Source: Lysobacter silvisoli (GTDB lineage Bacteria > Pseudomonadota > Gammaproteobacteria > Xanthomonadales > Xanthomonadaceae). Taken from it: DNA of 64,000 bases. Positions 1-64,000 of this stretch are shown piece by piece. The first letter of the stretch is position 1. The number at the start of each line of letters is the position of its first letter. A model generated the notes under the pieces. The model made no database searches. It was not told the DNA's origin and saw only the letters and a list, made by a program, of their open reading frames with translations. The translations under genes were made by a program, and so were the position numbers. The stretch lies in assembly GCF_003382365.1 (NCBI RefSeq), contig NZ_QTSU01000001.1:2232001-2296000 (forward strand), written 5' to 3'.

Positions 1-1223
1 TCGCCGGCCCCTGGCTGCAGCAGGCGCTGGGCGCGGCCAAGGACGCGCTGAAGCCGTCCGCGCCGCTGGCCACGGTCACCCCGCTGCGGCCGCTGCCGAC
101 GGCGCCCGCGCACGGCCGCGACGCCCCGTTCGCGGCCGAGCTGCTGGTCAACCAGCGCCTGACCGTGCGCGGCAGCGCCAAGGACGTGCGCCATATCGAA
201 CTGTCGCTGGAAGGCTCGGGCCTGAGCTACCAGCCCGGCGACGCGCTGGGCCTGTGGCCGCGCAATCCGCCGGCGCTGGTGGAATCGGTGCTGCGCGCCC
301 TGGAGCTGGACGGCGAAGCCGAGGTCGAGCACGGCGGTCAGCGCCTGCCGCTGCGCCAGTGGCTGGGCGAGAAGCGCGAACTCACCCGCCTGGCCCGCCC
401 GTTCGTGGCCAGCCACGCCGCGCATGCGCGCAGCGACGAACTCAACCGCCTGCTCGCCCCCGACAACGCGCCGGCGCTGACCCAGCTGCTGGCCGACGCC
501 CAGGTCATCGACCTGCTGCAGCGCTACGACGGCGCCTGGAGCGGCGAGGAACTGGTGGCCGCGCTGCGTCCGCTGACCCCGCGCCTGTACTCGATCGCGT
601 CCAGCCAGAAGCTGGTCGGCGACGAGGCGCACCTGACCGTGGCCCATGTCGAATACGCCAGCGAGCACGGCACCCGCTGGGGCGCGGCCTCGCACCTGCT
701 GGCCGCGGCCGAGGAAGGCGCGCGCCTGCCGGTGTATATCGAAGCCAACGAGCGCTTCCGCCTGCCGCGCGACGGCGCCCGCGACGTGATCATGATCGGC
801 CCGGGCACCGGCGTGGCGCCATTCCGCGGCTTCGTCCAGGAACGCGCCGCCGACGGCGCCAGCGGCCGCAACTGGCTGCTGTTCGGCAACCCGCATTTCC
901 GCAGCGACTTCCTCTACCAGACCGAATGGCAGGCGGCGCTGAAGTCCGGCCAGCTGCACCGCCTGGACCTGGCGTTCTCGCGCGACCAGATCCGCAAGAT
1001 TTACGTGCAGGACCGCCTGCGCCAGGCCGGCCGCGACCTCTACGACTGGCTCGAGGGCGGCGCCCACCTCTACGTCTGCGGCGACGCCACGCGCATGGCG
1101 CGCGACGTGCACGCGGCGCTGCGCGATGCGGTGATCGAGAACGGCGGCAAGAACGCCGAGGACGCCGAGGACTACCTCAGCACGCTGCAGCAGCAGGGCC
1201 GCTACGCCCGGGACGTGTACTGA
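1..1223 (+). CDS. cysJ: Assimilatory sulfite reductase (NADPH) flavoprotein alpha subunit, C-terminal part
   Basis: The gene is cut by the window start; 406 residues are visible, reading in frame from base 3. CysJ carries FAD and FMN and passes electrons from NADPH to the CysI hemoprotein for the six-electron reduction of sulfite to sulfide in the cytoplasm. What is visible is the FAD/NADPH reductase half: the FAD motif RLYSIAS near bases 583-606, the NADP-binding [10 protein letters not shown] near 799-834, and the C-terminal [12 protein letters not shown] with the terminal aromatic residue (DVY) near 1070-1220. The N-terminal flavodoxin (FMN) domain lies outside the window. Its TGA overlaps the cysI ATG by one base, so the two are translationally coupled. 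Confidence 0.95.
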
Positions 1224-2959
1224 TGGCCGGCGCCCACTCCGTCGAAGACATCAAGCTGGCCAGCGGGCGCCTGCGCGGCAGCCTGCTGCAGAGCCTGGCC
1301 GACCCGGTCACCGGCGCGCTGCGCGAAGACGACCAGACCCTGATCAAGTACCACGGCAGCTACCAGCAGGACGACCGCGACGTGCGCGAGGAGCGCCGCC
1401 TGGCCAAGCTGGAGCCGGCCTATAGCTTCATGATCCGCACCCGCACGCCGGGCGGCACGGTCAGCCCGCAGCAGTGGCTGAAGCTGGACGCGATCGCGAC
1501 CACCTACGCCGAGCGCGGCCTGCGCATCACCACGCGCCAGGCCTTCCAGTTCCATGGCGTGATCAAGACCGAACTCAAGCCGACCATGCAGGCGATCAAC
1601 GCCGCGCTGGTCGACACCCTGGCCGCCTGCGGCGACGTCAACCGCAACGTGGCCGTGGCCGCCAACCCGCTGCAGTCGCAGGCGCACGCCGCGGTGCACG
1701 CGCAGGCGGCGGCGCTGTCGGAGCACCTGCTGCCCAACACCCGCGCCTATTACGAGATCTGGCTGGACGAGCAGCGCGTGGCTGGCAGCGGCGAGGAAGA
1801 GGAACCGATCTACGGCCAGGCCTACCTGCCGCGCAAGTTCAAGATCGGCTTCGCCATTCCGCCCTACAACGATGTGGATGTGTTCGCCCAGGACCTGGGC
1901 TACATCGCCATCCTCGACGACGCCGGCGAGCTGCTGGGCTACAACGTCACCGTCGGCGGCGGCATGGGCGCCACTCACGGCGACCCCGAGACCTATCCGC
2001 GCCTGGGCAACGTGATCGGCTTCGTCACCCCGGACCAGGTGATCGCCGTCGGCGAAGCCGTGGTCACCGCGCAGCGCGACCACGGCAACCGCGCCGTGCG
2101 CAAGCGCGCGCGGCTGAAGTACACCATCGACGACCACGGCCTGGATTGGTTCCGTTCCGAAGTCGAACGCCGTGCCGGGGTCGCTCTCGCCCCGGCGCGG
2201 CCGTTCGGCTTCCTTCACAACGGCGACCGCTTCGGCTGGGCCGACGGCGAGGACGGCCGCGCCCACCTGACCCTGCGCATTCCGGCCGGCCGCATCGTCG
2301 ACGGCGAATCCGCCGACGGCGCGCAGGTGCGCCACCTCAGCGGCCTGCGCGAGATCGCGCAACTGCTCGAGGCCGAAGGCGACGGCGCGCAGTTCCGGAT
2401 GACGCCGAACCAGAACCTGACCATCGCCGGCATCGCGCCCGCGCTGCGCGAACGCGTCGACGCGCTGGTCGCACAGTACGGCCTGGACGGCTACCGTCAG
2501 GCCAGCGCGCTGCGCCGCAACGCCCTGGCCTGCGTGGCCCTGCCTACCTGCGGCCTGGCCATGGCCGAAGCCGAGCGCTACCTGCCGGCCTTCGTCGGCC
2601 AGGTCGAAGCGCTGCTGGACCGCCACGGCATCGCCGACGCGCCGATCCACCTGCGCATCAGCGGCTGCCCCAACGGCTGCTCGCGCCCCTACCTGGGCGA
2701 GATCGCCCTGGTCGGCAAGGCGCCGGGCCGTTACAACCTGATGCTGGGCGCCGATCATCGCGGCCAGCGTTTGAACACCCTCTACCGCGAGAACATCGCC
2801 GAGGCGGAGATCCTGGCCGCGCTCGATCCGCTGCTGGCCGGCTACGCCGCGCAACGCCAGCCCGAGGAAGGTTTCGGCGACTACCTGGTGCGCAGCGCCA
2901 CGGTGGCCATCGCGGCGCACAACGCACGACCGAGCATCCCCATCGAGGTGCACTCATGA
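1223..2959 (+). CDS. cysI: Sulfite reductase hemoprotein beta subunit
   Basis: CysI binds siroheme and a 4Fe-4S cluster and reduces sulfite to sulfide with electrons from CysJ. The ATG at 1223 overlaps the cysJ stop and gives 578 residues, the usual length. An open frame continues upstream but only as a shadow inside cysJ. The four cluster ligands are visible as CVALPTC (Cys437, Cys443) and CPNGC (Cys482, Cys486). The two nitrite/sulfite reductase ferredoxin-like half-domains are recognisable, for example [12 protein letters not shown] near residue 95. Its TGA overlaps the cysH ATG by four bases. The siroheme is presumably supplied by the cysG product encoded 2.2 kb downstream. Confidence 0.97.
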
Positions 2960-3702
2960 GCCCCCCCGATCCCGTCACCGCCGCCGAATCGCCGCGCGCG
3001 CTGGCCGACCTCAACCGCTGGCTGGAGCGCCTGAGCGCGCCCGAGCGCATCGCCTGGGCGCTGGAGAACACCGCCGGCGAACACGCGCTGTCGTCCAGTT
3101 TCGGCGCGCAGGCGGCGGTGTCGCTGCACATGGTCACCCAGCAGGCGCCGCGCCTGCCGGTGATCCTGATCGACACCGGTTACCTGTTCCCGGAAACCTA
3201 TCGCTTCGTCGACGAGATGACCCTGCGTTTGGACCTCAACCTCAAGGTCTATCGTCCGCAGATCGGCATCGCCTGGATGGAAGCGCGGCTGGGCAAGATC
3301 TGGGAACAGGGCGTGGACGGCATCCAGCGCTACAACCGCTTGCGCAAGGTCGAGCCGATGCAGCGCGCGCTGTCGGAATTGGGCGTGCGCACCTGGATCG
3401 CCGGCCTGCGCCGCAGCCAGTCCAGCACCCGCGCCGACCTGGACATCCTGAGCCTGCGCGATGGCCGCTGGAAGCTGCACCCGCTGGCCGACTGGAGCGA
3501 CCGCGACGTGTGGCAGTACCTGCAGCAGCACGACCTGCCCTATCACCCGCTGTGGCACGACGGCTATGTGTCGATCGGCGACGTGCACACCACCAGCCGT
3601 CTGGAAGACGGCATGCGCGAAGAGGACACGCGGTTCTTCGGCTTGAAGCGCGAGTGCGGCTTGCACTTCGATGATGAAGTGGCGGAGGAGCGGGCGGCTT
3701 GA
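2956..3702 (+). CDS. cysH: Phosphoadenylylsulfate (PAPS) reductase
   Basis: The 248-residue protein reduces PAPS to sulfite with thioredoxin, the step before CysJI. It has the PP-loop fold: [10 protein letters not shown] near residue 38 and the C-terminal ECGLH motif with the catalytic cysteine at about residue 234. The two cysteine pairs (CC and CxxC) that bind a 4Fe-4S cluster in APS reductases are absent, so I call it the PAPS-using type. That implies an APS kinase (CysC) elsewhere in the genome. It is the last gene of cysJIH and converges on a CysB-type regulator across a 145-bp palindromic repeat. Confidence 0.95.
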
Positions 3703-3716
3703 GGGGCGGACGCTCT

Positions 3717-3842
3717 TAAGAGCAAATCCCCCTAGCCCCTTTTTCAAAGGGGGAACTGCATGCGCTGGGTCGTGGCGATTCCGCTTGGAAATCCCGATCC
3801 GTATTCCCCCCTTTGAAAAGGGCGTAGGGGGATTTGCTTTTA
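3717..3842. repeat. Long inverted repeat (AGCAAATCCCCC family), copy 1
   Basis: Two 35-bp arms (3721-3755 and 3804-3838) are imperfect inverted copies. The outer ends read AGCAAATCCCCCTAG and its complement; the inner part is CCCCTTTTTCAAAGGGGGAA. Each arm also contains a short internal hairpin (CCCCTTT/AAAGGGG). The element fills the gap between the convergent cysH and cysB ends. It belongs to a family with further copies at 37503-37604, 58226-58332 and a half copy at 45211-45257. A role as a bidirectional terminator or 3' mRNA stabiliser is inferred from position only. Confidence 0.85.
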
Positions 3843-3847
3843 ACCCC

Positions 3848-4831
3848 TCAAACCACAGACGTCTTAGCCCGCTCGCCCCAACTGGGCGCCCGCGGCCAAT
3901 CCGGCGCCAGGTTGCCTTCCAGCACCCGCCGCAAATCGCGCCGGTCGATCTGCGGGGCCAAGCCCTGCAGTAGCTCCAGCACGTAGTCGCGCAGCACGCG
4001 CGCACGCGGAATCACCGCCCAGGTCACGCACTCGGGCAAGGCATCGGGCGCGGTCAGCGCCTGCAGGTCTTCGTCGCCTTCGGCCACGGCCATTTCGGCC
4101 AGCACGCCCACGCCCAGTCCAGCGCGCACGTAGGTCTTGATCAGGTCGGCGTCGCGCGCGGTCATCGCCAACTGCGGTTCCACGCCTCCGGCGGCGAAGG
4201 CGCGTCGCAGCGAGGATTCCGGGCGCGTGGAAGATTCGTAACTCACCAGCGGATGCGCGGCCAGTTCGGCCAAGGTCGGCGCGCGCTTGAGCGAGGCCAG
4301 CGCATGCGTGCGCGGCACCAGCACCACCCGGCGCCAGCGGAACAGCGGCACCGCCAGCCCGCCCTCGGGCACGGCGCCGGCGGTGCTGATCACCGCCAAG
4401 TCGGCGTTGCCGTGGCTGAGCTGCTCCAACACTTCGCCGTCGGCCGCGGCCTGCAGGTGCACGCTGACCTGCGGGAAACCGCGCTTGACGCTGGCGATGG
4501 CCGTGGGCAGCACGTAGCGCGCCTGGGTGTGGGTGGTGGCCAGGATCAGGCGGCCGGCGTGCTGACCGCGCTCATTGGCGGCGTAGCTGCGGATGTTGCC
4601 GGCTTCTTCCAGGATCCGGCGCGCATGCGCGAGCACGCGTTCGCCGGCCGGCGCGATCGCTTCCAGGCTGCGGCCCTTGCGCACGAACAACTGGAAGCCC
4701 AGCTCGTCCTCCAACTGCTTGAGCTGCTTGGACAGGCCGGGCTGGGTCGCGTGCACGCGCTCGGCGGCCAAGGTGATGTTGAGGCCCGAGTCGGCGATGG
4801 CGACCAGGTAGCGCAGTTGGGTCAGGGTCAT
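3848..4831 (-). CDS. cysB: LysR-family transcriptional regulator of sulfur assimilation (CysB type)
   Basis: A 327-residue LysR regulator. Residues 1-60 form the winged helix-turn-helix (MTLTQLRYLVAIADSG, then ATQPGLSKQLKQLE), and residues 90-300 form the periplasmic-binding-like effector domain. The N-terminus and the position between cysJIH and cysG match CysB/Cbl proteins, which activate the cys regulon with N-acetylserine as co-inducer. A GTG 57 bases upstream is also in frame, but the ATG at 4831 aligns with the family start. It converges with cysJIH and diverges from cysG, placing it to control both. The effector specificity is inferred. Confidence 0.9.
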   Translation of the reverse strand: MTLTQLRYLVAIADSGLNITLAAERVHATQPGLSKQLKQLEDELGFQLFVRKGRSLEAIAPAGERVLAHARRILEEAGNIRSYAANERGQHAGRLILATTHTQARYVLPTAIASVKRGFPQVSVHLQAAADGEVLEQLSHGNADLAVISTAGAVPEGGLAVPLFRWRRVVLVPRTHALASLKRAPTLAELAAHPLVSYESSTRPESSLRRAFAAGGVEPQLAMTARDADLIKTYVRAGLGVGVLAEMAVAEGDEDLQALTAPDALPECVTWAVIPRARVLRDYVLELLQGLAPQIDRRDLRRVLEGNLAPDWPRAPSWGERAKTSVV

Positions 4832-5135
4832 GGCAGCAGTATCCGTAAGCGAGAGGCAGGGCGGCGGCGGGCGCAGACACGGCGACACCCCATCGGGGCG
4901 TGGGCCGTCTTGGTCGTGCCGCGCATCGCTCGCTTATCCATCGCTCTATTCGGATAGAAGGATCAATAGCCTAACCATCCGGTCGGGCCCCTGTCCAGTA
5001 CTGTCCTCCATCGGCGGCTCCCGCGCTCATGCCGTTCAGGCATGGGCACAGGCAAGGGCGTCATTTCCCCGTGCCGGCCGGGATTTGTAGGGTCGATCAG
5101 CCTCCCCACCCCCGCCGACGATCCCGCAAGCCAGC
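4832..5135. promoter_or_regulatory. Divergent promoter region between cysB and cysG
   Basis: A 304-bp gap between two divergent genes. It holds a conspicuously AT-richer island at about 4925-4975, including CTATTCGGATAG, the likely location of the cysB and cysG promoters and of CysB binding. I could not define a convincing -35/-10 pair or a CysB consensus by eye. No gene is supported in this stretch. Confidence 0.5.
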
Positions 5136-6560
<1,425 letters not shown>

Positions 6561-6586
6561 CCCTTTTCCTCTACCGGAACCTCCCC

Positions 6587-7567
6587 ATGGCCCTCTACGA
6601 CAGCATCCTCGACACCATCGGCAACACGCCCATCGTCAAACTGCACCGCATCGCGCCCAAGCACGTATCGCTGTACGCCAAGGTCGAATCCTTCAACCCC
6701 GGCGGCTCGGTCAAGGACCGCCTGGCCCTGGCCATCGTGCTCGATGCCGAACGCAGCGGCGCGCTCAAGCCGGGCCAGACCATCGTCGAGGCGACCTCGG
6801 GCAACACCGGCATCGCCCTGGCCATGGTCGCCGCCGCGCGCGGCTATCCGTTCGTGGCGGTGATGACCGAGACCTTCTCGGTGGAGCGGCGCAAGCTGAT
6901 GCGCGCCTACGGCGCCAAGGTGATCCTCACGCCCGCGGCCGAACGCGGCAGCGGCATGGTGCGCAAGGCCGCCGAACTGGCCGCGCAGCACGGCTGGTTC
7001 CTGGCCCGTCAGTTCGAAAACCCGGCCAACCCGGCCTACCACCGCAGCACCACCGGCCCGGAAATCCTGCGCGATTTCGCCGGCAAGCGGCTGGACTACT
7101 TCGTCACCGGCTGGGGCACCGGCGGCACCCTCAGCGGCGCCGGACAGGTGCTGAAGCTGGCACGCCCCGATCTGAAGATCGTGACCTCCGAACCGGCCGG
7201 CGCCTCGCTGCTGGGCGGCAAGGACTGGCAGCCGCACAAGATCCAGGGCTGGACCCCGGACTTCGTGCCCGGCGTGCTCGACCGCAGCGTGGCCGACGAA
7301 ATCCGTCCGGTCGACGACGTGGTCGCGCGCGACACCGCGCGCCGCCTGGCCGCCGAGGAAGGCGTGTTCGTGGGCATTTCCGCCGGCGCCACCGTGGCCG
7401 CGGCGCTGCAGGTCGCGCAGGAAGCGCCGGAAGGCTCGGTGCTGCTGGCGATGCTGCCCGACACCGGCGAACGCTACTTGTCCACCTTCCTGTTCGAAGG
7501 CGTGGCCGAAGGCTCGGACGACGAATGGCTGGCGTCGCTGGAAGCGGCGGAGACGGTCGCGGCCTGA
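6587..7567 (+). CDS. cysK: Cysteine synthase (O-acetylserine sulfhydrylase)
   Basis: A PLP enzyme that condenses O-acetylserine with sulfide to cysteine, the last step of the pathway encoded around it. The 326-residue product starts at MALYDSILDTIGNTPIVKL. The PLP Schiff-base lysine is Lys43 in NPGGSVKDR. The substrate loop TSGNTG and the phosphate-binding GTGGT are present. The ATG at 6587 follows cysG by 26 bp; an in-frame extension upstream merely overlaps cysG. CysK and CysM isozymes are hard to tell apart by eye, but TSGNTGIALAMVAAARGY and the C-terminal length favour CysK. Confidence 0.93.
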   Translation: MALYDSILDTIGNTPIVKLHRIAPKHVSLYAKVESFNPGGSVKDRLALAIVLDAERSGALKPGQTIVEATSGNTGIALAMVAAARGYPFVAVMTETFSVERRKLMRAYGAKVILTPAAERGSGMVRKAAELAAQHGWFLARQFENPANPAYHRSTTGPEILRDFAGKRLDYFVTGWGTGGTLSGAGQVLKLARPDLKIVTSEPAGASLLGGKDWQPHKIQGWTPDFVPGVLDRSVADEIRPVDDVVARDTARRLAAEEGVFVGISAGATVAAALQVAQEAPEGSVLLAMLPDTGERYLSTFLFEGVAEGSDDEWLASLEAAETVAA

Positions 7568-10089
<2,522 letters not shown>

Positions 10090-10117
10090 CGAAGCGCCAC
10101 GGCGATCGGCAGAGGCG

Positions 10118-10252
10118 CGGTTGCGGCTTGCGCCGCTCCTACCCCGCATATCGGATCCCGAGGCGATCTTGGGACGGCGCCATCGCGGCTCACGCCACTC
10201 CCACAGAAGGCGGCGATGGCTTCCCTTGGTAGCGGCGTGAGCCGCGATAGCG
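10118..10252. repeat. REP/REPIN-like palindromic repeats between bluB and marR
   Basis: Three copies of a short palindromic unit built on TAGGAGCGGCGTAAGCCGCGA occur here: 10118-10145 (GCGGCTTGCGCCGCTCCTAC), 10182-10207 and 10221-10252 (AGCGGCGTGAGCCGCGATAG). The second and third are in opposite orientation about 15 bp apart, a REPIN-like arrangement. More copies lie at 11203-11282, 11376-11404 and 45301-45394. They resemble Pseudomonas/Stenotrophomonas REP sequences; no RAYT transposase is in the window. Confidence 0.75.
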
Positions 10253-10285
10253 AAACCGCACCTGCCGGCGGAACACTCCGTCAAA

Positions 10286-10305
10286 GTAGTTGCATAGCTA
10301 ATCAT
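10286..10305. promoter_or_regulatory. MarR-type operator upstream of marR gene (site 1)
   Basis: The sequence GTAGTTGCATAGCTAATCAT differs at three positions from the perfect-armed site at 10753-10772. It ends 19 bases before the marR ATG. The location suggests autoregulation by the encoded MarR protein; binding is inferred. Confidence 0.7.
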
Positions 10306-10324
10306 ATCGACGTAGGCTGCTCTC

Positions 10325-10741
10325 ATGTTCGAAGGCTGCCTCTACTTCAATACCACCGCCCTGGCCCGCCGCCTGGAAAAGGAATGGACGGCCGCGTTCG
10401 CGCCGTTCGGCCTGACGCCGCCGCAGGGTTTCATGCTGCGCACGATCCTGGACCGGCCGGGCCTGGCGCCGAACGAACTGGCCGAGGCGCTGGTGATCGC
10501 CCGCCCCACCGCGACCCGGCTGCTGGATGGGCTGGAGGCGAAGGGGCTGGTGCTGCGGCGCAGTTCGGCCGAGGACGGTCGCGGCCAGGCCATCGAGCCG
10601 ACCGCCGAAGCCGTGGCGATCCGCACCGCCCTCAACCAGGCCAGCCAGGCGGTGACCCGCAGGCTCAAGCGCGCGCTGGGCGAGTCCGGTTTCGCCGGCG
10701 CCGTCGATGCGGTGCGCGATGCCCGTCTGCGCTTGGATTGA
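10325..10741 (+). CDS. MarR-family transcriptional regulator
   Basis: A 138-residue winged-helix regulator. LTPPQGFMLRTILDRPGLAPNELAEAL leads into the recognition helix ARPTATRLLDGLEAKGLV, followed by the wing RRSSAEDGRG and a C-terminal dimerisation helix. MarR proteins usually repress themselves and a neighbour and release DNA on binding phenolic or oxidising ligands. Near-identical palindromes stand 19 bp before this gene and just before the tautomerase gene 43 bp downstream, so those are the likely targets. The inducer is unknown. Confidence 0.9.
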   Translation: MFEGCLYFNTTALARRLEKEWTAAFAPFGLTPPQGFMLRTILDRPGLAPNELAEALVIARPTATRLLDGLEAKGLVLRRSSAEDGRGQAIEPTAEAVAIRTALNQASQAVTRRLKRALGESGFAGAVDAVRDARLRLD

Positions 10742-10752
10742 TTTTCGTCGCA

Positions 10753-10772
10753 ATAGTTGCATAGCTAACTAT
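10753..10772. promoter_or_regulatory. MarR-type operator upstream of tautomerase gene (site 2)
   Basis: ATAGTTGCATAGCTAACTAT has perfect outer arms ATAGTT and AACTAT separated by eight bases. It is nearly the same sequence as site 1. It sits 12 bases before the tautomerase ATG and overlaps the RBS region (AGGAG at 10773-10777), so a bound repressor would block transcription of the tautomerase gene. Confidence 0.75.
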
Positions 10773-10784
10773 AGGAGAACCGCC

Positions 10785-11180
10785 ATGCCGATCCTCAACG
10801 TCAAAGTCAGCGCCGTGCGCTCGCCCGACCTGACCCGCCAGATCGCCGATCTGTTGCTGGAACTGACCACCCGCGTGCTGGGCAAGAACCCCGATGTCAC
10901 CTCGATCCTGGTCGAGTACGTCGATCCGGCCGACTGGGTCGTGGGCGGGAGCACCCTGCTCGAACAGGGCAAGCGCAGCGTCTATTTCGACGTCAAGGTC
11001 ACCGACGAGACCAACACCAAGCAGGAAAAGGCGCAATACATCCGCGAAGCCTTCGACGGCTTCTCGCGCCTGCTCGGCGACCTGCACGAGGAAAGCTACA
11101 TCTACGTGCAGGACGTGCGCGCGGCGGCCTATGGCTACGGTGGACGCACGCAGGAGGCGCGTTACCACTTGCCCGACTGA
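10785..11180 (+). CDS. Tautomerase-family protein (4-oxalocrotonate tautomerase-like)
   Basis: A 131-residue protein beginning MPILNVKV, so that after Met removal Pro1 would be the catalytic base typical of the tautomerase superfamily. At 131 residues it is about twice the classic 62-residue enzyme and probably a fused or elongated member. The start at 10785 has AGGAG eight bases upstream. It lies behind a MarR operator next to the MarR gene, suggesting an inducible role with aromatic or alpha,beta-unsaturated compounds. The actual substrate cannot be read from sequence. Confidence 0.82.
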   Translation: MPILNVKVSAVRSPDLTRQIADLLLELTTRVLGKNPDVTSILVEYVDPADWVVGGSTLLEQGKRSVYFDVKVTDETNTKQEKAQYIREAFDGFSRLLGDLHEESYIYVQDVRAAAYGYGGRTQEARYHLPD

Positions 11181-11202
11181 AGCGACGCCACTTCGAAACA
11201 GC

Positions 11203-11404
11203 GCAATCGCGGGCTCACGCCCCTCCCACATAAGGCTGGCGCCGCGCCCGCTCCCTGTAGGAGCGGCGCGAGCCGCGACCACGGCCTATGGCTACCGCGA
11301 AGCTCTCGCTTCACGACGGAAACGAGCAAGTCGCGCACGATGCAACCCGAATGCGCGCCGCGAGACCGCCGCAGCGCGGTCGTAGCTTACGCAGCTCCTA
11401 CCCC
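11203..11404. repeat. REPIN-like pair plus single REP between tautomerase and hda
   Basis: Unit 11203-11232 (ATCGCGGGCTCACGCCCCTCC) and unit 11255-11282 (GTAGGAGCGGCGCGAGCCGC) are inverted relative to each other with about 20 bp between. A third unit lies at 11376-11404 (GGTCGTAGCTTACGCAGCTC). They belong to the family at 10118-10252 and 45301-45394. They occupy the whole 247-bp gap between two convergent genes; no other feature is visible there. Confidence 0.72.
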
Positions 11405-11427
11405 TAGGAGGGGCCCCGAATATCGGC

Positions 11428-12123
11428 CTACTGCAAATCCAGCGTCTGCTTCAGGAACGGCACGGTGATCCGCCGCTGCGCCGCCAGCGATGCGCGGTCC
11501 AGCCGGTCCAGCAGCGCGGTCAGCCCGGCCAGATCGCGGTCCACGCGTTTGAGCAGCCAGTCCAGCGCCGCTTCGTCCAGGGCCAGGCCGCGGCGCTGCG
11601 CGCGCTGGCGCAGCACTTCGGCGCGGCCGTCGTCGTCCAGTGGCGCCAGGGCGATGCGCGCGCATTGCGACAGGCGCGAGCGCAGGTCGGGCAGGCTCAG
11701 AGCCAGGCCGTCGGGCGCGTCGCGGCCGGCGTAGATCACCGCGGCGCCCGCGGCGCGGGCGCGGTTGTGGGCGTCGAACAGCGCGATCTCGTCCTCGCGC
11801 GTGCCGGCGATGGCGTCCAGGCCGTCCAGCGCGAGCAGGTCGTTGCCTTCCAGCGCGTCGAGCGCGTCGCGCAGGCGGCCGGCGGCCGCGATCAGCGGCA
11901 AATAGGCGGCGCGGCGGCCGGCGGACTCGGCGGCCGCGCAGGCGGCCAGCAGCAGATGGGTCTTGCCCACGCCGGCGGGGCCGGCCAGGTACAGCCAGTC
12001 GCCGCCCGGCGTTTCGGCCAGCGCGCGCAATTGCGCGATCGCGCCGGCCGGCGCGGCGACGAAGGTGTCCAGGCGCTGGTCCGGCGGATAGCGCAACGCC
12101 AACGGCAACTGTTTCGCGCTCAC
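11428..12123 (-). CDS. hda: DnaA regulatory inactivator Hda
   Basis: A 231-residue AAA+ protein related to DnaA domain III. It has Walker A GPAGVGKT at residues 48-55, a Walker B region LLALDGLD near 100, and the N-terminal sliding-clamp binding peptide QLPLAL at residues 5-10. Hda with the DNA-loaded beta clamp stimulates hydrolysis of DnaA-ATP and prevents over-initiation. It starts with GTG. It lies 38 bp downstream of the transporter gene on the same strand, as in other Xanthomonadaceae. Confidence 0.92.
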   Translation of the reverse strand: MSAKQLPLALRYPPDQRLDTFVAAPAGAIAQLRALAETPGGDWLYLAGPAGVGKTHLLLAACAAAESAGRRAAYLPLIAAAGRLRDALDALEGNDLLALDGLDAIAGTREDEIALFDAHNRARAAGAAVIYAGRDAPDGLALSLPDLRSRLSQCARIALAPLDDDGRAEVLRQRAQRRGLALDEAALDWLLKRVDRDLAGLTALLDRLDRASLAAQRRITVPFLKQTLDLQ

Positions 12124-12161
12124 GATCGCTTGCTCACGGAATCGAACTCACCGCCGCGGAC

Positions 12162-13319
12162 TCACTCGCCCTCGCGCTCCGCCGGGGCGGGCGCAGGCGC
12201 GATGTGGCGCTCGGGCTGCAGCAAGATGCCCGAAGGCGTGCCCGCGTACAGGCGGCTGCTGGTGTAACGCTCCTGAGCGTAGCGCAGCAGCACGTTGGCC
12301 ACCGCCGCCACCGGCAGCGCCAGCAGCATGCCGAGGAAGCCGAACAGCTGGCCGCCGGCGAGCACGGCGAAGATCACCGCCACCGGATGCAGGCCGATGC
12401 GGTCGCCGACCAGCTTGGGCGTGAGCCAATACCCTTCGATCAGCTGACCGATGCCGAACACGGTCAGCACGCCGGCCACGTACTTCCAGTCGCCGAACTG
12501 CACCAGGGCGGCGATGCTGCCCAGGATGATGCCGCTGGCCGGCCCCAGGTAGGGCACGAAGGTCAGCAGGCCGGCGATCAGGCCGATCAGGATGCCCAGG
12601 TCCAGACCCACCGCCCACAGGCCCAGGCCGTACATCACGCCCAGAATCAGCATGACCAGGAACTGGCCGCGCAGGAACGCGCCGAGCACGTCGCTGGACT
12701 CGCGCGCCAGGCGGCTCACCGTGTCCAGGTGGTTGCGCGGAATCATCGAGGCCACGCGCGCGACCATCAGATCCCAGTCGCGCAGGAAGAAGAAAGTGAT
12801 CACCGGCAGCAGGGCGATGTTGGCGACCAGGCCGATCAGGGCGAAGCCCGAGCGCGACAGGTAACCGAGCAAGGTGGTGGCCACGCCGCCGGCGCGCTCC
12901 CAGTTGCTGCGCAGCAGCTGGGTGATGTGTTCCAGGTCCAGCCAGGTGGTGAGCTCGAAGCCGGTGCGCAGCTCCACCCACGGCAGCGCGGTGTTCATGA
13001 ACCAGTCGCGGTAGCTGGGCAGCGAGGCGATCAGGGTGGTGATCTGGCGCTCGATCAGCGGCACCAGGATCAGCAGCACCAGCAACAGCAGCAGCGCCAT
13101 GGCGGTGAACACCAGGGTCACGGCGACGTTGCGCGAGCGGCCGGCGCGCTCTAGGCGGTCCACCAGCGGGTCGCCCAGCCAGCCCAGCATGGCCGCGACC
13201 ACGAACGGGGTCAGGATCGGCGCCAGCAGCCACAACAGCCAGCACGCGCCCAGGCCGAGCGCGGCCCATTGCAGGCGGCGCAGGAATTGGGCGATGTCGT
13301 GCAGCGGCGTTTGGTCCAT
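12162..13319 (-). CDS. AI-2E family transporter / PerM-like membrane protein
   Basis: A 385-residue polytopic membrane protein. It has two adjacent N-terminal hydrophobic segments (about residues 13-50), another at 65-90, a long amphipathic central region, and a cluster of C-terminal segments at about 155-345 with the family-typical LLTFVPYLGPASGIILG and GIGQLIEGYWLTPKLVGDRIGLHP. The family includes PerM and the AI-2 exporter TqsA, but substrates are mostly unknown. It is co-oriented with hda and the DUF2066 gene. Confidence 0.88.
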   Translation of the reverse strand: MDQTPLHDIAQFLRRLQWAALGLGACWLLWLLAPILTPFVVAAMLGWLGDPLVDRLERAGRSRNVAVTLVFTAMALLLLLVLLILVPLIERQITTLIASLPSYRDWFMNTALPWVELRTGFELTTWLDLEHITQLLRSNWERAGGVATTLLGYLSRSGFALIGLVANIALLPVITFFFLRDWDLMVARVASMIPRNHLDTVSRLARESSDVLGAFLRGQFLVMLILGVMYGLGLWAVGLDLGILIGLIAGLLTFVPYLGPASGIILGSIAALVQFGDWKYVAGVLTVFGIGQLIEGYWLTPKLVGDRIGLHPVAVIFAVLAGGQLFGFLGMLLALPVAAVANVLLRYAQERYTSSRLYAGTPSGILLQPERHIAPAPAPAEREGE

Positions 13320-13399
13320 GTTCGGCCTCTGGCGTTAAAGGGGATGGCGCGATGGCGGCGGGCGCCTGCGGCTCTGCGCAGGCGCCGGGAGCAGGCCGG

Positions 13400-14473
13400 T
13401 CAGCGCAGCCGGTACACCGGCGGCTGGCCTTCCAGTCCTTCCTGCGCCTCGACTACGTCGCCGCCTTCGGTCATGCGGCGCAGGCCCTGCAGGCCGGAGA
13501 TCAGGTCCAGGTCGAACTCCACCATCTCGGCGCTGGCGCGCACCGGGGTGATCTTGCGGACCACGGCCAGGCGCTGCAGGTAGCCGGACAGGCGGATGTA
13601 GTCGTCGCTGCTGTTGAGGTTGGTGAACGCCACCCGGTACACGCCCGGCGGGCCGGCGGCGCTGCCGCGCTTGGCGTAGCGGCGCATCAGCGCGTCGGCG
13701 GCGCCGTCGGCGCCCCCGGCCATGGCGGCGCGGGCGTCGGCCTGTTCGGTGGACCAATTCGACAGCACCTTGCCGCCGTCGACGAAGATCCAGTCGGCCT
13801 TCCAGCCGCCCTTGGCCCGGTAGAGCTTGCCGATCAGCTGCATGGGCGGGCTGTAGCGCGCCGAAGCGCGCGCCACCGCGGCGCTGTCGCCGCGCCAGAT
13901 CGCGCCGACCACGGCCTGTTCGGCCGCGTTGCCGCCGGGCAGGCCCAGGCGGTAGCCGCGCTCGATCGCGCGGTTCAGGGTGGATCGGGCGGCGTTGGCC
14001 TGGTTCAGGCCGACCAGGCGCGGGCCGCTGCCGTCGTCGATGGCCAGCCACAGCACCGGCTTGGGGCGCGGGGTCGGCCACACCGGCAGGCCCAGCACCG
14101 AGGCCAGGCCGTCGACCTGGGCCTGATCGAAGCTGACCACCAGGGTGGTGCGGTAGGTCGGCGCCCCGGTCGGGCCCACGCCCTCGTCCTGGCGGTAGTC
14201 GTAGCCGGCCACGTAGTCCTTGGCCCGACGCAGCTCCTGGCCCACGCCCGGCCGCGACGCCGCGCCGCGGTCGCCGGAGAGCTTGCCCAGCACCTGGGCC
14301 AGCGCGCGGGCGAAGCCGGCGTTGCGCTCGGCCTCGCTCTGGCCGTTGACCGGCACCTCGGCCGCGTACACGCCCTCGGCCTTGGCCCGGTCGCCCTCGA
14401 CGCGCTGGGCGAAGGTGGCGGAGCTCGCCAGCAGCAGCGTTACGGCCAGAAAAACGCGGATTGCGCGAACCAT
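13400..14473 (-). CDS. DUF2066 domain-containing exported protein
   Basis: 357 residues with a signal peptide [20 protein letters not shown] followed by FAQ and probable cleavage after TFA. The mature part opens with the DUF2066 pattern ([20 protein letters not shown], then QVLGKLSGD). The family is periplasmic and of unknown function and is recurrently encoded beside purM. It diverges from purM with 125 bp between starts and lies 80 bp upstream of the PerM-like gene. Confidence 0.88.
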
Positions 14474-14554
14474 TGCTGTCCCTGATTTGGTGCGTTACGG
14501 GGGAAATGGTGCCGCAGCGGGGCCGCAACGTCCATTCGCGGCCCGCCGCACTGG

Positions 14555-14560
14555 TAAAAT
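14555..14560 (+). promoter_or_regulatory. -10 element of purM promoter
   Basis: TAAAAT within CTGGTAAAATGGCGGGC places a transcription start near 14567, about 32 bases before the purM GTG. The -35 region is weak. Confidence 0.5.
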
Positions 14561-14598
14561 GGCGGGCTCAACTCACCTTTGCGCCCGCCGGAGCCGCC

Positions 14599-15660
14599 GT
14601 GACCGCCCACACCCCCGACGCTCCCACTCCTCTGACCTACCGCGACGCCGGCGTCGACATCGACGCGGGCAATGCCCTGGTCGAGCGGATCAAGCCGATG
14701 GTCAAGCGCAGCTTCCGCCCCGAGGTCATGGGCGGGCTGGGCGGCTTCGGCGCGCTGTTCGACCTGTCCGGCAAGTACCGCGAGCCGGTGCTGGTCTCGG
14801 GCACCGACGGCGTGGGCACCAAGCTCAAGCTGGCCCAGCAGCTGGGCCGCCACGACAGCATCGGCATCGACCTGGTCGGCATGTGCGTGAACGACGTGCT
14901 GGTGCAGGGCGCCGAGCCGCTGTTCTTCCTGGACTATTTCGCCACCGGCAAGCTCGACGTGGACACCGCCGCGGCCGTGGTCGGCGGCATCGCCAGCGGC
15001 TGCGAGCAGTCCGGCTGCGCCCTGATCGGCGGCGAAACCGCGGAAATGCCCGACATGTACCCGCCGGGCGAGTACGACCTGGCCGGCTTCTGCGTGGCCG
15101 CGGTGGAAAAATCGCAGCTGCTCGACGGCAGCAAGGTGCGCGAAGGCGACCTGCTGATCGGCCTGGCCTCCAGCGGCCCGCACTCCAACGGCTATTCGCT
15201 GATCCGCCGCATCTACGACCGCGCCGGCCGCCCGGCCGACGCCGACGTGGGCGGGGTCAAGCTCATCGATGCGCTGATGGCGCCCACCCGCCTGTACGTG
15301 AAGCCGGTGCTGGAACTGCTGCGCGCGAACGGCGGCGAGCACCCGCTGCACGCCATGGCCCACGTCACCGGCGGCGGCCTGACCGAGAACATCATCCGCG
15401 TGGTGCCCGACGGCCTGGGCCTGGACATCGACGCCGCGTCCTGGACCCTGCCGCCGGTGTTCCAGTGGCTGCAGCGCGAAGGCGCGGTCAGCGACGAGGA
15501 AATGTGGCGCACCTTCAACTGCGGCATCGGCTTCGTGCTGATCGTCGCGCCCGAGGACGCCGCGACTATCGAATCCGAACTGCAGCGCCTGGCGCTGGAG
15601 CACTGGCGCATCGGCCGCGTGGTCGCGCGCGCCGGCGACGAACGCGTGCATATCGCCTGA
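14599..15660 (+). CDS. purM: Phosphoribosylformylglycinamidine cyclo-ligase (AIR synthetase)
   Basis: Fifth step of purine synthesis: ATP-dependent ring closure of FGAM to AIR. The start is GTG at 14599 with GGAG eight bases upstream, giving 353 residues (family about 345-350); upstream in-frame ATGs precede the promoter. Motifs: [57 protein letters not shown] and [11 protein letters not shown]. purN lies 1.2 kb downstream, separated by two unrelated small genes, whereas in many bacteria purM and purN are adjacent. Confidence 0.96.
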
Positions 15661-15671
15661 GCGCCGCACGC

Positions 15672-16298
15672 GTGACGGCAACGCCGGCGCGGCTCAATGG
15701 GCTCCAACGCGGGGCCCTGGGCGTCGTGCTGGCGGTATTCGCGCTGACCTGGATCGCGCCGCAGCACCCGTTCGAACAAGGCATGCACAGCGTGCTGACC
15801 GTGGTCGGCCTGCTATGGCTGTGGAGCCACCACCGGCGCTGGCCCATCGGCGACGCGCACTTCGTCGCGATCTGCGTGTTCATGCTCGCGCACTGCATCG
15901 CCGCGCGCTGGCTGTATTCCTACGTGCCTTACGACCGCTGGATCCAAACGCTGACCGGCGGCTGGTCGCTGGACCAGGCCATGGGCTGGCAGCGCAACCA
16001 CTTCGACCGGCTGATCCATTTCCTCTATGGCGCCTGCTTCGCGCCGGCGCTGCGCGAATACTTCCGCCAGCGCTGGCCGGCGCTGTCGCCGCGCCAGGCC
16101 TTCGCCCTGGCGGTGGCCGCGATCATGTGCTCCAGCCTGGTCTACGAATGGCTGGAATGGGCGATCGCGCTGACCCTGTCGCCGCAGGACGCGGAGTCCT
16201 ACAACGGCCAGCAGGGCGATATCTGGGACGCGCACATGGACATGTTCCTGGCCACCCTGGGCGCGCTGCTGGCCTGGCCGCGGCGGCGCGGCGCATGA
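15672..16298 (+). CDS. DUF2238 (YjdF-type) integral membrane protein
   Basis: A 208-residue membrane protein with about five to six hydrophobic helices. The sequence NHFDRLIHFLYGACFAPALR and the acidic QGDIWDAHMDMFLATLGA near the C-terminus are typical of the DUF2238/YjdF family, whose function is unknown. The GTG at 15672, eleven bases after purM, is taken as the start. Its stop overlaps the next gene by four bases, so it appears to be part of a purM operon. Confidence 0.78.
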   Translation: MTATPARLNGLQRGALGVVLAVFALTWIAPQHPFEQGMHSVLTVVGLLWLWSHHRRWPIGDAHFVAICVFMLAHCIAARWLYSYVPYDRWIQTLTGGWSLDQAMGWQRNHFDRLIHFLYGACFAPALREYFRQRWPALSPRQAFALAVAAIMCSSLVYEWLEWAIALTLSPQDAESYNGQQGDIWDAHMDMFLATLGALLAWPRRRGA

Positions 16299-16762
16299 AC
16301 GATCACGCTCCCCCCCTGCAGGATTTCGAACATCGCGTCGCCGCGGTGGATTGGAACGCGTATGCGCGGCCGCCCTGGAGCGATGCCGCGCAACTGCGCG
16401 CCGCGCTGTCCACCGCCCTGCACGCCGACGGCCGCAGCGGCGTGGAGCGCGCCTACGGCGCCCTGCTCAACGCCGTGGGCAACAACCACGCCGGCACCTA
16501 CTGGCCGGTGGCGGTGCCGTTGCTGCCGTGGCTGGGCGAACTGATGGCCCACGGCTCGATCTGGTCGCGCCGCGCCGCGCTGGAGGTGTTCGTCGACCTG
16601 GCGGGCTCGTTCGAACCCGAGCGCGGCCACGAACAAGCCGCGCCGGAGCTGGCGCGCCAGGCCTGGGCCCTGCGCCCGCGGCTGGAGGCCATCGCCGCGG
16701 GCAACGACGAGGACACCGCCACCGCCCTGCTCGGCCTGCTGGGTCTGACCCCGCCGGATTGA
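16295..16762 (+). CDS. Conserved small helical protein, possibly HEAT-like
   Basis: 155 residues, no signal peptide or membrane helix, acidic and alpha-helical in character. The central stretch AYGALLNAVGNNHAGTYWPV and the following ALEVFVDLAGSFEPE read like paired helices of an armadillo/HEAT type. I recall similar sequences among uncharacterised proteins annotated near toxin-immunity loci, but no toxin is visible here. It overlaps the DUF2238 gene by four bases. Function not recognised. Confidence 0.7.
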   Translation: MNDHAPPLQDFEHRVAAVDWNAYARPPWSDAAQLRAALSTALHADGRSGVERAYGALLNAVGNNHAGTYWPVAVPLLPWLGELMAHGSIWSRRAALEVFVDLAGSFEPERGHEQAAPELARQAWALRPRLEAIAAGNDEDTATALLGLLGLTPPD

Positions 16763-16803
16763 ACGCGGCAGGAACAAAGCCGGCCCGCACCGCGGCGATC
16801 GCC

Positions 16804-16809
16804 TAAAAT
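16804..16809 (+). promoter_or_regulatory. -10 element of purN promoter
   Basis: TAAAAT in GCCTAAAATGCGCGACC implies a start of transcription near 16816. This excludes the ATG at 16808 and supports translation of purN from 16838. Confidence 0.5.
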
Positions 16810-16837
16810 GCGCGACCGCTCCCGAACCCGCGCCCGC

Positions 16838-17503
16838 ATGCCGTCACCGCCCTCCCGCATCGCCGTGCTCGCCTCCGGGCGCGGCAGCAATCTGCAGGCG
16901 GTGCTGGACGCCATCGCCGCCGGCCAGCTGCACGCGCAGGTGGTGGGCGTGTTTTCCGACAAACCCGGCTCGGCCGCGCTGCAGCGCGTGCCCGAGCCGC
17001 TGCGCTGGAGCGCCGTGCCCGCGCGCTACCCCAGCCGCGCCGACTACGACGCCGCCCTCACCGACGCCGTGGCCGCGAGCGCGCCGGACTGGGTGCTGTG
17101 CGCGGGTTACATGCGCATCCTCAGCGACGGCTTCGTCCAGCGCTTCCGCGGCCGCGTGCTCAACATCCACCCCTCGCTGCTGCCCAAGCACCGCGGCCTG
17201 CACACGCATGCGCGCGCGCTCGAGGACGGCGACGCCGAACACGGCGCCAGCGTGCATTTCGTGATTCCCGAGCTCGACGCCGGCGCGGTGATCGCGCAGG
17301 CGGCGGTGCCGGTGCAGGCCGGCGACACCGCCGAGACCCTGGGCGCGCGCGTACTTTCGGTGGAACACCCGCTGCTCCTGGCCACACTGCGCCTGGCCGT
17401 GACGGGCCGGATTACTGAACAGGGCGCAACCGCGGCCCTGGACGGTCATGCCTTATTTACTCCGCTGCGTTTAGATTCCGCCGGAAATTTGCCGCCCCTG
17501 TGA
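16838..17503 (+). CDS. purN: Phosphoribosylglycinamide formyltransferase (GART)
   Basis: Third step of purine synthesis: transfers a formyl group from 10-formyl-THF to GAR. 221 residues with the family motifs IAVLASGRGSNLQAVLDA, the catalytic NIHPSLLPKHRGL (Asn, His) and GASVHFVIPELDAG with the catalytic Asp. I chose ATG 16838 because a likely -10 box overlaps the ATG at 16808. Followed after about 95 bp by two DUF3108 genes. Confidence 0.93.
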   Translation: MPSPPSRIAVLASGRGSNLQAVLDAIAAGQLHAQVVGVFSDKPGSAALQRVPEPLRWSAVPARYPSRADYDAALTDAVAASAPDWVLCAGYMRILSDGFVQRFRGRVLNIHPSLLPKHRGLHTHARALEDGDAEHGASVHFVIPELDAGAVIAQAAVPVQAGDTAETLGARVLSVEHPLLLATLRLAVTGRITEQGATAALDGHALFTPLRLDSAGNLPPL

Positions 17504-17596
17504 ACCCTTCGCGGGCGTGCGCGGTCCAAACCCGCGACCCACCCGTCATCCGGCCCGTCCACCGATCCGCGACGCCTTCGCGCCCCGAGCCCCCCC

Positions 17597-18316
17597 ATGA
17601 AGTCACCGCTGTCCCTGTTTGCGGCCGTCCTGCTCGGCGCGCTGCTGCCCGGCCGCGCGGCCGCGCTGGAGCCGTTCGTGGCCGACTATCAGGTCTACAA
17701 CGGCGGCAAGGCGCTGGGCGACGCGACCATGCAGGTGCTGCCCTCCAGCGGCGCCGGACGCTGGCGCATCGACCTGGATATCCGTGCCGAGCGCGGCATG
17801 ATGGGCCTGGCCGGCGCCGCTGCGCAGCAGAGCACGGTGTTCGATCTGGTCGGCGACGCGTACCGCCCGCTGAGCCAGGCGCTGGTGCGCAAAGTGGTGT
17901 TCAGCAAGCGCCAGGTCATCGGCACCTACGACTGGAACGCGCGCAGCGCGCGCTGGACCGGCGACCTCAAGGACACCCGCAAGCAGCCCATCGCATTGCA
18001 GGACGGCGACATGAGCGGCCTGCTGATCAACCTGGCGGTGATCCGCGATGCCCAGCCCGGCAAGACCCTGAACTACCGCTTCGTCGACGGCGGCCGCGCG
18101 CGCCCGCACCAGTACCTGGTGGCGCAGGAGCTGGAAAGCGTGAAGGTCGGCGACATGTCCTTCAACGCCATGCGTGTAAACCGGGTGCAGAGCGGCAACG
18201 AAGAGACCGTGATCTGGGTCGTGGACGGCGTGCCGACCCCCGTGCGCATCCTGCAGCGCGAAAACGGTCAAGATACCTACGACCTGCGCCTGGTCGAATA
18301 CAAAGGAGTCCCGTAA
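17597..18316 (+). CDS. DUF3108 exported protein (first of tandem pair)
   Basis: 239 residues with a signal peptide ending near RAAA|LEPF. The mature protein shows the DUF3108 pattern: a first strand FVADYQVYNGGKALGDATMQ, then the block TYDWNARSARWTGDLKD, a segment GDMSGLLINLAVIRDAQPGK, and PTPVRILQRENGQDTYDLRL at the end. The family is thought to form periplasmic beta-rich proteins; role unknown. Its TAA overlaps the next ATG by one base, and the next gene is a paralogue. Confidence 0.85.
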   Translation: MKSPLSLFAAVLLGALLPGRAAALEPFVADYQVYNGGKALGDATMQVLPSSGAGRWRIDLDIRAERGMMGLAGAAAQQSTVFDLVGDAYRPLSQALVRKVVFSKRQVIGTYDWNARSARWTGDLKDTRKQPIALQDGDMSGLLINLAVIRDAQPGKTLNYRFVDGGRARPHQYLVAQELESVKVGDMSFNAMRVNRVQSGNEETVIWVVDGVPTPVRILQRENGQDTYDLRLVEYKGVP

Positions 18317-19005
18317 TGGCCACCTCCCCCTCGCTGCGACTCTCGCCCTGGCTGCTGGCCGGCGCCCTGGTCGCCACCAGCCTGCCGGCCGCCGCGGTCA
18401 AGCCGTTCAGCGCCGACTACGTGGCCAGCTACATGGGCATGCAGGGCAACGGCCGCATGACCCTGACCGCGGCCGGCCCCGGCCGCTGGAAGTACAGCCT
18501 GGACGTGACCAGCCCGCTGGCCAACCTGAGCCAGTCCACCGTGTTCGAGGAGAAGGACGGTCAGTGGCGGCCGCTGTCGGGCAGCGATTCCAGCAAGGTC
18601 CTGACCCGCAAGCAGGTCAAGAACGCCACCTACGACTGGGGCCGCGGCGTGGCCACCTGGACCGGCGACGTCAAGCCCGAGCGCGCGGGCCCGATCCCGC
18701 TCAAGGCCGGCGACCTCGACGCCCTGCTGATCAACCTGGCCCTGGTGCGCGACGCCGGCGCCGGCAAGACCCTGAGCTACCGCATGGTCGAGGACGGCCG
18801 GGTCAAGCAGCTCACCTACACCAACGCCGGCAAGGAAACCATCGACGTGGGCGGCAAGTCGCAGACCGCGACCAAGCTGGTCAGTTCCAACGGCGACAAG
18901 CAGACCATCGCCTGGGTCGTCGACGGCATGCCGGTGCCCGCGCGCATCCTGCAGCGCGATAAGGGCCAGGACGCGATCGACCTGCGCGTGCGCGGCACGC
19001 GCTGA
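18316..19005 (+). CDS. DUF3108 exported protein (second of tandem pair)
   Basis: 229 residues with signal peptide (cleavage near PAAA|VKPF). It is aligned along its length with the preceding product: FSADYVASYMGMQGNGRMTL, TYDWGRGVATWTGDVKP, GDLDALLINLALVRDAGAGK and MPVPARILQRDKGQDAIDLR. The two genes are clearly a tandem duplication that has diverged, most in the N-terminal third. They are translationally coupled and probably form or modify the same envelope structure; purN synteny is common in the family. Confidence 0.85.
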   Translation: MATSPSLRLSPWLLAGALVATSLPAAAVKPFSADYVASYMGMQGNGRMTLTAAGPGRWKYSLDVTSPLANLSQSTVFEEKDGQWRPLSGSDSSKVLTRKQVKNATYDWGRGVATWTGDVKPERAGPIPLKAGDLDALLINLALVRDAGAGKTLSYRMVEDGRVKQLTYTNAGKETIDVGGKSQTATKLVSSNGDKQTIAWVVDGMPVPARILQRDKGQDAIDLRVRGTR

Positions 19006-19078
19006 TCGTCTTACCCGCCAGCCGCGCATAGCGGCGGCCTCACCGCCCCGTCGCAGCCTCGCGACGGGGCGATTCGAA

Positions 19079-20038
19079 TCACTGCTCCGGCACCCAGACG
19101 AAGCCCTCGCCTTCGGCCTTGACCTGGCCCAGGCCCGGGAACGGGAAGTGCACCGAGTACAGACGCAGCTTGCCGTCGGCGGCGCGCTGCAACAGGGTGC
19201 GGCGGCTGGCCTGCGCCAGCGGCGCGTCGCCGTCGTACTGGATGGTCCATTCCGGGCGCTGCACCGAGATCACGTGGTGGTGCGCGGTGTCGCCGATGTA
19301 GAGCAGGTGCTGATCGCCCGACGCGATGTCGTAGGCGCTGTGGCCGGCGGTGTGGCCGTTCACCGGCACCGCGGTGACCACGCCCGGCAGGATCGCCGCG
19401 CCCGGTTCGAACGCCGCGACTTTGGGCTGGATCGCCGCGACCAGCGCCGCCGCGTCCTTGTCGGCCTGCAGCGCCTTCCACTCCGGCGCCGACAGGTGGA
19501 TCGTGGCGTTGGGGAACGCGAGCTGGCCCTTCGCCAGCAAGCCGCCGACATGATCGCCGTGCGCATGCGAGATGAAGATATCGGTGACCTGCGCCGGCTC
19601 CACGCCGGCCGCGCGCAGCGACGCGGGCAGGCGCCCGGCGCGCGCGAACGAGGCATCGGCCGCGCCGGTGTCGAACAGCAACACCTGCGCACCGCTGCGC
19701 ACCAGCAAGGGCTGGATGCTCAGGTGCAGCACGCCGCTGGGTTGGCCGGCGGCGGTCAGCAGCGCGGCCACGTCGGTCGTGGGACGGCCGATGGCGAAGG
19801 TCTTGCCGTCGTTGGCCACGTCGATGTCGCCGTCCTTCAACGCGAAGGCCTCGAGCGAGCCGATGCGGAAGCGGTGGACGTCGGCGTTGACGGCTTGCTC
19901 GGCGGGAGCGGCGGCAGTCGCGGCGGGCGCGGCCGATCCCGGCGTGGCGGTCGCGGCCGGCTGCGGCTGCTTGCAACCGGCGAGCACGGCGGCGGCCAGG
20001 ACGGTCGCGGTCAGAACGGACAAACGGGTGCGGGTCAT
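19079..20038 (-). CDS. Metallo-beta-lactamase-fold hydrolase, lipoprotein
   Basis: 319 residues starting MTRTRLSVLTATVLAAAV, with lipobox LAGC directing lipidation at about residue 22 and an Ala/Pro-rich linker to about residue 55. The catalytic domain has HAHGDHVGG (zinc ligands), a later VNGHTAGHSAYDI and a GDTAHHH motif. It resembles quorum-quenching lactonases and other MBL hydrolases of broad substrate range; the substrate is not deducible. The ATG at 20038 is chosen because the signal sequence starts there. It stands alone and converges with the DUF3108 pair. Confidence 0.85.
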   Translation of the reverse strand: MTRTRLSVLTATVLAAAVLAGCKQPQPAATATPGSAAPAATAAAPAEQAVNADVHRFRIGSLEAFALKDGDIDVANDGKTFAIGRPTTDVAALLTAAGQPSGVLHLSIQPLLVRSGAQVLLFDTGAADASFARAGRLPASLRAAGVEPAQVTDIFISHAHGDHVGGLLAKGQLAFPNATIHLSAPEWKALQADKDAAALVAAIQPKVAAFEPGAAILPGVVTAVPVNGHTAGHSAYDIASGDQHLLYIGDTAHHHVISVQRPEWTIQYDGDAPLAQASRRTLLQRAADGKLRLYSVHFPFPGLGQVKAEGEGFVWVPEQ

Positions 20039-20204
20039 GGCGTCGGTCTCGAAAGGGGGCGCGGGGCCGGGAGTCGGACAACGGCGGAGGGGCCGGCGAC
20101 GGCATGGTAAGGCCGCAGGCACGGGTTGGATGATGCACGCGCGGCAAAACTGCGTTGCGCGCGCGCCGCGGTTCCGCCTGCCTTGCGTCGTGGAATGGCC
20201 TCGC

Positions 20205-21284
20205 TTAGCCCGCCAACAGCGGAATCGCGGCCTTGGCCGACCACACGCCTTGGCGCCGCCCTAGTTGGGCGTAGCGCCCCAGCCCGTAATCGATCCGATA
20301 GCCGTCGTGCTGCGGCAGTTCGGTCAGTTCGAACTGTTCCGCCGGCAAGGCCGCCACCGCGCCGCGCGGCTCGTCGTAGCGGCCGATCTGGAAACGAGGC
20401 TCCCTCCAGTCCTGGCTCGCACTGCAATAACCGTCGACCAAAGCGACCAAGGCGCCGTGCTTGACGGCGGTCGAGGGATCGACGATGGACATGCCGCAGG
20501 ACGCGATCACTTGCAGGTCCGCCGCGGGGATGTTCGGGCCCAGCACCCGCCCCAGATAATTCATGTCGTTGCGCAGCGTCTGTTGCGCGTGGTCCAAACC
20601 CAGTTCGAAGCCCTGGGTCAGGCCGTCCCAGTTGACCAGGTTGTCCAGGCCCTGCCCCAGGTCCAGCGTGTAGCGATACCCCAGGCTCTGGTCGGCGTCG
20701 GCACGGCGCGAGTCGGACGCGCCCGGTTGCGGGCGGTAGCGCTTTTCCAGCAGCACGTAGGGCACCGCCGCATCCCTCTGCGCACGCGCGCCGCGCAGCA
20801 CCAAGGCGGTGTTGAGCAGGCTCGCCTGCGCAGCGTCGGCCGCCGGCACCGCCGAGCACAGGCTGCCGGCCACCACCAGCCAATCCTGGAACAAAGGGGA
20901 CCTGCCGATCGCGTCATACAAGGCCTCGGCCAGCCGGTAGCGCGCGTCTTCGGCGTATCCGCCGAAGCCCGAATCGGTGGCCGACGACGCCGCTTGCGCG
21001 CCTTTGCGAAACGCGAGTTCCGGCGCCATGAACAACTTCAAGATTTGCGCATCGCTCATGCCCTCGCGGCTGGCTTGGGTCTGCGCGGTCCAATACAGCA
21101 CGTTGACCAGACGCTGCGCACGCGCCTGCAGGTCTGGGTCCGGCAACGAGACCAAGGGCGCGCCGCCCATGGGAATCGGCTTGCCCGGCGGAGCCGCGTA
21201 GTAAGTGGGCAGCATCCAGGCGAACGGCAGCAGCTTCCGATATGCGCCGCGGCCGCCGCCGCGCGCTAGCGATTCCAAGTCCAT
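20205..21284 (-). CDS. Unrecognised protein of about 359 residues
   Basis: No family recognised. The protein is soluble, without signal peptide, and of mixed alpha/beta composition with many aromatic and Gln/Asp residues (for example PFAWMLPTYYAAPPGKPIPM near the start and DLGQGLDNLVNWDGLTQGFE in the middle). I place the start at ATG 21284, which has GGAGAGG just upstream; ATGs at 21305 and 21368 are alternatives. Codon usage is somewhat less GC-extreme than its neighbours. It is isolated between the MBL lipoprotein and murA, on the same strand. Confidence 0.7.
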   Translation of the reverse strand: MDLESLARGGGRGAYRKLLPFAWMLPTYYAAPPGKPIPMGGAPLVSLPDPDLQARAQRLVNVLYWTAQTQASREGMSDAQILKLFMAPELAFRKGAQAASSATDSGFGGYAEDARYRLAEALYDAIGRSPLFQDWLVVAGSLCSAVPAADAAQASLLNTALVLRGARAQRDAAVPYVLLEKRYRPQPGASDSRRADADQSLGYRYTLDLGQGLDNLVNWDGLTQGFELGLDHAQQTLRNDMNYLGRVLGPNIPAADLQVIASCGMSIVDPSTAVKHGALVALVDGYCSASQDWREPRFQIGRYDEPRGAVAALPAEQFELTELPQHDGYRIDYGLGRYAQLGRRQGVWSAKAAIPLLAG

Positions 21285-21424
21285 GTCCTCTCCGCTGATA
21301 GTCATGCGCAACGCATCGCGCCGGCCGGGTCGCGGGCGGGCGATGGGCGCCATGCAGTCGTTCCCCAACCACCATCCCTACGCGGACGGACGATAGCACC
21401 GAAGCCATGGCCGTACGCCGCCCA

Positions 21425-21449
21425 CAAAAAAGCCCCGCCGTAGCGGGGC
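21425..21449 (-). terminator. Rho-independent terminator of murA
   Basis: Read on the minus strand: GCCCCGCTACGGCGGGGC followed by TTTTTT, a textbook stem and U-tract, 29 bases after the murA stop. Confidence 0.88.
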
Positions 21450-21477
21450 CGGAATTCGTCGGGCGCGAGCGATCGCC

Positions 21478-23028
<1,551 letters not shown>

Positions 23029-23318
23029 TCAACGGCGGCCTGGACGAGCGGAAAGGAACGGCAGCGCGGCGGACGCGGCGGACCGCGCATGCCGCGGACG
23101 GGCCGCGGGGAGAGGGGCGCCACGGGCGCGGGGCCCCGCCCTGAATGGGCATTCAGCGGTCGAACCGCATAGAATTCGTGGATTAGCCTAGCGGAAAGCC
23201 CCGCCGTCCGGAATGGCGGCCGTGGGAACGAGCCGTCCCGCCGCGCGCGTTTGTCGGATAGCGTAGGCCCCAGGGCCGGCCGCGACCGGCCGCCGCCCCA
23301 CCCCTCCAGCCCCAGCCG

Positions 23319-24335
23319 ATGCCGATGCCCCCTTCCTCCGCGGCCCCCGCCCCGTCCACCGCTGCCGGCCCCGGCCTGGCCGCCAGCGGCCGCCGCGTGT
23401 TCGAGATCGAGGGCCAGGCGCTGGCGGCGGTGGCCGCGCGCATCGACGGCGACTTCACCGCCGCCTGCCGGCTGATGCTGGCCTGCACCGGCCGCGTGGT
23501 CTGCACCGGCATGGGCAAGTCCGGCCACGTGGCGCGCAAGATCGCCGCGACCCTGGCCTCCACCGGCACCCCGGCCTTCTACGTGCACCCTGGCGAAGCC
23601 GCGCACGGCGACCTGGGCATGATCACCGACGCCGATGTGGTGCTGGCGCTGTCGTACTCGGGCGAGAGCGACGAGATCCTGTTGCTGCTGCCGGTGCTGC
23701 GCCGCCAGGGCAACCAGCTGATCGCGATGACCGGCCGGCCGCAGTCCTCGCTGGGCCGCGAAGCCGACGTGCACCTGGACGTGAGCGTGCCGGCCGAGGC
23801 CTGCCCGCTGGCGCTGGCGCCGACCTCCAGCACCACCGCCTCGCTGGCCATGGGCGACGCGCTGGCGGTGGCGCTGCTGGAAGCGCGCGGCTTCACCGCC
23901 GACGACTTCGCCCGCTCGCACCCGGCCGGCGCGCTGGGCCGGCGCCTGCTGCTGCACATCACCGACATCATGCACGCCGGCGACGACGTGCCGCGCGTGC
24001 GCGCCGACGCCAGCGTCAGCGAGGCACTGGTGGAAATGAGCCGCAAGCGCCTGGGCATGACCGCGGTAGTCGGCGAGCGCGGCGAGCTGCTGGGCCTGTA
24101 CACCGACGGCGACCTGCGCCGCACCCTGGACGATCCGGGCGTGGACCTGCGCGGCACCCGCATCGTCGAGGTCATGACCCGCGCGCCCAAGACCATCGGC
24201 GCCGACGCGCTGGCGGTGGAAGCCGCGCAGTTGATGGAGACGCACAAGATCAGCGGCCTGCTGGTGTTGGACGCTGAACAGCGCGTGGTCGGCGCCTTGA
24301 ACATTCACGATTTGTTGCGTGCACGAGTGGTTTAA
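23319..24335 (+). CDS. kdsD: D-arabinose 5-phosphate isomerase
   Basis: Converts ribulose 5-phosphate to arabinose 5-phosphate, the first step of Kdo synthesis for LPS. 338 residues: SIS domain at about 30-200 with VVCTGMGKSGHVARKIAATL, HPGEAAHGDLGM and SYSGESDE, then two CBS domains (about 210-335), as in all KdsD. The start ATG 23319 is one of two close Met codons (also 23325). It begins a large co-directional operon kdsD-kdsC-lptC-lptA-lptB-rpoN, and is divergent from ibaG-murA. Confidence 0.95.
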   Translation: MPMPPSSAAPAPSTAAGPGLAASGRRVFEIEGQALAAVAARIDGDFTAACRLMLACTGRVVCTGMGKSGHVARKIAATLASTGTPAFYVHPGEAAHGDLGMITDADVVLALSYSGESDEILLLLPVLRRQGNQLIAMTGRPQSSLGREADVHLDVSVPAEACPLALAPTSSTTASLAMGDALAVALLEARGFTADDFARSHPAGALGRRLLLHITDIMHAGDDVPRVRADASVSEALVEMSRKRLGMTAVVGERGELLGLYTDGDLRRTLDDPGVDLRGTRIVEVMTRAPKTIGADALAVEAAQLMETHKISGLLVLDAEQRVVGALNIHDLLRARVV

Positions 24336-24343
24336 CGGCAGCA

Positions 24344-24465
24344 GTTAGCGGATAGAAGTTAGGAGTTAGCCCCAGCCGGCGTCCTCGCCCGCGCAGGCCT
24401 ACGACGCCCCCACCCCGTACGCACCCGCTCTGTCTAACTACTAACTCCTATCCTCTAACGCCTAG
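24344..24465. repeat. Imperfect inverted repeat of TTAGGAGTTAG type between kdsD and kdsC
   Basis: Left arm 24344-24369 (AGCGGATAGAAGTTAGGAGT) and right arm 24434-24465 (CTAACTACTAACTCCTATCC) are inverted, low-complexity and markedly AT-richer than the genome. It splits two genes that are otherwise operonic. The right arm ends just before the kdsC ATG and may affect its translation. Confidence 0.65.
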
Positions 24466-24469
24466 CTCC

Positions 24470-25018
24470 ATGCCCTACAGCCACCTCAACGACTACCCCG
24501 CCGAAGTCCGCGAACGCGCCGCCCGGATCCGGCTGGCCTGTTTCGACGTGGACGGCACGCTGACCGACGGCCGCCTGATCTTCGACAGCGAAGGCCGCGA
24601 GCTCAAGGCCTTCCACGTGCTCGACGGCCAGGGCCTGGTGCTGTTGCGCAAATCGGGCATCGCCCTGGCCTTCGTCACCGCGCGCGCCAGCGCCGTGGCC
24701 GAGCGCCGCGCCGCCGAACTGGGCGCGCAGGCCTACACCAGCGTGGCCGACAAGCTGGCCTGCGTGAGCGAGCTCGCCGCCGGCCTGGGCATGGGCCTGG
24801 ACGAAGTGGCCTTCATGGGCGACGACTTGCCGGACCTGAAAGTGCTGTCGCGCGTGGGCCTGGCGGTGGCGCCGGCCAACGCGCATGCCTGGGTGCGCGA
24901 ACGCGTGCACTGGCGCACCGCCGCGGCCGGCGGCGCCGGCGCCGCGCGCGAACTGTGCGACCTGATCCTGGGCGCGCAGGGCCATGCCGAGCGGCTGCTG
25001 GCGCAGGTGCTCGAATGA
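24470..25018 (+). CDS. kdsC: 3-deoxy-D-manno-octulosonate 8-phosphate phosphatase
   Basis: A HAD-family phosphatase (182 residues) releasing Kdo from Kdo-8-P. Motif I is FDVDGTLTDG with nucleophile Asp26 and Asp28; the tetramer-type C-terminal segment has the MGDDLPDL motif with the Mg-binding aspartates. Its TGA overlaps the lptC ATG by four bases. Order kdsC-lptC-lptA-lptB is the classic arrangement. Confidence 0.95.
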   Translation: MPYSHLNDYPAEVRERAARIRLACFDVDGTLTDGRLIFDSEGRELKAFHVLDGQGLVLLRKSGIALAFVTARASAVAERRAAELGAQAYTSVADKLACVSELAAGLGMGLDEVAFMGDDLPDLKVLSRVGLAVAPANAHAWVRERVHWRTAAAGGAGAARELCDLILGAQGHAERLLAQVLE

Positions 25019-25578
25019 ACTGGCGCGGCCTGATCATGGCGTTCCTGCTGCTGGGCGCGCTGGCCAGCGGCTGGGCGCTGTGGTCGCAACGCAACAAGGA
25101 CCGCGGCACGCCCACCGACCGCGGCCGCCCGGACTATGTGCTCAACGATTTCCGCGTGGTGGTGCTGGACAAGCAGGGCAAGGAATCCTTCACCCTGGCC
25201 GCGCCCAAGCTGGTGCGCGACCCCAGCGTGAAAACCATGGACGTCGACACGCCGACCTTCTCGATTCCGGCCAAAGACGGCAGCGGCGGCCCCTGGTCGG
25301 TGCGTTCCAGCACCGCCTGGGTCAGCCCCAAGGCCGACGAGGTGCGCCTGCTCGGCGCGGTCAAGGCCGACAGCACCAATGCCGAAGGCCGGCCGATCAC
25401 CATCACCACCGAGCGGTTGAACGTGTTCCCGGATGCGAACAAGGCCACCTCGGACGTGCCGGTTACCCTGGTCCAGCCGGGCACTATAATGAACGGCTCG
25501 GGACTGCAAGCCGATCTCGAAACCAAGAACGTCAACATCCCCAACGTCAAGGTCCGCTATGAAGCGAAAGCCCGCTAA
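25015..25578 (+). CDS. lptC: LPS export ABC transporter periplasmic protein LptC
   Basis: 187 residues with one N-terminal membrane anchor (about residues 5-24) and a periplasmic beta-jellyroll that receives LPS from LptBFG and passes it to LptA. Sequence features such as YVLNDFRVVVLDKQGKESFT and the end [12 protein letters not shown] fit the family. It overlaps kdsC by four bases and its last 20 bases overlap lptA, so translation is coupled on both sides. Confidence 0.92.
   Translation: MNWRGLIMAFLLLGALASGWALWSQRNKDRGTPTDRGRPDYVLNDFRVVVLDKQGKESFTLAAPKLVRDPSVKTMDVDTPTFSIPAKDGSGGPWSVRSSTAWVSPKADEVRLLGAVKADSTNAEGRPITITTERLNVFPDANKATSDVPVTLVQPGTIMNGSGLQADLETKNVNIPNVKVRYEAKAR
25463..25490 (+). 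promoter_or_regulatory. Probable internal promoter for lptA-lptB-rpoN
   Basis: Inside lptC, a perfect -10 TATAAT at 25485-25490 is preceded at 16 bases by TTACCC (25463-25468). The predicted start is about 62 bases before the lptA ATG. TATAAT is rare in DNA this GC-rich, which makes it noteworthy. Internal promoters ahead of lptA are known in enterics. Confidence 0.5.
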
Positions 25579-26088
25579 TTTGCTGGCGCTGTGCCTGGCC
25601 GCCGCGCTGCTGGCGCCGGTCGCCGCCGTGCATGCGCGCTCCTCGGACCGCAACCAGCCCATGGACGTCGGCGCCGACCACAGCAACTGCTCGGTCAACA
25701 CCGACACCGGCCCCTGCCTGCTCACCGGCAACGTCAAGATCGTGCAGGGCACGCTGGTCATCAACGCCGCCAAGGCCGACATCAAGCGCTCCAACGGCGA
25801 TATCAGTTACGTGACCCTGACCGGTTCGCAGGTGACCTTGAAGCAGGAAATGGACGACGGCTCGCCGTTCGCCGGCCGCGCCAACAAGGTCGACTACGAC
25901 ATGCCCAAGGACATCATCGTCCTGACCGGCAACGCCTACGTCGACAAGGCCGGCGACACCATCAAGAGCGATCGCATCGTCTACAACATGAAGTCCGGCC
26001 AGATCGAAAGCGGCGGCACCGGCGGCCGCGTCAACCTGCGCCTGCAGCCCAAGAGCAAGCCCGCCGCGCCGGCCAAGGGAGGCCGTTG

Positions 26089-26089
<1 letters not shown>
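25559..26089 (+). CDS. lptA: LPS transport periplasmic bridge protein LptA
   Basis: 176 residues with a signal peptide (cleavage near VHA|RSS). The mature protein is the OstA-type beta-jellyroll: [40 protein letters not shown] and [20 protein letters not shown] are typical. LptA links inner- and outer-membrane LPS machinery. Two cysteines near the N-terminus may form a disulfide. It starts within lptC and its stop overlaps the lptB ATG by one base. Confidence 0.93.
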
Positions 26090-26808
<719 letters not shown>

Positions 26809-26907
26809 CCTGTGTTCGATAGCACGTAGGTTCCAGGCGCGATTCAGCGGTTCGCCTGGCCTGCGCTTGCGGCCGCCCGCCCTGTCAGGTCGCGTTAGAC
26901 ACCGAAC

Positions 26908-28335
26908 ATGAAGCCCCGCCTCCAAGCCTCGCTAGGACAACAGCTGGTGATGACGCCGCAACTGCGGCAGGCCATCCGCTTGCTGCAATTGTCCGCGGTG
27001 GAATTGGAGGCCGAGCTGGTCACCGCGGTGGAAAGCAATCCGCTGCTGGACTGGACCGAAACCGCGATCAGCGTGGGCAACGGCAGCGGCGAGGAACACG
27101 GCAGCGCGCCCGAATCCTCCGGCGAAGACCGCGAGCCGCTGCCGCCGGAGGCCGAATGGGGCGCCAACGACGGCGAGCCCTGGTACCAGCGCATCGGCCC
27201 GTCCGATCACGACGACGACACCCCGGTGGCCGAACAGGTCGCCGACGCCGACACCCTGCACGACCATCTGCTGTGGCAGTTGCACCTGAGCCCGCTGACC
27301 GCGCGCGACCGCCTGATCGGCGTGGCCCTGATCGAGGCCATCGACGACGACGGCTACCTGCGCGAACCGCTGGACGCGATCGCCGCCTCGCTGGGCCCGG
27401 CCATCGACGCCGGCGAGGACGAGCTGACCACGGTGCTGCACCAGATCCAGCGCTACGACCCGGTCGGGGTCGGCGCGCGTTCGCTGGGCGAGTGCCTGCG
27501 CCTGCAGCTGAGCCAGCTGCCCGCCGAGACGCCCGGCCGCGAGCTGGCCTCGCGCCTGGCCAACGGCCCGCTGGAGCGCCTGCCCAAGATCGGCGCGGCC
27601 GGCCTGGCCGCGGAACTCAAGCTGGACGTGGCCGAGGTCGAAACCGCGGTGCAGCTGCTGCGCTCGCTGGACCCGCGCCCCGGCGCGCAGATCGGCGCGA
27701 TCGCCACCGATACCTATGTGACGCCCGACGTGGTGATCTGGCGCCAGCACGGCCTGTGGCGGGTGGCGCTGGCCGACGGCATGCGCCCGCGCATCGCCAT
27801 CCACCGCGGCTACGAAGGCATGATCCGCCACGCCAGCGCCTCCGACGCCAGCTATCTGCGCGGGCATCTGCAAGAGGCGCGCTGGCTGCTCAAGAGCCTG
27901 GAAGCGCGCGGCGACACCTTGCTCAAGGTGGCGCGCTGCCTGCTCAAGCAGCAGGCCGCGTTCCTGGAGTTCGGCGACAGCGCGCTGCGCCCGCTGACCC
28001 TGCGCGAGGTCGCCAACGAAATCGGCCTGCACGAATCCACGGTCTCGCGCGCGATCTCGCGCAAGTACGCGCGCACCCCGCGCGGCACCGTGCCGCTGCG
28101 CGCGTTCTTCGCCTCGGGCATCGACACCGGCGCCGGCGGCGAGGCCTCCAGCACCGCGATCCAGGCCATGATCCGGCGCCTGATCGAGGCCGAGAACCCG
28201 CGCAAGCCGCTGTCGGACGCGCGCCTGGCCGAAACCCTGAAGGCCACCGGCGTGCCGGTGGCGCGCCGCACCGTGGCCAAGTACCGCGAGGCGATGAGCA
28301 TTCCGTCGTCGCAGGATCGGGTGCGAATCGGCTAA
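26908..28335 (+). CDS. rpoN: RNA polymerase sigma-54 factor
   Basis: 475 residues. Region I (1-50) is Gln/Leu-rich and interacts with enhancer-binding ATPases (QASLGQQLVMTPQLRQAIRL). An acidic region II follows, then the core-binding and HTH parts (LHESTVSRAIS). The RpoN box ARRTVAKYRE at residues 452-461 reads the -24 element. Sigma-54 in this clade controls pili, flagella and nitrogen genes. The 99-bp gap from lptB holds no clear terminator, so read-through from lpt is likely. Confidence 0.97.
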   Translation: MKPRLQASLGQQLVMTPQLRQAIRLLQLSAVELEAELVTAVESNPLLDWTETAISVGNGSGEEHGSAPESSGEDREPLPPEAEWGANDGEPWYQRIGPSDHDDDTPVAEQVADADTLHDHLLWQLHLSPLTARDRLIGVALIEAIDDDGYLREPLDAIAASLGPAIDAGEDELTTVLHQIQRYDPVGVGARSLGECLRLQLSQLPAETPGRELASRLANGPLERLPKIGAAGLAAELKLDVAEVETAVQLLRSLDPRPGAQIGAIATDTYVTPDVVIWRQHGLWRVALADGMRPRIAIHRGYEGMIRHASASDASYLRGHLQEARWLLKSLEARGDTLLKVARCLLKQQAAFLEFGDSALRPLTLREVANEIGLHESTVSRAISRKYARTPRGTVPLRAFFASGIDTGAGGEASSTAIQAMIRRLIEAENPRKPLSDARLAETLKATGVPVARRTVAKYREAMSIPSSQDRVRIG

Positions 28336-28365
28336 GGCCTTGGGCGCGCAGCCCCTGAGCCAACC

Positions 28366-28468
28366 CGTCAGTCCGGCGAAAGCCGGAACCCATGTTGACG
28401 TCGCTTGTCGACGGCGGCGGCCGAGAGAGCAGGAGCAAACTGGGTTCCGGCTTTCGCCGGAATAACGA
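28366..28468. repeat. Inverted repeat of the GCGGGAATCC/dRS3-like family between rpoN and hpf
   Basis: Arms 28366-28392 (GTCCGGCGAAAGCCGGAACC) and 28441-28467 (GGTTCCGGCTTTCGCCGGAA) are inverted with 25 of 27 positions matching; each arm is itself a small palindrome (CCGGC...GCCGG). The rest of the 399-bp gap (28336-28734) holds no gene that I can support. Confidence 0.75.
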
Positions 28469-28734
28469 AGCGCGAACTGCTCGGGGACCGGATCGGCCCC
28501 GTGGAGCATTCCAGCCCAGCGTGGAACCTCCCCCGCTTAACTCCCTTTTCACTATTGCGCCTCCGACTTTGGTCGTAGGCCCGTCGAAATCCCAGCGGAT
28601 CAACGCGTTCCATCGGTACACACGAAATTACTACCGTTTCCCCCTTGCGCCCCTCGCTCATCGTGCGATGCTGGGCTCGTGGCTCCGGCTACGGAGCCGC
28701 ATTCCCATGCGATGCAAGAAGAAGGAGGCCTCCG

Positions 28735-29061
28735 ATGCGTATCGAAACCCACGGCCAGCAGATCGAAGTCACCAGTGCGCTGCGCGACTACGTCGAATCC
28801 AAGCTGGCACGGCTGCAACGGCACTATGAGCAGCCTTTCGACATCCGCACCCAACTCAGCCTCGACAAGCCCGACCACCGCGCCGAAGCCACCGTGAACC
28901 TGGCCGGCCGTACCCTCCACTGCGACGCCGCCGCCGTCGACATGTATGCGGCCATCGACCTCCTCGCCGACAAGCTGGATCGCCTGCTGATGAAGCACAA
29001 GAGCAAGCTGGTCGATCACCACCGCGGAGAAAGCCTCGCCCGCAACGGCGAATTCGGCTGA
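28735..29061 (+). CDS. hpf: Ribosome hibernation-promoting factor (short HPF)
   Basis: 108 residues starting MRIETHGQQIEVTSALRDYV, with the beta-alpha-beta-beta-beta-alpha fold of the HPF/RaiA family and no C-terminal dimerisation domain (short form). HPF dimerises 70S ribosomes into inactive 100S particles in stationary phase. A strong RBS GAAGGAGG lies at 28721-28728. It stands downstream of rpoN and upstream of ptsN, the standard gene order. Confidence 0.93.
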   Translation: MRIETHGQQIEVTSALRDYVESKLARLQRHYEQPFDIRTQLSLDKPDHRAEATVNLAGRTLHCDAAAVDMYAAIDLLADKLDRLLMKHKSKLVDHHRGESLARNGEFG

Positions 29062-29084
29062 ACGCCTAAGCCGGCCGTTTCGGG

Positions 29085-29090
29085 GATAAT
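29085..29090 (+). promoter_or_regulatory. -10-like element upstream of ptsN
   Basis: GATAAT in GGGGATAATGCGCG, 30 bases before the ptsN ATG. No clear -35. Confidence 0.4.
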
Positions 29091-29119
29091 GCGCGCCTTC
29101 CCGACGCTGTGCCGCAACG

Positions 29120-29608
29120 ATGCCGCTTCATGAACTGCTGAGCGCGCGACGGGTCGCGATCCTGGAGCAATCCAGCGATCGCGACGCCGTCTTGGACGCC
29201 GCCGCGCGCCTGCTGGCCGAGGGCTCGCCGGACGGGGCACAGGCCATCGGCGACAGCCTGCGCGAGCGCGAACGCCTGGCCAGCACCGCCATCGGCCATG
29301 GCGTGGCCATCCCGCACGGCCGCAGCGCCCTGTTCGGCGACAGCCGCGGTGCCTTTCTGCGATTGGAACAACCGGTAGACTTCGGCGCAGCCGATGGCGA
29401 AAAAGTCGATCTGGTGCTGGCCATGACCGTGCCCGAACACTACGTGCAGCAACACCTGCAGCTGCTGGCCGAACTGGCCGAGCGCTTCGCCGAGGCCGAT
29501 TTCCGCGCCGCCTTGCGCGCGGCCGGCGACGTGGACGAATTGGGCTGGCGACTGCTGGGCGGCGGCGCGCTGCGCAGCGGGGCACAAGCCGGCGGGTCGC
29601 AGGCATGA
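29120..29608 (+). CDS. ptsN: Nitrogen-regulatory PTS protein EIIA(Ntr)
   Basis: 162 residues with the phosphorylatable His66 in [12 protein letters not shown]. In the Ntr phosphorelay EIIA(Ntr) does not carry a transported sugar; it modulates potassium, phosphate and stress regulation. Its TGA overlaps the hprK ATG by four bases. The phosphate donor in this genome may be the enzyme I and HPr encoded 3.5 kb downstream, since no NPr/EI(Ntr) is visible here. Confidence 0.93.
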
Positions 29609-30555
29609 CCACCAGCATCAGCGCCGGCGAACTGTTCGAGCAGCAGCGCGAGCGCCTGGACCTGCGCTGGCTGGCCGGCCAGCGCGGCGACGACCGCGTG
29701 GTCGAGGCCGTGGAAACCGTGGCCCGTCGCCCATCCCTGGCCGGTTACCTCAACGCCATCTACCCCAACAAGGTGCAGATCCTGGGCAGCGAGGAGCTGT
29801 CGTGGCTGGATTCGCTGGACTCGCGCCTGCGCTGGGAAACCATCGAGAAGATCATCCAGTTCCGCCCGCTGGCCCTGGTCATCAGCAAGAACCAGCCCTG
29901 CCCGGAAGACCTGCGCCAGGCCGCCGAGGAAAGCGGCACCGCGCTGTGGGTGTCGCCGCGGCGCGGCCACGAACTGCTCAACCACCTGCAGTACCACCTG
30001 GCCCGCACCCTGGCCCCACGCATCACCATGCACGGCGTGTTCATGGAGATCTATTCCATCGGCGTGCTGATCACCGGCGAGTCCGGTTCGGGCAAGAGCG
30101 AGTTGGCCCTGGAGCTGGTCACCCGCGGCCACCGCCTGGTCGCCGACGACGCGCCCGAATTCACCCAGATCGCGCCGGACGTGCTCGACGGCACCTGTCC
30201 GGAAATGCTGCAGGACCTGTTGGAAGTGCGCGGCCTGGGCGTGCTCAACATCCGCCAGATGTTCGGCGACACCGCGGTCAAGAACAACAAGTACCTGCGC
30301 CTGATCGTGCACCTGACCCGGCCGATGACCGAGCCCAAGCCGGCCGGCATCGAACGCCTCACCGGCGACACCGGCCTGCGCCGGGTGCTGGACCTGGACG
30401 TGCCCATGATCACCCTGCCGGTGATGCCCGGCCGCAACCTGGCCGTGCTCACCGAGGCCGCCACGCGCCTGCACAGCCTGCGCATGAAGGGCCTGGACCC
30501 GGCCGCGGCCTTCATCGCGCGCCACAGCAACTTCCTGGAGCGCGGCGAATCGTGA
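29605..30555 (+). CDS. hprK: HPr kinase/phosphorylase
   Basis: 316 residues. It phosphorylates or dephosphorylates Ser46 of HPr. The N-terminal domain spans 1-130; the catalytic domain has Walker A GESGSGKS at 158-165, [11 protein letters not shown] before it, and the signature EVRGLGVLN near residue 208. The HPr encoded at 32.9 kb keeps both His15 and Ser46, so the pair is functionally consistent. Overlaps the ptsN stop and the rapZ GTG. Confidence 0.95.
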
Positions 30556-31433
30556 ACCAAAGCGTCGAACCGGTCCTGATCATCGTCAGCGGCATGTCCG
30601 GCTCGGGCAAGTCGGTGGCGCTGCACACCTTCGAAGACCTGGGCTACTACTGCGTCGACAACCTGCCCGCCGAACTGCTGCCGGAGTTCGTGCGCACCGT
30701 GGTCAAGGCCGACGACGGCATTCCGGCCAAGCTCGCGGTCAGCATCGACGTGCGCAACCGCCACAGCGACCTGGCCAATATTCCCGGCTGGCTGTCGACG
30801 GTGGGCAAGCTGGGTGTGGACCCCAGGCTGGTGTTCTTCGAAGCGCGCGACGAAGTGCTGCTCAAGCGCTACGCCGACACCCGCCGCCGCCATCCGCTGA
30901 GCCAGCTGGGCCTGGCCCTGGCCGACGCGATCGCGCTGGAACACCAGGTGCTGCGGCCGCTGCGCCAGATCGCCGATGCGGTGGTCGACACCAGCGATCT
31001 CAACGTGCACCAGCTGCGCCGGCACGTGATCACCGAATTCGGCATGGGCGGCGAGACCGGCATGTCGCTGCTGTTCGAATCCTTCGCCTACCGCCGCGGC
31101 GTGCCGGCCGACGCCGACTTCGTGTTCGACGCGCGCGCCCTGCCCAATCCGCATTGGGACCCGTCGCTGCGGCCGCTGTCCGGGCGCGACGCCGGCGTGC
31201 GCGAGTATCTGCAAGCGCAGCCTTACGTGCAGCAGTTCGTCGAACAGATCGGCCAATTCCTGGACATCTGGCTGCCGCGCCTGCAGGCCGACAGCACCCG
31301 CAGCTACGCCACCGTGGCCTTCGGCTGCACCGGCGGCCGCCATCGCTCGGTCTATTTGGCCGAACGCCTGGCCGAGCACGCGCGCGAGCGCGGCTGGAAC
31401 GAAGTGGCCGTGCACCATCGCGAGTTGGATTGA
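30552..31433 (+). CDS. rapZ: RNase adaptor / nucleotide-binding protein RapZ
   Basis: 293 residues starting at GTG 30552, which overlaps the hprK TGA. Walker A is GMSGSGKS (14-21). The conserved [15 protein letters not shown] and the C-terminal [18 protein letters not shown] are family hallmarks. In enterics RapZ recruits RNase E to the GlmZ sRNA in response to glucosamine-6-P; here the partner RNA is unknown. Confidence 0.95.
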
Positions 31434-31631
31434 ACGCGCCGAGCGCGGAGCCCGCGTAACCGGCGTGTCGCCGCGCCGTTAATTGCATCGCCTGAATCGG
31501 GCACCATGCATCGCGTGGCGCGTTCGCGCGCTTACGGAATTTTTCTGCCGCCGTGCCGTGGTTCTACGTTCGCGCCCTTACCGTGAACGGGCGTCGTTCG
31601 CGACGCATCCCCTACCACGGAGCCCTCCACG

Positions 31632-31979
31632 ATGAATGCCCCCGCTCGCAAGCTGTTGTCGTGCTCGATCGCGCTGTCGGCCGTTTTGGCCATGCCCATG
31701 GCTTTCGCTCAGGACCAGACCGCTCCCACGCCGCAGGAACCGCCGCCGAGCACCAGCGGCGACGCATCGCAGATGCAGTCGCCGATGGGCGAGACCACCA
31801 CGCCGGTGTTCGCCGAGTTCGACGTCGACAGCGACGGCAAGATCAGCAAGACCGAGGCCGCGATCGACGCCAAGCTCACCAGCGATTTCGCCACGCGCGA
31901 CAAGAACCGCGACGGCTCGCTGAGCGAGGCCGAGTACAACGCCGGCCACGCCAAGCACGAAGACCGCAAGCGCAAGTAA
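31632..31979 (+). CDS. Small exported EF-hand protein
   Basis: 115 residues with a signal peptide (cleavage near AFA|QDQ), a Pro/Thr/Ser-rich linker, then two EF-hand loops: DVDSDGKISKTE (residues about 66-77) and DKNRDGSLSEAE (about 90-101), both with acidic residues at the calcium-coordinating positions. A basic KHEDRKRK tail ends it. Probably a periplasmic calcium-binding protein; role unknown. RBS GGAG is present at about ten bases. It is followed by a small lipoprotein gene. Confidence 0.85.
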   Translation: MNAPARKLLSCSIALSAVLAMPMAFAQDQTAPTPQEPPPSTSGDASQMQSPMGETTTPVFAEFDVDSDGKISKTEAAIDAKLTSDFATRDKNRDGSLSEAEYNAGHAKHEDRKRK

Positions 31980-32055
31980 GCGCGCCCGTTCCCAAGCCCC
32001 ATGCCGCCGGGCCGCCACACGCGCGCCGGTGCGGCCGCCTCCACAGGAGCACGCC

Positions 32056-32346
32056 ATGAACCCCACCGCCCACCGCAAGCTCGCCCTGGCCTTGAGCGCG
32101 TTGCTGGCCGGCGTCGCGTTGAGCGCCTGCAACAAGCCCGAGCCGCCGGCCGAACCCACGCCTCCGCCGGAGGCGACCGCCCCGGCCGAGCCCACGCCGC
32201 CGCCGCCGGATTCGATCGCGCCGCCCACCGACACCACCACGCCGCCGCCCGCCGGCGACACCGGCGCTCCGCCGCCGGCCGAGGGCACGTCCGGGCAGAC
32301 CCCGTCCGACCAGCCCAAGCAGGACCCGCCGCCGCCCAGCGGCTAA
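32056..32346 (+). CDS. Proline-rich small lipoprotein
   Basis: 96 residues: lysine-poor signal sequence with lipobox LSAC, then a mature chain dominated by Pro, Thr, Ala, Glu (runs such as EPPAEPTPPPEATAPAEPTP). No folded domain is evident; likely an extended tether in the periplasm. RBS GGAG precedes ATG 32056, eight bases away. It lies 76 bp after the EF-hand gene and may be co-expressed with it. Confidence 0.75.
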   Translation: MNPTAHRKLALALSALLAGVALSACNKPEPPAEPTPPPEATAPAEPTPPPPDSIAPPTDTTTPPPAGDTGAPPPAEGTSGQTPSDQPKQDPPPPSG

Positions 32347-32381
32347 GCGGTTCCGCCGCGCCGGAGCGCATCCGGCGACCC

Positions 32382-32409
32382 GCGAGGGCGGCCTTCGGGC
32401 CGCCTTCGC
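32382..32409 (+). terminator. Probable terminator hairpin after the small lipoprotein gene
   Basis: GGCGGCCTTCGGGCCGCC forms a six-base stem with a CTTCGG loop, extended by GCGAG/TTCGC. There is no U-tract, so it may instead be a 3' stabilising stem. Confidence 0.5.
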
Positions 32410-32499
32410 CGTGTCCGCCACCGACGCCATTCGCAAATCCGCACGACCGCCGCTTCCGGCGCTTCCGGGCTGTCACCGGGGTCTGTTAAGTTGGCCGGC

Positions 32500-32892
32500 A
32501 TGAGCGTCGGCATCCTCCTGATCACGCACGAAGGCATCGGCAACGCGCTGGTCGCGGTGGCCGGCCGGCTGATGCGCCCGTTGCCGCTGAAGGTGGAAGC
32601 GCTGGAAGTGCCGTTCGACGCCGACCACGACCTGCTGCTGCCGCTGGCCAGCGCCGCGCTGCGCCGCGTCGACGGCGGCCAGGGCGTGCTGGTGCTCACC
32701 GACCTGTACGGCGCCTCGCCCAGCAACCTGGCCGCGCGCGTCGCCCGTTTGGGCACGCCGGTGCGGCGGGTGTCGGCGCTGAATCTGCCGATGCTGTTGC
32801 GGGTATTGAACTATTCCGACCTTGAACTGGACGAACTGCCCGCGGTCGCCGCGGCCGGCGCCCGCAACGGCGTGATCATCGACGAGGCTTGA
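32500..32892 (+). CDS. PTS EIIA component, mannose/fructose-sorbose type
   Basis: 130 residues starting MSVGILLITHEGIGNALV with the phosphorylatable His10 and the later DLYGASPSNLAARVARLGTP. EIIA(Man) domains usually pair with EIIB, EIIC and EIID; none is in the window, so a regulatory role in the HPr relay is likely. An in-frame TTG nine bases upstream is possible but less typical. It is followed by ptsH and ptsI in one operon. Confidence 0.88.
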   Translation: MSVGILLITHEGIGNALVAVAGRLMRPLPLKVEALEVPFDADHDLLLPLASAALRRVDGGQGVLVLTDLYGASPSNLAARVARLGTPVRRVSALNLPMLLRVLNYSDLELDELPAVAAAGARNGVIIDEA

Positions 32893-32941
32893 TGGCGCGC
32901 GCGACAACGCAACACCGAGACGGCTTTTGAGGAATACCGCA

Positions 32942-33211
32942 ATGATCGAACGCGAACTGACCGTCTCCAACCGACTGGGCCTGCACGCCCGCGCCACCGC
33001 CAAGCTGGTGCAGGTGCTGTCGGCCTTCCGCAGCACCGTCACCCTCACGGCCAAGGGCCGCGAGGTCAACGCCAAGAGCATCATGGGGGTGATGCTGCTG
33101 GCCGCCGGCCAGGGCACCACGGTCAAGCTGCGGGTGGAAGGCGAGGACGAAGCCCAAGCCGCCGACGCCGCGATCGCGCTGTTCGATCGCCGTTTCGACG
33201 AAGACAGCTGA
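32942..33211 (+). CDS. ptsH: Phosphocarrier protein HPr
   Basis: 89 residues. His15 lies in NRLGLHARAT, the site used by enzyme I; Ser46 in NAKSIMGVM is the site used by HPr kinase. RBS TGAGGAA is at 32926-32932. It forms a compact operon with EIIA and ptsI (13 bp gap). The presence of Ser46 together with hprK indicates both phosphorylation modes. Confidence 0.95.
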   Translation: MIERELTVSNRLGLHARATAKLVQVLSAFRSTVTLTAKGREVNAKSIMGVMLLAAGQGTTVKLRVEGEDEAQAADAAIALFDRRFDEDS

Positions 33212-33224
33212 GCGAGGGCGACGG

Positions 33225-34949
33225 ATGAGGCAGACGTTCTTCGGACACGGCGCATCGCGGGGCAGCGCGCTGGGCCGCGCACGGGTGCGCCTGCCGCATG
33301 CGCTGGAAGTCGCCGAGGAACACATCGCCCCGGAGCAGGTCGAATCCGAACTGCAACGCCTGCACGCGGCCATCGACACCGTGCGCGCCGAGATGCACGC
33401 CCTGCGCGAGCGCCTGCACGGCGCGCTCGCGCACGAGGTCGGCGAGTTCCTGGACCTGCACGCGCTGCTGCTGGACGACCCGGAACTGCTGCAGGGCCTG
33501 GACAAGCTGATCCGCAGCGGCCGCTACGCCGCCGACTACGCCCTGCGCCTGCAACGCGACCGCATCGCCGCGGTGTTCGAGGCCATGGACGACGCCTATT
33601 TCCGCAGCCGCGTCGACGACATCGACCAGGTCATCGGCCGCATCCACGCCGCCCTGCACCGCCACGACGGCGACATGCAGGGCGTGGCCGGCGAGATCCT
33701 GGTCGCCGACAACGTCGCCCCGGCCGAGCTGGCCCAGTTGCAGGCGCAGGGGGTGATGGCGATCGTGACCGCCGCCGGCAGCGCGCTTTCGCACAGCGCG
33801 ATCCTGGCGCGCAGCCTGCACTTGCCGCTGGTGGTGGGCGCGGCGCAGGCGCTGCAGAAGATCAACGACGGCGACGTGCTGACCGTGGACGGCGCCAGCG
33901 GCACCATCGTGGTCGAGCCCAATGCCGACGACCTGCGCGCGCACCGCGGCCGCATGCGCGAGCACGCGCGCGAGCGCAAGCAGCTGCACCGGCTGCGGCG
34001 CGAACCCACGCGCACGCTCGATGGCATCGACATCAAGCTCTACGCCAACGCCGAATCGCGCGACGACGTGGCCGAGGCACACGCGCTGGGCACGGCCGGC
34101 GTGGGCCTGTACCGCACCGAGTTCCTGTTCCTGCAGCGCAGCGAACTGCCGACCGAAGAGGAGCAGTTCCGCGCCTACCGCGACGTGGTGCTGGGCATGA
34201 CCGGCCGCTCGGTCACCATCCGCACCCTGGACCTGGGCGCGGACAAGGCCGACCGCACCGGCCTGGCCCTGCGCGACGAACCCAACCCGGCCCTGGGCCT
34301 GCGCGGCGTGCGCCTGTCGCTGGCCCGCGACGGCCTGCTGGAAACCCAGCTGCGCGCGCTGCTGCGCGCCTCCGGCTACGGCCCGCTGCGGATCCTGGTG
34401 CCCATGGTCAGCTCGCGCGAGGAGATCAAGCGCGTGCGCGCCCTGCTCGACCGCGTCGCCGCCGACCTGCGCCGCGAAGGCCACGAGATCGCCGATCAGG
34501 TGCCCCTGGGCGCGATGATCGAAGTGCCGGCCGCGGCCATCGCCCTGCCCAGCTTCATCGGCGCGATCGACTTCCTGTCCATCGGCACCAACGACCTGGT
34601 CCAGTACCTGCTCGCCGCCGACCGCAACAACGAGGCGCTGGGCGAGCTGTACACGCCGCTGCACCCGGCGGTGCTGCGCCTGATCCGCGACGTGATCCGG
34701 CTGGCGCGCGCGCGCGGCAAGTCGGTGGCGGTGTGCGGCGAGATGGCCGGCGACCCTTCGTTCGCACCGCTGCTGCTGGCGCTGGGACTGGAGGAATTCA
34801 GCCTGCACCCGGCCACCCTGCTGGAACTACGCCGTGCGATCCGCGGCCTGGACCTGTCGACGTTGCGCGCACGCGCGCCGGCGCTGCTGCGCGCCGGCGA
34901 CCGCCAGGGCATCGAGGACTGGCTGCGCAAGGCCGGTGCCGCGAGCTGA
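33225..34949 (+). CDS. ptsI: Phosphoenolpyruvate-protein phosphotransferase (enzyme I)
   Basis: 574 residues. It transfers phosphate from PEP to HPr. The helical HPr-binding domain is at about 1-145, the swivelling domain carries the active His190 in SALSHSAILARSL, and the C-terminal TIM-barrel PEP domain includes LYRTEFLFL and IGTNDLVQYLLAADRNNE. Full length; no frameshift. Whether it also phosphorylates EIIA(Ntr) is inferred. Confidence 0.96.
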   Translation: MRQTFFGHGASRGSALGRARVRLPHALEVAEEHIAPEQVESELQRLHAAIDTVRAEMHALRERLHGALAHEVGEFLDLHALLLDDPELLQGLDKLIRSGRYAADYALRLQRDRIAAVFEAMDDAYFRSRVDDIDQVIGRIHAALHRHDGDMQGVAGEILVADNVAPAELAQLQAQGVMAIVTAAGSALSHSAILARSLHLPLVVGAAQALQKINDGDVLTVDGASGTIVVEPNADDLRAHRGRMREHARERKQLHRLRREPTRTLDGIDIKLYANAESRDDVAEAHALGTAGVGLYRTEFLFLQRSELPTEEEQFRAYRDVVLGMTGRSVTIRTLDLGADKADRTGLALRDEPNPALGLRGVRLSLARDGLLETQLRALLRASGYGPLRILVPMVSSREEIKRVRALLDRVAADLRREGHEIADQVPLGAMIEVPAAAIALPSFIGAIDFLSIGTNDLVQYLLAADRNNEALGELYTPLHPAVLRLIRDVIRLARARGKSVAVCGEMAGDPSFAPLLLALGLEEFSLHPATLLELRRAIRGLDLSTLRARAPALLRAGDRQGIEDWLRKAGAAS

Positions 34950-35088
34950 GTCCCCGCCGAGTTGCCGGCCACGCGATTGGTATCGCGACCGGCTTGCGCA
35001 CCGCAAGCAAGGCCGATGCGGCGGATTCATGGCGAACCGGGCCGTTCATGCAGATGCGATCGCGCTGGGCTTTGCCGGCCGCGCGAGC

Positions 35089-35094
35089 GATAAT
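35089..35094 (+). promoter_or_regulatory. -10-like element upstream of mgtE
   Basis: GATAAT at 35089-35094 predicts transcription starting near 35101, exactly at an ATG AAC GCC TAA minicistron (35101-35112) ahead of the mgtE start at 35159. No convincing -35. Confidence 0.4.
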
Positions 35095-35158
35095 GCCCGC
35101 ATGAACGCCTAACCCAGTCGCCGCCCTCGTGGCCGCGACGCGCCAACGGAAGTACCGC

Positions 35159-36520
35159 ATGGCCGAAGCCGTCCGCCACGACAAGACCGCACGCCAGCTG
35201 CGACTGCTATCCGATGCGCTGGACAGCGGCCGCCTGGGTCCGGTCCGGCGCCTGGTCAACACCCTGTCCCCGGCCGAAATCGGCAACCTGCTCGAGTCGC
35301 TGCCCCCGGGCAAGCGCGTGGTGGTGTGGGGCCTGGTCGACCCTGAAGACGACGGCGAGGTGCTGGTCCACGTCGGCGACGAGGTGCGCGAGAGCCTGCT
35401 CGCGGACATGGACACCGACGAGATCGTCGCCGCGGTCGAAGACCTGGACATCGACGACCTGGCCGATCTGGTCGAGGATCTGCCCGACACGGTCATCGAC
35501 GAAGTGCTCAAGTCGATGGACCGCGAGAACCGCGAGCGGCTGGAGCAGGTGCTGTCCTACCCCGAGGACACCGCCGGCCGCTTGATGAACCCCGACGTGG
35601 TGACGGTGCGCGCCGACACCACCATCGACGTGGTGCTGCGCTACCTGCGCCTGCGCGGCGAGCTGCCCGAGCACACCGACCACCTGTACGTGGTCAGCCG
35701 CCGCCACCAGTACCTGGGCCGGATCGCCCTGGCCGCGCTGCTCACCCACGAGCCCGGCACCGCGATCAACAAGCTCATGGACGACGAGCAGCCGGCGATC
35801 GACATGACCGAGACCGCGGCCGAGGTCGCGCGCCAGTTCTCCGACCACGACTGGATCAGCGCGCCGGTGGTGGACGACAACAACATCCTGCTCGGCCGCA
35901 TCACCATCGACGACGTGGTCGACATCATCCGCGACCAGGCCGAGCACCAGGCCCTGAGCGCGGCCGGCCTGGACGAGGACGAGGATCTGTTCAGCCCGGT
36001 TCGGCGCGCGTTCCGCCGCCGCCTGATCTGGCTCAGCGTGAACCTGTGCACGGCGTTCCTGGCCGCCAGCGTGGTCGGCCAGTTCGAGGATTCCATCGCC
36101 AAGCTGGTGGCGCTGGCGGCGCTGATGCCGATCGTGGCCGGCATGGGCGGCAACGCCGGCACCCAGGTGCTGGCGCTGATGATCCGCGGCCTGGCCCTGG
36201 GCCAGATCGGCGCCTCCAACGTGGGCGTGCTGCTGCGCAAGGAGCTGTCGGTGGCGCTGATCAACGGCCTGGTGCTGGGCATCGGCCTGGGCCTGATCGT
36301 GCTGCTGTGGTTCCGTCAGCCGGGCCTGTCGCTGGTGATCGGCACCGCGCTGACCATCAACCTGCTCACCGCCGCGGCCGGCGGCGTGCTGGTGCCCATC
36401 ACGCTCAAGCGCCTGGGCTTCGACCCGGCCCTGGCCGGCGGCGTGATCCTGACCACGCTCACCGACGTGATGGGCTTCCTGAGCTTCCTCGGCCTGGCCA
36501 CGCTGATCCTGTTGCGTTGA
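35159..36520 (+). CDS. mgtE: Magnesium transporter MgtE
   Basis: 453 residues: the cytoplasmic N domain (about 1-130), two CBS domains (about 135-255) that sense Mg, a connecting plug helix, then about five transmembrane helices from residue 285 to the end with the Mg-selective pore (ALMPIVAGMGGNAGTQVLAL). ATG 35159 has CGGAAG seven bases upstream; a GTG at 35129 is an alternative. It follows ptsI but with its own likely promoter. Confidence 0.94.
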   Translation: MAEAVRHDKTARQLRLLSDALDSGRLGPVRRLVNTLSPAEIGNLLESLPPGKRVVVWGLVDPEDDGEVLVHVGDEVRESLLADMDTDEIVAAVEDLDIDDLADLVEDLPDTVIDEVLKSMDRENRERLEQVLSYPEDTAGRLMNPDVVTVRADTTIDVVLRYLRLRGELPEHTDHLYVVSRRHQYLGRIALAALLTHEPGTAINKLMDDEQPAIDMTETAAEVARQFSDHDWISAPVVDDNNILLGRITIDDVVDIIRDQAEHQALSAAGLDEDEDLFSPVRRAFRRRLIWLSVNLCTAFLAASVVGQFEDSIAKLVALAALMPIVAGMGGNAGTQVLALMIRGLALGQIGASNVGVLLRKELSVALINGLVLGIGLGLIVLLWFRQPGLSLVIGTALTINLLTAAAGGVLVPITLKRLGFDPALAGGVILTTLTDVMGFLSFLGLATLILLR

Positions 36521-36687
36521 CCTGCTGGGTCGAGCGACAGCGGTCGTGCGCGCTGCGTGAACGCCGCACGGTTCCGCGACCGCCGACTTTTCCGGATGTG
36601 GCGACGACGCCATTTTGCCCAGTTACGCATGGACAGCGCCGAAATCGCGCGGAATGATGCGGAAACGACGATGCCTAGGATGGCGCC

Positions 36688-37491
36688 ATGCTCCGCCCCC
36701 TTACCGCCCGCCTGTTGGCGATCTTCCTGCTGCTCGCGCTGATGGCGGTGGCCTGCACGCACACGCCCGCATCGCGCCAGCACGGCGCCTTCGTCGCCCG
36801 CAGCCTCAGCGTGGACGGGCGCGAGTATCGCTACCAGGTGTTCGTGCCCTCGCGCGCGGCCGGCGGCGCGCATCCGCCGGTGGTGCTGTTCCTGCACGGC
36901 TCGGGCGAACGCGGCGACGACAACCAGCGCCAGGTCGCGGTCGGGCTGGGGCCGTGGATCGGCCGTCACGTCGACGAATTCCCGGCCATCGCGGTATTTC
37001 CGCAGTCGCCGGCCGACCGATCCTGGACCGACAGCACCGCGCGCATGGCCCTGGCCGCGCTGGACGCGGCCATCGGCGAGTTCGGCGGCGACCCCGAGCG
37101 GGTGGCGCTGACCGGCCTGTCGCGCGGCGGCTACGGCGTGTACGAGCTGGCGATGATGCAGCCCGACCGCTTCGCCGCGCTGGTGCCGATCTGCGGCGGC
37201 ATCACCGCCCCCGAGCAGATCGCCGACCTGTACGTGCACGAGGTCGCCACCGCCGAAGTCCCGTTCGCGATCGCCGCGCAGCGGCTGCAGCGCATTCCGG
37301 TGTGGATCTTCCACGGCGCGCTGGACGAGGCGGTGCCGGTGCAGCAGTCGCGGCTGATGGCGCAGGCCCTGCGGCAGGCGGGCGGCGACGTGCGTTACAC
37401 CGAGTTCGCCGAGGCCGGGCATAACGCCTGGGACCCGGCGTATGCGACGGCGGAGCTGTGGCCTTGGTTGTGGCGACAGCGGCGGCGCTGA
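36688..37491 (+). CDS. Alpha/beta-hydrolase esterase, exported or lipoprotein
   Basis: 267 residues with an N-terminal hydrophobic segment ending at MAVAC (possible atypical lipobox, Cys23). The hydrolase domain has the oxyanion motif LFLHGSGERGDDN, nucleophile GLSRGG, a later Asp in DEAVPV and the His in AGHNAWDP. It resembles phospholipase/carboxylesterase and feruloyl-esterase-like proteins (PHB-depolymerase class). Substrate unknown. It converges with a PhnA-like gene over a repeat. Confidence 0.85.
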   Translation: MLRPLTARLLAIFLLLALMAVACTHTPASRQHGAFVARSLSVDGREYRYQVFVPSRAAGGAHPPVVLFLHGSGERGDDNQRQVAVGLGPWIGRHVDEFPAIAVFPQSPADRSWTDSTARMALAALDAAIGEFGGDPERVALTGLSRGGYGVYELAMMQPDRFAALVPICGGITAPEQIADLYVHEVATAEVPFAIAAQRLQRIPVWIFHGALDEAVPVQQSRLMAQALRQAGGDVRYTEFAEAGHNAWDPAYATAELWPWLWRQRRR

Positions 37492-37502
37492 GTTGGTGCG
37501 GG

Positions 37503-37604
37503 AAAGCAAATCGCCCTAGGCCCCCTTTTTCAAAGGGGGAACAGAGTCATCGTCTTTGCTTTTCGCCTCCCCCTTTGGAAAAGGGGGATTGAGGGGGATT
37601 TGCT
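37503..37604. repeat. Long inverted repeat (AGCAAATCCCCC family), copy 2
   Basis: Arms 37503-37541 (AAAGCAAATCGCCC at the end, inner CCCCCTTTTTCAAAGGGGGA) and 37562-37604. Occupies the gap between the convergent esterase and PhnA-like genes. Same family as 3717-3842 and 58226-58332. Confidence 0.85.
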
Positions 37605-37623
37605 CTACCCCATGAAGAAGCGA

Positions 37624-37836
37624 TCAAGCCTTCTTCACGAACTCCGTCCGCAATACCAGGCCCTTGACCTTGTCGACGTTGCACTCGATCAGCGCCTCGT
37701 CGTCGGTCAGGCGGATGTGCTTGCACAAGGTGCCGCGCTTGAGCGTCACCGAGGTGCCCTTCACCTTCAGGTCTTTAATGACCAGCACCGAATCGCCGTC
37801 GGCGAGCGCGGTGCCGTTGCTGTCTTTCACGATCAT
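37624..37836 (-). CDS. PhnA-domain (YjdM C-terminal-like) protein
   Basis: 70 residues starting MIVKDSNGTALADGDSVLVI, matching only the C-terminal part of the PhnA/YjdM family. The N-terminal zinc-ribbon found in full-length members is absent, so this is a short form. The family was named from phosphonate loci but has no proven role in that process. Conserved VIKDLKVKG and the EFVKKA end support a real gene. Convergent to the esterase gene, upstream of pyrB on the same strand. Confidence 0.8.
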   Translation of the reverse strand: MIVKDSNGTALADGDSVLVIKDLKVKGTSVTLKRGTLCKHIRLTDDEALIECNVDKVKGLVLRTEFVKKA

Positions 37837-37881
37837 CTTGCGTAGTTCCTAAACGCCGCGCGCATCGGCGCGGCCGGGGAT

Positions 37882-38820
37882 TCAGCCCTTGAGCAGGGCT
37901 TCGAGTACCGCCATGCGCGCGGCCACGCCATTGGCGACTTGGGTCAGGATCAGCGACTGCGGACCGTCGGCGACCTCGTCGGTGATCTCCACGCCGCGGT
38001 TGATCGGGCCCGGGTGCATGACCGCCGCATCGGCGGCGGCGCGGCGCAGGCGCGCGGCGGTCAGGCCGTAATCGCGGTGGTAGTCGTCCAGCGAGGCGAC
38101 CAGCCCCTCCTCCATGCGCTCGCGCTGCAGGCGCAGCATCATCACCGCGTCCACGCCGTCCAGCGCCGCGTCCAGGTCCTGCGACACCGTGCAGCCGTGC
38201 AGGGTGCCGTCGTCGGGCAGCAGCGCGGCCGGGCCGCAGACGCGGATCTCGCCGGTGCCCAGGGTGCGCAGCGCCTGCAGGTCGGAGCGGGCCACGCGCG
38301 AATGGCGCACGTCGCCGACGATCAGCACGCGCAGGCCGGAGAAGTCGATGCCCTTGGCCTGGCGCAGGGTCAGCATGTCCAGCAGGCCCTGGGTGGGGTG
38401 CGCGCTGCGGCCGTCGCCGGCGTTGATCAGCACCGTGCCCGGCCGCGCGTGTTCGGCCAACGCGGCGACCGCGCCGTCCTCGCGGTGACGCACCACGAAA
38501 CCGCGCACGCCCATCGCCTCCAGGTTCTTGAAGGTGTCCAGCGCGGTCTCGCCCTTGCTGGTCGAGGACGTGGAGGCGTCGAAATTCAGCGCCTGCGCGC
38601 CCAGGCGCTGGGTCGCGAGCTGGAAGCTCATGCGCGTGCGCGTGGACGGCTCGAAGAACAGGGTGCACACCGCCAGCCCGTCCAGCGCGCGGCGGTCGTA
38701 GTGGCCCTCGGCGAACGCCTGGGCGCGGATCAGCAGCGCTTCCAGCGCCTCGCGCGGCAGGCCGTCCAGGGTCAGCAGGTGGCGCGGCGCGGCGGCCGCG
38801 GCGGAATGCGGAGAAGTCAT
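37882..38820 (-). CDS. pyrB: Aspartate carbamoyltransferase catalytic subunit
   Basis: 312 residues. It condenses carbamoyl phosphate with aspartate in pyrimidine synthesis. The carbamoyl-phosphate site is FFEPSTRTRMSFQLA; the aspartate-binding MHPGPINRGVEI is near residue 265. No pyrI or pyrC-like partner is adjacent. It lies 22 bp after ruvX and probably shares an operon yqgE-ruvX-pyrB, the common order. Confidence 0.95.
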   Translation of the reverse strand: MTSPHSAAAAAPRHLLTLDGLPREALEALLIRAQAFAEGHYDRRALDGLAVCTLFFEPSTRTRMSFQLATQRLGAQALNFDASTSSTSKGETALDTFKNLEAMGVRGFVVRHREDGAVAALAEHARPGTVLINAGDGRSAHPTQGLLDMLTLRQAKGIDFSGLRVLIVGDVRHSRVARSDLQALRTLGTGEIRVCGPAALLPDDGTLHGCTVSQDLDAALDGVDAVMMLRLQRERMEEGLVASLDDYHRDYGLTAARLRRAAADAAVMHPGPINRGVEITDEVADGPQSLILTQVANGVAARMAVLEALLKG

Positions 38821-38842
38821 GCGGTGGGAATCGGATTGGGGG

Positions 38843-39337
38843 TCAGGCGGAAGACAAGCGGGAAAGATCGGTCGCGTCGTCGGGCGCGGCCAGGTAGCGT
38901 TCGACGATCACCGCAGCGGCCACCGCGTCCAAAGCCTCGGCGTCGCGGCGGCGCTTGCGGCCCTCGGCGCGGTCGGCGGCGAAACGCTGCGCGGCCTCGA
39001 TCGAGCTGGCGCGCTCGTCCACCAGCACCACCGGCAGCTTGTAGCGCGCCTGCAGTTCGCGCGCGAACGCATGCGCGCGCACCCGCGCGGGCTGATCGCC
39101 GCCTTCCAGGGTCATGGGGTCGCCGACGATCAGGCCGTCCGGGCGCCATTCGTTGCGCAAGCGGTCGATCGCGTTCCAGTCCGGGCCGTGGCCGTGCACG
39201 TCCACCACCGCCAGCGCGCGCGCGCCGTGGCCGAAGGCGCTGCCTACGGCCACGCCGATGCGGCGCGCGCCCACGTCGAAGCCCAGCACGGTACCGTCGC
39301 GACGGATGCCTGCCTGCGGGGCGGCGTCGGCGCTCAT
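38843..39337 (-). CDS. ruvX: Holliday junction resolvase-like protein (YqgF family)
   Basis: 164 residues with the RNase H-like core: [16 protein letters not shown] (first Asp), GLIVGDP, and [11 protein letters not shown] (conserved Asp and Glu). YqgF/RuvX is implicated in rRNA 5' processing and Holliday junction cleavage. It overlaps yqgE by four bases. Function from family. Confidence 0.9.
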
Positions 39338-39900
39338 GCGTGCCCGGCGTAGTCGGCCAGGTGGGCGAAGTCGACGCCGATGCGGCCCGCGGCGGCGTGC
39401 CAGCGCGCGTCCAGCGGCAGGTCGAACAGCAGCTCGGCGTCGGAGGGCGCGGTGAGCCAGTCGTTTTCGGTGAGTTCGTGCTCCAGCTGACCCGAACCCC
39501 AGCCGGCGCAGCCCAGGGCGACGATGGCGTTGTCGGGGCCTTCGCCGCGCGCCATCGCTTCCAGGATGTCGCGCGAGGTGGTCAGGAACAGCGCGTCGGC
39601 GATGGCCAGGGTCGAGTCCCACTGCATGCCGCCGTCGTGCAGCACGAAGCCGCGCTCGGGGTGCACCGGGCCGCCGGCCAGGACGATCTGCGAACGCAGG
39701 TCGTCGCCACCGCCGTCCACCCCCATCTGCCCGAACACTTCGCCCAGGGTGTACTCGGAGGCGCGGTTGACCACGATGCCCATCGCGCCGTCGCCGTCGT
39801 GCTGGCAGATCAGCGCGACGCTGCGCGAGAAGTTGGTGTCCGACAGCGCGGGCAGCGCGATCAGGAGCTGGCTGGCCAGGGGTGTGGGTGTGGCGGACAT
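39334..39900 (-). CDS. YqgE/AlgH family protein
   Basis: 188 residues of the UPF0301/DUF179 family. It begins [20 protein letters not shown] and contains [32 protein letters not shown] and the [15 protein letters not shown] block. Function remains unclear (linked to alginate regulation in Pseudomonas). It is the first gene of a probable yqgE-ruvX-pyrB operon. Confidence 0.92.
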
Positions 39901-40034
39901 GGGCCCATTCTAGCGTGCGCGCCGCGCTCGCGGGTCCGGCCGGGGCGTCGTAGCATGGGGGTTGGCCTCCTCCGCAGCCGACCATGCCCGCTCCCGTTTT
40001 CCGACCGGCGCCCCGCCCGCAGGCGGCCTGAACC

Positions 40035-40601
40035 ATGTCCGGTTACTGCGATATCGCCCCCGGCCATCCCCTGCACGGCCCCTACCACGACCGCGAGTAC
40101 GGTTTTCCGCAGCGCGGCGAGGCCGAACTGTTCGAGCGCCTGATCCTGGAAATCAACCAGGCCGGCCTGAGCTGGGAGACCATCCTGCGCAAGCGCGAGG
40201 GCTTCCGCCGCGCCTACGACGGCTTCGACGTGGACACCGTGGCCGCTTACGGCGAGGCCGAACGCGAACGCCTGCTCGCCGATGCCGGCATCATCCGCAA
40301 CCGGCTCAAGGTGGACGCGGCGATCCACAACGCCCAGGTGGTGCAGCGCCTGCGCGCCAGCCACGGCGGTTTCGCCCAATGGCTGGACGCGCATGTGCTG
40401 CTGGACGGCCGCGCGCGCGACAAGGCGGCCTGGATCAAGCTGTTCAAGCAGACCTTCCGCTTCACCGGCGGCGAGATCACCAACGAATTCCTGATGAGCC
40501 TGGGCTATCTGCCCGGCAGCCACCACGAAAGCTGCCCGGTGTACGCCAAGCTGGCCAAGCGGCGGCCGGCGCCGCCGTGGATGCGCGCCGCCGCCAAGTA
40601 A
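40035..40601 (+). CDS. tag: DNA-3-methyladenine glycosylase I
   Basis: 188 residues of the Tag family: YCDIAPGHPLHGPYHDREYG at the N-terminus, LEINQAGLSWETILRKREGF and GYLPGSHHESCPVY at the C-terminus. Tag removes 3-methyladenine from alkylated DNA. The zinc-binding residues of E. coli Tag have counterparts (Cys near the start, His, His and Cys in the SHHESC block), but the first pair differs in context (YCDI rather than RCPW). The gene is solitary and converges on the patatin gene. Confidence 0.88.
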   Translation: MSGYCDIAPGHPLHGPYHDREYGFPQRGEAELFERLILEINQAGLSWETILRKREGFRRAYDGFDVDTVAAYGEAERERLLADAGIIRNRLKVDAAIHNAQVVQRLRASHGGFAQWLDAHVLLDGRARDKAAWIKLFKQTFRFTGGEITNEFLMSLGYLPGSHHESCPVYAKLAKRRPAPPWMRAAAK

Positions 40602-40659
40602 GGTGCCGCGCGCTTGAGGCAAATGCGGTGGCGTCGAATATGGCCGTCGCTCGCGCGGA

Positions 40660-40912
40660 GGCGGGAACCCAGGGCTTTGTCCAGGCATGACTCTGAAGTC
40701 TCTGGATCCCCGCTTTCGCGGGGATGACAGCCGGATAGCACTTCGCATCCGCCCCACCGTCGTTCCCGCGAAGGCGGGAACCCAGGGCTTATCGAGGCAT
40801 GACTCTAAAGTTACTGCTCTGGGCCATCGGGCATAGCCCGATGGCGCTCAGCGCCGCGCGAGCCAATGGCTCGCAAGCAGCGGCGCTTCGCCCCCGCTTT
40901 CGCGGGGATGAC
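40660..40912. repeat. GCGGGAACCC repeat block with nested insertion
   Basis: Two tandem copies of a composite unit: GGCGGGAACCCAGGGCTT, then GGCATGACTCT, then GGATCCCCGCTTTCGCGGGG. Copy 1 spans 40660-40729, copy 2 about 40770-40912. In copy 2 a roughly 75-bp stretch with its own stems (GCCATCGGGCATAGCCCGAT at 40822-40842; GAGCCAATGGCTC) interrupts the unit. It fills the gap (40602-40942) between convergent tag and patatin genes. No gene is supported. Confidence 0.78.
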
Positions 40913-40942
40913 GCGCAAAAAGCCTGCCATCGCACCATAACG

Positions 40943-43900
40943 TTATGGCGTGCCCCGTTGCGCGCTGGTCGCGTTCGGCAGCCATAGCTCGATCACGCGT
41001 TCGTTAGGCTTGAAGGCGCCGGGCAGTTTGCGCAGTTCGATCTCGGGCGTGGACGCGTACCAACCGGCCAGCTGCGGCGCCAACCAGTCCTTCAGCGCGC
41101 TCGCGCACAGGCCCTGGTCGTCCATGCGGTGCACGATCAGGGTGGGTGCGGCATAGCTTTGCGGCGCGTCGGCGTTGCGCGCGCGCGCCGAACGCACCAC
41201 ATTCTCGACGCCGGGCATGCTCGCGCCGGGCTGCAGCTGCGACCACGGCAGCGCTTGCACGCGGCGGCGGGTGTCGTCGTTGTAGACCTGCACGTAGACG
41301 GTCACAGGCTGGGCGGCGCAGTCCTCGCGCACGGCTTGCGCCGGCGTACGCAGCGCGAGCTTCTTCGCTTGCGGCGCGGTCACCTGCGGCAGACTCGGCG
41401 ACGGCAGGCTTGCAGCCGGCAGCGACGAGGTCGACGTACGCAACAGGGTGCCGCTTCGCGCCGGTTCGGGCGATTCGAGCACCGCCGATACCAGCGGCGC
41501 CGCGTCGCTGCTGCGCTGCCAGTAAGGATTGGCCGCGGCCGGATCGCAGACCGCGCTGCACAAGTTGCGGTGCGCGCTCTGCACCGGCGGACAGGCCTGG
41601 GTCAGGCTCGCCGCGGGCGGCAGGCCGCAGCTGGCCTGCACGTGGCTCACCAGGCGGCCGGCGTCGCTGAGCGTGTCGCGCTCGTGGCGGACCTGGGCGT
41701 AGACCCGGCTCAGCAACGCCTGCAAGTCTTCGTCCAGGTCCCAGGTCGCTTGCGCGGCGGGTGCGGCTTGCCCGGCGCGCGCCCAGGCCGGCAACTGCTT
41801 GCGCAGCTCGCCCAGGCTGCGCCGGGTTTCGTTGCGCTGCTGCTGGCGCTGCTCGGAGAGTTTGTCGAACACCTGCCAAGCCGGCACCGCCAAGGTCGCG
41901 ATCAGGCCCGCGCCCAGGCCGGCGCTGATCGCCGCGGCCTTGGTGTCGGGGCGCCAGAACGGCCGCGCCGCCACCTCATCGCCCTTGGCCTGGATGGGCC
42001 GCAGCCGGCGCAGCGAAGGCAGCGTGTCCTGCGCCTCCACCGGCGCGGCCCAGCCCGGCAACTGCTCCAGCCAGCCCGGCAGCAGCGCGCGGCCGAAGTC
42101 CTCGCCCAGGCGGTGGTAGCTCTCCCACTGCGCCTCGTCGAAGAACTGGTCGGAGGTCGGCTGCTGCGGGAACTTGGGATTGCGCCGCGCGTAGGCCAGC
42201 ACGTCGCTGTCCAGGGCGAAGTGCAGGTTCGGCTTCACCACCAGCAAGGTGCCCTGCTTGCTGCGGCCGTGTTCGTCGGGCCGGTAGCGGATGCGCGCCA
42301 GCATGACCCCGCGCGCGGTGTAGTTGTCGTGCAGCTTCTCCGGCGCCAGCACGCAGATCTGCTCTTCCTGCAGCAGCGGCAGGTGGCAGACGCTGTCTTC
42401 GGTGTAGAACTCGATCTCGGCGCCGTAGTCGATGCGCGCCTTGCGGATCAGGTTCTCCAGATCGGCGAACTGGTAGTCGGGATCGGCACCGCAGTCGGCC
42501 AGGACGATGAAATCCAGTTGCCGCCGCAGCAACGGATGCACACCGGTGTTGTCGAAGTGCCCGCCGTCGGACAAGTACCAGGCGCGCGCGGAGGGCCCGT
42601 CGAACGAGGCGGTGGCCTCGCCGATCAGGCGGCCGAATTTGGAGTTGCGGTAGACGCGCGCGAGCGCGGCGAACCCGCGCCCCAGCAGCGTCGGCCGCGC
42701 GGGCCCGATGCCCAACGCCGGCTGGTCCATCTGCGCATCGGCGCGGCCGGCGTCGAACCAGTAGCCCAGGCGCGCGCCGACCAGGAACAGCAGCATGGCC
42801 CAGCCCGGCGTGGTGTTGGACCCGGCGCCCGGCGAAGCGGCCGCGCCCGACACCGCGATCCAGCGGCCGAGCTTGTCCAGGCGCTGCGCCGGCAACTGCG
42901 GCTGCTGGGCGTCGCGGCCGATCTCCAGGCCGAAGGCAGTGGCCACCAGCGGCAGGCCCTTGCGGTCGGCGTTGTAGAGCTTGCTGCTGGCGCCGCGGGT
43001 CTGGTTGAGGCAGGTGTTGATCAGATGCAGCGGGCCGCCCTGCAAGTCGGGGCGGTAAGCGGCCAGGTCGACGTCGTCGCCGTCGACGGTGTCGACCACG
43101 TTCGACACCTGCTCGGGGCTGGCGCGGCGCAGGCCGAGCATGCCTTCGCCGGCGAAGCGGCGGCGATTGCCCACACCCAGGTAGGCGCGGGTCAGGCGCG
43201 AGCGATAGAACCCGTGCAGCGAGGTGCTGTTGACGGTTTCGGTGTGCAGGCCGGTGCCCAGGAACCAGACCAGCAGGCCGATGGTCAGCCACAGCAGCCG
43301 CAGCAGCGTCGGCTGCGCCACGGTCCATTGCAGCCAGGCCCACAGCGGCAGGTCGGCCAGCCCGTTCCATATGGGCAGCGAGGCGCGCCCGATCCAATGG
43401 CTGAGCAGCTGGTTGGGGTCGGCGACATGGCGGCCGAACACCCACCACTGCACTACGGTCACCCACAGCACCAGCAGCACGGCGGCTGCGCCCAGGCCGA
43501 GCACGTTGATCAGCAGCGGCATCAGGCCGGGCCGCGGACCTTCTTCGTTCGAGAGCAGGCGTTGGATCGGCTCGCCGAAGGCGCGCACCACCACCACCAA
43601 CAGGCCGCCCAAGCCAAGGCTGCCGTAGACCCAGGGCGCGCCGGACTCCAGCGTCTGCAGCAGCCACCAGCTGGCCAAGTCGATCGCGCCCAGAGCGGCC
43701 AGCGCCACGGCCAGCAGGTTGATCCGGCGCAGATGCGCGGTCAGGCGATCGCGTTCGCGCGCGTTGAACGTATCGCGGTCGTCACGCGCCTTGGCCACGC
43801 GCACCCACAGCCACAGGCCGTAGCCGACGGTGCTGAGCAGCATGAGCAGGGCGACGAACTGCGCGCTGAAACCGGGCAGCGGCACGCTGGCGTCGGACAA

Positions 43901-44674
43901 GCGCCGGGCCAGCGCGAACGCGATCGCCGCCGCGCCCAGCACCATGCCGATGTCCCAGGGCGAGAAGCGCGGCCGCGACGTGCTGGCCGCGCCGCCCAGC
44001 GGCGGCGCATCGCGCAGCGCCCAGTAGGCCATCAGGTTGCCCGGTGCCAGCAGCAGCCAGGTCAGCACCGCCAGCGGCCACCAGGCGCTGCGCCAGCCGC
44101 TCCAGTCCTGGGGCGACAGCACCGAGGTCACGCTCTGCAGCAGGTGCGGCAGCACCACCAGCACGCCCACGGCGATGGCCAGCAGGGCGAACTCCAGATG
44201 CACGGCCAAGCCCGCGCGCAGGTAGGTGGCGATGGCGATGCCGTAGTCGCGCGCGCCGCGCGGCGCCAGGTAGCGGCCATAGCGGCGCAGCCAGGCCAGC
44301 AGCAGGGTGTCGCTGCGCTTGAGCAGGTCCTGCGCGGGGGCGATGCCCAACGAGGCGATCAAGCGACCCAACGCGGCGCCGGCATAGCCGCCGCCGGATA
44401 CGGTGGACAGGTAGTCGAAGCGCGGCAGCAGGCCGTTCTGCGCCAGCCCTCGGATCAGGCCCAGGCAGAAGGTCGCGCTGCGCACCCCGCCGCCGGACAG
44501 GGCCAGGCCGATGGTGCTGGGCGCCTGGCCTGCGCGCGGCTCGGTGCCGGCCAGACGCCGGCGTTCGGCGAGGGCGGCGCGTTCGGCCGCACCGATGGCG
44601 GGCGCAGCGGCGTCGCGCCCGACGGCGTCCGCAGGCTGCGCGTCGCGCGGGGATGGGTTATCGCTGGGCGGCAT
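40943..44674 (-). CDS. Large patatin-like phospholipase with multiple membrane segments
   Basis: 1243 residues, far longer than a typical patatin (300-450). The patatin core is recognisable: oxyanion GLALSGGGVRSATFCLGL (residues 56-73), nucleophile Ser93 in STVSGGGYAG, and catalytic Asp near residue 702 in SDGGHFDNTGV. A large insertion of about 400 residues holding some eight hydrophobic segments separates Ser from Asp. A further membrane segment (SAGLGAGLIATLAVPAWQVF near 920) precedes a C-terminal domain of about 300 residues with no recognised fold. Likely an integral membrane lipid acyl hydrolase. ATG 44674. An equally long antisense frame is a shadow. Confidence 0.85.
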   Translation of the reverse strand: MPPSDNPSPRDAQPADAVGRDAAAPAIGAAERAALAERRRLAGTEPRAGQAPSTIGLALSGGGVRSATFCLGLIRGLAQNGLLPRFDYLSTVSGGGYAGAALGRLIASLGIAPAQDLLKRSDTLLLAWLRRYGRYLAPRGARDYGIAIATYLRAGLAVHLEFALLAIAVGVLVVLPHLLQSVTSVLSPQDWSGWRSAWWPLAVLTWLLLAPGNLMAYWALRDAPPLGGAASTSRPRFSPWDIGMVLGAAAIAFALARRLSDASVPLPGFSAQFVALLMLLSTVGYGLWLWVRVAKARDDRDTFNARERDRLTAHLRRINLLAVALAALGAIDLASWWLLQTLESGAPWVYGSLGLGGLLVVVVRAFGEPIQRLLSNEEGPRPGLMPLLINVLGLGAAAVLLVLWVTVVQWWVFGRHVADPNQLLSHWIGRASLPIWNGLADLPLWAWLQWTVAQPTLLRLLWLTIGLLVWFLGTGLHTETVNSTSLHGFYRSRLTRAYLGVGNRRRFAGEGMLGLRRASPEQVSNVVDTVDGDDVDLAAYRPDLQGGPLHLINTCLNQTRGASSKLYNADRKGLPLVATAFGLEIGRDAQQPQLPAQRLDKLGRWIAVSGAAASPGAGSNTTPGWAMLLFLVGARLGYWFDAGRADAQMDQPALGIGPARPTLLGRGFAALARVYRNSKFGRLIGEATASFDGPSARAWYLSDGGHFDNTGVHPLLRRQLDFIVLADCGADPDYQFADLENLIRKARIDYGAEIEFYTEDSVCHLPLLQEEQICVLAPEKLHDNYTARGVMLARIRYRPDEHGRSKQGTLLVVKPNLHFALDSDVLAYARRNPKFPQQPTSDQFFDEAQWESYHRLGEDFGRALLPGWLEQLPGWAAPVEAQDTLPSLRRLRPIQAKGDEVAARPFWRPDTKAAAISAGLGAGLIATLAVPAWQVFDKLSEQRQQQRNETRRSLGELRKQLPAWARAGQAAPAAQATWDLDEDLQALLSRVYAQVRHERDTLSDAGRLVSHVQASCGLPPAASLTQACPPVQSAHRNLCSAVCDPAAANPYWQRSSDAAPLVSAVLESPEPARSGTLLRTSTSSLPAASLPSPSLPQVTAPQAKKLALRTPAQAVREDCAAQPVTVYVQVYNDDTRRRVQALPWSQLQPGASMPGVENVVRSARARNADAPQSYAAPTLIVHRMDDQGLCASALKDWLAPQLAGWYASTPEIELRKLPGAFKPNERVIELWLPNATSAQRGTP

Positions 44675-44817
44675 GCGACCGGCTCCGTGTCGTTGGGGCT
44701 TCCCTGTTGGCGGCTAACGATACGCAGGCGCGGTGCAGGCCATATGGCCGGCTGTCGGACAAGGGTGGGCGGTCGGGCGGAGGGGGGGCAGCGGCGCGAG
44801 TGGGGAGCTGCGTGCGC

Positions 44818-44943
44818 CCTCACCCCAACCCCTCTCCCGCAAGCGGGAGAGGGGCTAAAAGCAGCAGATAGGGATTAGCAGGTAAAGGGTAGCGGTCGGA
44901 TGCGTACCCTCTCCCGCCTGCGGGAGAGGGCTAGGGTGAGGGG
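44818..44943. repeat. CTCTCCCGC inverted-repeat element upstream of patatin gene
   Basis: Left unit 44818-44856 (ACCCCTCTCCCGCAAGCGGG) and right unit 44906-44943 (CTCTCCCGCCTGCGGGAGAG) are inverted to each other, and outer ends CCCTCACCCC and GGGTGAGGGG pair. Each half contains a perfect palindromic stem. The middle (44860-44895) carries TTAG/TAAAGGG-type low-complexity sequence. Confidence 0.75.
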
Positions 44944-45015
44944 ATGAGCGCAGCGAATGCCTTTGATCCTCGCTCGGGCCCCGAGCTCGCAGCACCAGTA
45001 GAAGACCCGGAGGGC

Positions 45016-45069
45016 GGCGCACAGGATGTGCGCCGTTTTTCGCTAGGCCAGGGATGGCCTATCGAAAAA
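45016..45069. repeat. Nested hairpins, including an orphan terminator-like stem
   Basis: GGCGCACA-GGA-TGTGCGCC followed by GTTTTT (45016-45040) is a perfect rho-independent-terminator shape on the plus strand with no plus-strand gene upstream. It runs directly into TTTTTCGCTAGGCCA / TGGCCTATCGAAAAA (45036-45069), a 15-base stem with one mismatch and a four-base loop. The U-tract of the first is the left arm of the second, so the two structures are mutually exclusive. Confidence 0.7.
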
Positions 45070-45126
45070 TCCCCGCGCACGCATCGCTCTCGCAAGGGAG
45101 CTCTGGCGAAGCGTTTTTCTTTGGTT

Positions 45127-45156
45127 ACTTTCTTTTGACGCTTATCAAAAGAAAGT
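45127..45156. repeat. Perfect 12-bp inverted repeat ACTTTCTTTTGA/TCAAAAGAAAGT
   Basis: Perfect 12-base arms with a six-base loop, in AT-rich sequence, next to GTGACCCGGCCGCTTGCGGA. I recall similar sequence as an interspersed intergenic element of Xanthomonadaceae. Part of the same structured region as 45016-45069. Confidence 0.7.
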
Positions 45157-45210
45157 GACCCGGCCGCTTGCGGACGGAAGCTGTTGCTGTTGCTGCTGAG
45201 CAAGAGCCAA

Positions 45211-45257
45211 AGAGCAAATCCCCCTCAATCCCCCTTTTTCAAAGGGGGAAGACAAGC
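45211..45257. repeat. Half copy of the AGCAAATCCCCC repeat
   Basis: Only the left arm is present (AGAGCAAATCCCCCTCAATC, then CCCCCTTTTTCAAAGGGGGA, and GACAAGC beyond). It is nearly identical to 58226-58272 but has no partner arm downstream. Confidence 0.8.
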
Positions 45258-45300
45258 AAAGGTGGAAGCAGGGGAACGAGGCTTGCGGCGCAGGTGCAAA

Positions 45301-45394
45301 TTCGCGGTCGCAGCTTGCGCAGCTCCTACAGGGGCAATCGCGGCTTTCGCGGAAGTTGCGGATTCGCGGTCGCGGCTTACGCCGCTCCTACCCC
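45301..45394. repeat. Three REP-like units upstream of pilU 3' end
   Basis: Units at 45301-45330 (GGTCGCAGCTTGCGCAGCTC), 45335-45362 (ATCGCGGCTTTCGCGG) and 45363-45394 (GGTCGCGGCTTACGCCGCTC). Same family as 10118-10252. Together with the other elements they make 44675-45480 (806 bp) a gene-free repeat-dense interval. Confidence 0.72.
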
Positions 45395-45416
45395 GGGGCC
45401 AGCACGGTTAGGGGCC

Positions 45417-45449
45417 AAAAGCGAAGGGCCCGCCGTGGCGGGCCCTTGC
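45417..45449 (-). terminator. Rho-independent terminator of pilU
   Basis: Minus-strand hairpin AAGGGCCCGCCACGGCGGGCCCTT followed by CGCTTTT, about 32 bases after the pilU stop. Confidence 0.8.
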
Positions 45450-45480
45450 ATGGGCGGATCGGAATGGGCGCAGTGGCGCC

Positions 45481-46611
45481 TTAGCGCACTTCCGCCACTT
45501 CCACGCCGTCCAGGCCTTGCGCCAGCGTGCGCGCGTCGCCGCCCTGGGCCAGCTTGATGCGCAGACGCACTTCGTTCTGCGAGTCGGCGTAGCGCAGCGC
45601 GTCCTCGTAGCTGATCTCGCCGGCCTGATAGAGCTCGAACAGGGCCTGATCGAAGGTCTTCATGCCCAGCTGCACGGATTCCTTCATCACTTCCTTCAGC
45701 TTGTGGATCTCGCCGTCGCGGATGTAGTCCTGCACCAGCGGCGTGCCGAGCAGGATTTCCATCGCCACCCGGCGCGCCTTGCCGTCCGGGGTCGGGATCA
45801 GCTGCTGCGCGACCACGCCCTTGAGGTTCAGCGACAGGTCCATCAGCAACTGTTGACGACGGTCCTCAGGGAAGAAGTTGATGATGCGGTCCATCGCCTG
45901 GTTGGCGTTGTTGGCGTGCAGGGTGCACAGCACCAGGTGACCGGTTTCGGCGAAGGCGATCGCGTGGTCCATGCCCTCGCGGGTGCGCACCTCGCCGATC
46001 ATGATCACGTCCGGCGCCTGGCGCAGCGTGTTCTTCAGCGCCGCCTCCCAGCTGTCGGTGTCGATGCCGACCTCGCGCTGGGTGATGATGCAGCCCTCGT
46101 GCTTGTGCACGAATTCGATCGGATCCTCGATGGTGATGATGTGACCGGTCGAATTCTGGTTGCGGTAGCCGATCATCGCCGCCAGCGAGGTCGACTTACC
46201 GGTACCGGTGGCGCCGACGAAGATGATGATGCCGCGCTTGGTCATCGCCAGCGTCTTGATGATCGGCGGCAGGTTCAGCTCTTCCACCGTCGGGATCTTG
46301 GTCTCGATGCGGCGCAGCACCATGCCGACCTGGTTGCGCTGGTAGAAGCAGCTCACGCGGAAGCGGCCCACGCCGGTCACGCCGATGGCGAAGTTGCACT
46401 CGTGGGTCTTCTCGAACTCCTCGCGCTGCTGAGGGTTCATCACGTTGAGCACGAGGTCGCGGCTCTGCTGCGGGGTCAGCGGGTTCTGGGTGATCGGCGA
46501 GATCTTGCCGTGGACCTTCATCGACGGCGGCATGCCGGCGGTGATGAACAAGTCCGAGGCCTTCTGGTGCGCCATCAGCTTGAGGAACGAGGTGAAGTCG
46601 ATGGTGCTCAT
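45481..46611 (-). CDS. pilU: Type IV pilus accessory retraction ATPase
   Basis: 376 residues of the PilT/VirB11 secretion ATPase class. Walker A GATGTGKST, Asp box IIGEVRTREGM context, His box TLHANNANQAMDRI and Walker B are complete. It shares the PilT fold but has the PilU N-terminus (STIDFTSFLKLMAHQKASDLF) and a longer C-terminus. PilU works with PilT to retract pili. It follows pilT on the same strand, separated by a repeat. Confidence 0.95.
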   Translation of the reverse strand: MSTIDFTSFLKLMAHQKASDLFITAGMPPSMKVHGKISPITQNPLTPQQSRDLVLNVMNPQQREEFEKTHECNFAIGVTGVGRFRVSCFYQRNQVGMVLRRIETKIPTVEELNLPPIIKTLAMTKRGIIIFVGATGTGKSTSLAAMIGYRNQNSTGHIITIEDPIEFVHKHEGCIITQREVGIDTDSWEAALKNTLRQAPDVIMIGEVRTREGMDHAIAFAETGHLVLCTLHANNANQAMDRIINFFPEDRRQQLLMDLSLNLKGVVAQQLIPTPDGKARRVAMEILLGTPLVQDYIRDGEIHKLKEVMKESVQLGMKTFDQALFELYQAGEISYEDALRYADSQNEVRLRIKLAQGGDARTLAQGLDGVEVAEVR

Positions 46612-46621
46612 GCGGGGCTCC

Positions 46622-46742
46622 TGCGGCGCCGGAATGGGGGATCGGGAATGCGGGGTCCGAAAACCCCGCTCCTTCGCCGAAATCCCGACTTGAACTGAAT
46701 ACTGCTTTTAACCAATCCCGAATTCCGAATCTCGAATCCCGG
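46622..46742. repeat. GGGAATC-type inverted low-complexity element between pilT and pilU
   Basis: Left part GGAATGGGGGATCGGGAATG (46631-46650) and right part AATCCCGAATTCCGAATCTC (46714-46733) with an inner GGGGTCCGAAAACCCC stem. It occupies almost the whole 133-bp gap in what should be one operon. Similar GGGAATC strings are familiar from xanthomonad intergenic DNA. Confidence 0.65.
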
Positions 46743-46744
46743 TC

Positions 46745-47782
46745 TCAATCGAACAGGCGCTTGTCTTTGGCGTATTCGCGGGCCTGCGGGCGCAGGATCA
46801 TGCCGCGCTTCACCAGGTCCTGCAGGTGCTGGTCCAGCGTCATCATGCCGAAGTTCTGGCCGGTCTGGATGGCCGAGTACATCTGCGCGACCTTGTCCTC
46901 GCGGATCAGGTTACGGATCGCGGGGATGCCGACCATGATTTCCCAGGCCGCGGTACGGCCGCCGCCGACCTTTTTCAGCAGGGCCTGCGAGATCACCGCG
47001 CGCAGCGACTCGGACAGCATCGAGCGCACCATCGGCTTCTCGCCGGCGGGGAACACGTCGATGATGCGGTCCACGGTCTTGGCCGCCGAGGAGGTGTGCA
47101 GGGTGCCGAACACCAGGTGGCCGGTTTCCGCCGCGGTCAGCGCCAGGCGGATGGTTTCCAGGTCGCGCAACTCGCCGACCAGGATGTAGTCGGGGTCTTC
47201 GCGCAGCGCCGAACGCAGGGCCTCGTTGAAGCCGTGGGTGTCGCGGTGCACTTCGCGCTGGTTGATCAGGCACTTCTGCGAGGTGTGCACGAACTCGATC
47301 GGGTCTTCCACCGACAGGATGTGCGCGTACTCGTTCTTGTTGATGTGGTCGATCATCGCCGCCAGCGTGGTCGACTTGCCCGAACCGGTCGGGCCGGTCA
47401 CCAGGATCAGGCCCTGCGGCTGCTCGATCAGCTCGCGGAAGATCGGCGGGCAACCCAGGTCTTCGAGGCTCAGCACCTCGGAGGGAATGGTACGGAACAC
47501 GGCGCCGGCGCCGCGGTTCTGGTTGAAGGCGTTGACGCGGAAGCGCGCCAGGCCGGGAATCTCGAACGAGAAGTCGACTTCCAGGAATTCTTCGAAGTCG
47601 CGGCGCTGCTTGTCCGACATGATGTCGTACACCAGCGCGTGGACCTGCTTGTGGTCCAGGGCCGGGATGTTGATGCGGCGCACGTCGCCGTCGACGCGGA
47701 TCATCGGCGGCAGGCCGGCCGACAGGTGCAGGTCGGATGCTTTGTTCTTGACCGAAAACGCCAACAGTTCGGCGATATCCAT
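46745..47782 (-). CDS. pilT: Type IV pilus twitching motility retraction ATPase
   Basis: 345 residues starting at MDIAELLAFSVKNKASDLHL, the PilT N-terminus. Walker A GPTGSGKSTT, Asp-box GELRDLETIRLALTAAETGH, His box TLHTSSAAKTVDRIID and Walker B are all intact. PilT depolymerises the pilus and drives twitching. The ATG at 47782 is preferred over an upstream in-frame ATG. It diverges from yggS by 181 bp, the order seen in Pseudomonas and Xanthomonas. Confidence 0.97.
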   Translation of the reverse strand: MDIAELLAFSVKNKASDLHLSAGLPPMIRVDGDVRRINIPALDHKQVHALVYDIMSDKQRRDFEEFLEVDFSFEIPGLARFRVNAFNQNRGAGAVFRTIPSEVLSLEDLGCPPIFRELIEQPQGLILVTGPTGSGKSTTLAAMIDHINKNEYAHILSVEDPIEFVHTSQKCLINQREVHRDTHGFNEALRSALREDPDYILVGELRDLETIRLALTAAETGHLVFGTLHTSSAAKTVDRIIDVFPAGEKPMVRSMLSESLRAVISQALLKKVGGGRTAAWEIMVGIPAIRNLIREDKVAQMYSAIQTGQNFGMMTLDQHLQDLVKRGMILRPQAREYAKDKRLFD

Positions 47783-47963
47783 GCGTGCTCCCCCGCACTG
47801 CAACAGAACTTCAGAAGGAATGGACCACAACTACCGCGGCAACGCCACAACGCGATCGCGCGACGATACCGGCCAGTCGCGGGTAGGCAACGGCGTCCCC
47901 TGCGAGGCAGTATAGCCCCGTACCCGCATCGCCGAACCAGCCCTCTTTCACAGGATTCCCCAC

Positions 47964-48650
47964 GTGCGCGCGCACGCCCTGCACGGCATCTTGCACCAGT
48001 TGGATAACGCCGCGCGCCATTCGCAGCGGCCAGTACCGCAGCTGCTGGCGGTGAGCAAGACCCAGGATGCGACCGCCGTCGCGGAACTGGCGGCGGCCGG
48101 GCAGCGGGCCTTCGGCGAGAACTATGTTCAGGAAGCCGCGGGCAAAACCGCGGCGCTGGCCGGCCTGGGACTGGAATGGCACCTGATCGGCCACCTGCAA
48201 TCGAACAAGGCCGCGCAGGCCGCACAGCTGTTCGACTGGGTGCAGACCGTGGACCGGCCCAAGCTGGTCGCGGCGCTGGCCCGCCACCGCGATCCGCAGA
48301 CCGCGCCGCTGCAGGTGCTGATCCAGGCCAATATCGACGACGAGGCCAGCAAGCACGGCTGCCGCCCCGAGGACGCGCCGGCGCTGGCCGCGGCCATCGC
48401 CGCGCAGCCGCGGCTGCGCCTGCGCGGGCTGATGGTGATACCGGCCCCGCACGCCGAACCCGAACGGCGGCGGCCGGCGTTCCGGCGCAGCCGCGAGCTG
48501 TTCGAAGCGCTGCGCGCGGCGCATCCGCAGGTCGATACCTTGTCGATGGGCATGAGCGACGACTACGCCATCGCCATCGAGGAAGGCGCGACCATGGTCC
48601 GCATCGGCACCGCCCTGTTCGGCGCGCGCCCGCCCAAAACCAGCCCCTGA
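47964..48650 (+). CDS. YggS-family PLP homeostasis protein
   Basis: 228 residues of the alanine-racemase-like TIM barrel family without catalytic activity. The PLP lysine is in LAVSKTQ (near residue 32), followed by FGENYVQEA, WHLIGHLQSNK and SMGMSDDYAIAIEEGATMVRIGTALFG. It buffers PLP in the cytosol. GTG start at 47964. It is first in a run yggS-unknown-proC-DUF4426. Confidence 0.93.
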   Translation: MRAHALHGILHQLDNAARHSQRPVPQLLAVSKTQDATAVAELAAAGQRAFGENYVQEAAGKTAALAGLGLEWHLIGHLQSNKAAQAAQLFDWVQTVDRPKLVAALARHRDPQTAPLQVLIQANIDDEASKHGCRPEDAPALAAAIAAQPRLRLRGLMVIPAPHAEPERRRPAFRRSRELFEALRAAHPQVDTLSMGMSDDYAIAIEEGATMVRIGTALFGARPPKTSP

Positions 48651-48660
48651 GCCCCGCGCC

Positions 48661-49233
48661 ATGAGCGATCCGGCCGACCGCATCGTCTTCCCCGGCAATC
48701 CCTGGCCCGAGGGCCATGCCATCGCCGAGTTCGAATGGACCGCGCGCGCCGAAGGCGACGAGCTGTGGTTCGACCTGCACCTGGTCAGCGCCGACTACTA
48801 CGCGCAGCGCGACATCGAGGACGACGGACGCGACGACACCGGCGATTGGGAAGCGCCGATCGTGTGGGGCAACTACCACCGCTGCACCCTGTCGTCGACC
48901 TATTGGGGCGGGCACGAGCGCGGCGGCCTGCGCGTGGGGCCGCTGTCGGCGTTTTCGCCTCAGGCGCTGGATGGCGCCGAGCTCCTGGCCGACCCGCACG
49001 AAGGCGTCGACGACCTGGCCGGCGACGAGGAACCGGCGTTCGGCCTGTACCTGCTCGGTCACGACAGCGCCGCGGACCACCGCGTGCGCTTCGTCCGCCG
49101 CGGCGACAGCGACCGCTACGACCTGATCTGGACCGGCCGCATCGCCCTGAGCTATGCCGGCGACTACCAACCGCGCTACCGCTTCGAGGCGCGCCTGCAC
49201 GACGTCGCCCTGCCCGCGCTGCCCACGCGCTAG
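48661..49233 (+). CDS. Conserved hypothetical protein (190 residues)
   Basis: No family recognised. An acidic, soluble, aromatic-rich protein rich in Trp and His (for example GDWEAPIVWGNYHRCTLSST and ALSYAGDYQPRYRFEA), with no signal peptide or membrane helix. It lies 10 bp after yggS and 68 bp before proC, so is probably co-transcribed. Its beta-strand-like alternation suggests a small beta domain. Confidence 0.7.
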   Translation: MSDPADRIVFPGNPWPEGHAIAEFEWTARAEGDELWFDLHLVSADYYAQRDIEDDGRDDTGDWEAPIVWGNYHRCTLSSTYWGGHERGGLRVGPLSAFSPQALDGAELLADPHEGVDDLAGDEEPAFGLYLLGHDSAADHRVRFVRRGDSDRYDLIWTGRIALSYAGDYQPRYRFEARLHDVALPALPTR

Positions 49234-49301
49234 CCAGGGCGCGGCAAGCGCGGCCGCGGCCGCCTGGGTATGCTGAGGGCCCCGCTTGCGCACCCGCCCC
49301 C

Positions 49302-50153
49302 ATGTCCGATTCCAGCACCGACACCGCCGTTTCCGTGATCAGCCCGGTCGCCTTCATCGGCGGCGGCAACATGGCGCGCAGCCTGATCGGCGGCCTGATC
49401 GCGCGCGGCGGCGCCGCCGACGCGGTGCGCGTGGCCGAGCCGGTGGACACCTTGCGCGAGGCGCTGCAGAGCGACTTCGGCGTGCGCAGCTACGCCAGCG
49501 CGGCCGAGGCCGTGCCCGGCGCCAGCGTCTGGCTGCTGGCGGTCAAACCGCAGGTCATGCGCAGCGTGTGCGCGGCGTTGGCCGAACAGGCGCAGGCGCA
49601 GCGGCCGCTGGTGATCTCGATCGCCGCCGGCATCACCGCCGAGCAGTTGGACCGCTGGCTGGGCGGCGGCCTGGCCGTGGTGCGCGCCATGCCCAACACG
49701 CCGGCGCTGCTGGGCGTGGGCATCACCGGTCTGTACGCCAACGCGGCCGTCACCGCGCCGCTGCGCGAGCGCGCGTCGGCGTTGCTGGACGCCGTGGGCG
49801 CCACGGTGTGGATCGAACAGGAAGCGCAGATGGACGCGGTCACCGCGGTGTCCGGCAGCGGCCCGGCCTATGTGTTCCTGCTGGCCGAGGCCATGCAGGC
49901 CGCCGGCGAGGCCCAGGGCCTGGCGCCCGAGGCCGCGCGCGCGCTGGTCAACCAGACCCTGCTGGGTGCGGCGACCATGCTCGCGCGCTCGGACGACACC
50001 GCGGCCACGCTGCGCGCGCGGGTGACCTCGCCCGGCGGCACCACCCAGGCGGCGATCGAGATCTTCGAGGCCGGCGGCTTACGCGCCCTGGTCGACCGTG
50101 CCATCGCCGGCGCCACCCTGCGCGGCCGCGAGTTGTCGGCCGCCAACGATTGA
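49302..50153 (+). CDS. proC: Pyrroline-5-carboxylate reductase
   Basis: 283 residues, last step of proline synthesis. The Rossmann motif FIGGGNMARSLIGGL, the VRAMPNTPALLGVGITGL segment and the C-terminal signature (TSPGGTTQAAIEIFEAGGLR) are intact. In Pseudomonas, as I recall, yggS-proC is followed by yggT and a DUF4426 gene; yggT is not present here. Confidence 0.95.
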   Translation: MSDSSTDTAVSVISPVAFIGGGNMARSLIGGLIARGGAADAVRVAEPVDTLREALQSDFGVRSYASAAEAVPGASVWLLAVKPQVMRSVCAALAEQAQAQRPLVISIAAGITAEQLDRWLGGGLAVVRAMPNTPALLGVGITGLYANAAVTAPLRERASALLDAVGATVWIEQEAQMDAVTAVSGSGPAYVFLLAEAMQAAGEAQGLAPEAARALVNQTLLGAATMLARSDDTAATLRARVTSPGGTTQAAIEIFEAGGLRALVDRAIAGATLRGRELSAAND

Positions 50154-50164
50154 GCCCCACCGCC

Positions 50165-50656
50165 ATGCGCCCTTATGCCCTGCCCTGCGCCGTCCTGCTG
50201 CTGTTACTGCTCGGTGGCTGCGGCGGCAAGCCGGCCGCGCCGGCCACCGCCGGCGCCGCGCCGCAGGAAGCGGTGGCGCGCCGCGGCGACGTGACCGTGC
50301 GCGCGAGCGCGCTGCAGACCTCGGCCTTGTCGCCGGCGGTGGCCGCGCAGTACGGACTGAACCGCGACGACGGTACGGTGATGCTGCTGGTCGCGGTGCG
50401 GCGCGGACCGGACGGCCAGGAAGTGGCGATGCCCGCGCAAGTCAGCGCCACCGTCAGCGATCTGCGCGGCCAGCGCCACAACGTGGAGTTCCGCGAGCTG
50501 CGCACCGGCGATGCCGCCAGCGGCGGCGAGCTGCTGGACTACGTGGGCACGGTCGAGATCGATCCGCCCGACACCCTGCGCTTCGAGATCAGCGCGGTCG
50601 GCGAAGGCGGCGCCAGCGCGACGCTGGAATTCAGCCGCGAGTTCTATCCGCGCTGA
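50165..50656 (+). CDS. DUF4426 lipoprotein
   Basis: 163 residues; lipobox LGGC at about residue 20 and an Ala/Gly linker, then a beta-rich domain with VMLLVAVRRGPDGQEVAMPA. It resembles DUF4426 proteins encoded next to proC in Pseudomonas. It lies 11 bp after proC. Role unknown. Confidence 0.75.
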   Translation: MRPYALPCAVLLLLLLGGCGGKPAAPATAGAAPQEAVARRGDVTVRASALQTSALSPAVAAQYGLNRDDGTVMLLVAVRRGPDGQEVAMPAQVSATVSDLRGQRHNVEFRELRTGDAASGGELLDYVGTVEIDPPDTLRFEISAVGEGGASATLEFSREFYPR

Positions 50657-50663
50657 GCCGCGC

Positions 50664-51632
50664 TCAAGGCGGCGCGGCGCGGCGGGTCTGGGCCAGCAAA
50701 CGGCGGCGCTCCGCCTCGTCGAACGGCGCCAGCAACGCATCCAATCGCGCCTGCCGCTGCGCCGCATCCAACGCGGTGTCGGCGAGCACGCGCTGGCGCT
50801 GCGCGCGGTAGTCGGCCAGGCGCGCGTTCCAGCGCTCGCGCCGCGCATCCAGTTCGGCCAGGCGCTGCGCCGCGGCCGCGCCGAACGCGGCCTCGCGCTG
50901 TGCGTAGCGCTGCTGCGGCGCCACGCCCTGGGCTTCGAACTGCGCGCTTTGTTGCATCGCCAGTGCCACCGCCTGGCTTTCGTCGCGGGTGGGATCGGGC
51001 GGCAGGCCGGACGCGGCCTGCAACTCGGCCAGCCGCTGCTCGCGCTGCGCGGGCGTGAGGCCGGCTTCGCGCGCCAGCGCCTGCTTCGCCAGCGCCAGCT
51101 GCAGCCGGCGCTCGTCCTCGCCGTACCAGGCCTGGGCGATGGCCTCGCCCAGGCGCCGGCGGCGCAGTTCGCGGCGTTGTCGCAGGTCGGCGGCCAGGTC
51201 TTGGCTCACGCCTAGCGCCGCGCTCTCGCGCTCCAGCGCCACATAGGCGTCGAACCAGGCCAGCACCTGGGCCAGCGCGGCCGCGCTCAGTTGCGGCTGC
51301 AGGTGCAGGCGCAGCGCGTCGCGGATCTGCGCGGGCGTGCGTTCGCCCAGGCGGGTGAGGAAGTAGTCGAACAGGCGCCGCATGGCCCGGTCCGGACGCG
51401 GTTTGCCGGCGGCGTCCAGCGCGATGGCGCCGTCGACGGCGGTGTCGCGCAGCGAGTCGCGCGCGGCCGCTGCGGGCGCGGCGCGAGTGCCGGCCGCGGG
51501 CGGAACGGACGCCACGGGCACGTCCGCCGGTTCCGCCGCGACCGGCAGCGACAGCGCGCGCCGGCCGACCACGCCGCCGACCGTCAAGGCCAGCGCCGCG
51601 AGAACGGCCAGCGCGATCCAACCACGCCGCAC
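50664..51632 (-). CDS. Lipase chaperone (lipase-specific foldase Lif)
   Basis: 322 residues: one N-terminal membrane anchor (about 5-24), an Ala/Pro-rich flexible stretch to about 60, then the helical foldase domain with RRLFDYFLTRLGE (the conserved RxxFDY motif) and long Arg/Glu/Gln-rich helices that wrap the lipase. Lif folds the partner lipase in the periplasm before type II secretion. It starts one base after the lipase stop, so the two are coupled. Confidence 0.9.
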   Translation of the reverse strand: MRRGWIALAVLAALALTVGGVVGRRALSLPVAAEPADVPVASVPPAAGTRAAPAAAARDSLRDTAVDGAIALDAAGKPRPDRAMRRLFDYFLTRLGERTPAQIRDALRLHLQPQLSAAALAQVLAWFDAYVALERESAALGVSQDLAADLRQRRELRRRRLGEAIAQAWYGEDERRLQLALAKQALAREAGLTPAQREQRLAELQAASGLPPDPTRDESQAVALAMQQSAQFEAQGVAPQQRYAQREAAFGAAAAQRLAELDARRERWNARLADYRAQRQRVLADTALDAAQRQARLDALLAPFDEAERRRLLAQTRRAAPP

Positions 51633-51633
51633 C

Positions 51634-52593
51634 TCAGAGCCCGGCGTTCTTCAGCCGGTTCAGATGCGCGCGGTACACGCTGGGCGGGCTGGACGCGAAC
51701 AGGCCGCGCAGGCCGGCGACCTGGTTCACTTCGTCCAGGTGGTTCCAGGCGTAGTCGTCGCGGATCACGCTTCCCAGGTGCGAGCTGCAACGCCCGACCA
51801 GGCCGTCGTTGGCCTCGAAGCCGAAGAACAGCGCGCCGGCGCCCATCAGCAGGTCGCTGGGGTCGAACACGTTGGTCAGCGGCGTGGTGCCGCCCATGGA
51901 GTAGTAGCGCACGCCGCGCACGCTGGACGCGCCCTGACCGCAGGCGCTGGCCGGCATGCCTTCGGGATAGCGCGCGTTGAACGCGGCCGCGCCGGCGCCG
52001 TTCAACGAGGTCAGCGCGGCCAAAGCGTCCTGCGGGTCGTCGTCGCCCGACAGGAACTCCAGGAACGAACCCAGCGCGTCGGCCAGGCCGGCGACCAGGG
52101 CGCGGCCCGGCGAACCCGGCGGGAACGCGGTGCCCAGGCCGTCGGCGACCCTGCTGCCGGTGTGCGGGCTGCCCATCGAGGTCACCGAGGCGACCAGGTC
52201 CGGACGCACCGAAGCCACGTAGCGCGCGGTGGGCCCGCCGTGGCTGTGGCCGACCAGGTTGAAGCGGCCGTAGCCGTAGGTGGCCTGCAGGGTTTCCAGG
52301 TAGTCGATCAGCTGCTCGCCGCGCAGTTCGCTGGAATTGGCCGAGGACACGTTGGCCACGTAGACCTTGGCCCCGCCCGCGCGCAGCTGCGAGGGAATGT
52401 CGTACCAGTAGTCGTAGATGCCGCCCAGTTCGTCGAAGCCGAACAGGCCGTGCACCAGCACCACCGGGTTCTTGGTCTTGGTGTAGTCGTCGGCGCTGGC
52501 CGGAACGGCCAGGCCCAGCAGCAGCAGGACCGCGAGCGCGCGCATTAAGAGGCCGCGGCCCCAAGCGCGCGGAAGCAGGATCGATCGCGACAT
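51634..52593 (-). CDS. Secreted triacylglycerol lipase (family I)
   Basis: 319 residues with a signal peptide (cleavage near ASA|DDY). The alpha/beta-hydrolase domain has oxyanion VVLVHGLFGFDELG, nucleophile LVGHSHGGPTARY, the Ca2+-region FEANDGLVGRCSSHLGSV and catalytic-His WNHLDEVN. These are typical of Burkholderia/Pseudomonas family I.1/I.2 lipases that need a Lif foldase, encoded next. The start is ATG 52593, shortly before the signal peptide. Secretion via the type II system is inferred. Confidence 0.92.
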   Translation of the reverse strand: MSRSILLPRAWGRGLLMRALAVLLLLGLAVPASADDYTKTKNPVVLVHGLFGFDELGGIYDYWYDIPSQLRAGGAKVYVANVSSANSSELRGEQLIDYLETLQATYGYGRFNLVGHSHGGPTARYVASVRPDLVASVTSMGSPHTGSRVADGLGTAFPPGSPGRALVAGLADALGSFLEFLSGDDDPQDALAALTSLNGAGAAAFNARYPEGMPASACGQGASSVRGVRYYSMGGTTPLTNVFDPSDLLMGAGALFFGFEANDGLVGRCSSHLGSVIRDDYAWNHLDEVNQVAGLRGLFASSPPSVYRAHLNRLKNAGL

Positions 52594-52798
52594 GTTCCCT
52601 CCCAGAAACCGTGCCGTACCGTTGGCGAGGCCGGCGGCGCCGGCCCGTCGACTGTACGAATGCGTATGGCCGCTGCACGCCGCAGCGCACCATACGGGAG
52701 CGAACTGTGACCCCGATCCACAGCGGAATACCACCGCGGCGCCCGCGCCGCGCGCGTTTGCTGCACCGCGTCGATACACGCGGCGGCGCCCGCGTCCG

Positions 52799-53587
52799 CT
52801 AGCGCCGCGCCCAGGCCTGGATGATGCGCGCGATCTCGGCCACGCCGTCGCTGAGCGCGGCCGGGCCCGGCTGCAGGATCAACGGCGATTTGATCTCGTG
52901 CAGTTCGCCGTCGCGCACCGCCGGAATCGCGTCCCAGCCCGGGCGCGCGGCCACGCGTTCGGGGCGGAATTTCTTGCCGCACCAGGAGCCGAACACGATG
53001 TCCGGCGCCAGCGGGATCACCTGGGCCGGATCGGCCAGGATGCGGTGCTTGGCCAGCGGCTCGGCCGCCTGCCGCGGGAACACGTCGTCGCCGCCGGCGA
53101 TGCGCACCAGCTCGGCGACCCAGCGGATGCCGGTGATCAGCGGCTCGTCCCACTCTTCGAAATAGACCTTGGGCCGCCGTTGCAGGCGCTGGCTGTCGCG
53201 CTCGATCGCGTCCAGGCCGCGGCGCAGGCCATCGGCGTAGTCGCGCGCGCGCTGCGCCGCGCCGACCAGCGCGCCCAGGCGCTGGATGTAGTCCAGGATG
53301 CCATCCACGCTGCGGTGGTTGCTGATCCACACCTCCACGCCGCGCTTGATCAGCTCGGCCGCGATCTCGGACTGGATGTCGGAGAAGCCGACCACGAAAT
53401 CCGGCTGCAGCTTGAGGATATCGTCGATCTTGGCGCTGGTGAAGGCGCTGACCTTGGGCTTTTCCTTGCGCGCGATGGCCGGGCGCACGGTGAAGCCGCT
53501 GATGCCGACGATGCGGTGCTGCTCGCCCAGCGCGTACAGGGTCTCGGTGGGTTCTTCGGTGAGGCAGACGATGCGTTGCGGTCCCAT
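52799..53587 (-). CDS. BtuF-like substrate-binding fold protein, no signal peptide
   Basis: 262 residues from ATG 53587, the periplasmic binding fold of the BtuF/FhuD class: IVCLTEEPTETLYALGEQHR, then AFTSAKIDDILKLQPDFVVG. Normally such proteins are exported and work with BtuCD; here no signal peptide is visible with any of the candidate starts (53587, 53596, 53659), and no BtuCD neighbour is encoded. It may be a cytosolic corrinoid- or cofactor-binding protein. It is convergent to nothing and divergent from a GNAT gene. Confidence 0.78.
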   Translation of the reverse strand: MGPQRIVCLTEEPTETLYALGEQHRIVGISGFTVRPAIARKEKPKVSAFTSAKIDDILKLQPDFVVGFSDIQSEIAAELIKRGVEVWISNHRSVDGILDYIQRLGALVGAAQRARDYADGLRRGLDAIERDSQRLQRRPKVYFEEWDEPLITGIRWVAELVRIAGGDDVFPRQAAEPLAKHRILADPAQVIPLAPDIVFGSWCGKKFRPERVAARPGWDAIPAVRDGELHEIKSPLILQPGPAALSDGVAEIARIIQAWARR

Positions 53588-53657
53588 GGCGCGCATTGTC
53601 GCATCCCCGCCGCCGAACGCGTTGCCAAGCGCGGCGGCCGGTGCGATCTTCGCCCGC

Positions 53658-54068
53658 ATGAGCGCCGCTATCGTCTACGCCCGCGAACCGGCCCTGGCGG
53701 CCGGCGAATTCCGCCAGGTGCTGGTCGACTCCGGGCTGGGCGCGATCCGCCCGGTCGACGACGGGGAGCGTCTGCAGCGCATGCTCGACCAGGCCGACCT
53801 GATCGTGACCGCGCGCCGCGACGGCGAACTGCTGGGCGTGGCCCGCTGCGTGACCGATTTTTCCTGGTGCTGCTATCTGTCGGAACTGGCGGTGGCCAAA
53901 TCCACCCAGGGTCTGGGCGTGGGCAAGGGCCTGCTGGACGAGACCCGGCGCCTGCTCGGGCCCACGGTCAGCCTGATCCTGGCCTCGGTGCCCGAAGCGG
54001 TGGGCTTCTACGAACGCGCCGGCATGGCGGCGATGCCCAATGCGTTTTGGTACAAGCGCGATTACTGA
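53658..54068 (+). CDS. GNAT-family N-acetyltransferase
   Basis: 136 residues with GNAT motif A YLSELAVAKSTQGLGVGKGLL and motif B SVPEAVGFYERAGMAAM ending in an aromatic cluster NAFWYKRDY. Substrate unknown. Its start is divergent from the BtuF-like gene across about 70 bp of shared promoter. Confidence 0.85.
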   Translation: MSAAIVYAREPALAAGEFRQVLVDSGLGAIRPVDDGERLQRMLDQADLIVTARRDGELLGVARCVTDFSWCCYLSELAVAKSTQGLGVGKGLLDETRRLLGPTVSLILASVPEAVGFYERAGMAAMPNAFWYKRDY

Positions 54069-54163
54069 GCGCCGCTCGATAGCCAGGCGGCACACCACGG
54101 ATCGCCGGCGTTCACTTGCGTCCCACGCTGGGAGCGGCTCAGCCTTTGCCGAAACTCCAACAT

Positions 54164-54292
54164 CGTCATTCCCGCGAAGGCGGGAATCCATGGAGTGGAG
54201 CGACGAGGTATAGGATCGGGCGATGGTGCTGAAGCCGCTGGATTTTCGGCTACACCGAAGCAAAGCGGAGCCCGCCTGCGCGGGAATGACGG
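54164..54292. repeat. CGTCATTCCCGCG palindromic repeats, inverted pair
   Basis: Left unit 54164-54206 (GTCATTCCCGCGAAGGCGGG) and right unit 54267-54292 (GCCTGCGCGGGAATGACGG) are inverted. They occupy the 244-bp gap between a GNAT gene and a convergent AAC(6')-like gene. Same family as 28366, 40660 and 61597. Confidence 0.78.
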
Positions 54293-54312
54293 AACGATGG
54301 ATGCACCGCGCC

Positions 54313-54774
54313 TTAGGCCTCGCGCAGCGCCTTGCGGAAATACACCACGCGTTCGGTTTCCTCGAAGCCGCAAGCCGTATGCGCATCGTGGCTGCCGGTG
54401 TTTTCCAGCAGCGCATCGGACGCCAGTTCGCTGCAGCCTTGCGCCCGGGTCCACTGCTCGACCTGCGCGATCAGCGCGCGGCCCACGCCGCGGCCGCGCC
54501 ACTCCGGCGCCACGTACCAGCCTTCCAGAAAACCCACCGGCGAACTCTCGGTGCCGTTGACGTAATCGCGGCGCAGGCTGGCCTCGGCGAAGCCGCAGGC
54601 GCGGCCGTCGTCGGCGAAGGCCAACACGGTGTGCAGGCCCGGCGCGGCCAATTGCTCGCGTGCTTCGTCCTCGTGCTCGGCGACCTCGTCCACCGGCCAC
54701 AGCGCGTTGCGCAGCTGCGCCCAGACGGCGATGTCCGCCGCCGACGCCACGCGCACGCTCCAGCCCTGACTCAC
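54313..54774 (-). CDS. AAC(6')-type aminoglycoside N-acetyltransferase
   Basis: 153 residues from GTG 54774, a GNAT enzyme. [20 protein letters not shown], then [15 protein letters not shown] and [20 protein letters not shown] are close to the AAC(6') enzymes, including chromosomal AAC(6')-Iz of Stenotrophomonas as I remember it. Its predicted activity is acetylation of the 6'-amino group of aminoglycosides such as tobramycin and amikacin. Its GTG overlaps the pdxH TGA (GTGA), so it is translationally coupled to a housekeeping gene. Intrinsic resistance is inferred, not shown. Confidence 0.85.
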
Positions 54775-55373
54775 GGATACAGCATCCGCTTGGACCAGTC
54801 GCCGGCGCGGTCGCATTCGTACAGCCAGCGCTCGTGCAGACGGAAATCGGCGCCGTACCAGAATTCGATTTTTTCCGGACGCACGCGCAAGCCGGTCCAG
54901 CGCTCGGGCCGCGGCACGTCGCGGCCGGCGAAGCGCTGCTCGGCCTGTTCCAGACGCTGCTCGAAAGTCTCGCGCGACTCCAGGGTCTCCGACTGCCGCG
55001 AGGCCCAGGCGCCGAGCTGGCTCACCCGTGCGCGGCTGGCGAAATAGGCATCGGCCTCGGCCTCGGCGACGATCTCCACCGAGCCTTCCACCCGCACCTG
55101 CACGCCGTTGCGCACGCGCGGCCAATGGAACAGCAGAGCCGCGTGCGGATTGGCCTGCAGTTCGCGGCCCTTGCGCCCGTCCAGATGGGTGTAAAACACG
55201 AAACCGCGCGCGTCGTGCGCCTTCAGCAACACGGTGCGCGCCGACGGCCGCGCGTCCAGGCTGGCGGTGGCCACCGTCATCGCGGTGGGATCGGGTTCGC
55301 CGGCCAGCCGCGCCTGTTCGAACAGGTCGGCGAAGGTGGCGATGGCTTCTGCGAGCAAGGGGTGCGGGTTCAT
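54771..55373 (-). CDS. pdxH: Pyridoxamine 5'-phosphate oxidase
   Basis: 200 residues. FMN enzyme converting pyridoxamine/pyridoxine 5'-phosphate to PLP. The FMN-binding [37 protein letters not shown] and C-terminal [20 protein letters not shown] match the family. It is the upstream gene of the pdxH-AAC(6') pair. It is divergent from a P-loop kinase gene at 55391. Confidence 0.95.
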
Positions 55374-55390
55374 TGCGCTATTGTGGCCCG

Positions 55391-56203
55391 ATGCCGCCCC
55401 GCCTGCATCCGCCCGCCGCCGGCGCCTACCCCGCCGCCTTGGCGCAGCGCGTGCTCGACGACGCGCTGGCGCACGGCTGCCGCGTCTACGCCATCGCCGG
55501 CTTGCAGGGCAGCGGCAAGTCCACGCTGGCCGCGCAGGTGGCCGCTGCAGGCGCTGCGCGCGGCCTGCGCGTGGCGGTGCTGTCGATCGACGACTGCTAT
55601 CTGGGCCGGCGCGAGCGCCTGCGCCTGGGCCGCCAGGTGCATCCGCTGCTGGCCACGCGCGGGCCGCCGGGCACGCACGAGGTCGCGCTGGCCTGCGACA
55701 CGCTGGATGCCTTGCGCACGCACGGCGTCGCGCGGCTGCCGCGCTTCGACAAACTCGCCGACACCCGCCTGCCGCCCTCGCGCTGGCCGCAAGCGCGCGG
55801 CATCGACCTGACCCTGTTCGAAGGCTGGTTCCTGAAAACGCCGGCGCAGACCGCGGCCGAACTGGCCGCGCCGGTCAATGCGCTGGAGCGCGAAGAAGAC
55901 CGCGACGGCCGCTGGCGCGGCTACTGCAATCAGGCGCTGGCCGAGCGCTACCCCACGCTATGGCAGCGCCTGGACCGGCTGTTGTTCCTGCAGCCGCCGG
56001 GCTTCGACACCGTGCCGGACTGGCGTTGGCAGCAGGAACGCCAGGCCCAGGCGCGCGCGCCCGGCCGCGGCGGCATGGACCGGGCCCAGGTCGAACGCTT
56101 CGTGCGCCTGTTCGAACGGGTGAGCCGGCAGGCGCTGGCGCGGCTGCCGGCCATCGCCGAGCTCAGCCTGCGCCTGGACGCGCAGCGCCGCGTGCTCGAC
56201 TGA
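55391..56203 (+). CDS. P-loop kinase, D-glycerate kinase (GLYK)-like
   Basis: 270 residues. Walker [10 protein letters not shown] is near residue 42; other motifs are [29 protein letters not shown] and [13 protein letters not shown], which resemble the phosphoribulokinase/D-glycerate 3-kinase group (YggC-like proteins). Substrate not certain; a glycerate kinase role is the usual annotation. ATG 55391, 17 bp from the divergent pdxH start. Confidence 0.78.
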
Positions 56204-56215
56204 GCGCGCCGCGCG

Positions 56216-56419
56216 TCACTCCACTACGAAGGTCACGCGCAGGTTCACCCGCCACTCGTTGACGGTGCCGTCGTCGTCGGTCACCACCTTGATTTCGTTG
56301 ACCCAGGCGCCCTTGATGTTCTTCACCGATTCGGCGCACTTTTTCAGCCCGGACTTGACCGCGTCCTCCATGCTGGTCTTGGACGAGGCATTGAGTTCGA
56401 TGATCTTGGCGACCGCCAT
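56216..56419 (-). CDS. Dodecin family flavin-binding protein
   Basis: 67 residues starting MAVAKIIELNASSKTSMEDA, the dodecin pattern with KGAWVNEIKVVTDDDG and the conserved VNEWRVNLRVTFVVE end. Dodecins form dodecamers that store flavins, usually in the cytoplasm. The ATG at 56419 is preferred, giving the family length and a usable GGAG upstream. It ends 12 bp from the convergent kinase gene. Confidence 0.9.
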   Translation of the reverse strand: MAVAKIIELNASSKTSMEDAVKSGLKKCAESVKNIKGAWVNEIKVVTDDDGTVNEWRVNLRVTFVVE

Positions 56420-56540
56420 TGACCTGCTCCCATGAGGCCGGCGCACGGGCTTGCGCACCGGGGAGTCCGAGCCTAGGCGGGCTGGCGTTAAGGACGCGCA
56501 ACAGCCGGCAGCGGCGCGACTGCCCGCGGCCCGGACTAGC

Positions 56541-56546
56541 TACAAT
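56541..56546 (+). promoter_or_regulatory. -10 element predicting a leaderless aroK transcript
   Basis: TACAAT at 56541-56546 is seven bases from the A of the aroK ATG (56553), so transcription would start at or next to the initiation codon. The -35 region is weak (GACTGC at about 17 bases). Confidence 0.5.
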
Positions 56547-56552
56547 CGGCGC

Positions 56553-57103
56553 ATGAATCCCGCAAGCAACCTGATCCTGGTCGGGCCGATGGGCGCCGGC
56601 AAGAGCTGCATCGGCCGCCGCCTGGCCGAGCGCTACGGCCTGCGCCTGGCCGATGCCGACCGCGAGATCGAGCAGCGCACCGGCACCAGCGTGGCCACCA
56701 TCTTCGAGTGCGAGGGCGAGGCCGGTTTCCGCGCGCGCGAACGCGCGACCCTGGCCGAGTTGCTGGCCGGCGAAGGCCTGCTGCTGGCCACCGGCGGCGG
56801 CGCGGTGCTCGACCCCGACAACCGCGCCCTGCTGCGCGAGCGCGGCTACGTGGTGCACCTGCACGTGAGCGTGGACCAGCAACTCGAACGCCTGGCCCGC
56901 GACCGTACCCGCCCCTTGCTGGCGCGCGGCGACCGCGAGCAGGTGCTGCGCGAGCTGTCCGAACAACGCGCGCCGCTGTACGCGCAGGTCGCCGACCTGC
57001 GCTTCGACACCGGCAGCATGACCGCCGCCGACGCCGCCGCACACCTGGCCGACGAACTCGACCGCAGCTGGCAGCGCACCGCGCCGACGCTGGGAGCCCC
57101 CGC

Positions 57104-57107
<4 letters not shown>
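56553..57107 (+). CDS. aroK: Shikimate kinase
   Basis: 184 residues; phosphorylates shikimate in aromatic amino acid synthesis. Walker [27 protein letters not shown] with the Asp and Arg binding shikimate, and TGGGAVL are all present. The ATG is the first after a TACAAT box. Its TGA overlaps the aroB ATG by four bases. Confidence 0.95.
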
Positions 57108-58222
<1,115 letters not shown>

Positions 58223-58225
58223 GCA

Positions 58226-58332
58226 AGAGCAAATCCCCCTCAATCCCCCTTTTTCAAAGGGGGAAGACAAGCGGAACCTTGCATAAGGATTCCTCCCTTT
58301 GAAAAAGGGGGCTAAGGGGGGGGTTTTCTCTT
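58226..58332. repeat. Long inverted repeat (AGCAAATCCCCC family), copy 3
   Basis: Left arm 58226-58272 (AGCAAATCCCCCTCAATC, CCCTTTTTCAAAGGGGGAAG) and right arm 58287-58332 (CTCCCTTTGAAAAAGGGGGC, TAAGGGGGGGTTTTCTCTT). It lies between the convergent aroB and cysteine-hydrolase genes. Confidence 0.85.
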
Positions 58333-58338
58333 AGGCGC

Positions 58339-58971
58339 TTAAGCCGCCGCGCGCCGCCGAGCCAGCGCCCGCTGATTCGACGCATATGGATTGTCTAAGT
58401 ACGGCGCCGCCTCTTCGCCCAGCGCCGCGATCCACTCGTCCGTGCCCAGCACCGCCGCGAAGCGGCTCTGGAACACCACCGAGAACACGCGGTGGATCTC
58501 CTCGGCGCTGGCTGCGCCGGCGCTGTTTTCGTACGACAGCGAACCGCTGGCGTCGTGCAGGAATTCGACGTTGAGCTGCAGGTGCGCGGCTTCCAGCACC
58601 GTGGACGCATCGCAGTTGTGGGTCATGTAGCCGACGATGGTCAGGGTGTCGATGCCGTTGCGCGCGATCCAGTCCTTGAGGTCGGTTCCGGTGAACACGC
58701 TGGGCAGGTTCTTTTCGATGTAGTGCTCGCGCGGGCGGGCGCCGACGGTGGGCTCCAGCTCCCAACCCGGCGTGCCTTTGACGAACACCGGCGCGTCCGC
58801 CGGCGCGGTGTTCTGCACCACCACTACCGGCACCCCGGCGGCGCGCGCCGCGTCCATGGCGCGGCCGATGTTGGGCAGGGTCTGGCTCACCGGCGGGTGC
58901 TCGATGAGCAGGCCGCCGCTGAAGTACTCGTTCTGGACGTCGACGACGATCAAGGCGCGCTTGCGGGACAT
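58339..58971 (-). CDS. Cysteine hydrolase (isochorismatase-like family)
   Basis: 210 residues starting MSRKRALIVVDVQNEYFSGG, with catalytic Asp in VVDVQ, Lys in the REHYIEKNLPSVF region and nucleophilic Cys in GYMTHNCDAST. This family hydrolyses amides or enol ethers (nicotinamidase, isochorismatase, ureidoacrylate hydrolase and others); substrate unknown. It is divergent from a GlxA-type regulator whose promoter bears a strong palindrome, suggesting that the regulator controls it. Confidence 0.88.
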   Translation of the reverse strand: MSRKRALIVVDVQNEYFSGGLLIEHPPVSQTLPNIGRAMDAARAAGVPVVVVQNTAPADAPVFVKGTPGWELEPTVGARPREHYIEKNLPSVFTGTDLKDWIARNGIDTLTIVGYMTHNCDASTVLEAAHLQLNVEFLHDASGSLSYENSAGAASAEEIHRVFSVVFQSRFAAVLGTDEWIAALGEEAAPYLDNPYASNQRALARRRAAA

Positions 58972-59039
58972 GGCGGAACTCCTGGCTGAGGGGGTGGAGG
59001 AACGGGGCTCATGCTCCGCTTCGGCCCCTGCCGCCGACA

Positions 59040-59076
59040 GTGGCCCGATTGCCAATATTCGATAGAATCGGGCCAC
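59040..59076. promoter_or_regulatory. Operator: perfect 11-bp inverted repeat over the regulator promoter
   Basis: GTGGCCCGATT (59040-59050) and its exact complement AATCGGGCCAC (59066-59076) flank 15 bases. The -10 TAGAAT lies at 59063-59068 and the left arm covers the expected -35. A protein bound here would compete with RNA polymerase. Autoregulation by the encoded AraC-type protein, and control of the divergent cysteine hydrolase, are inferred. Confidence 0.75.
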
Positions 59077-59096
59077 ACCCGCGAACGGCCCCCGCC

Positions 59097-60050
59097 ATGC
59101 ACCCCGACACCATCGCCGTGGTCGCCTTCGACCGCATCAGCCCCTTCCACCTGTCGGTGCCCTGCATCGTGTTCGAGGACCGCGGTTTCGGCGATCAGCC
59201 GCGCTTCGAGTTGCGCGTGTGCGCGGCCGAAGCCGGGCCGCTGCGCACCCAGGCCGGTTTCAGCATCCACGCGCCGTACGGGCTGGAGGGGCTGGACGAG
59301 GCCGGCGTGGTCATCGTGCCGTCCTGGCGCGACGGCGACGAACGCCCACCGGAGGCCCTGCTGCAGGCGCTGCGCGCGGCGCATGCGCGCGGCGCGGCGA
59401 TCGTGGGCCTGTGCCTGGGCGCCTACGTGCTGGCCGAGGCCGGCCTGCTCGACGGCCGCCGCGCCACCACCCACTGGCATTGGAGCGAGCACTTCGCCGC
59501 GCGCTACCCGAACGTGCAGTTGCAGTGGGACGTGCTGTACGTGGACGACGGCGAGCTGACCACCTCGGCCGGCACCGCCGCCGGCATCGACTGCTGCCTG
59601 CACCTGCTGCGCCGGCGCTGCGGCGCCGAACTGGCGGCCAAGGTCGCGCGCCGGCTGGTGGTGGCGCCGCACCGCCAGGGCGGGCAGGCCCAGTACATCG
59701 ACCGGCCGGTGCCGGACTCGGCCCAGGACCAGCGCCTGTCCGGGGTGCTGAGCTGGGCCCTGGCCCACCTGGACCGGCCGCACAGCCTGGACGCGCTGGC
59801 CGAGCGCGCGCTGATGAGCCGGCGCAGCTTCACCCGCCGCTTCCGCCAGACCACCGGCACCACCGTCGCGCAGTGGCTGCTGAACCAGCGCCTGGCGCGG
59901 GCCCAGCGGCTGCTGGAAACCACCGACCGGCCGATCGAGGCGATCGCCGCCGACACCGGCTTCGGCTCGGCGGTGTCGCTGCGCCAGCGCTTCGCCGCGC
60001 AGCTCAAGACCTCGCCCACGGCCTACCGGCGCGAGTTCCGCGGCGCCTGA
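59097..60050 (+). CDS. GlxA-family AraC-type transcriptional regulator (DJ-1/PfpI domain)
   Basis: 317 residues. N-terminal DJ-1/PfpI-like domain (about 1-170) with IVGLCLGAYVLAEAGLLDGR, where Cys sits at the nucleophile elbow, then two C-terminal AraC helix-turn-helices (LDALAERALMSRRSFTRRFR, then PIEAIAADTGFGSAVSLRQR). Such regulators respond to small metabolites such as carnitine, glycine betaine or arginine. ATG 59097 follows the predicted start of transcription by about 22 bases. Confidence 0.92.
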   Translation: MHPDTIAVVAFDRISPFHLSVPCIVFEDRGFGDQPRFELRVCAAEAGPLRTQAGFSIHAPYGLEGLDEAGVVIVPSWRDGDERPPEALLQALRAAHARGAAIVGLCLGAYVLAEAGLLDGRRATTHWHWSEHFAARYPNVQLQWDVLYVDDGELTTSAGTAAGIDCCLHLLRRRCGAELAAKVARRLVVAPHRQGGQAQYIDRPVPDSAQDQRLSGVLSWALAHLDRPHSLDALAERALMSRRSFTRRFRQTTGTTVAQWLLNQRLARAQRLLETTDRPIEAIAADTGFGSAVSLRQRFAAQLKTSPTAYRREFRGA

Positions 60051-60071
60051 GCCCCGCGCCCCGGCTGCCGC

Positions 60072-60077
60072 TACAAT
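60072..60077 (+). promoter_or_regulatory. -10 element predicting a leaderless WGR-protein transcript
   Basis: TACAAT at 60072-60077 lies seven bases before the GTG start at 60084, the same geometry as aroK. Confidence 0.5.
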
Positions 60078-60083
60078 CCGGAC

Positions 60084-60338
60084 GTGCGCCTGCTCCTACA
60101 ACAACGCCCCGACGGCCGCGAAGCCCCGCGCTTCGTGCAACTGATGCTGCAGCCCGACCTGCTGGGCGGCTGGACCCTGGTGCGCGAAAGCGGCCAGATC
60201 GGCGGGCGCAGCACCCTGCGCCGCGAACAGTTCCTGGACCACGACAGCGCCCTGGCCGCGCTGGAACAGGCGCGCGACCAGCAGCTCAAGCGCGGCTTCC
60301 AGCTGATGTTCGCCCAGGGCAACGAAGCCCCGCGCTGA
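60084..60338 (+). CDS. WGR-domain mini-protein
   Basis: 84 residues from GTG 60084: FVQLMLQPDLLGGWTLVRES, then GQIGGRSTLRREQFLDHDSA and ALAALEQARDQQLKRGFQ. This is a bare WGR domain; WGR domains are DNA- or nucleic-acid-binding modules known from PARPs and from bacterial regulators. The whole protein is the domain. It has its own predicted promoter and lies between the AraC regulator and hemE. Role unknown. Confidence 0.8.
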   Translation: MRLLLQQRPDGREAPRFVQLMLQPDLLGGWTLVRESGQIGGRSTLRREQFLDHDSALAALEQARDQQLKRGFQLMFAQGNEAPR

Positions 60339-60415
60339 GCGCGCGCCCCGCGCCTAGCCCCGTCCGCGCAACGCTGCGGCCCCCTGCGCGACTCGCGCCG
60401 GCCGCGCCGCGCCGC

Positions 60416-60421
60416 GATAAT
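60416..60421 (+). promoter_or_regulatory. -10-like element of hemE promoter
   Basis: GATAAT in GCCGCGATAATGCCGCC, about 45 bases before the hemE ATG. Confidence 0.4.
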
Positions 60422-60465
60422 GCCGCCCCCACACCGGCGCCCCACGCGCCCGAGGACGCCACCGT

Positions 60466-61548
60466 ATGACCGCCGACGCCACCCCGACCGCCAACGACCG
60501 CTTCCTGCGCGCGCTGCGCCGCGAGCCGGTCGACCGCACCCCGGTGTGGCTGATGCGCCAGGCCGGCCGCTACCTGCCCGAGTACCGCGCCACCCGCGCC
60601 CAGGCCGGCAGCTTCCTCAACCTGGCCAAGAACCCGGAACTGGCCTGCGAGGTCACCCTGCAGCCGCTGCGCCGCTTCCCGCTGGACGCGGCGATCCTGT
60701 TCTCCGACATCCTCACCGTGCCCGACGCGATGGGCCTGGGCCTGTACTTCGCCGACGGCGAAGGCCCCAAGTTCGAGCGCCCGATCCGCAGCGCCGCCGA
60801 TATCGACCGCCTGGGCGTGCCGGACATGGAAACCGACCTGCGCTACGTGATGGACGCGGTGCGCACCATCCGCCGCGAGCTCAACGGCGCGGTGCCGCTG
60901 ATCGGCTTCTCCGGCAGCCCCTGGACCATCGCCTGCTACATGGTCGAAGGCGGCGGCAGCGACAACTACGCCAAGGTCAAATCGCTGGCGCTCAACGATC
61001 CGGCGGCGATGCACAAGCTGCTGGGCGTGGTCACCGACGCGGTGATCGCGTATCTGCAGGCCCAGCACGCGGCCGGCGCGCAGGCGCTGCAGGTGTTCGA
61101 CACCTGGGGCGGCGTGCTGTCGCCGGCGATGTACCGCGAGTTCTCGCTGCGCTACCTGCAGCGCATCGCCGCCGAACTGCCGCGCGGCGACGGCGCGCAG
61201 CGCGCGCCGCTGATCCTGTTCGGCAAGGGCAACGATCCCTACCTGGAAGACCTGGCCGCCAGCGGCGCCGAGGCGGTGGGCGTGGACTGGACCATCGGCC
61301 TGGGCGACGCCGCGCGCCGCGTCGGCGGCCGCGTCGCCCTGCAGGGCAACCTGGACCCGGTCACGCTGTACGCCACGCCGCAGGCGATCCGCAGCGAAGT
61401 GGGCCGCGCGCTGGACGAGTACCGCGACGGCAACGGCGGCTCGCGCGAAGGCCACGTGTTCAACCTGGGCCACGGCCTGTCGCCGGACATGAGCCCCGAC
61501 CACGTCGCGGCGATGGTGGCGGCGGTGCATGAGTTGAGCGCGCGCTGA
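60466..61548 (+). CDS. hemE: Uroporphyrinogen decarboxylase
   Basis: 360 residues. It decarboxylates the four acetate chains of uroporphyrinogen III to coproporphyrinogen III in heme synthesis. Signature [18 protein letters not shown] near the N-terminus and [18 protein letters not shown] are present, as is the C-terminal [16 protein letters not shown]. Uroporphyrinogen III is also the substrate of CysG at 5.1 kb. Confidence 0.97.
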
Positions 61549-61596
61549 TTCGCGGCGGTTCGTCGCGTGCGCGCGGCTGGGATTCCGCAGACCTCG

Positions 61597-61765
61597 GAGT
61601 CATGCCTGGATGAAGCTCTGGATCCCCGCGTTCGCGGGGATGACGGATCGGAGTACCGCGCTTGCCGATGTTTGCGCGACGCAACCGCCCCAACTCGCCG
61701 CAACCGCTGTTGCTCGTCATCCCCGCGAACGCGGGGATCCAGTGACTTAAGCGTCATGCCCGGAT
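61597..61765. repeat. Inverted pair of GATCCCCGCG repeats
   Basis: Left unit 61597-61645 (CATGCCTGGATGAAGCTCTG then GATCCCCGCGTTCGCGGGGA) and right unit 61715-61765 (TCATCCCCGCGAACGCGGGG then ATCCAGTGACTTAAGCGTCA) are inverted and share the GGCATGACTCT-type motif seen at 40687. The gap lies between convergent hemE and the next gene. Confidence 0.8.
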
Positions 61766-61790
61766 AGGGCGGCTCGCGTTCCAGCCCGCC

Positions 61791-62804
61791 TCACCCCACA
61801 TCGATCTTGCTGGACCGCAACAACCGCGACGGATCCGCCGGCGCATCGCTGGGCGCGGTGTACTCCAAGCGGATTTCGCGCATGTCCTGCGGCACGTTCT
61901 GTTCGATCTCCTCCGGCCGCTGACAGCCCGGACGCAGGCGCTGCGCCAGGCCCATGCCGATCGTCTGCAAAGCCTGCGCCTCGGTCGATTGCGGTTCGCG
62001 CGCGATCACCCGGTCGCTCATCAGGTAGGCGCTGTCCACGCCGTCCTTGGCCAGCGTGCTCAACGCGCCCTGCGGCGCGGGCGTGCCGGCCTGCAGCGTT
62101 TCGATCGGCAGCGGGTCCCAGCAGCGGCCGGTGCTGGCCAGGGTCAGCTTGCGCGACAGGTCGCCGACGAAATCCTCCAGCGTCGAGCGCGCCTGCGCGC
62201 GCGAGGACGACTTGGCCGCCACGCTGTAACGGCCCTTGATCAAGTACATGCGGTCCAGCTGCAGGGTCATGGCCGAATGCTTGCGCTCGCCCTGGTGGGT
62301 GTAGGCCAGGTCCACCGAACGGCCGTTCGAACCGTCGCCGCGGCCGCGCGCGGACGCGAAGGCCTGCAGCTCGCCCATGTCCATGGATTCGTAGCCGCCG
62401 GGCTGGCGCCCGATCTGCAGCAGCGCATCGCGCTCTTCCAGTGCGGCCTGCTCGAACTCGGTCTGCGACAGCAGGCCGGCGGGATAGAAGTACACGTCGA
62501 TCCAGCGATCGCGGCGGCTGCCGTAGGTGTAGCGCACCGACACGCCGAATTCCTGGCGGTCGTAACGGCGCTCGTCCATGGCCTGCCACTTGCCCACGCG
62601 CAGCGGATACACCACGCGCGTTTCACGCAGGAAGCCGCCCAGCAGCGGCACGGTGGTGGGCTGCGCCTGGGCCGCGCCGCTGGTGGCGGTGGGCACCGAG
62701 GTCTGCGCGGTCGCGCGATCGCCGCCGTCGGCGGCGTAGGCGGCGCCGGCCGCGCACAGCGCCACCAGCGCGCACGACCACGCCTTGCTGCCGATCCCCG
62801 TCAT
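61791..62804 (-). CDS. Exported protein of unknown function
   Basis: 337 residues with a signal peptide (cleavage near AYA|ADG). A low-complexity Ala/Thr/Gln linker follows (to about residue 52), then a soluble mixed domain with aromatic strands (GVSVRYTYGSRRDRWIDVYF) and a helical C-terminus ending PSRLLRSSKIDVG. No family recognised. Convergent with hemE and upstream of the histidine kinase on the same strand. Confidence 0.78.
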   Translation of the reverse strand: MTGIGSKAWSCALVALCAAGAAYAADGGDRATAQTSVPTATSGAAQAQPTTVPLLGGFLRETRVVYPLRVGKWQAMDERRYDRQEFGVSVRYTYGSRRDRWIDVYFYPAGLLSQTEFEQAALEERDALLQIGRQPGGYESMDMGELQAFASARGRGDGSNGRSVDLAYTHQGERKHSAMTLQLDRMYLIKGRYSVAAKSSSRAQARSTLEDFVGDLSRKLTLASTGRCWDPLPIETLQAGTPAPQGALSTLAKDGVDSAYLMSDRVIAREPQSTEAQALQTIGMGLAQRLRPGCQRPEEIEQNVPQDMREIRLEYTAPSDAPADPSRLLRSSKIDVG

Positions 62805-62905
62805 CGCCGCCCCCTGCCTGCCGCCACTGCTGATACGGCCTGGATCATGCGCCGCTTCCGGGCCGCCTGCCAGTCCGCTTGCGCCGGTACGGTAACGGCA
62901 CCCGT

Positions 62906-64000
62906 TCAGCCCGCCAGCGCGGCCTCGAGCTCGGCGGCCAGCATCGCGCCGGTCACCGGTTTGCGCAGGAAGCGGTCGAACCCGGCCGCCAGCGCCTGCG
63001 GTTCGGCCTCGGCGTCGGCGCGCGCGGTGATCGCGATCATCGGCCGCGCATAGCCCTGCGCGCGCAGCTGCCGCGCCAGGTCCAGGCCGCTGATGCCGGG
63101 CAGGTCCAGGTCCAGCAGCGCGGCGTCGAAGCCGGCCGTGGCGATCTCGGTCAGCGCGGCCAGGCCGTTGCCCACGTGGGTCACGCGGTGGCCCTGCGCG
63201 CGCAGCAAACCGGCGACCACTTCGGCTACGGTGGGATCGTCCTCCACCAGCAACAAGGCCAGCGGCGCGCGCGGCGAATCGCCGGCGCGGTCGGGCGCGA
63301 TCGCGCCGGCGCTGGCGGCCGCGGCCGGCAGCGGCAGGTCGAACACGAAGCGCGCGCCCTGCCCCGGCGCGCTGTCCACCGCGATCTGTCCGTTCATCGC
63401 CGCTGCCAGTTCCTGGCAGATCGCCAGGCCCAGGCCGCTGCCGCCGTAGCGCGCGGCGGTGCGCACGCCCTCGGCCTGTTCGAAACGGCGGAACAAGCGC
63501 GACTTCTGCTCTTCGTCCAGGCCCGGACCGGTGTCGGCCACTTCGAAACGCGCGCCCTGCGGCGACAACGCCGACACCCGCAGCGACACCCGGCCCTGCT
63601 CGGTGAACTTGATCGCGTTGCCGAGCAGGTTGAGCAGGATCTGCCGCACCCGGTGCGGATCGCCGCGCAGGCCGCGCGGCGCGTCGGCGGCCACTTCCAA
63701 CTCGAAGGCCAGGCCGCGCTTGCGCGCCAGCGGCGCCATCAGTTCGCTGGCATCGGCGACCAGCACATGCAGATCGAAGGCCTCGTCGGCCAGTTCCAGC
63801 TTGCCCGACTCGATCCGGGCCAGGTCCAGCGCGTCGTTGACCAGGCGCAGCAGATGTTTGCCCGCGCGCTGGATCGACTCGGTGTAGCCGCGCTGCCTGG
63901 GGTCCAGCGCGGTGTCCAGCAGCAGTTCGCTCATGCCCAGCACGCCGGTCATCGGCGTGCGCACCTCGTGACCCAGCGTGGCCAGGAAGCGGGTCTTGGC
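62906..64000 (-). CDS. Hybrid sensor histidine kinase/response regulator (C-terminal part)
   Basis: The gene begins beyond the window; 364 residues are visible. In order: HisKA H-box [20 protein letters not shown] (phospho-acceptor His) at 63930-63985, N box [16 protein letters not shown]1 [10 protein letters not shown]2 [12 protein letters not shown], then a receiver domain [20 protein letters not shown] with phospho-acceptor Asp in LLDLDLPG. The sensory N-terminus lies outside, so the signal cannot be named. The last residues LEAALAG end the receiver; no output domain. Confidence 0.92.

Follow-up and report, generated by a model that had tools for sequence, protein, structure and literature searches.

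A dispersed three-hairpin repeat of Lysobacter silvisoli, probably a structured RNA element related to TwoAYGGAY with paired predicted RsmA sites at gene ends

The window analyzed here is a stretch of 64,000 nucleotides from Lysobacter silvisoli (assembly GCF_003382365.1, contig NZ_QTSU01000001.1, positions 2,232,001 to 2,296,000). Between a patatin gene and a pilU-like gene, it carries three hairpins in close succession, which an earlier note, made from the letters alone, described as an orphan terminator with mutually exclusive hairpins inside a possibly mobile element. The question is whether these hairpins are a device of this one locus or a copy of something wider, and what they could do. 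The features are as follows, in window coordinates.

44807..45395, plus strand: composite repeat unit, consisting of a left palindromic module, a three-hairpin core and right repeats; limits approximate
44816..44942, no strand: left module, the inverted repeat CCCTCACCCC...GGGTGAGGGG, from an inverted-repeat search
45006..45014, plus strand: mini-hairpin CCC-GGA-GGG, whose middle three letters differ among copies
45015..45035, plus strand: hairpin 1, 8 pairs, loop AGGAT (45023-45027) with GGA at 45024-45026, followed directly by TTTTT
45036..45040, plus strand: T run, terminator-like with hairpin 1 and also in the 5' arm of hairpin 2; absent in some relatives
45036..45069, plus strand: hairpin 2, T run as 5' arm, loop AGGGAT (45050-45055) with GGA at 45052-45054
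45123..45160, plus strand: hairpin 3, a long A/T-rich stem kept together with the core
45277..45395, minus strand: right module, two copies of a REP-like repeat with a GTAGGA head on the minus strand, from a repeat search (REP form as in PMC2817692)

All three hairpins were found where the earlier note had placed them, as judged from their arms, their pairing and the fold against shuffled sequences. The stem of hairpin 2 has 14 positions on each side, which make 13 pairs and one C.U mismatch, or 15 positions if the loop-side A-U is counted. The arms of hairpin 3 (45123-45138 and 45145-45160) were recovered by the inverted-repeat search as 16 nt with 94% complementarity. The plus-strand RNA of 44944-45200 folds at -115.2 kcal/mol (z -3.74), and none of 200 shuffled sequences was equally stable. 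The fold of the minus strand over the same interval is comparable (z -3.63).

An attenuator built from mutually exclusive hairpins had been suggested for this layout. The T run is indeed common to hairpins 1 and 2, and it can change partners: in 44944-45200, it pairs upstream in the minimum-energy fold and within hairpin 2 in the centroid fold. The exclusion itself does not hold, as the two stems are adjacent, do not overlap and are both able to form, with the T run alone in common. Transcription reaches the 3' arm of hairpin 2 only after hairpin 1 and the T run are complete, so hairpin 2 would come too late to serve as an antiterminator. The order of the hairpins thus does not appear to be that of an attenuator. 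There is no leader peptide, there is no plus-strand gene downstream, and the T run is missing from some relatives. It is very improbable that the element is an attenuator.

The nearest gene upstream is the patatin gene on the minus strand (40943-44674), and the open-frame list of the window contains no plus-strand gene upstream of the element, in agreement with the earlier note. A simple scan at the window copy found no sigma-70-like promoter. A simple terminator scan was close to chance (2 found against 1.3 +/- 1.1 expected). What stands above chance here is repetition and covariation, unlike the terminator alone. Open frames are present in the element, of 64 aa on the plus strand and 90 aa on the minus strand, the latter crossing the element (44931-45203). 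Neither frame matches Pfam, and gaps of 1, 2, 4 and 5 nt between copies break the frame, so that a role in coding for small proteins is hardly conceivable. Antisense frames in so many copies could enter genome annotations as spurious hypothetical proteins.

The element is a dispersed repeat. The pattern of hairpin 1 plus T run, with up to 2 mismatches, matches 114 places in the genome of the window (hereafter G000; other G and L numbers denote the genomes and loci compared), and the reversed control matches none. These 114 are matches to the hairpin-1 motif, not full-length copies. A search of the same genome, in which 40 of 213 first-look candidates were scored, listed 40 long matches of 88-100% identity. 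Many of these 40 copies are colinear by blastn over the composite unit. The arm of the left module is also found separately elsewhere in the genome. We found no account of the repeat as a high-copy family in the open-access literature searched.

Several side features of the copies were observed. A short repeat (CCCCCTCAATCCCCC...GGGGGA) lies within the composite unit at 45210-45257, and two further occurrences are in the window at 58225-58272 and 37554-37606. In the copy at L055:1107-1346, another palindromic repeat interrupts the loop of hairpin 2; repeats insert into repeats. By eye, some relatives, with copies at L061:1501-1681 and L061:1143-1324, have an additional CAGGANG hairpin that separates hairpin 2 from hairpin 3, in the forms GGGC-AGGAA-GCCC and GGAC-AGGAT-GTCC.

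Two models were used to follow the element across taxa. R1 was built from G000 copies alone and includes hairpin 3, and R2 comprises hairpins 1 and 2. R1 found the element in 66 of 119 family genomes, representing 35 of 54 genera. R2 found it in 70 of 200 genomes of the order and in 51 of 274 genomes of the class, three of the latter belonging to the family of the window. The best R2 score outside the order was 74.4 bits. In these searches, the best candidates per genome were scored, and the model E-values are rough. The remark in the earlier note that similar sequences lie near many xanthomonad genes is borne out by these counts and by the 114 pattern matches.

The loops of hairpins 1 and 2 are conserved to an extent that the stems are not. 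We collected 166 copies: 40 of the ~114 in G000, 42 of 53 matches from one search, and all 84 matches from another. Left out of the 53 were the window copy (counted in G000), L048 (the same place as L106), and nine short or weak fragments. The motif CA(N)GGA(N)G is kept in both loops in 159/166 copies by the folding script and in 160/166 by position. The difference is L151, one of the seven exceptions of the script, which in fact holds the hairpin 2 motif. Among the others, GGA is lost from hairpin 1 in L062 and L065, L158 has N there, L055 carries the insert in hairpin 2, and L067 (a weak match) and L164 have no matching hairpin 2. The distance from GGA to GGA is 27, 28 or 29 nt in all 160 copies measured. 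In the 40 G000 copies, both GGA are invariant, and the base following GGA in hairpin 1 occurs as all four letters.

Around these loops, the stems covary. In an alignment of 43 diverse representatives, 94.0% of cells pair, and 17 of 21 pairs are changed on both sides. The covariation score is 0.460, against 0.145 +/- 0.011 for shuffled alignments and at most 0.164 when slid. These 43 were taken from 47 representatives, picked after the seven exceptional copies were set aside. The result holds when all 11 set-aside rows are restored (91.3% of cells pair, 17/21 pairs changed, score 0.447 against 0.144); the controls are slightly weaker there, with 1 and 2 of 500 shuffles reaching two of five measures. 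Compensatory changes among copies, which the earlier note had set beforehand as its test, are therefore present.

The conservation of the loops could depend on how copies were selected. When the outer arms of hairpin 2 were the sole fixed part of a pattern, matches came from 25 of 149 family genomes (none in the control), and 146 of the 150 places listed have CA(N)GGA(N)G between those arms. The exceptions are in G030, G035 and G056, which have no GGA on that strand, and in G144, which reads GTGGAT. Because a pattern of outer arms alone recovers CA(N)GGA(N)G, the loops are not a product of copy selection alone. In the converse scan, in which the loop and the outer arms were fixed and the inner stem was left free, at least 87 sites with at least 29 distinct arm pairs were obtained, from 80 of 111 matching stretches, among the matches listed. 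Of the listed arm pairs, 28/29 pair at 5 or 6 of 6 positions. The inner stems of the listed matches average 5.38 paired positions, against a shuffled mean of 3.29 and a shuffled maximum of 3.83. A strand test on the copies gave 8 G.U against 4 A.C pairs, a ratio that does not distinguish the two strands.

In G000, the copies lie at gene ends. With gene calls from a simple codon-usage gene caller, 35 of 40 copies are at junctions of convergent genes, compared with 16 of 148 other junctions; among other junctions with a gap over 150 bp, 5 of 33 are convergent. The upstream gene reads into the element in 38 of the 40. The window copy is one of the two whose upstream gene reads away. The word orphan therefore fits the window copy, which is atypical, but not the repeat. 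Convergent placement is seen for 15/20 copies in G015, 5/6 in G070, 3/5 in G043, 3/5 in G013 and 4/9 in G116, and is lower in G058, G085 and G111 jointly (2/8) and in G006 (1/8). Placement at convergent gene ends is thus not universal and is weaker in other genera. The placement may simply reflect that insertions at gene ends are tolerated.

The same placement would suit an element that mainly serves as a terminator or barrier for convergent genes, where hairpin 1 and the T run would stop the left gene, the other stems the right gene, and the GGA loops would be incidental. A T run of at least four follows hairpin 1 in 40/40 G000 copies and in 21/21 G015 copies. However, it is missing in 18/18 copies of G116 and in 24 of 84 other copies, which retain the GGA loops. 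A terminator needs no fixed loop, and the simple scan gave a near-chance result. It is unlikely that termination is the main role of the element.

The locus itself shows a difference in presence between close relatives. In the congeners G617, G015 and G615, the patatin gene and the pilU-like gene adjoin and the element is absent between them. The aligned flanks lie 118, 51 and 193 bp apart, respectively, versus about 710-725 bp in G000, and the alignment with these congeners breaks off at 44758 and picks up again at 45466-45483. The element is absent at the pilU loci of 23/23 relatives, within 1500 bases on each side (104 on the relevant side in L224). As the site is empty in the congeners, the window-locus element was gained in the G000 lineage or lost in the congeners. 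The empty site, together with the covariation, bears out the earlier description as a dispersed element with conserved structure.

At other sites, copies are shared between species. By blastn, 8 of 20 G015 loci have both flanks in common with a G000 locus, close to the number expected under full sharing (7), given that the comparison covered 40 of the ~114 G000 copies. At these eight sites, the G000 and G015 copies are 75.7% identical on average, versus 75.9% for non-orthologous pairs. Copies within a genome are 95% identical, and the flanks of the shared sites are 78-92% identical. Since orthologous copies are no closer than non-orthologous ones, the copies at shared sites have either evolved in concert or been replaced repeatedly in place.

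Copies are single in G000 (40/40) and G015 (21/21). They form inward-facing pairs at 9/9 loci in G116 and outward-facing pairs at 6/6 loci in G013, and they are mostly outward-facing in G070 (5 pairs, 1 single). The pair orientation differs by species, as though the spreading unit differed, as seen in G116 (L126-L133, L049) and G013 (L060, L159-L163).

The repeats resemble the REPs and REPINs of RAYT transposases in being high-copy intergenic palindromes that form inverted pairs in some species, and the composite unit itself carries GTAGGA-headed REPs. The genome has a sole Y1-transposase (RAYT-like) gene, at L232:1258-2029 (G000:C5 near 81067), and the REP repeat of the right module also flanks this gene. 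Unlike REPs and REPINs, the core has fixed GGA loops and no GT(A/G)G head, which the right module has, and R2 found no match for the core near the Y1 gene in L232. Movement of the core by the RAYT was considered and rejected, as the Y1 gene is flanked by REPs without a core copy nearby. In the comparison with MITEs, which have terminal inverted repeats and target-site duplications, the empty site was found, and the spacers have diverged too far for the ends of the element or a target-site duplication to be assigned.

If the element were a selfish DNA repeat of the MITE or REPIN type, a transposase would read the fixed loops as single-stranded DNA. The empty site in three congeners, the high copy number, the species-consistent inverted pairs in some genomes and the REPs of the right-end kind around the Y1 gene are all compatible with such a repeat. 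The headless core and its absence near the Y1 gene are not what it leads one to expect, and the loops fit a CsrA site and an Rfam family of the RsmW clan. Mobility is, moreover, compatible with acting as RNA. We regard such a selfish repeat as improbable.

CsrA/RsmA proteins bind A(N)GGA motifs presented in hairpin loops with a closing C-G pair. Both hairpin 1 and hairpin 2 have a GGA loop of this type. The genome has one csrA gene, whose product matches solved CsrA and RsmE-type chains.

At the gathering score, Rfam gave no match in the window, and TwoAYGGAY (RF01731, clan CL00106; cut-off 43 bits) did not match the window even at E<=1. Rfam microRNA matches on the GC-rich palindromes are far under their cut-offs and were treated as chance. 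Homology to TwoAYGGAY appears through the relatives. Against TwoAYGGAY, two L195 copies reach 50.4 and 47.8 bits, and the cut-off is also passed by 14 places in G358 and by 6 of 19 listed in the congener G116. These are the only two of 17 genomes searched that pass, and there is no TwoAYGGAY match in G000, G015, G006 or G013. R1, in turn, matches the same places as TwoAYGGAY in L199 (G116) and L195 at full length, with E-values from 4e-24 to 2e-12.

TwoAYGGAY was considered in 2010 a probable RNA that is probably not cis-regulatory (PMC2864571), and it was predicted in 2014 to bind CsrA (PMC4333381). The Rfam entry types it as cis-regulatory. Like TwoAYGGAY, the element has two adjacent GGA-loop hairpins with compensatory changes, and the tandem G.A mismatches described for one TwoAYGGAY stem (PMC4333381) recur in hairpin 2 of several relatives (CCGAGCC/GGCGAG). 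The loops of TwoAYGGAY are AYGGAY, unlike the AGGAT and AGGGAT of the window; relatives such as L049 and L070 have ATGGAT. The high copy number, the third hairpin and the flanking repeat modules also set the window element apart. The outer helix of TwoAYGGAY, described as poorly conserved, is seen by eye in distant relatives and has no clear equivalent in the window. In L183, L187, L190, L191 and L196, all outside the order, an outer helix and a common GCGCAGG before hairpin 3 were noticed by eye. Judging from the distant relatives, the complete structure may be larger than the modelled core. The best reading of the sequence comparisons is that the window element is a diverged relative of TwoAYGGAY, not a formal member.

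It is likely that the element is a dispersed structured-RNA repeat, a relative of TwoAYGGAY that places paired predicted RsmA sites at gene ends. The plus-strand element would mostly be transcribed from the upstream gene, in its 3' UTR or by read-through. Its two adjacent hairpins would fold and expose A(N)GGA(N) loops closed by C-G, 27-29 nt apart, and an RsmA/CsrA dimer would be expected on both loops. Each copy would act as a cis tag for RsmA at the end of an mRNA, influencing stability or processing, and the copies would jointly compete for RsmA against its other targets. In G000, hairpin 1 and the U-tract may also end transcription, with termination optional. More tentatively, the copies could form a distributed, genome-wide RsmA sponge. 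About a hundred gene ends would then carry an RsmA-binding pair, free RsmA would report the total transcription passing through gene ends, and the copies would evolve in concert, with stem arms covarying and loops fixed.

If this is true, the cell has many candidate RsmA sites, found across 66 of the 119 family genomes searched, and RsmA control would be tied to the transcription of gene ends. The TwoAYGGAY family would gain a definite role that can be put to the test, and compensatory stems that apparently change in concert at scattered sites would make an unusual evolutionary system.

An experimental parallel is RsmU (sRX061) of Xanthomonas campestris, an RNA from the comEA 3' UTR whose binding to RsmA was seen in both gel shift and co-immunoprecipitation (PMC7694677). 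With all four predicted GGA motifs changed, RsmU was still bound by RsmA in a smaller complex, and the phenotype was unaffected (PMC7694677). Hairpins with GGA loops of the same kind are present in both the 3' UTR of comEA and the element: the comEA 3' UTR has the loops CAGGA(C/A)G and CAAGGACG in 8 loci of the genus Xanthomonas (L096 and L103 left out). Homology of RsmU to the repeat is not supported, the best R1 score being 17 bits (L101) among 13 of 30 loci. RsmU is a single locus, in contrast to the dispersed element.

The same report states that the known Csr/Rsm sponge RNAs have no significant homologue in any sequenced Xanthomonas genome (PMC7694677). The RsmW model scores 22.7 bits in the window, where 52 are needed, and reaches 32.9 in relatives, all below the threshold. 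Like CsrB, RsmX, RsmY, RsmZ and RsmW, the element has paired GGA hairpins that would be expected to titrate RsmA/CsrA. Those sponges are made from one or a few sRNA genes, whereas the element is spread over about a hundred places.
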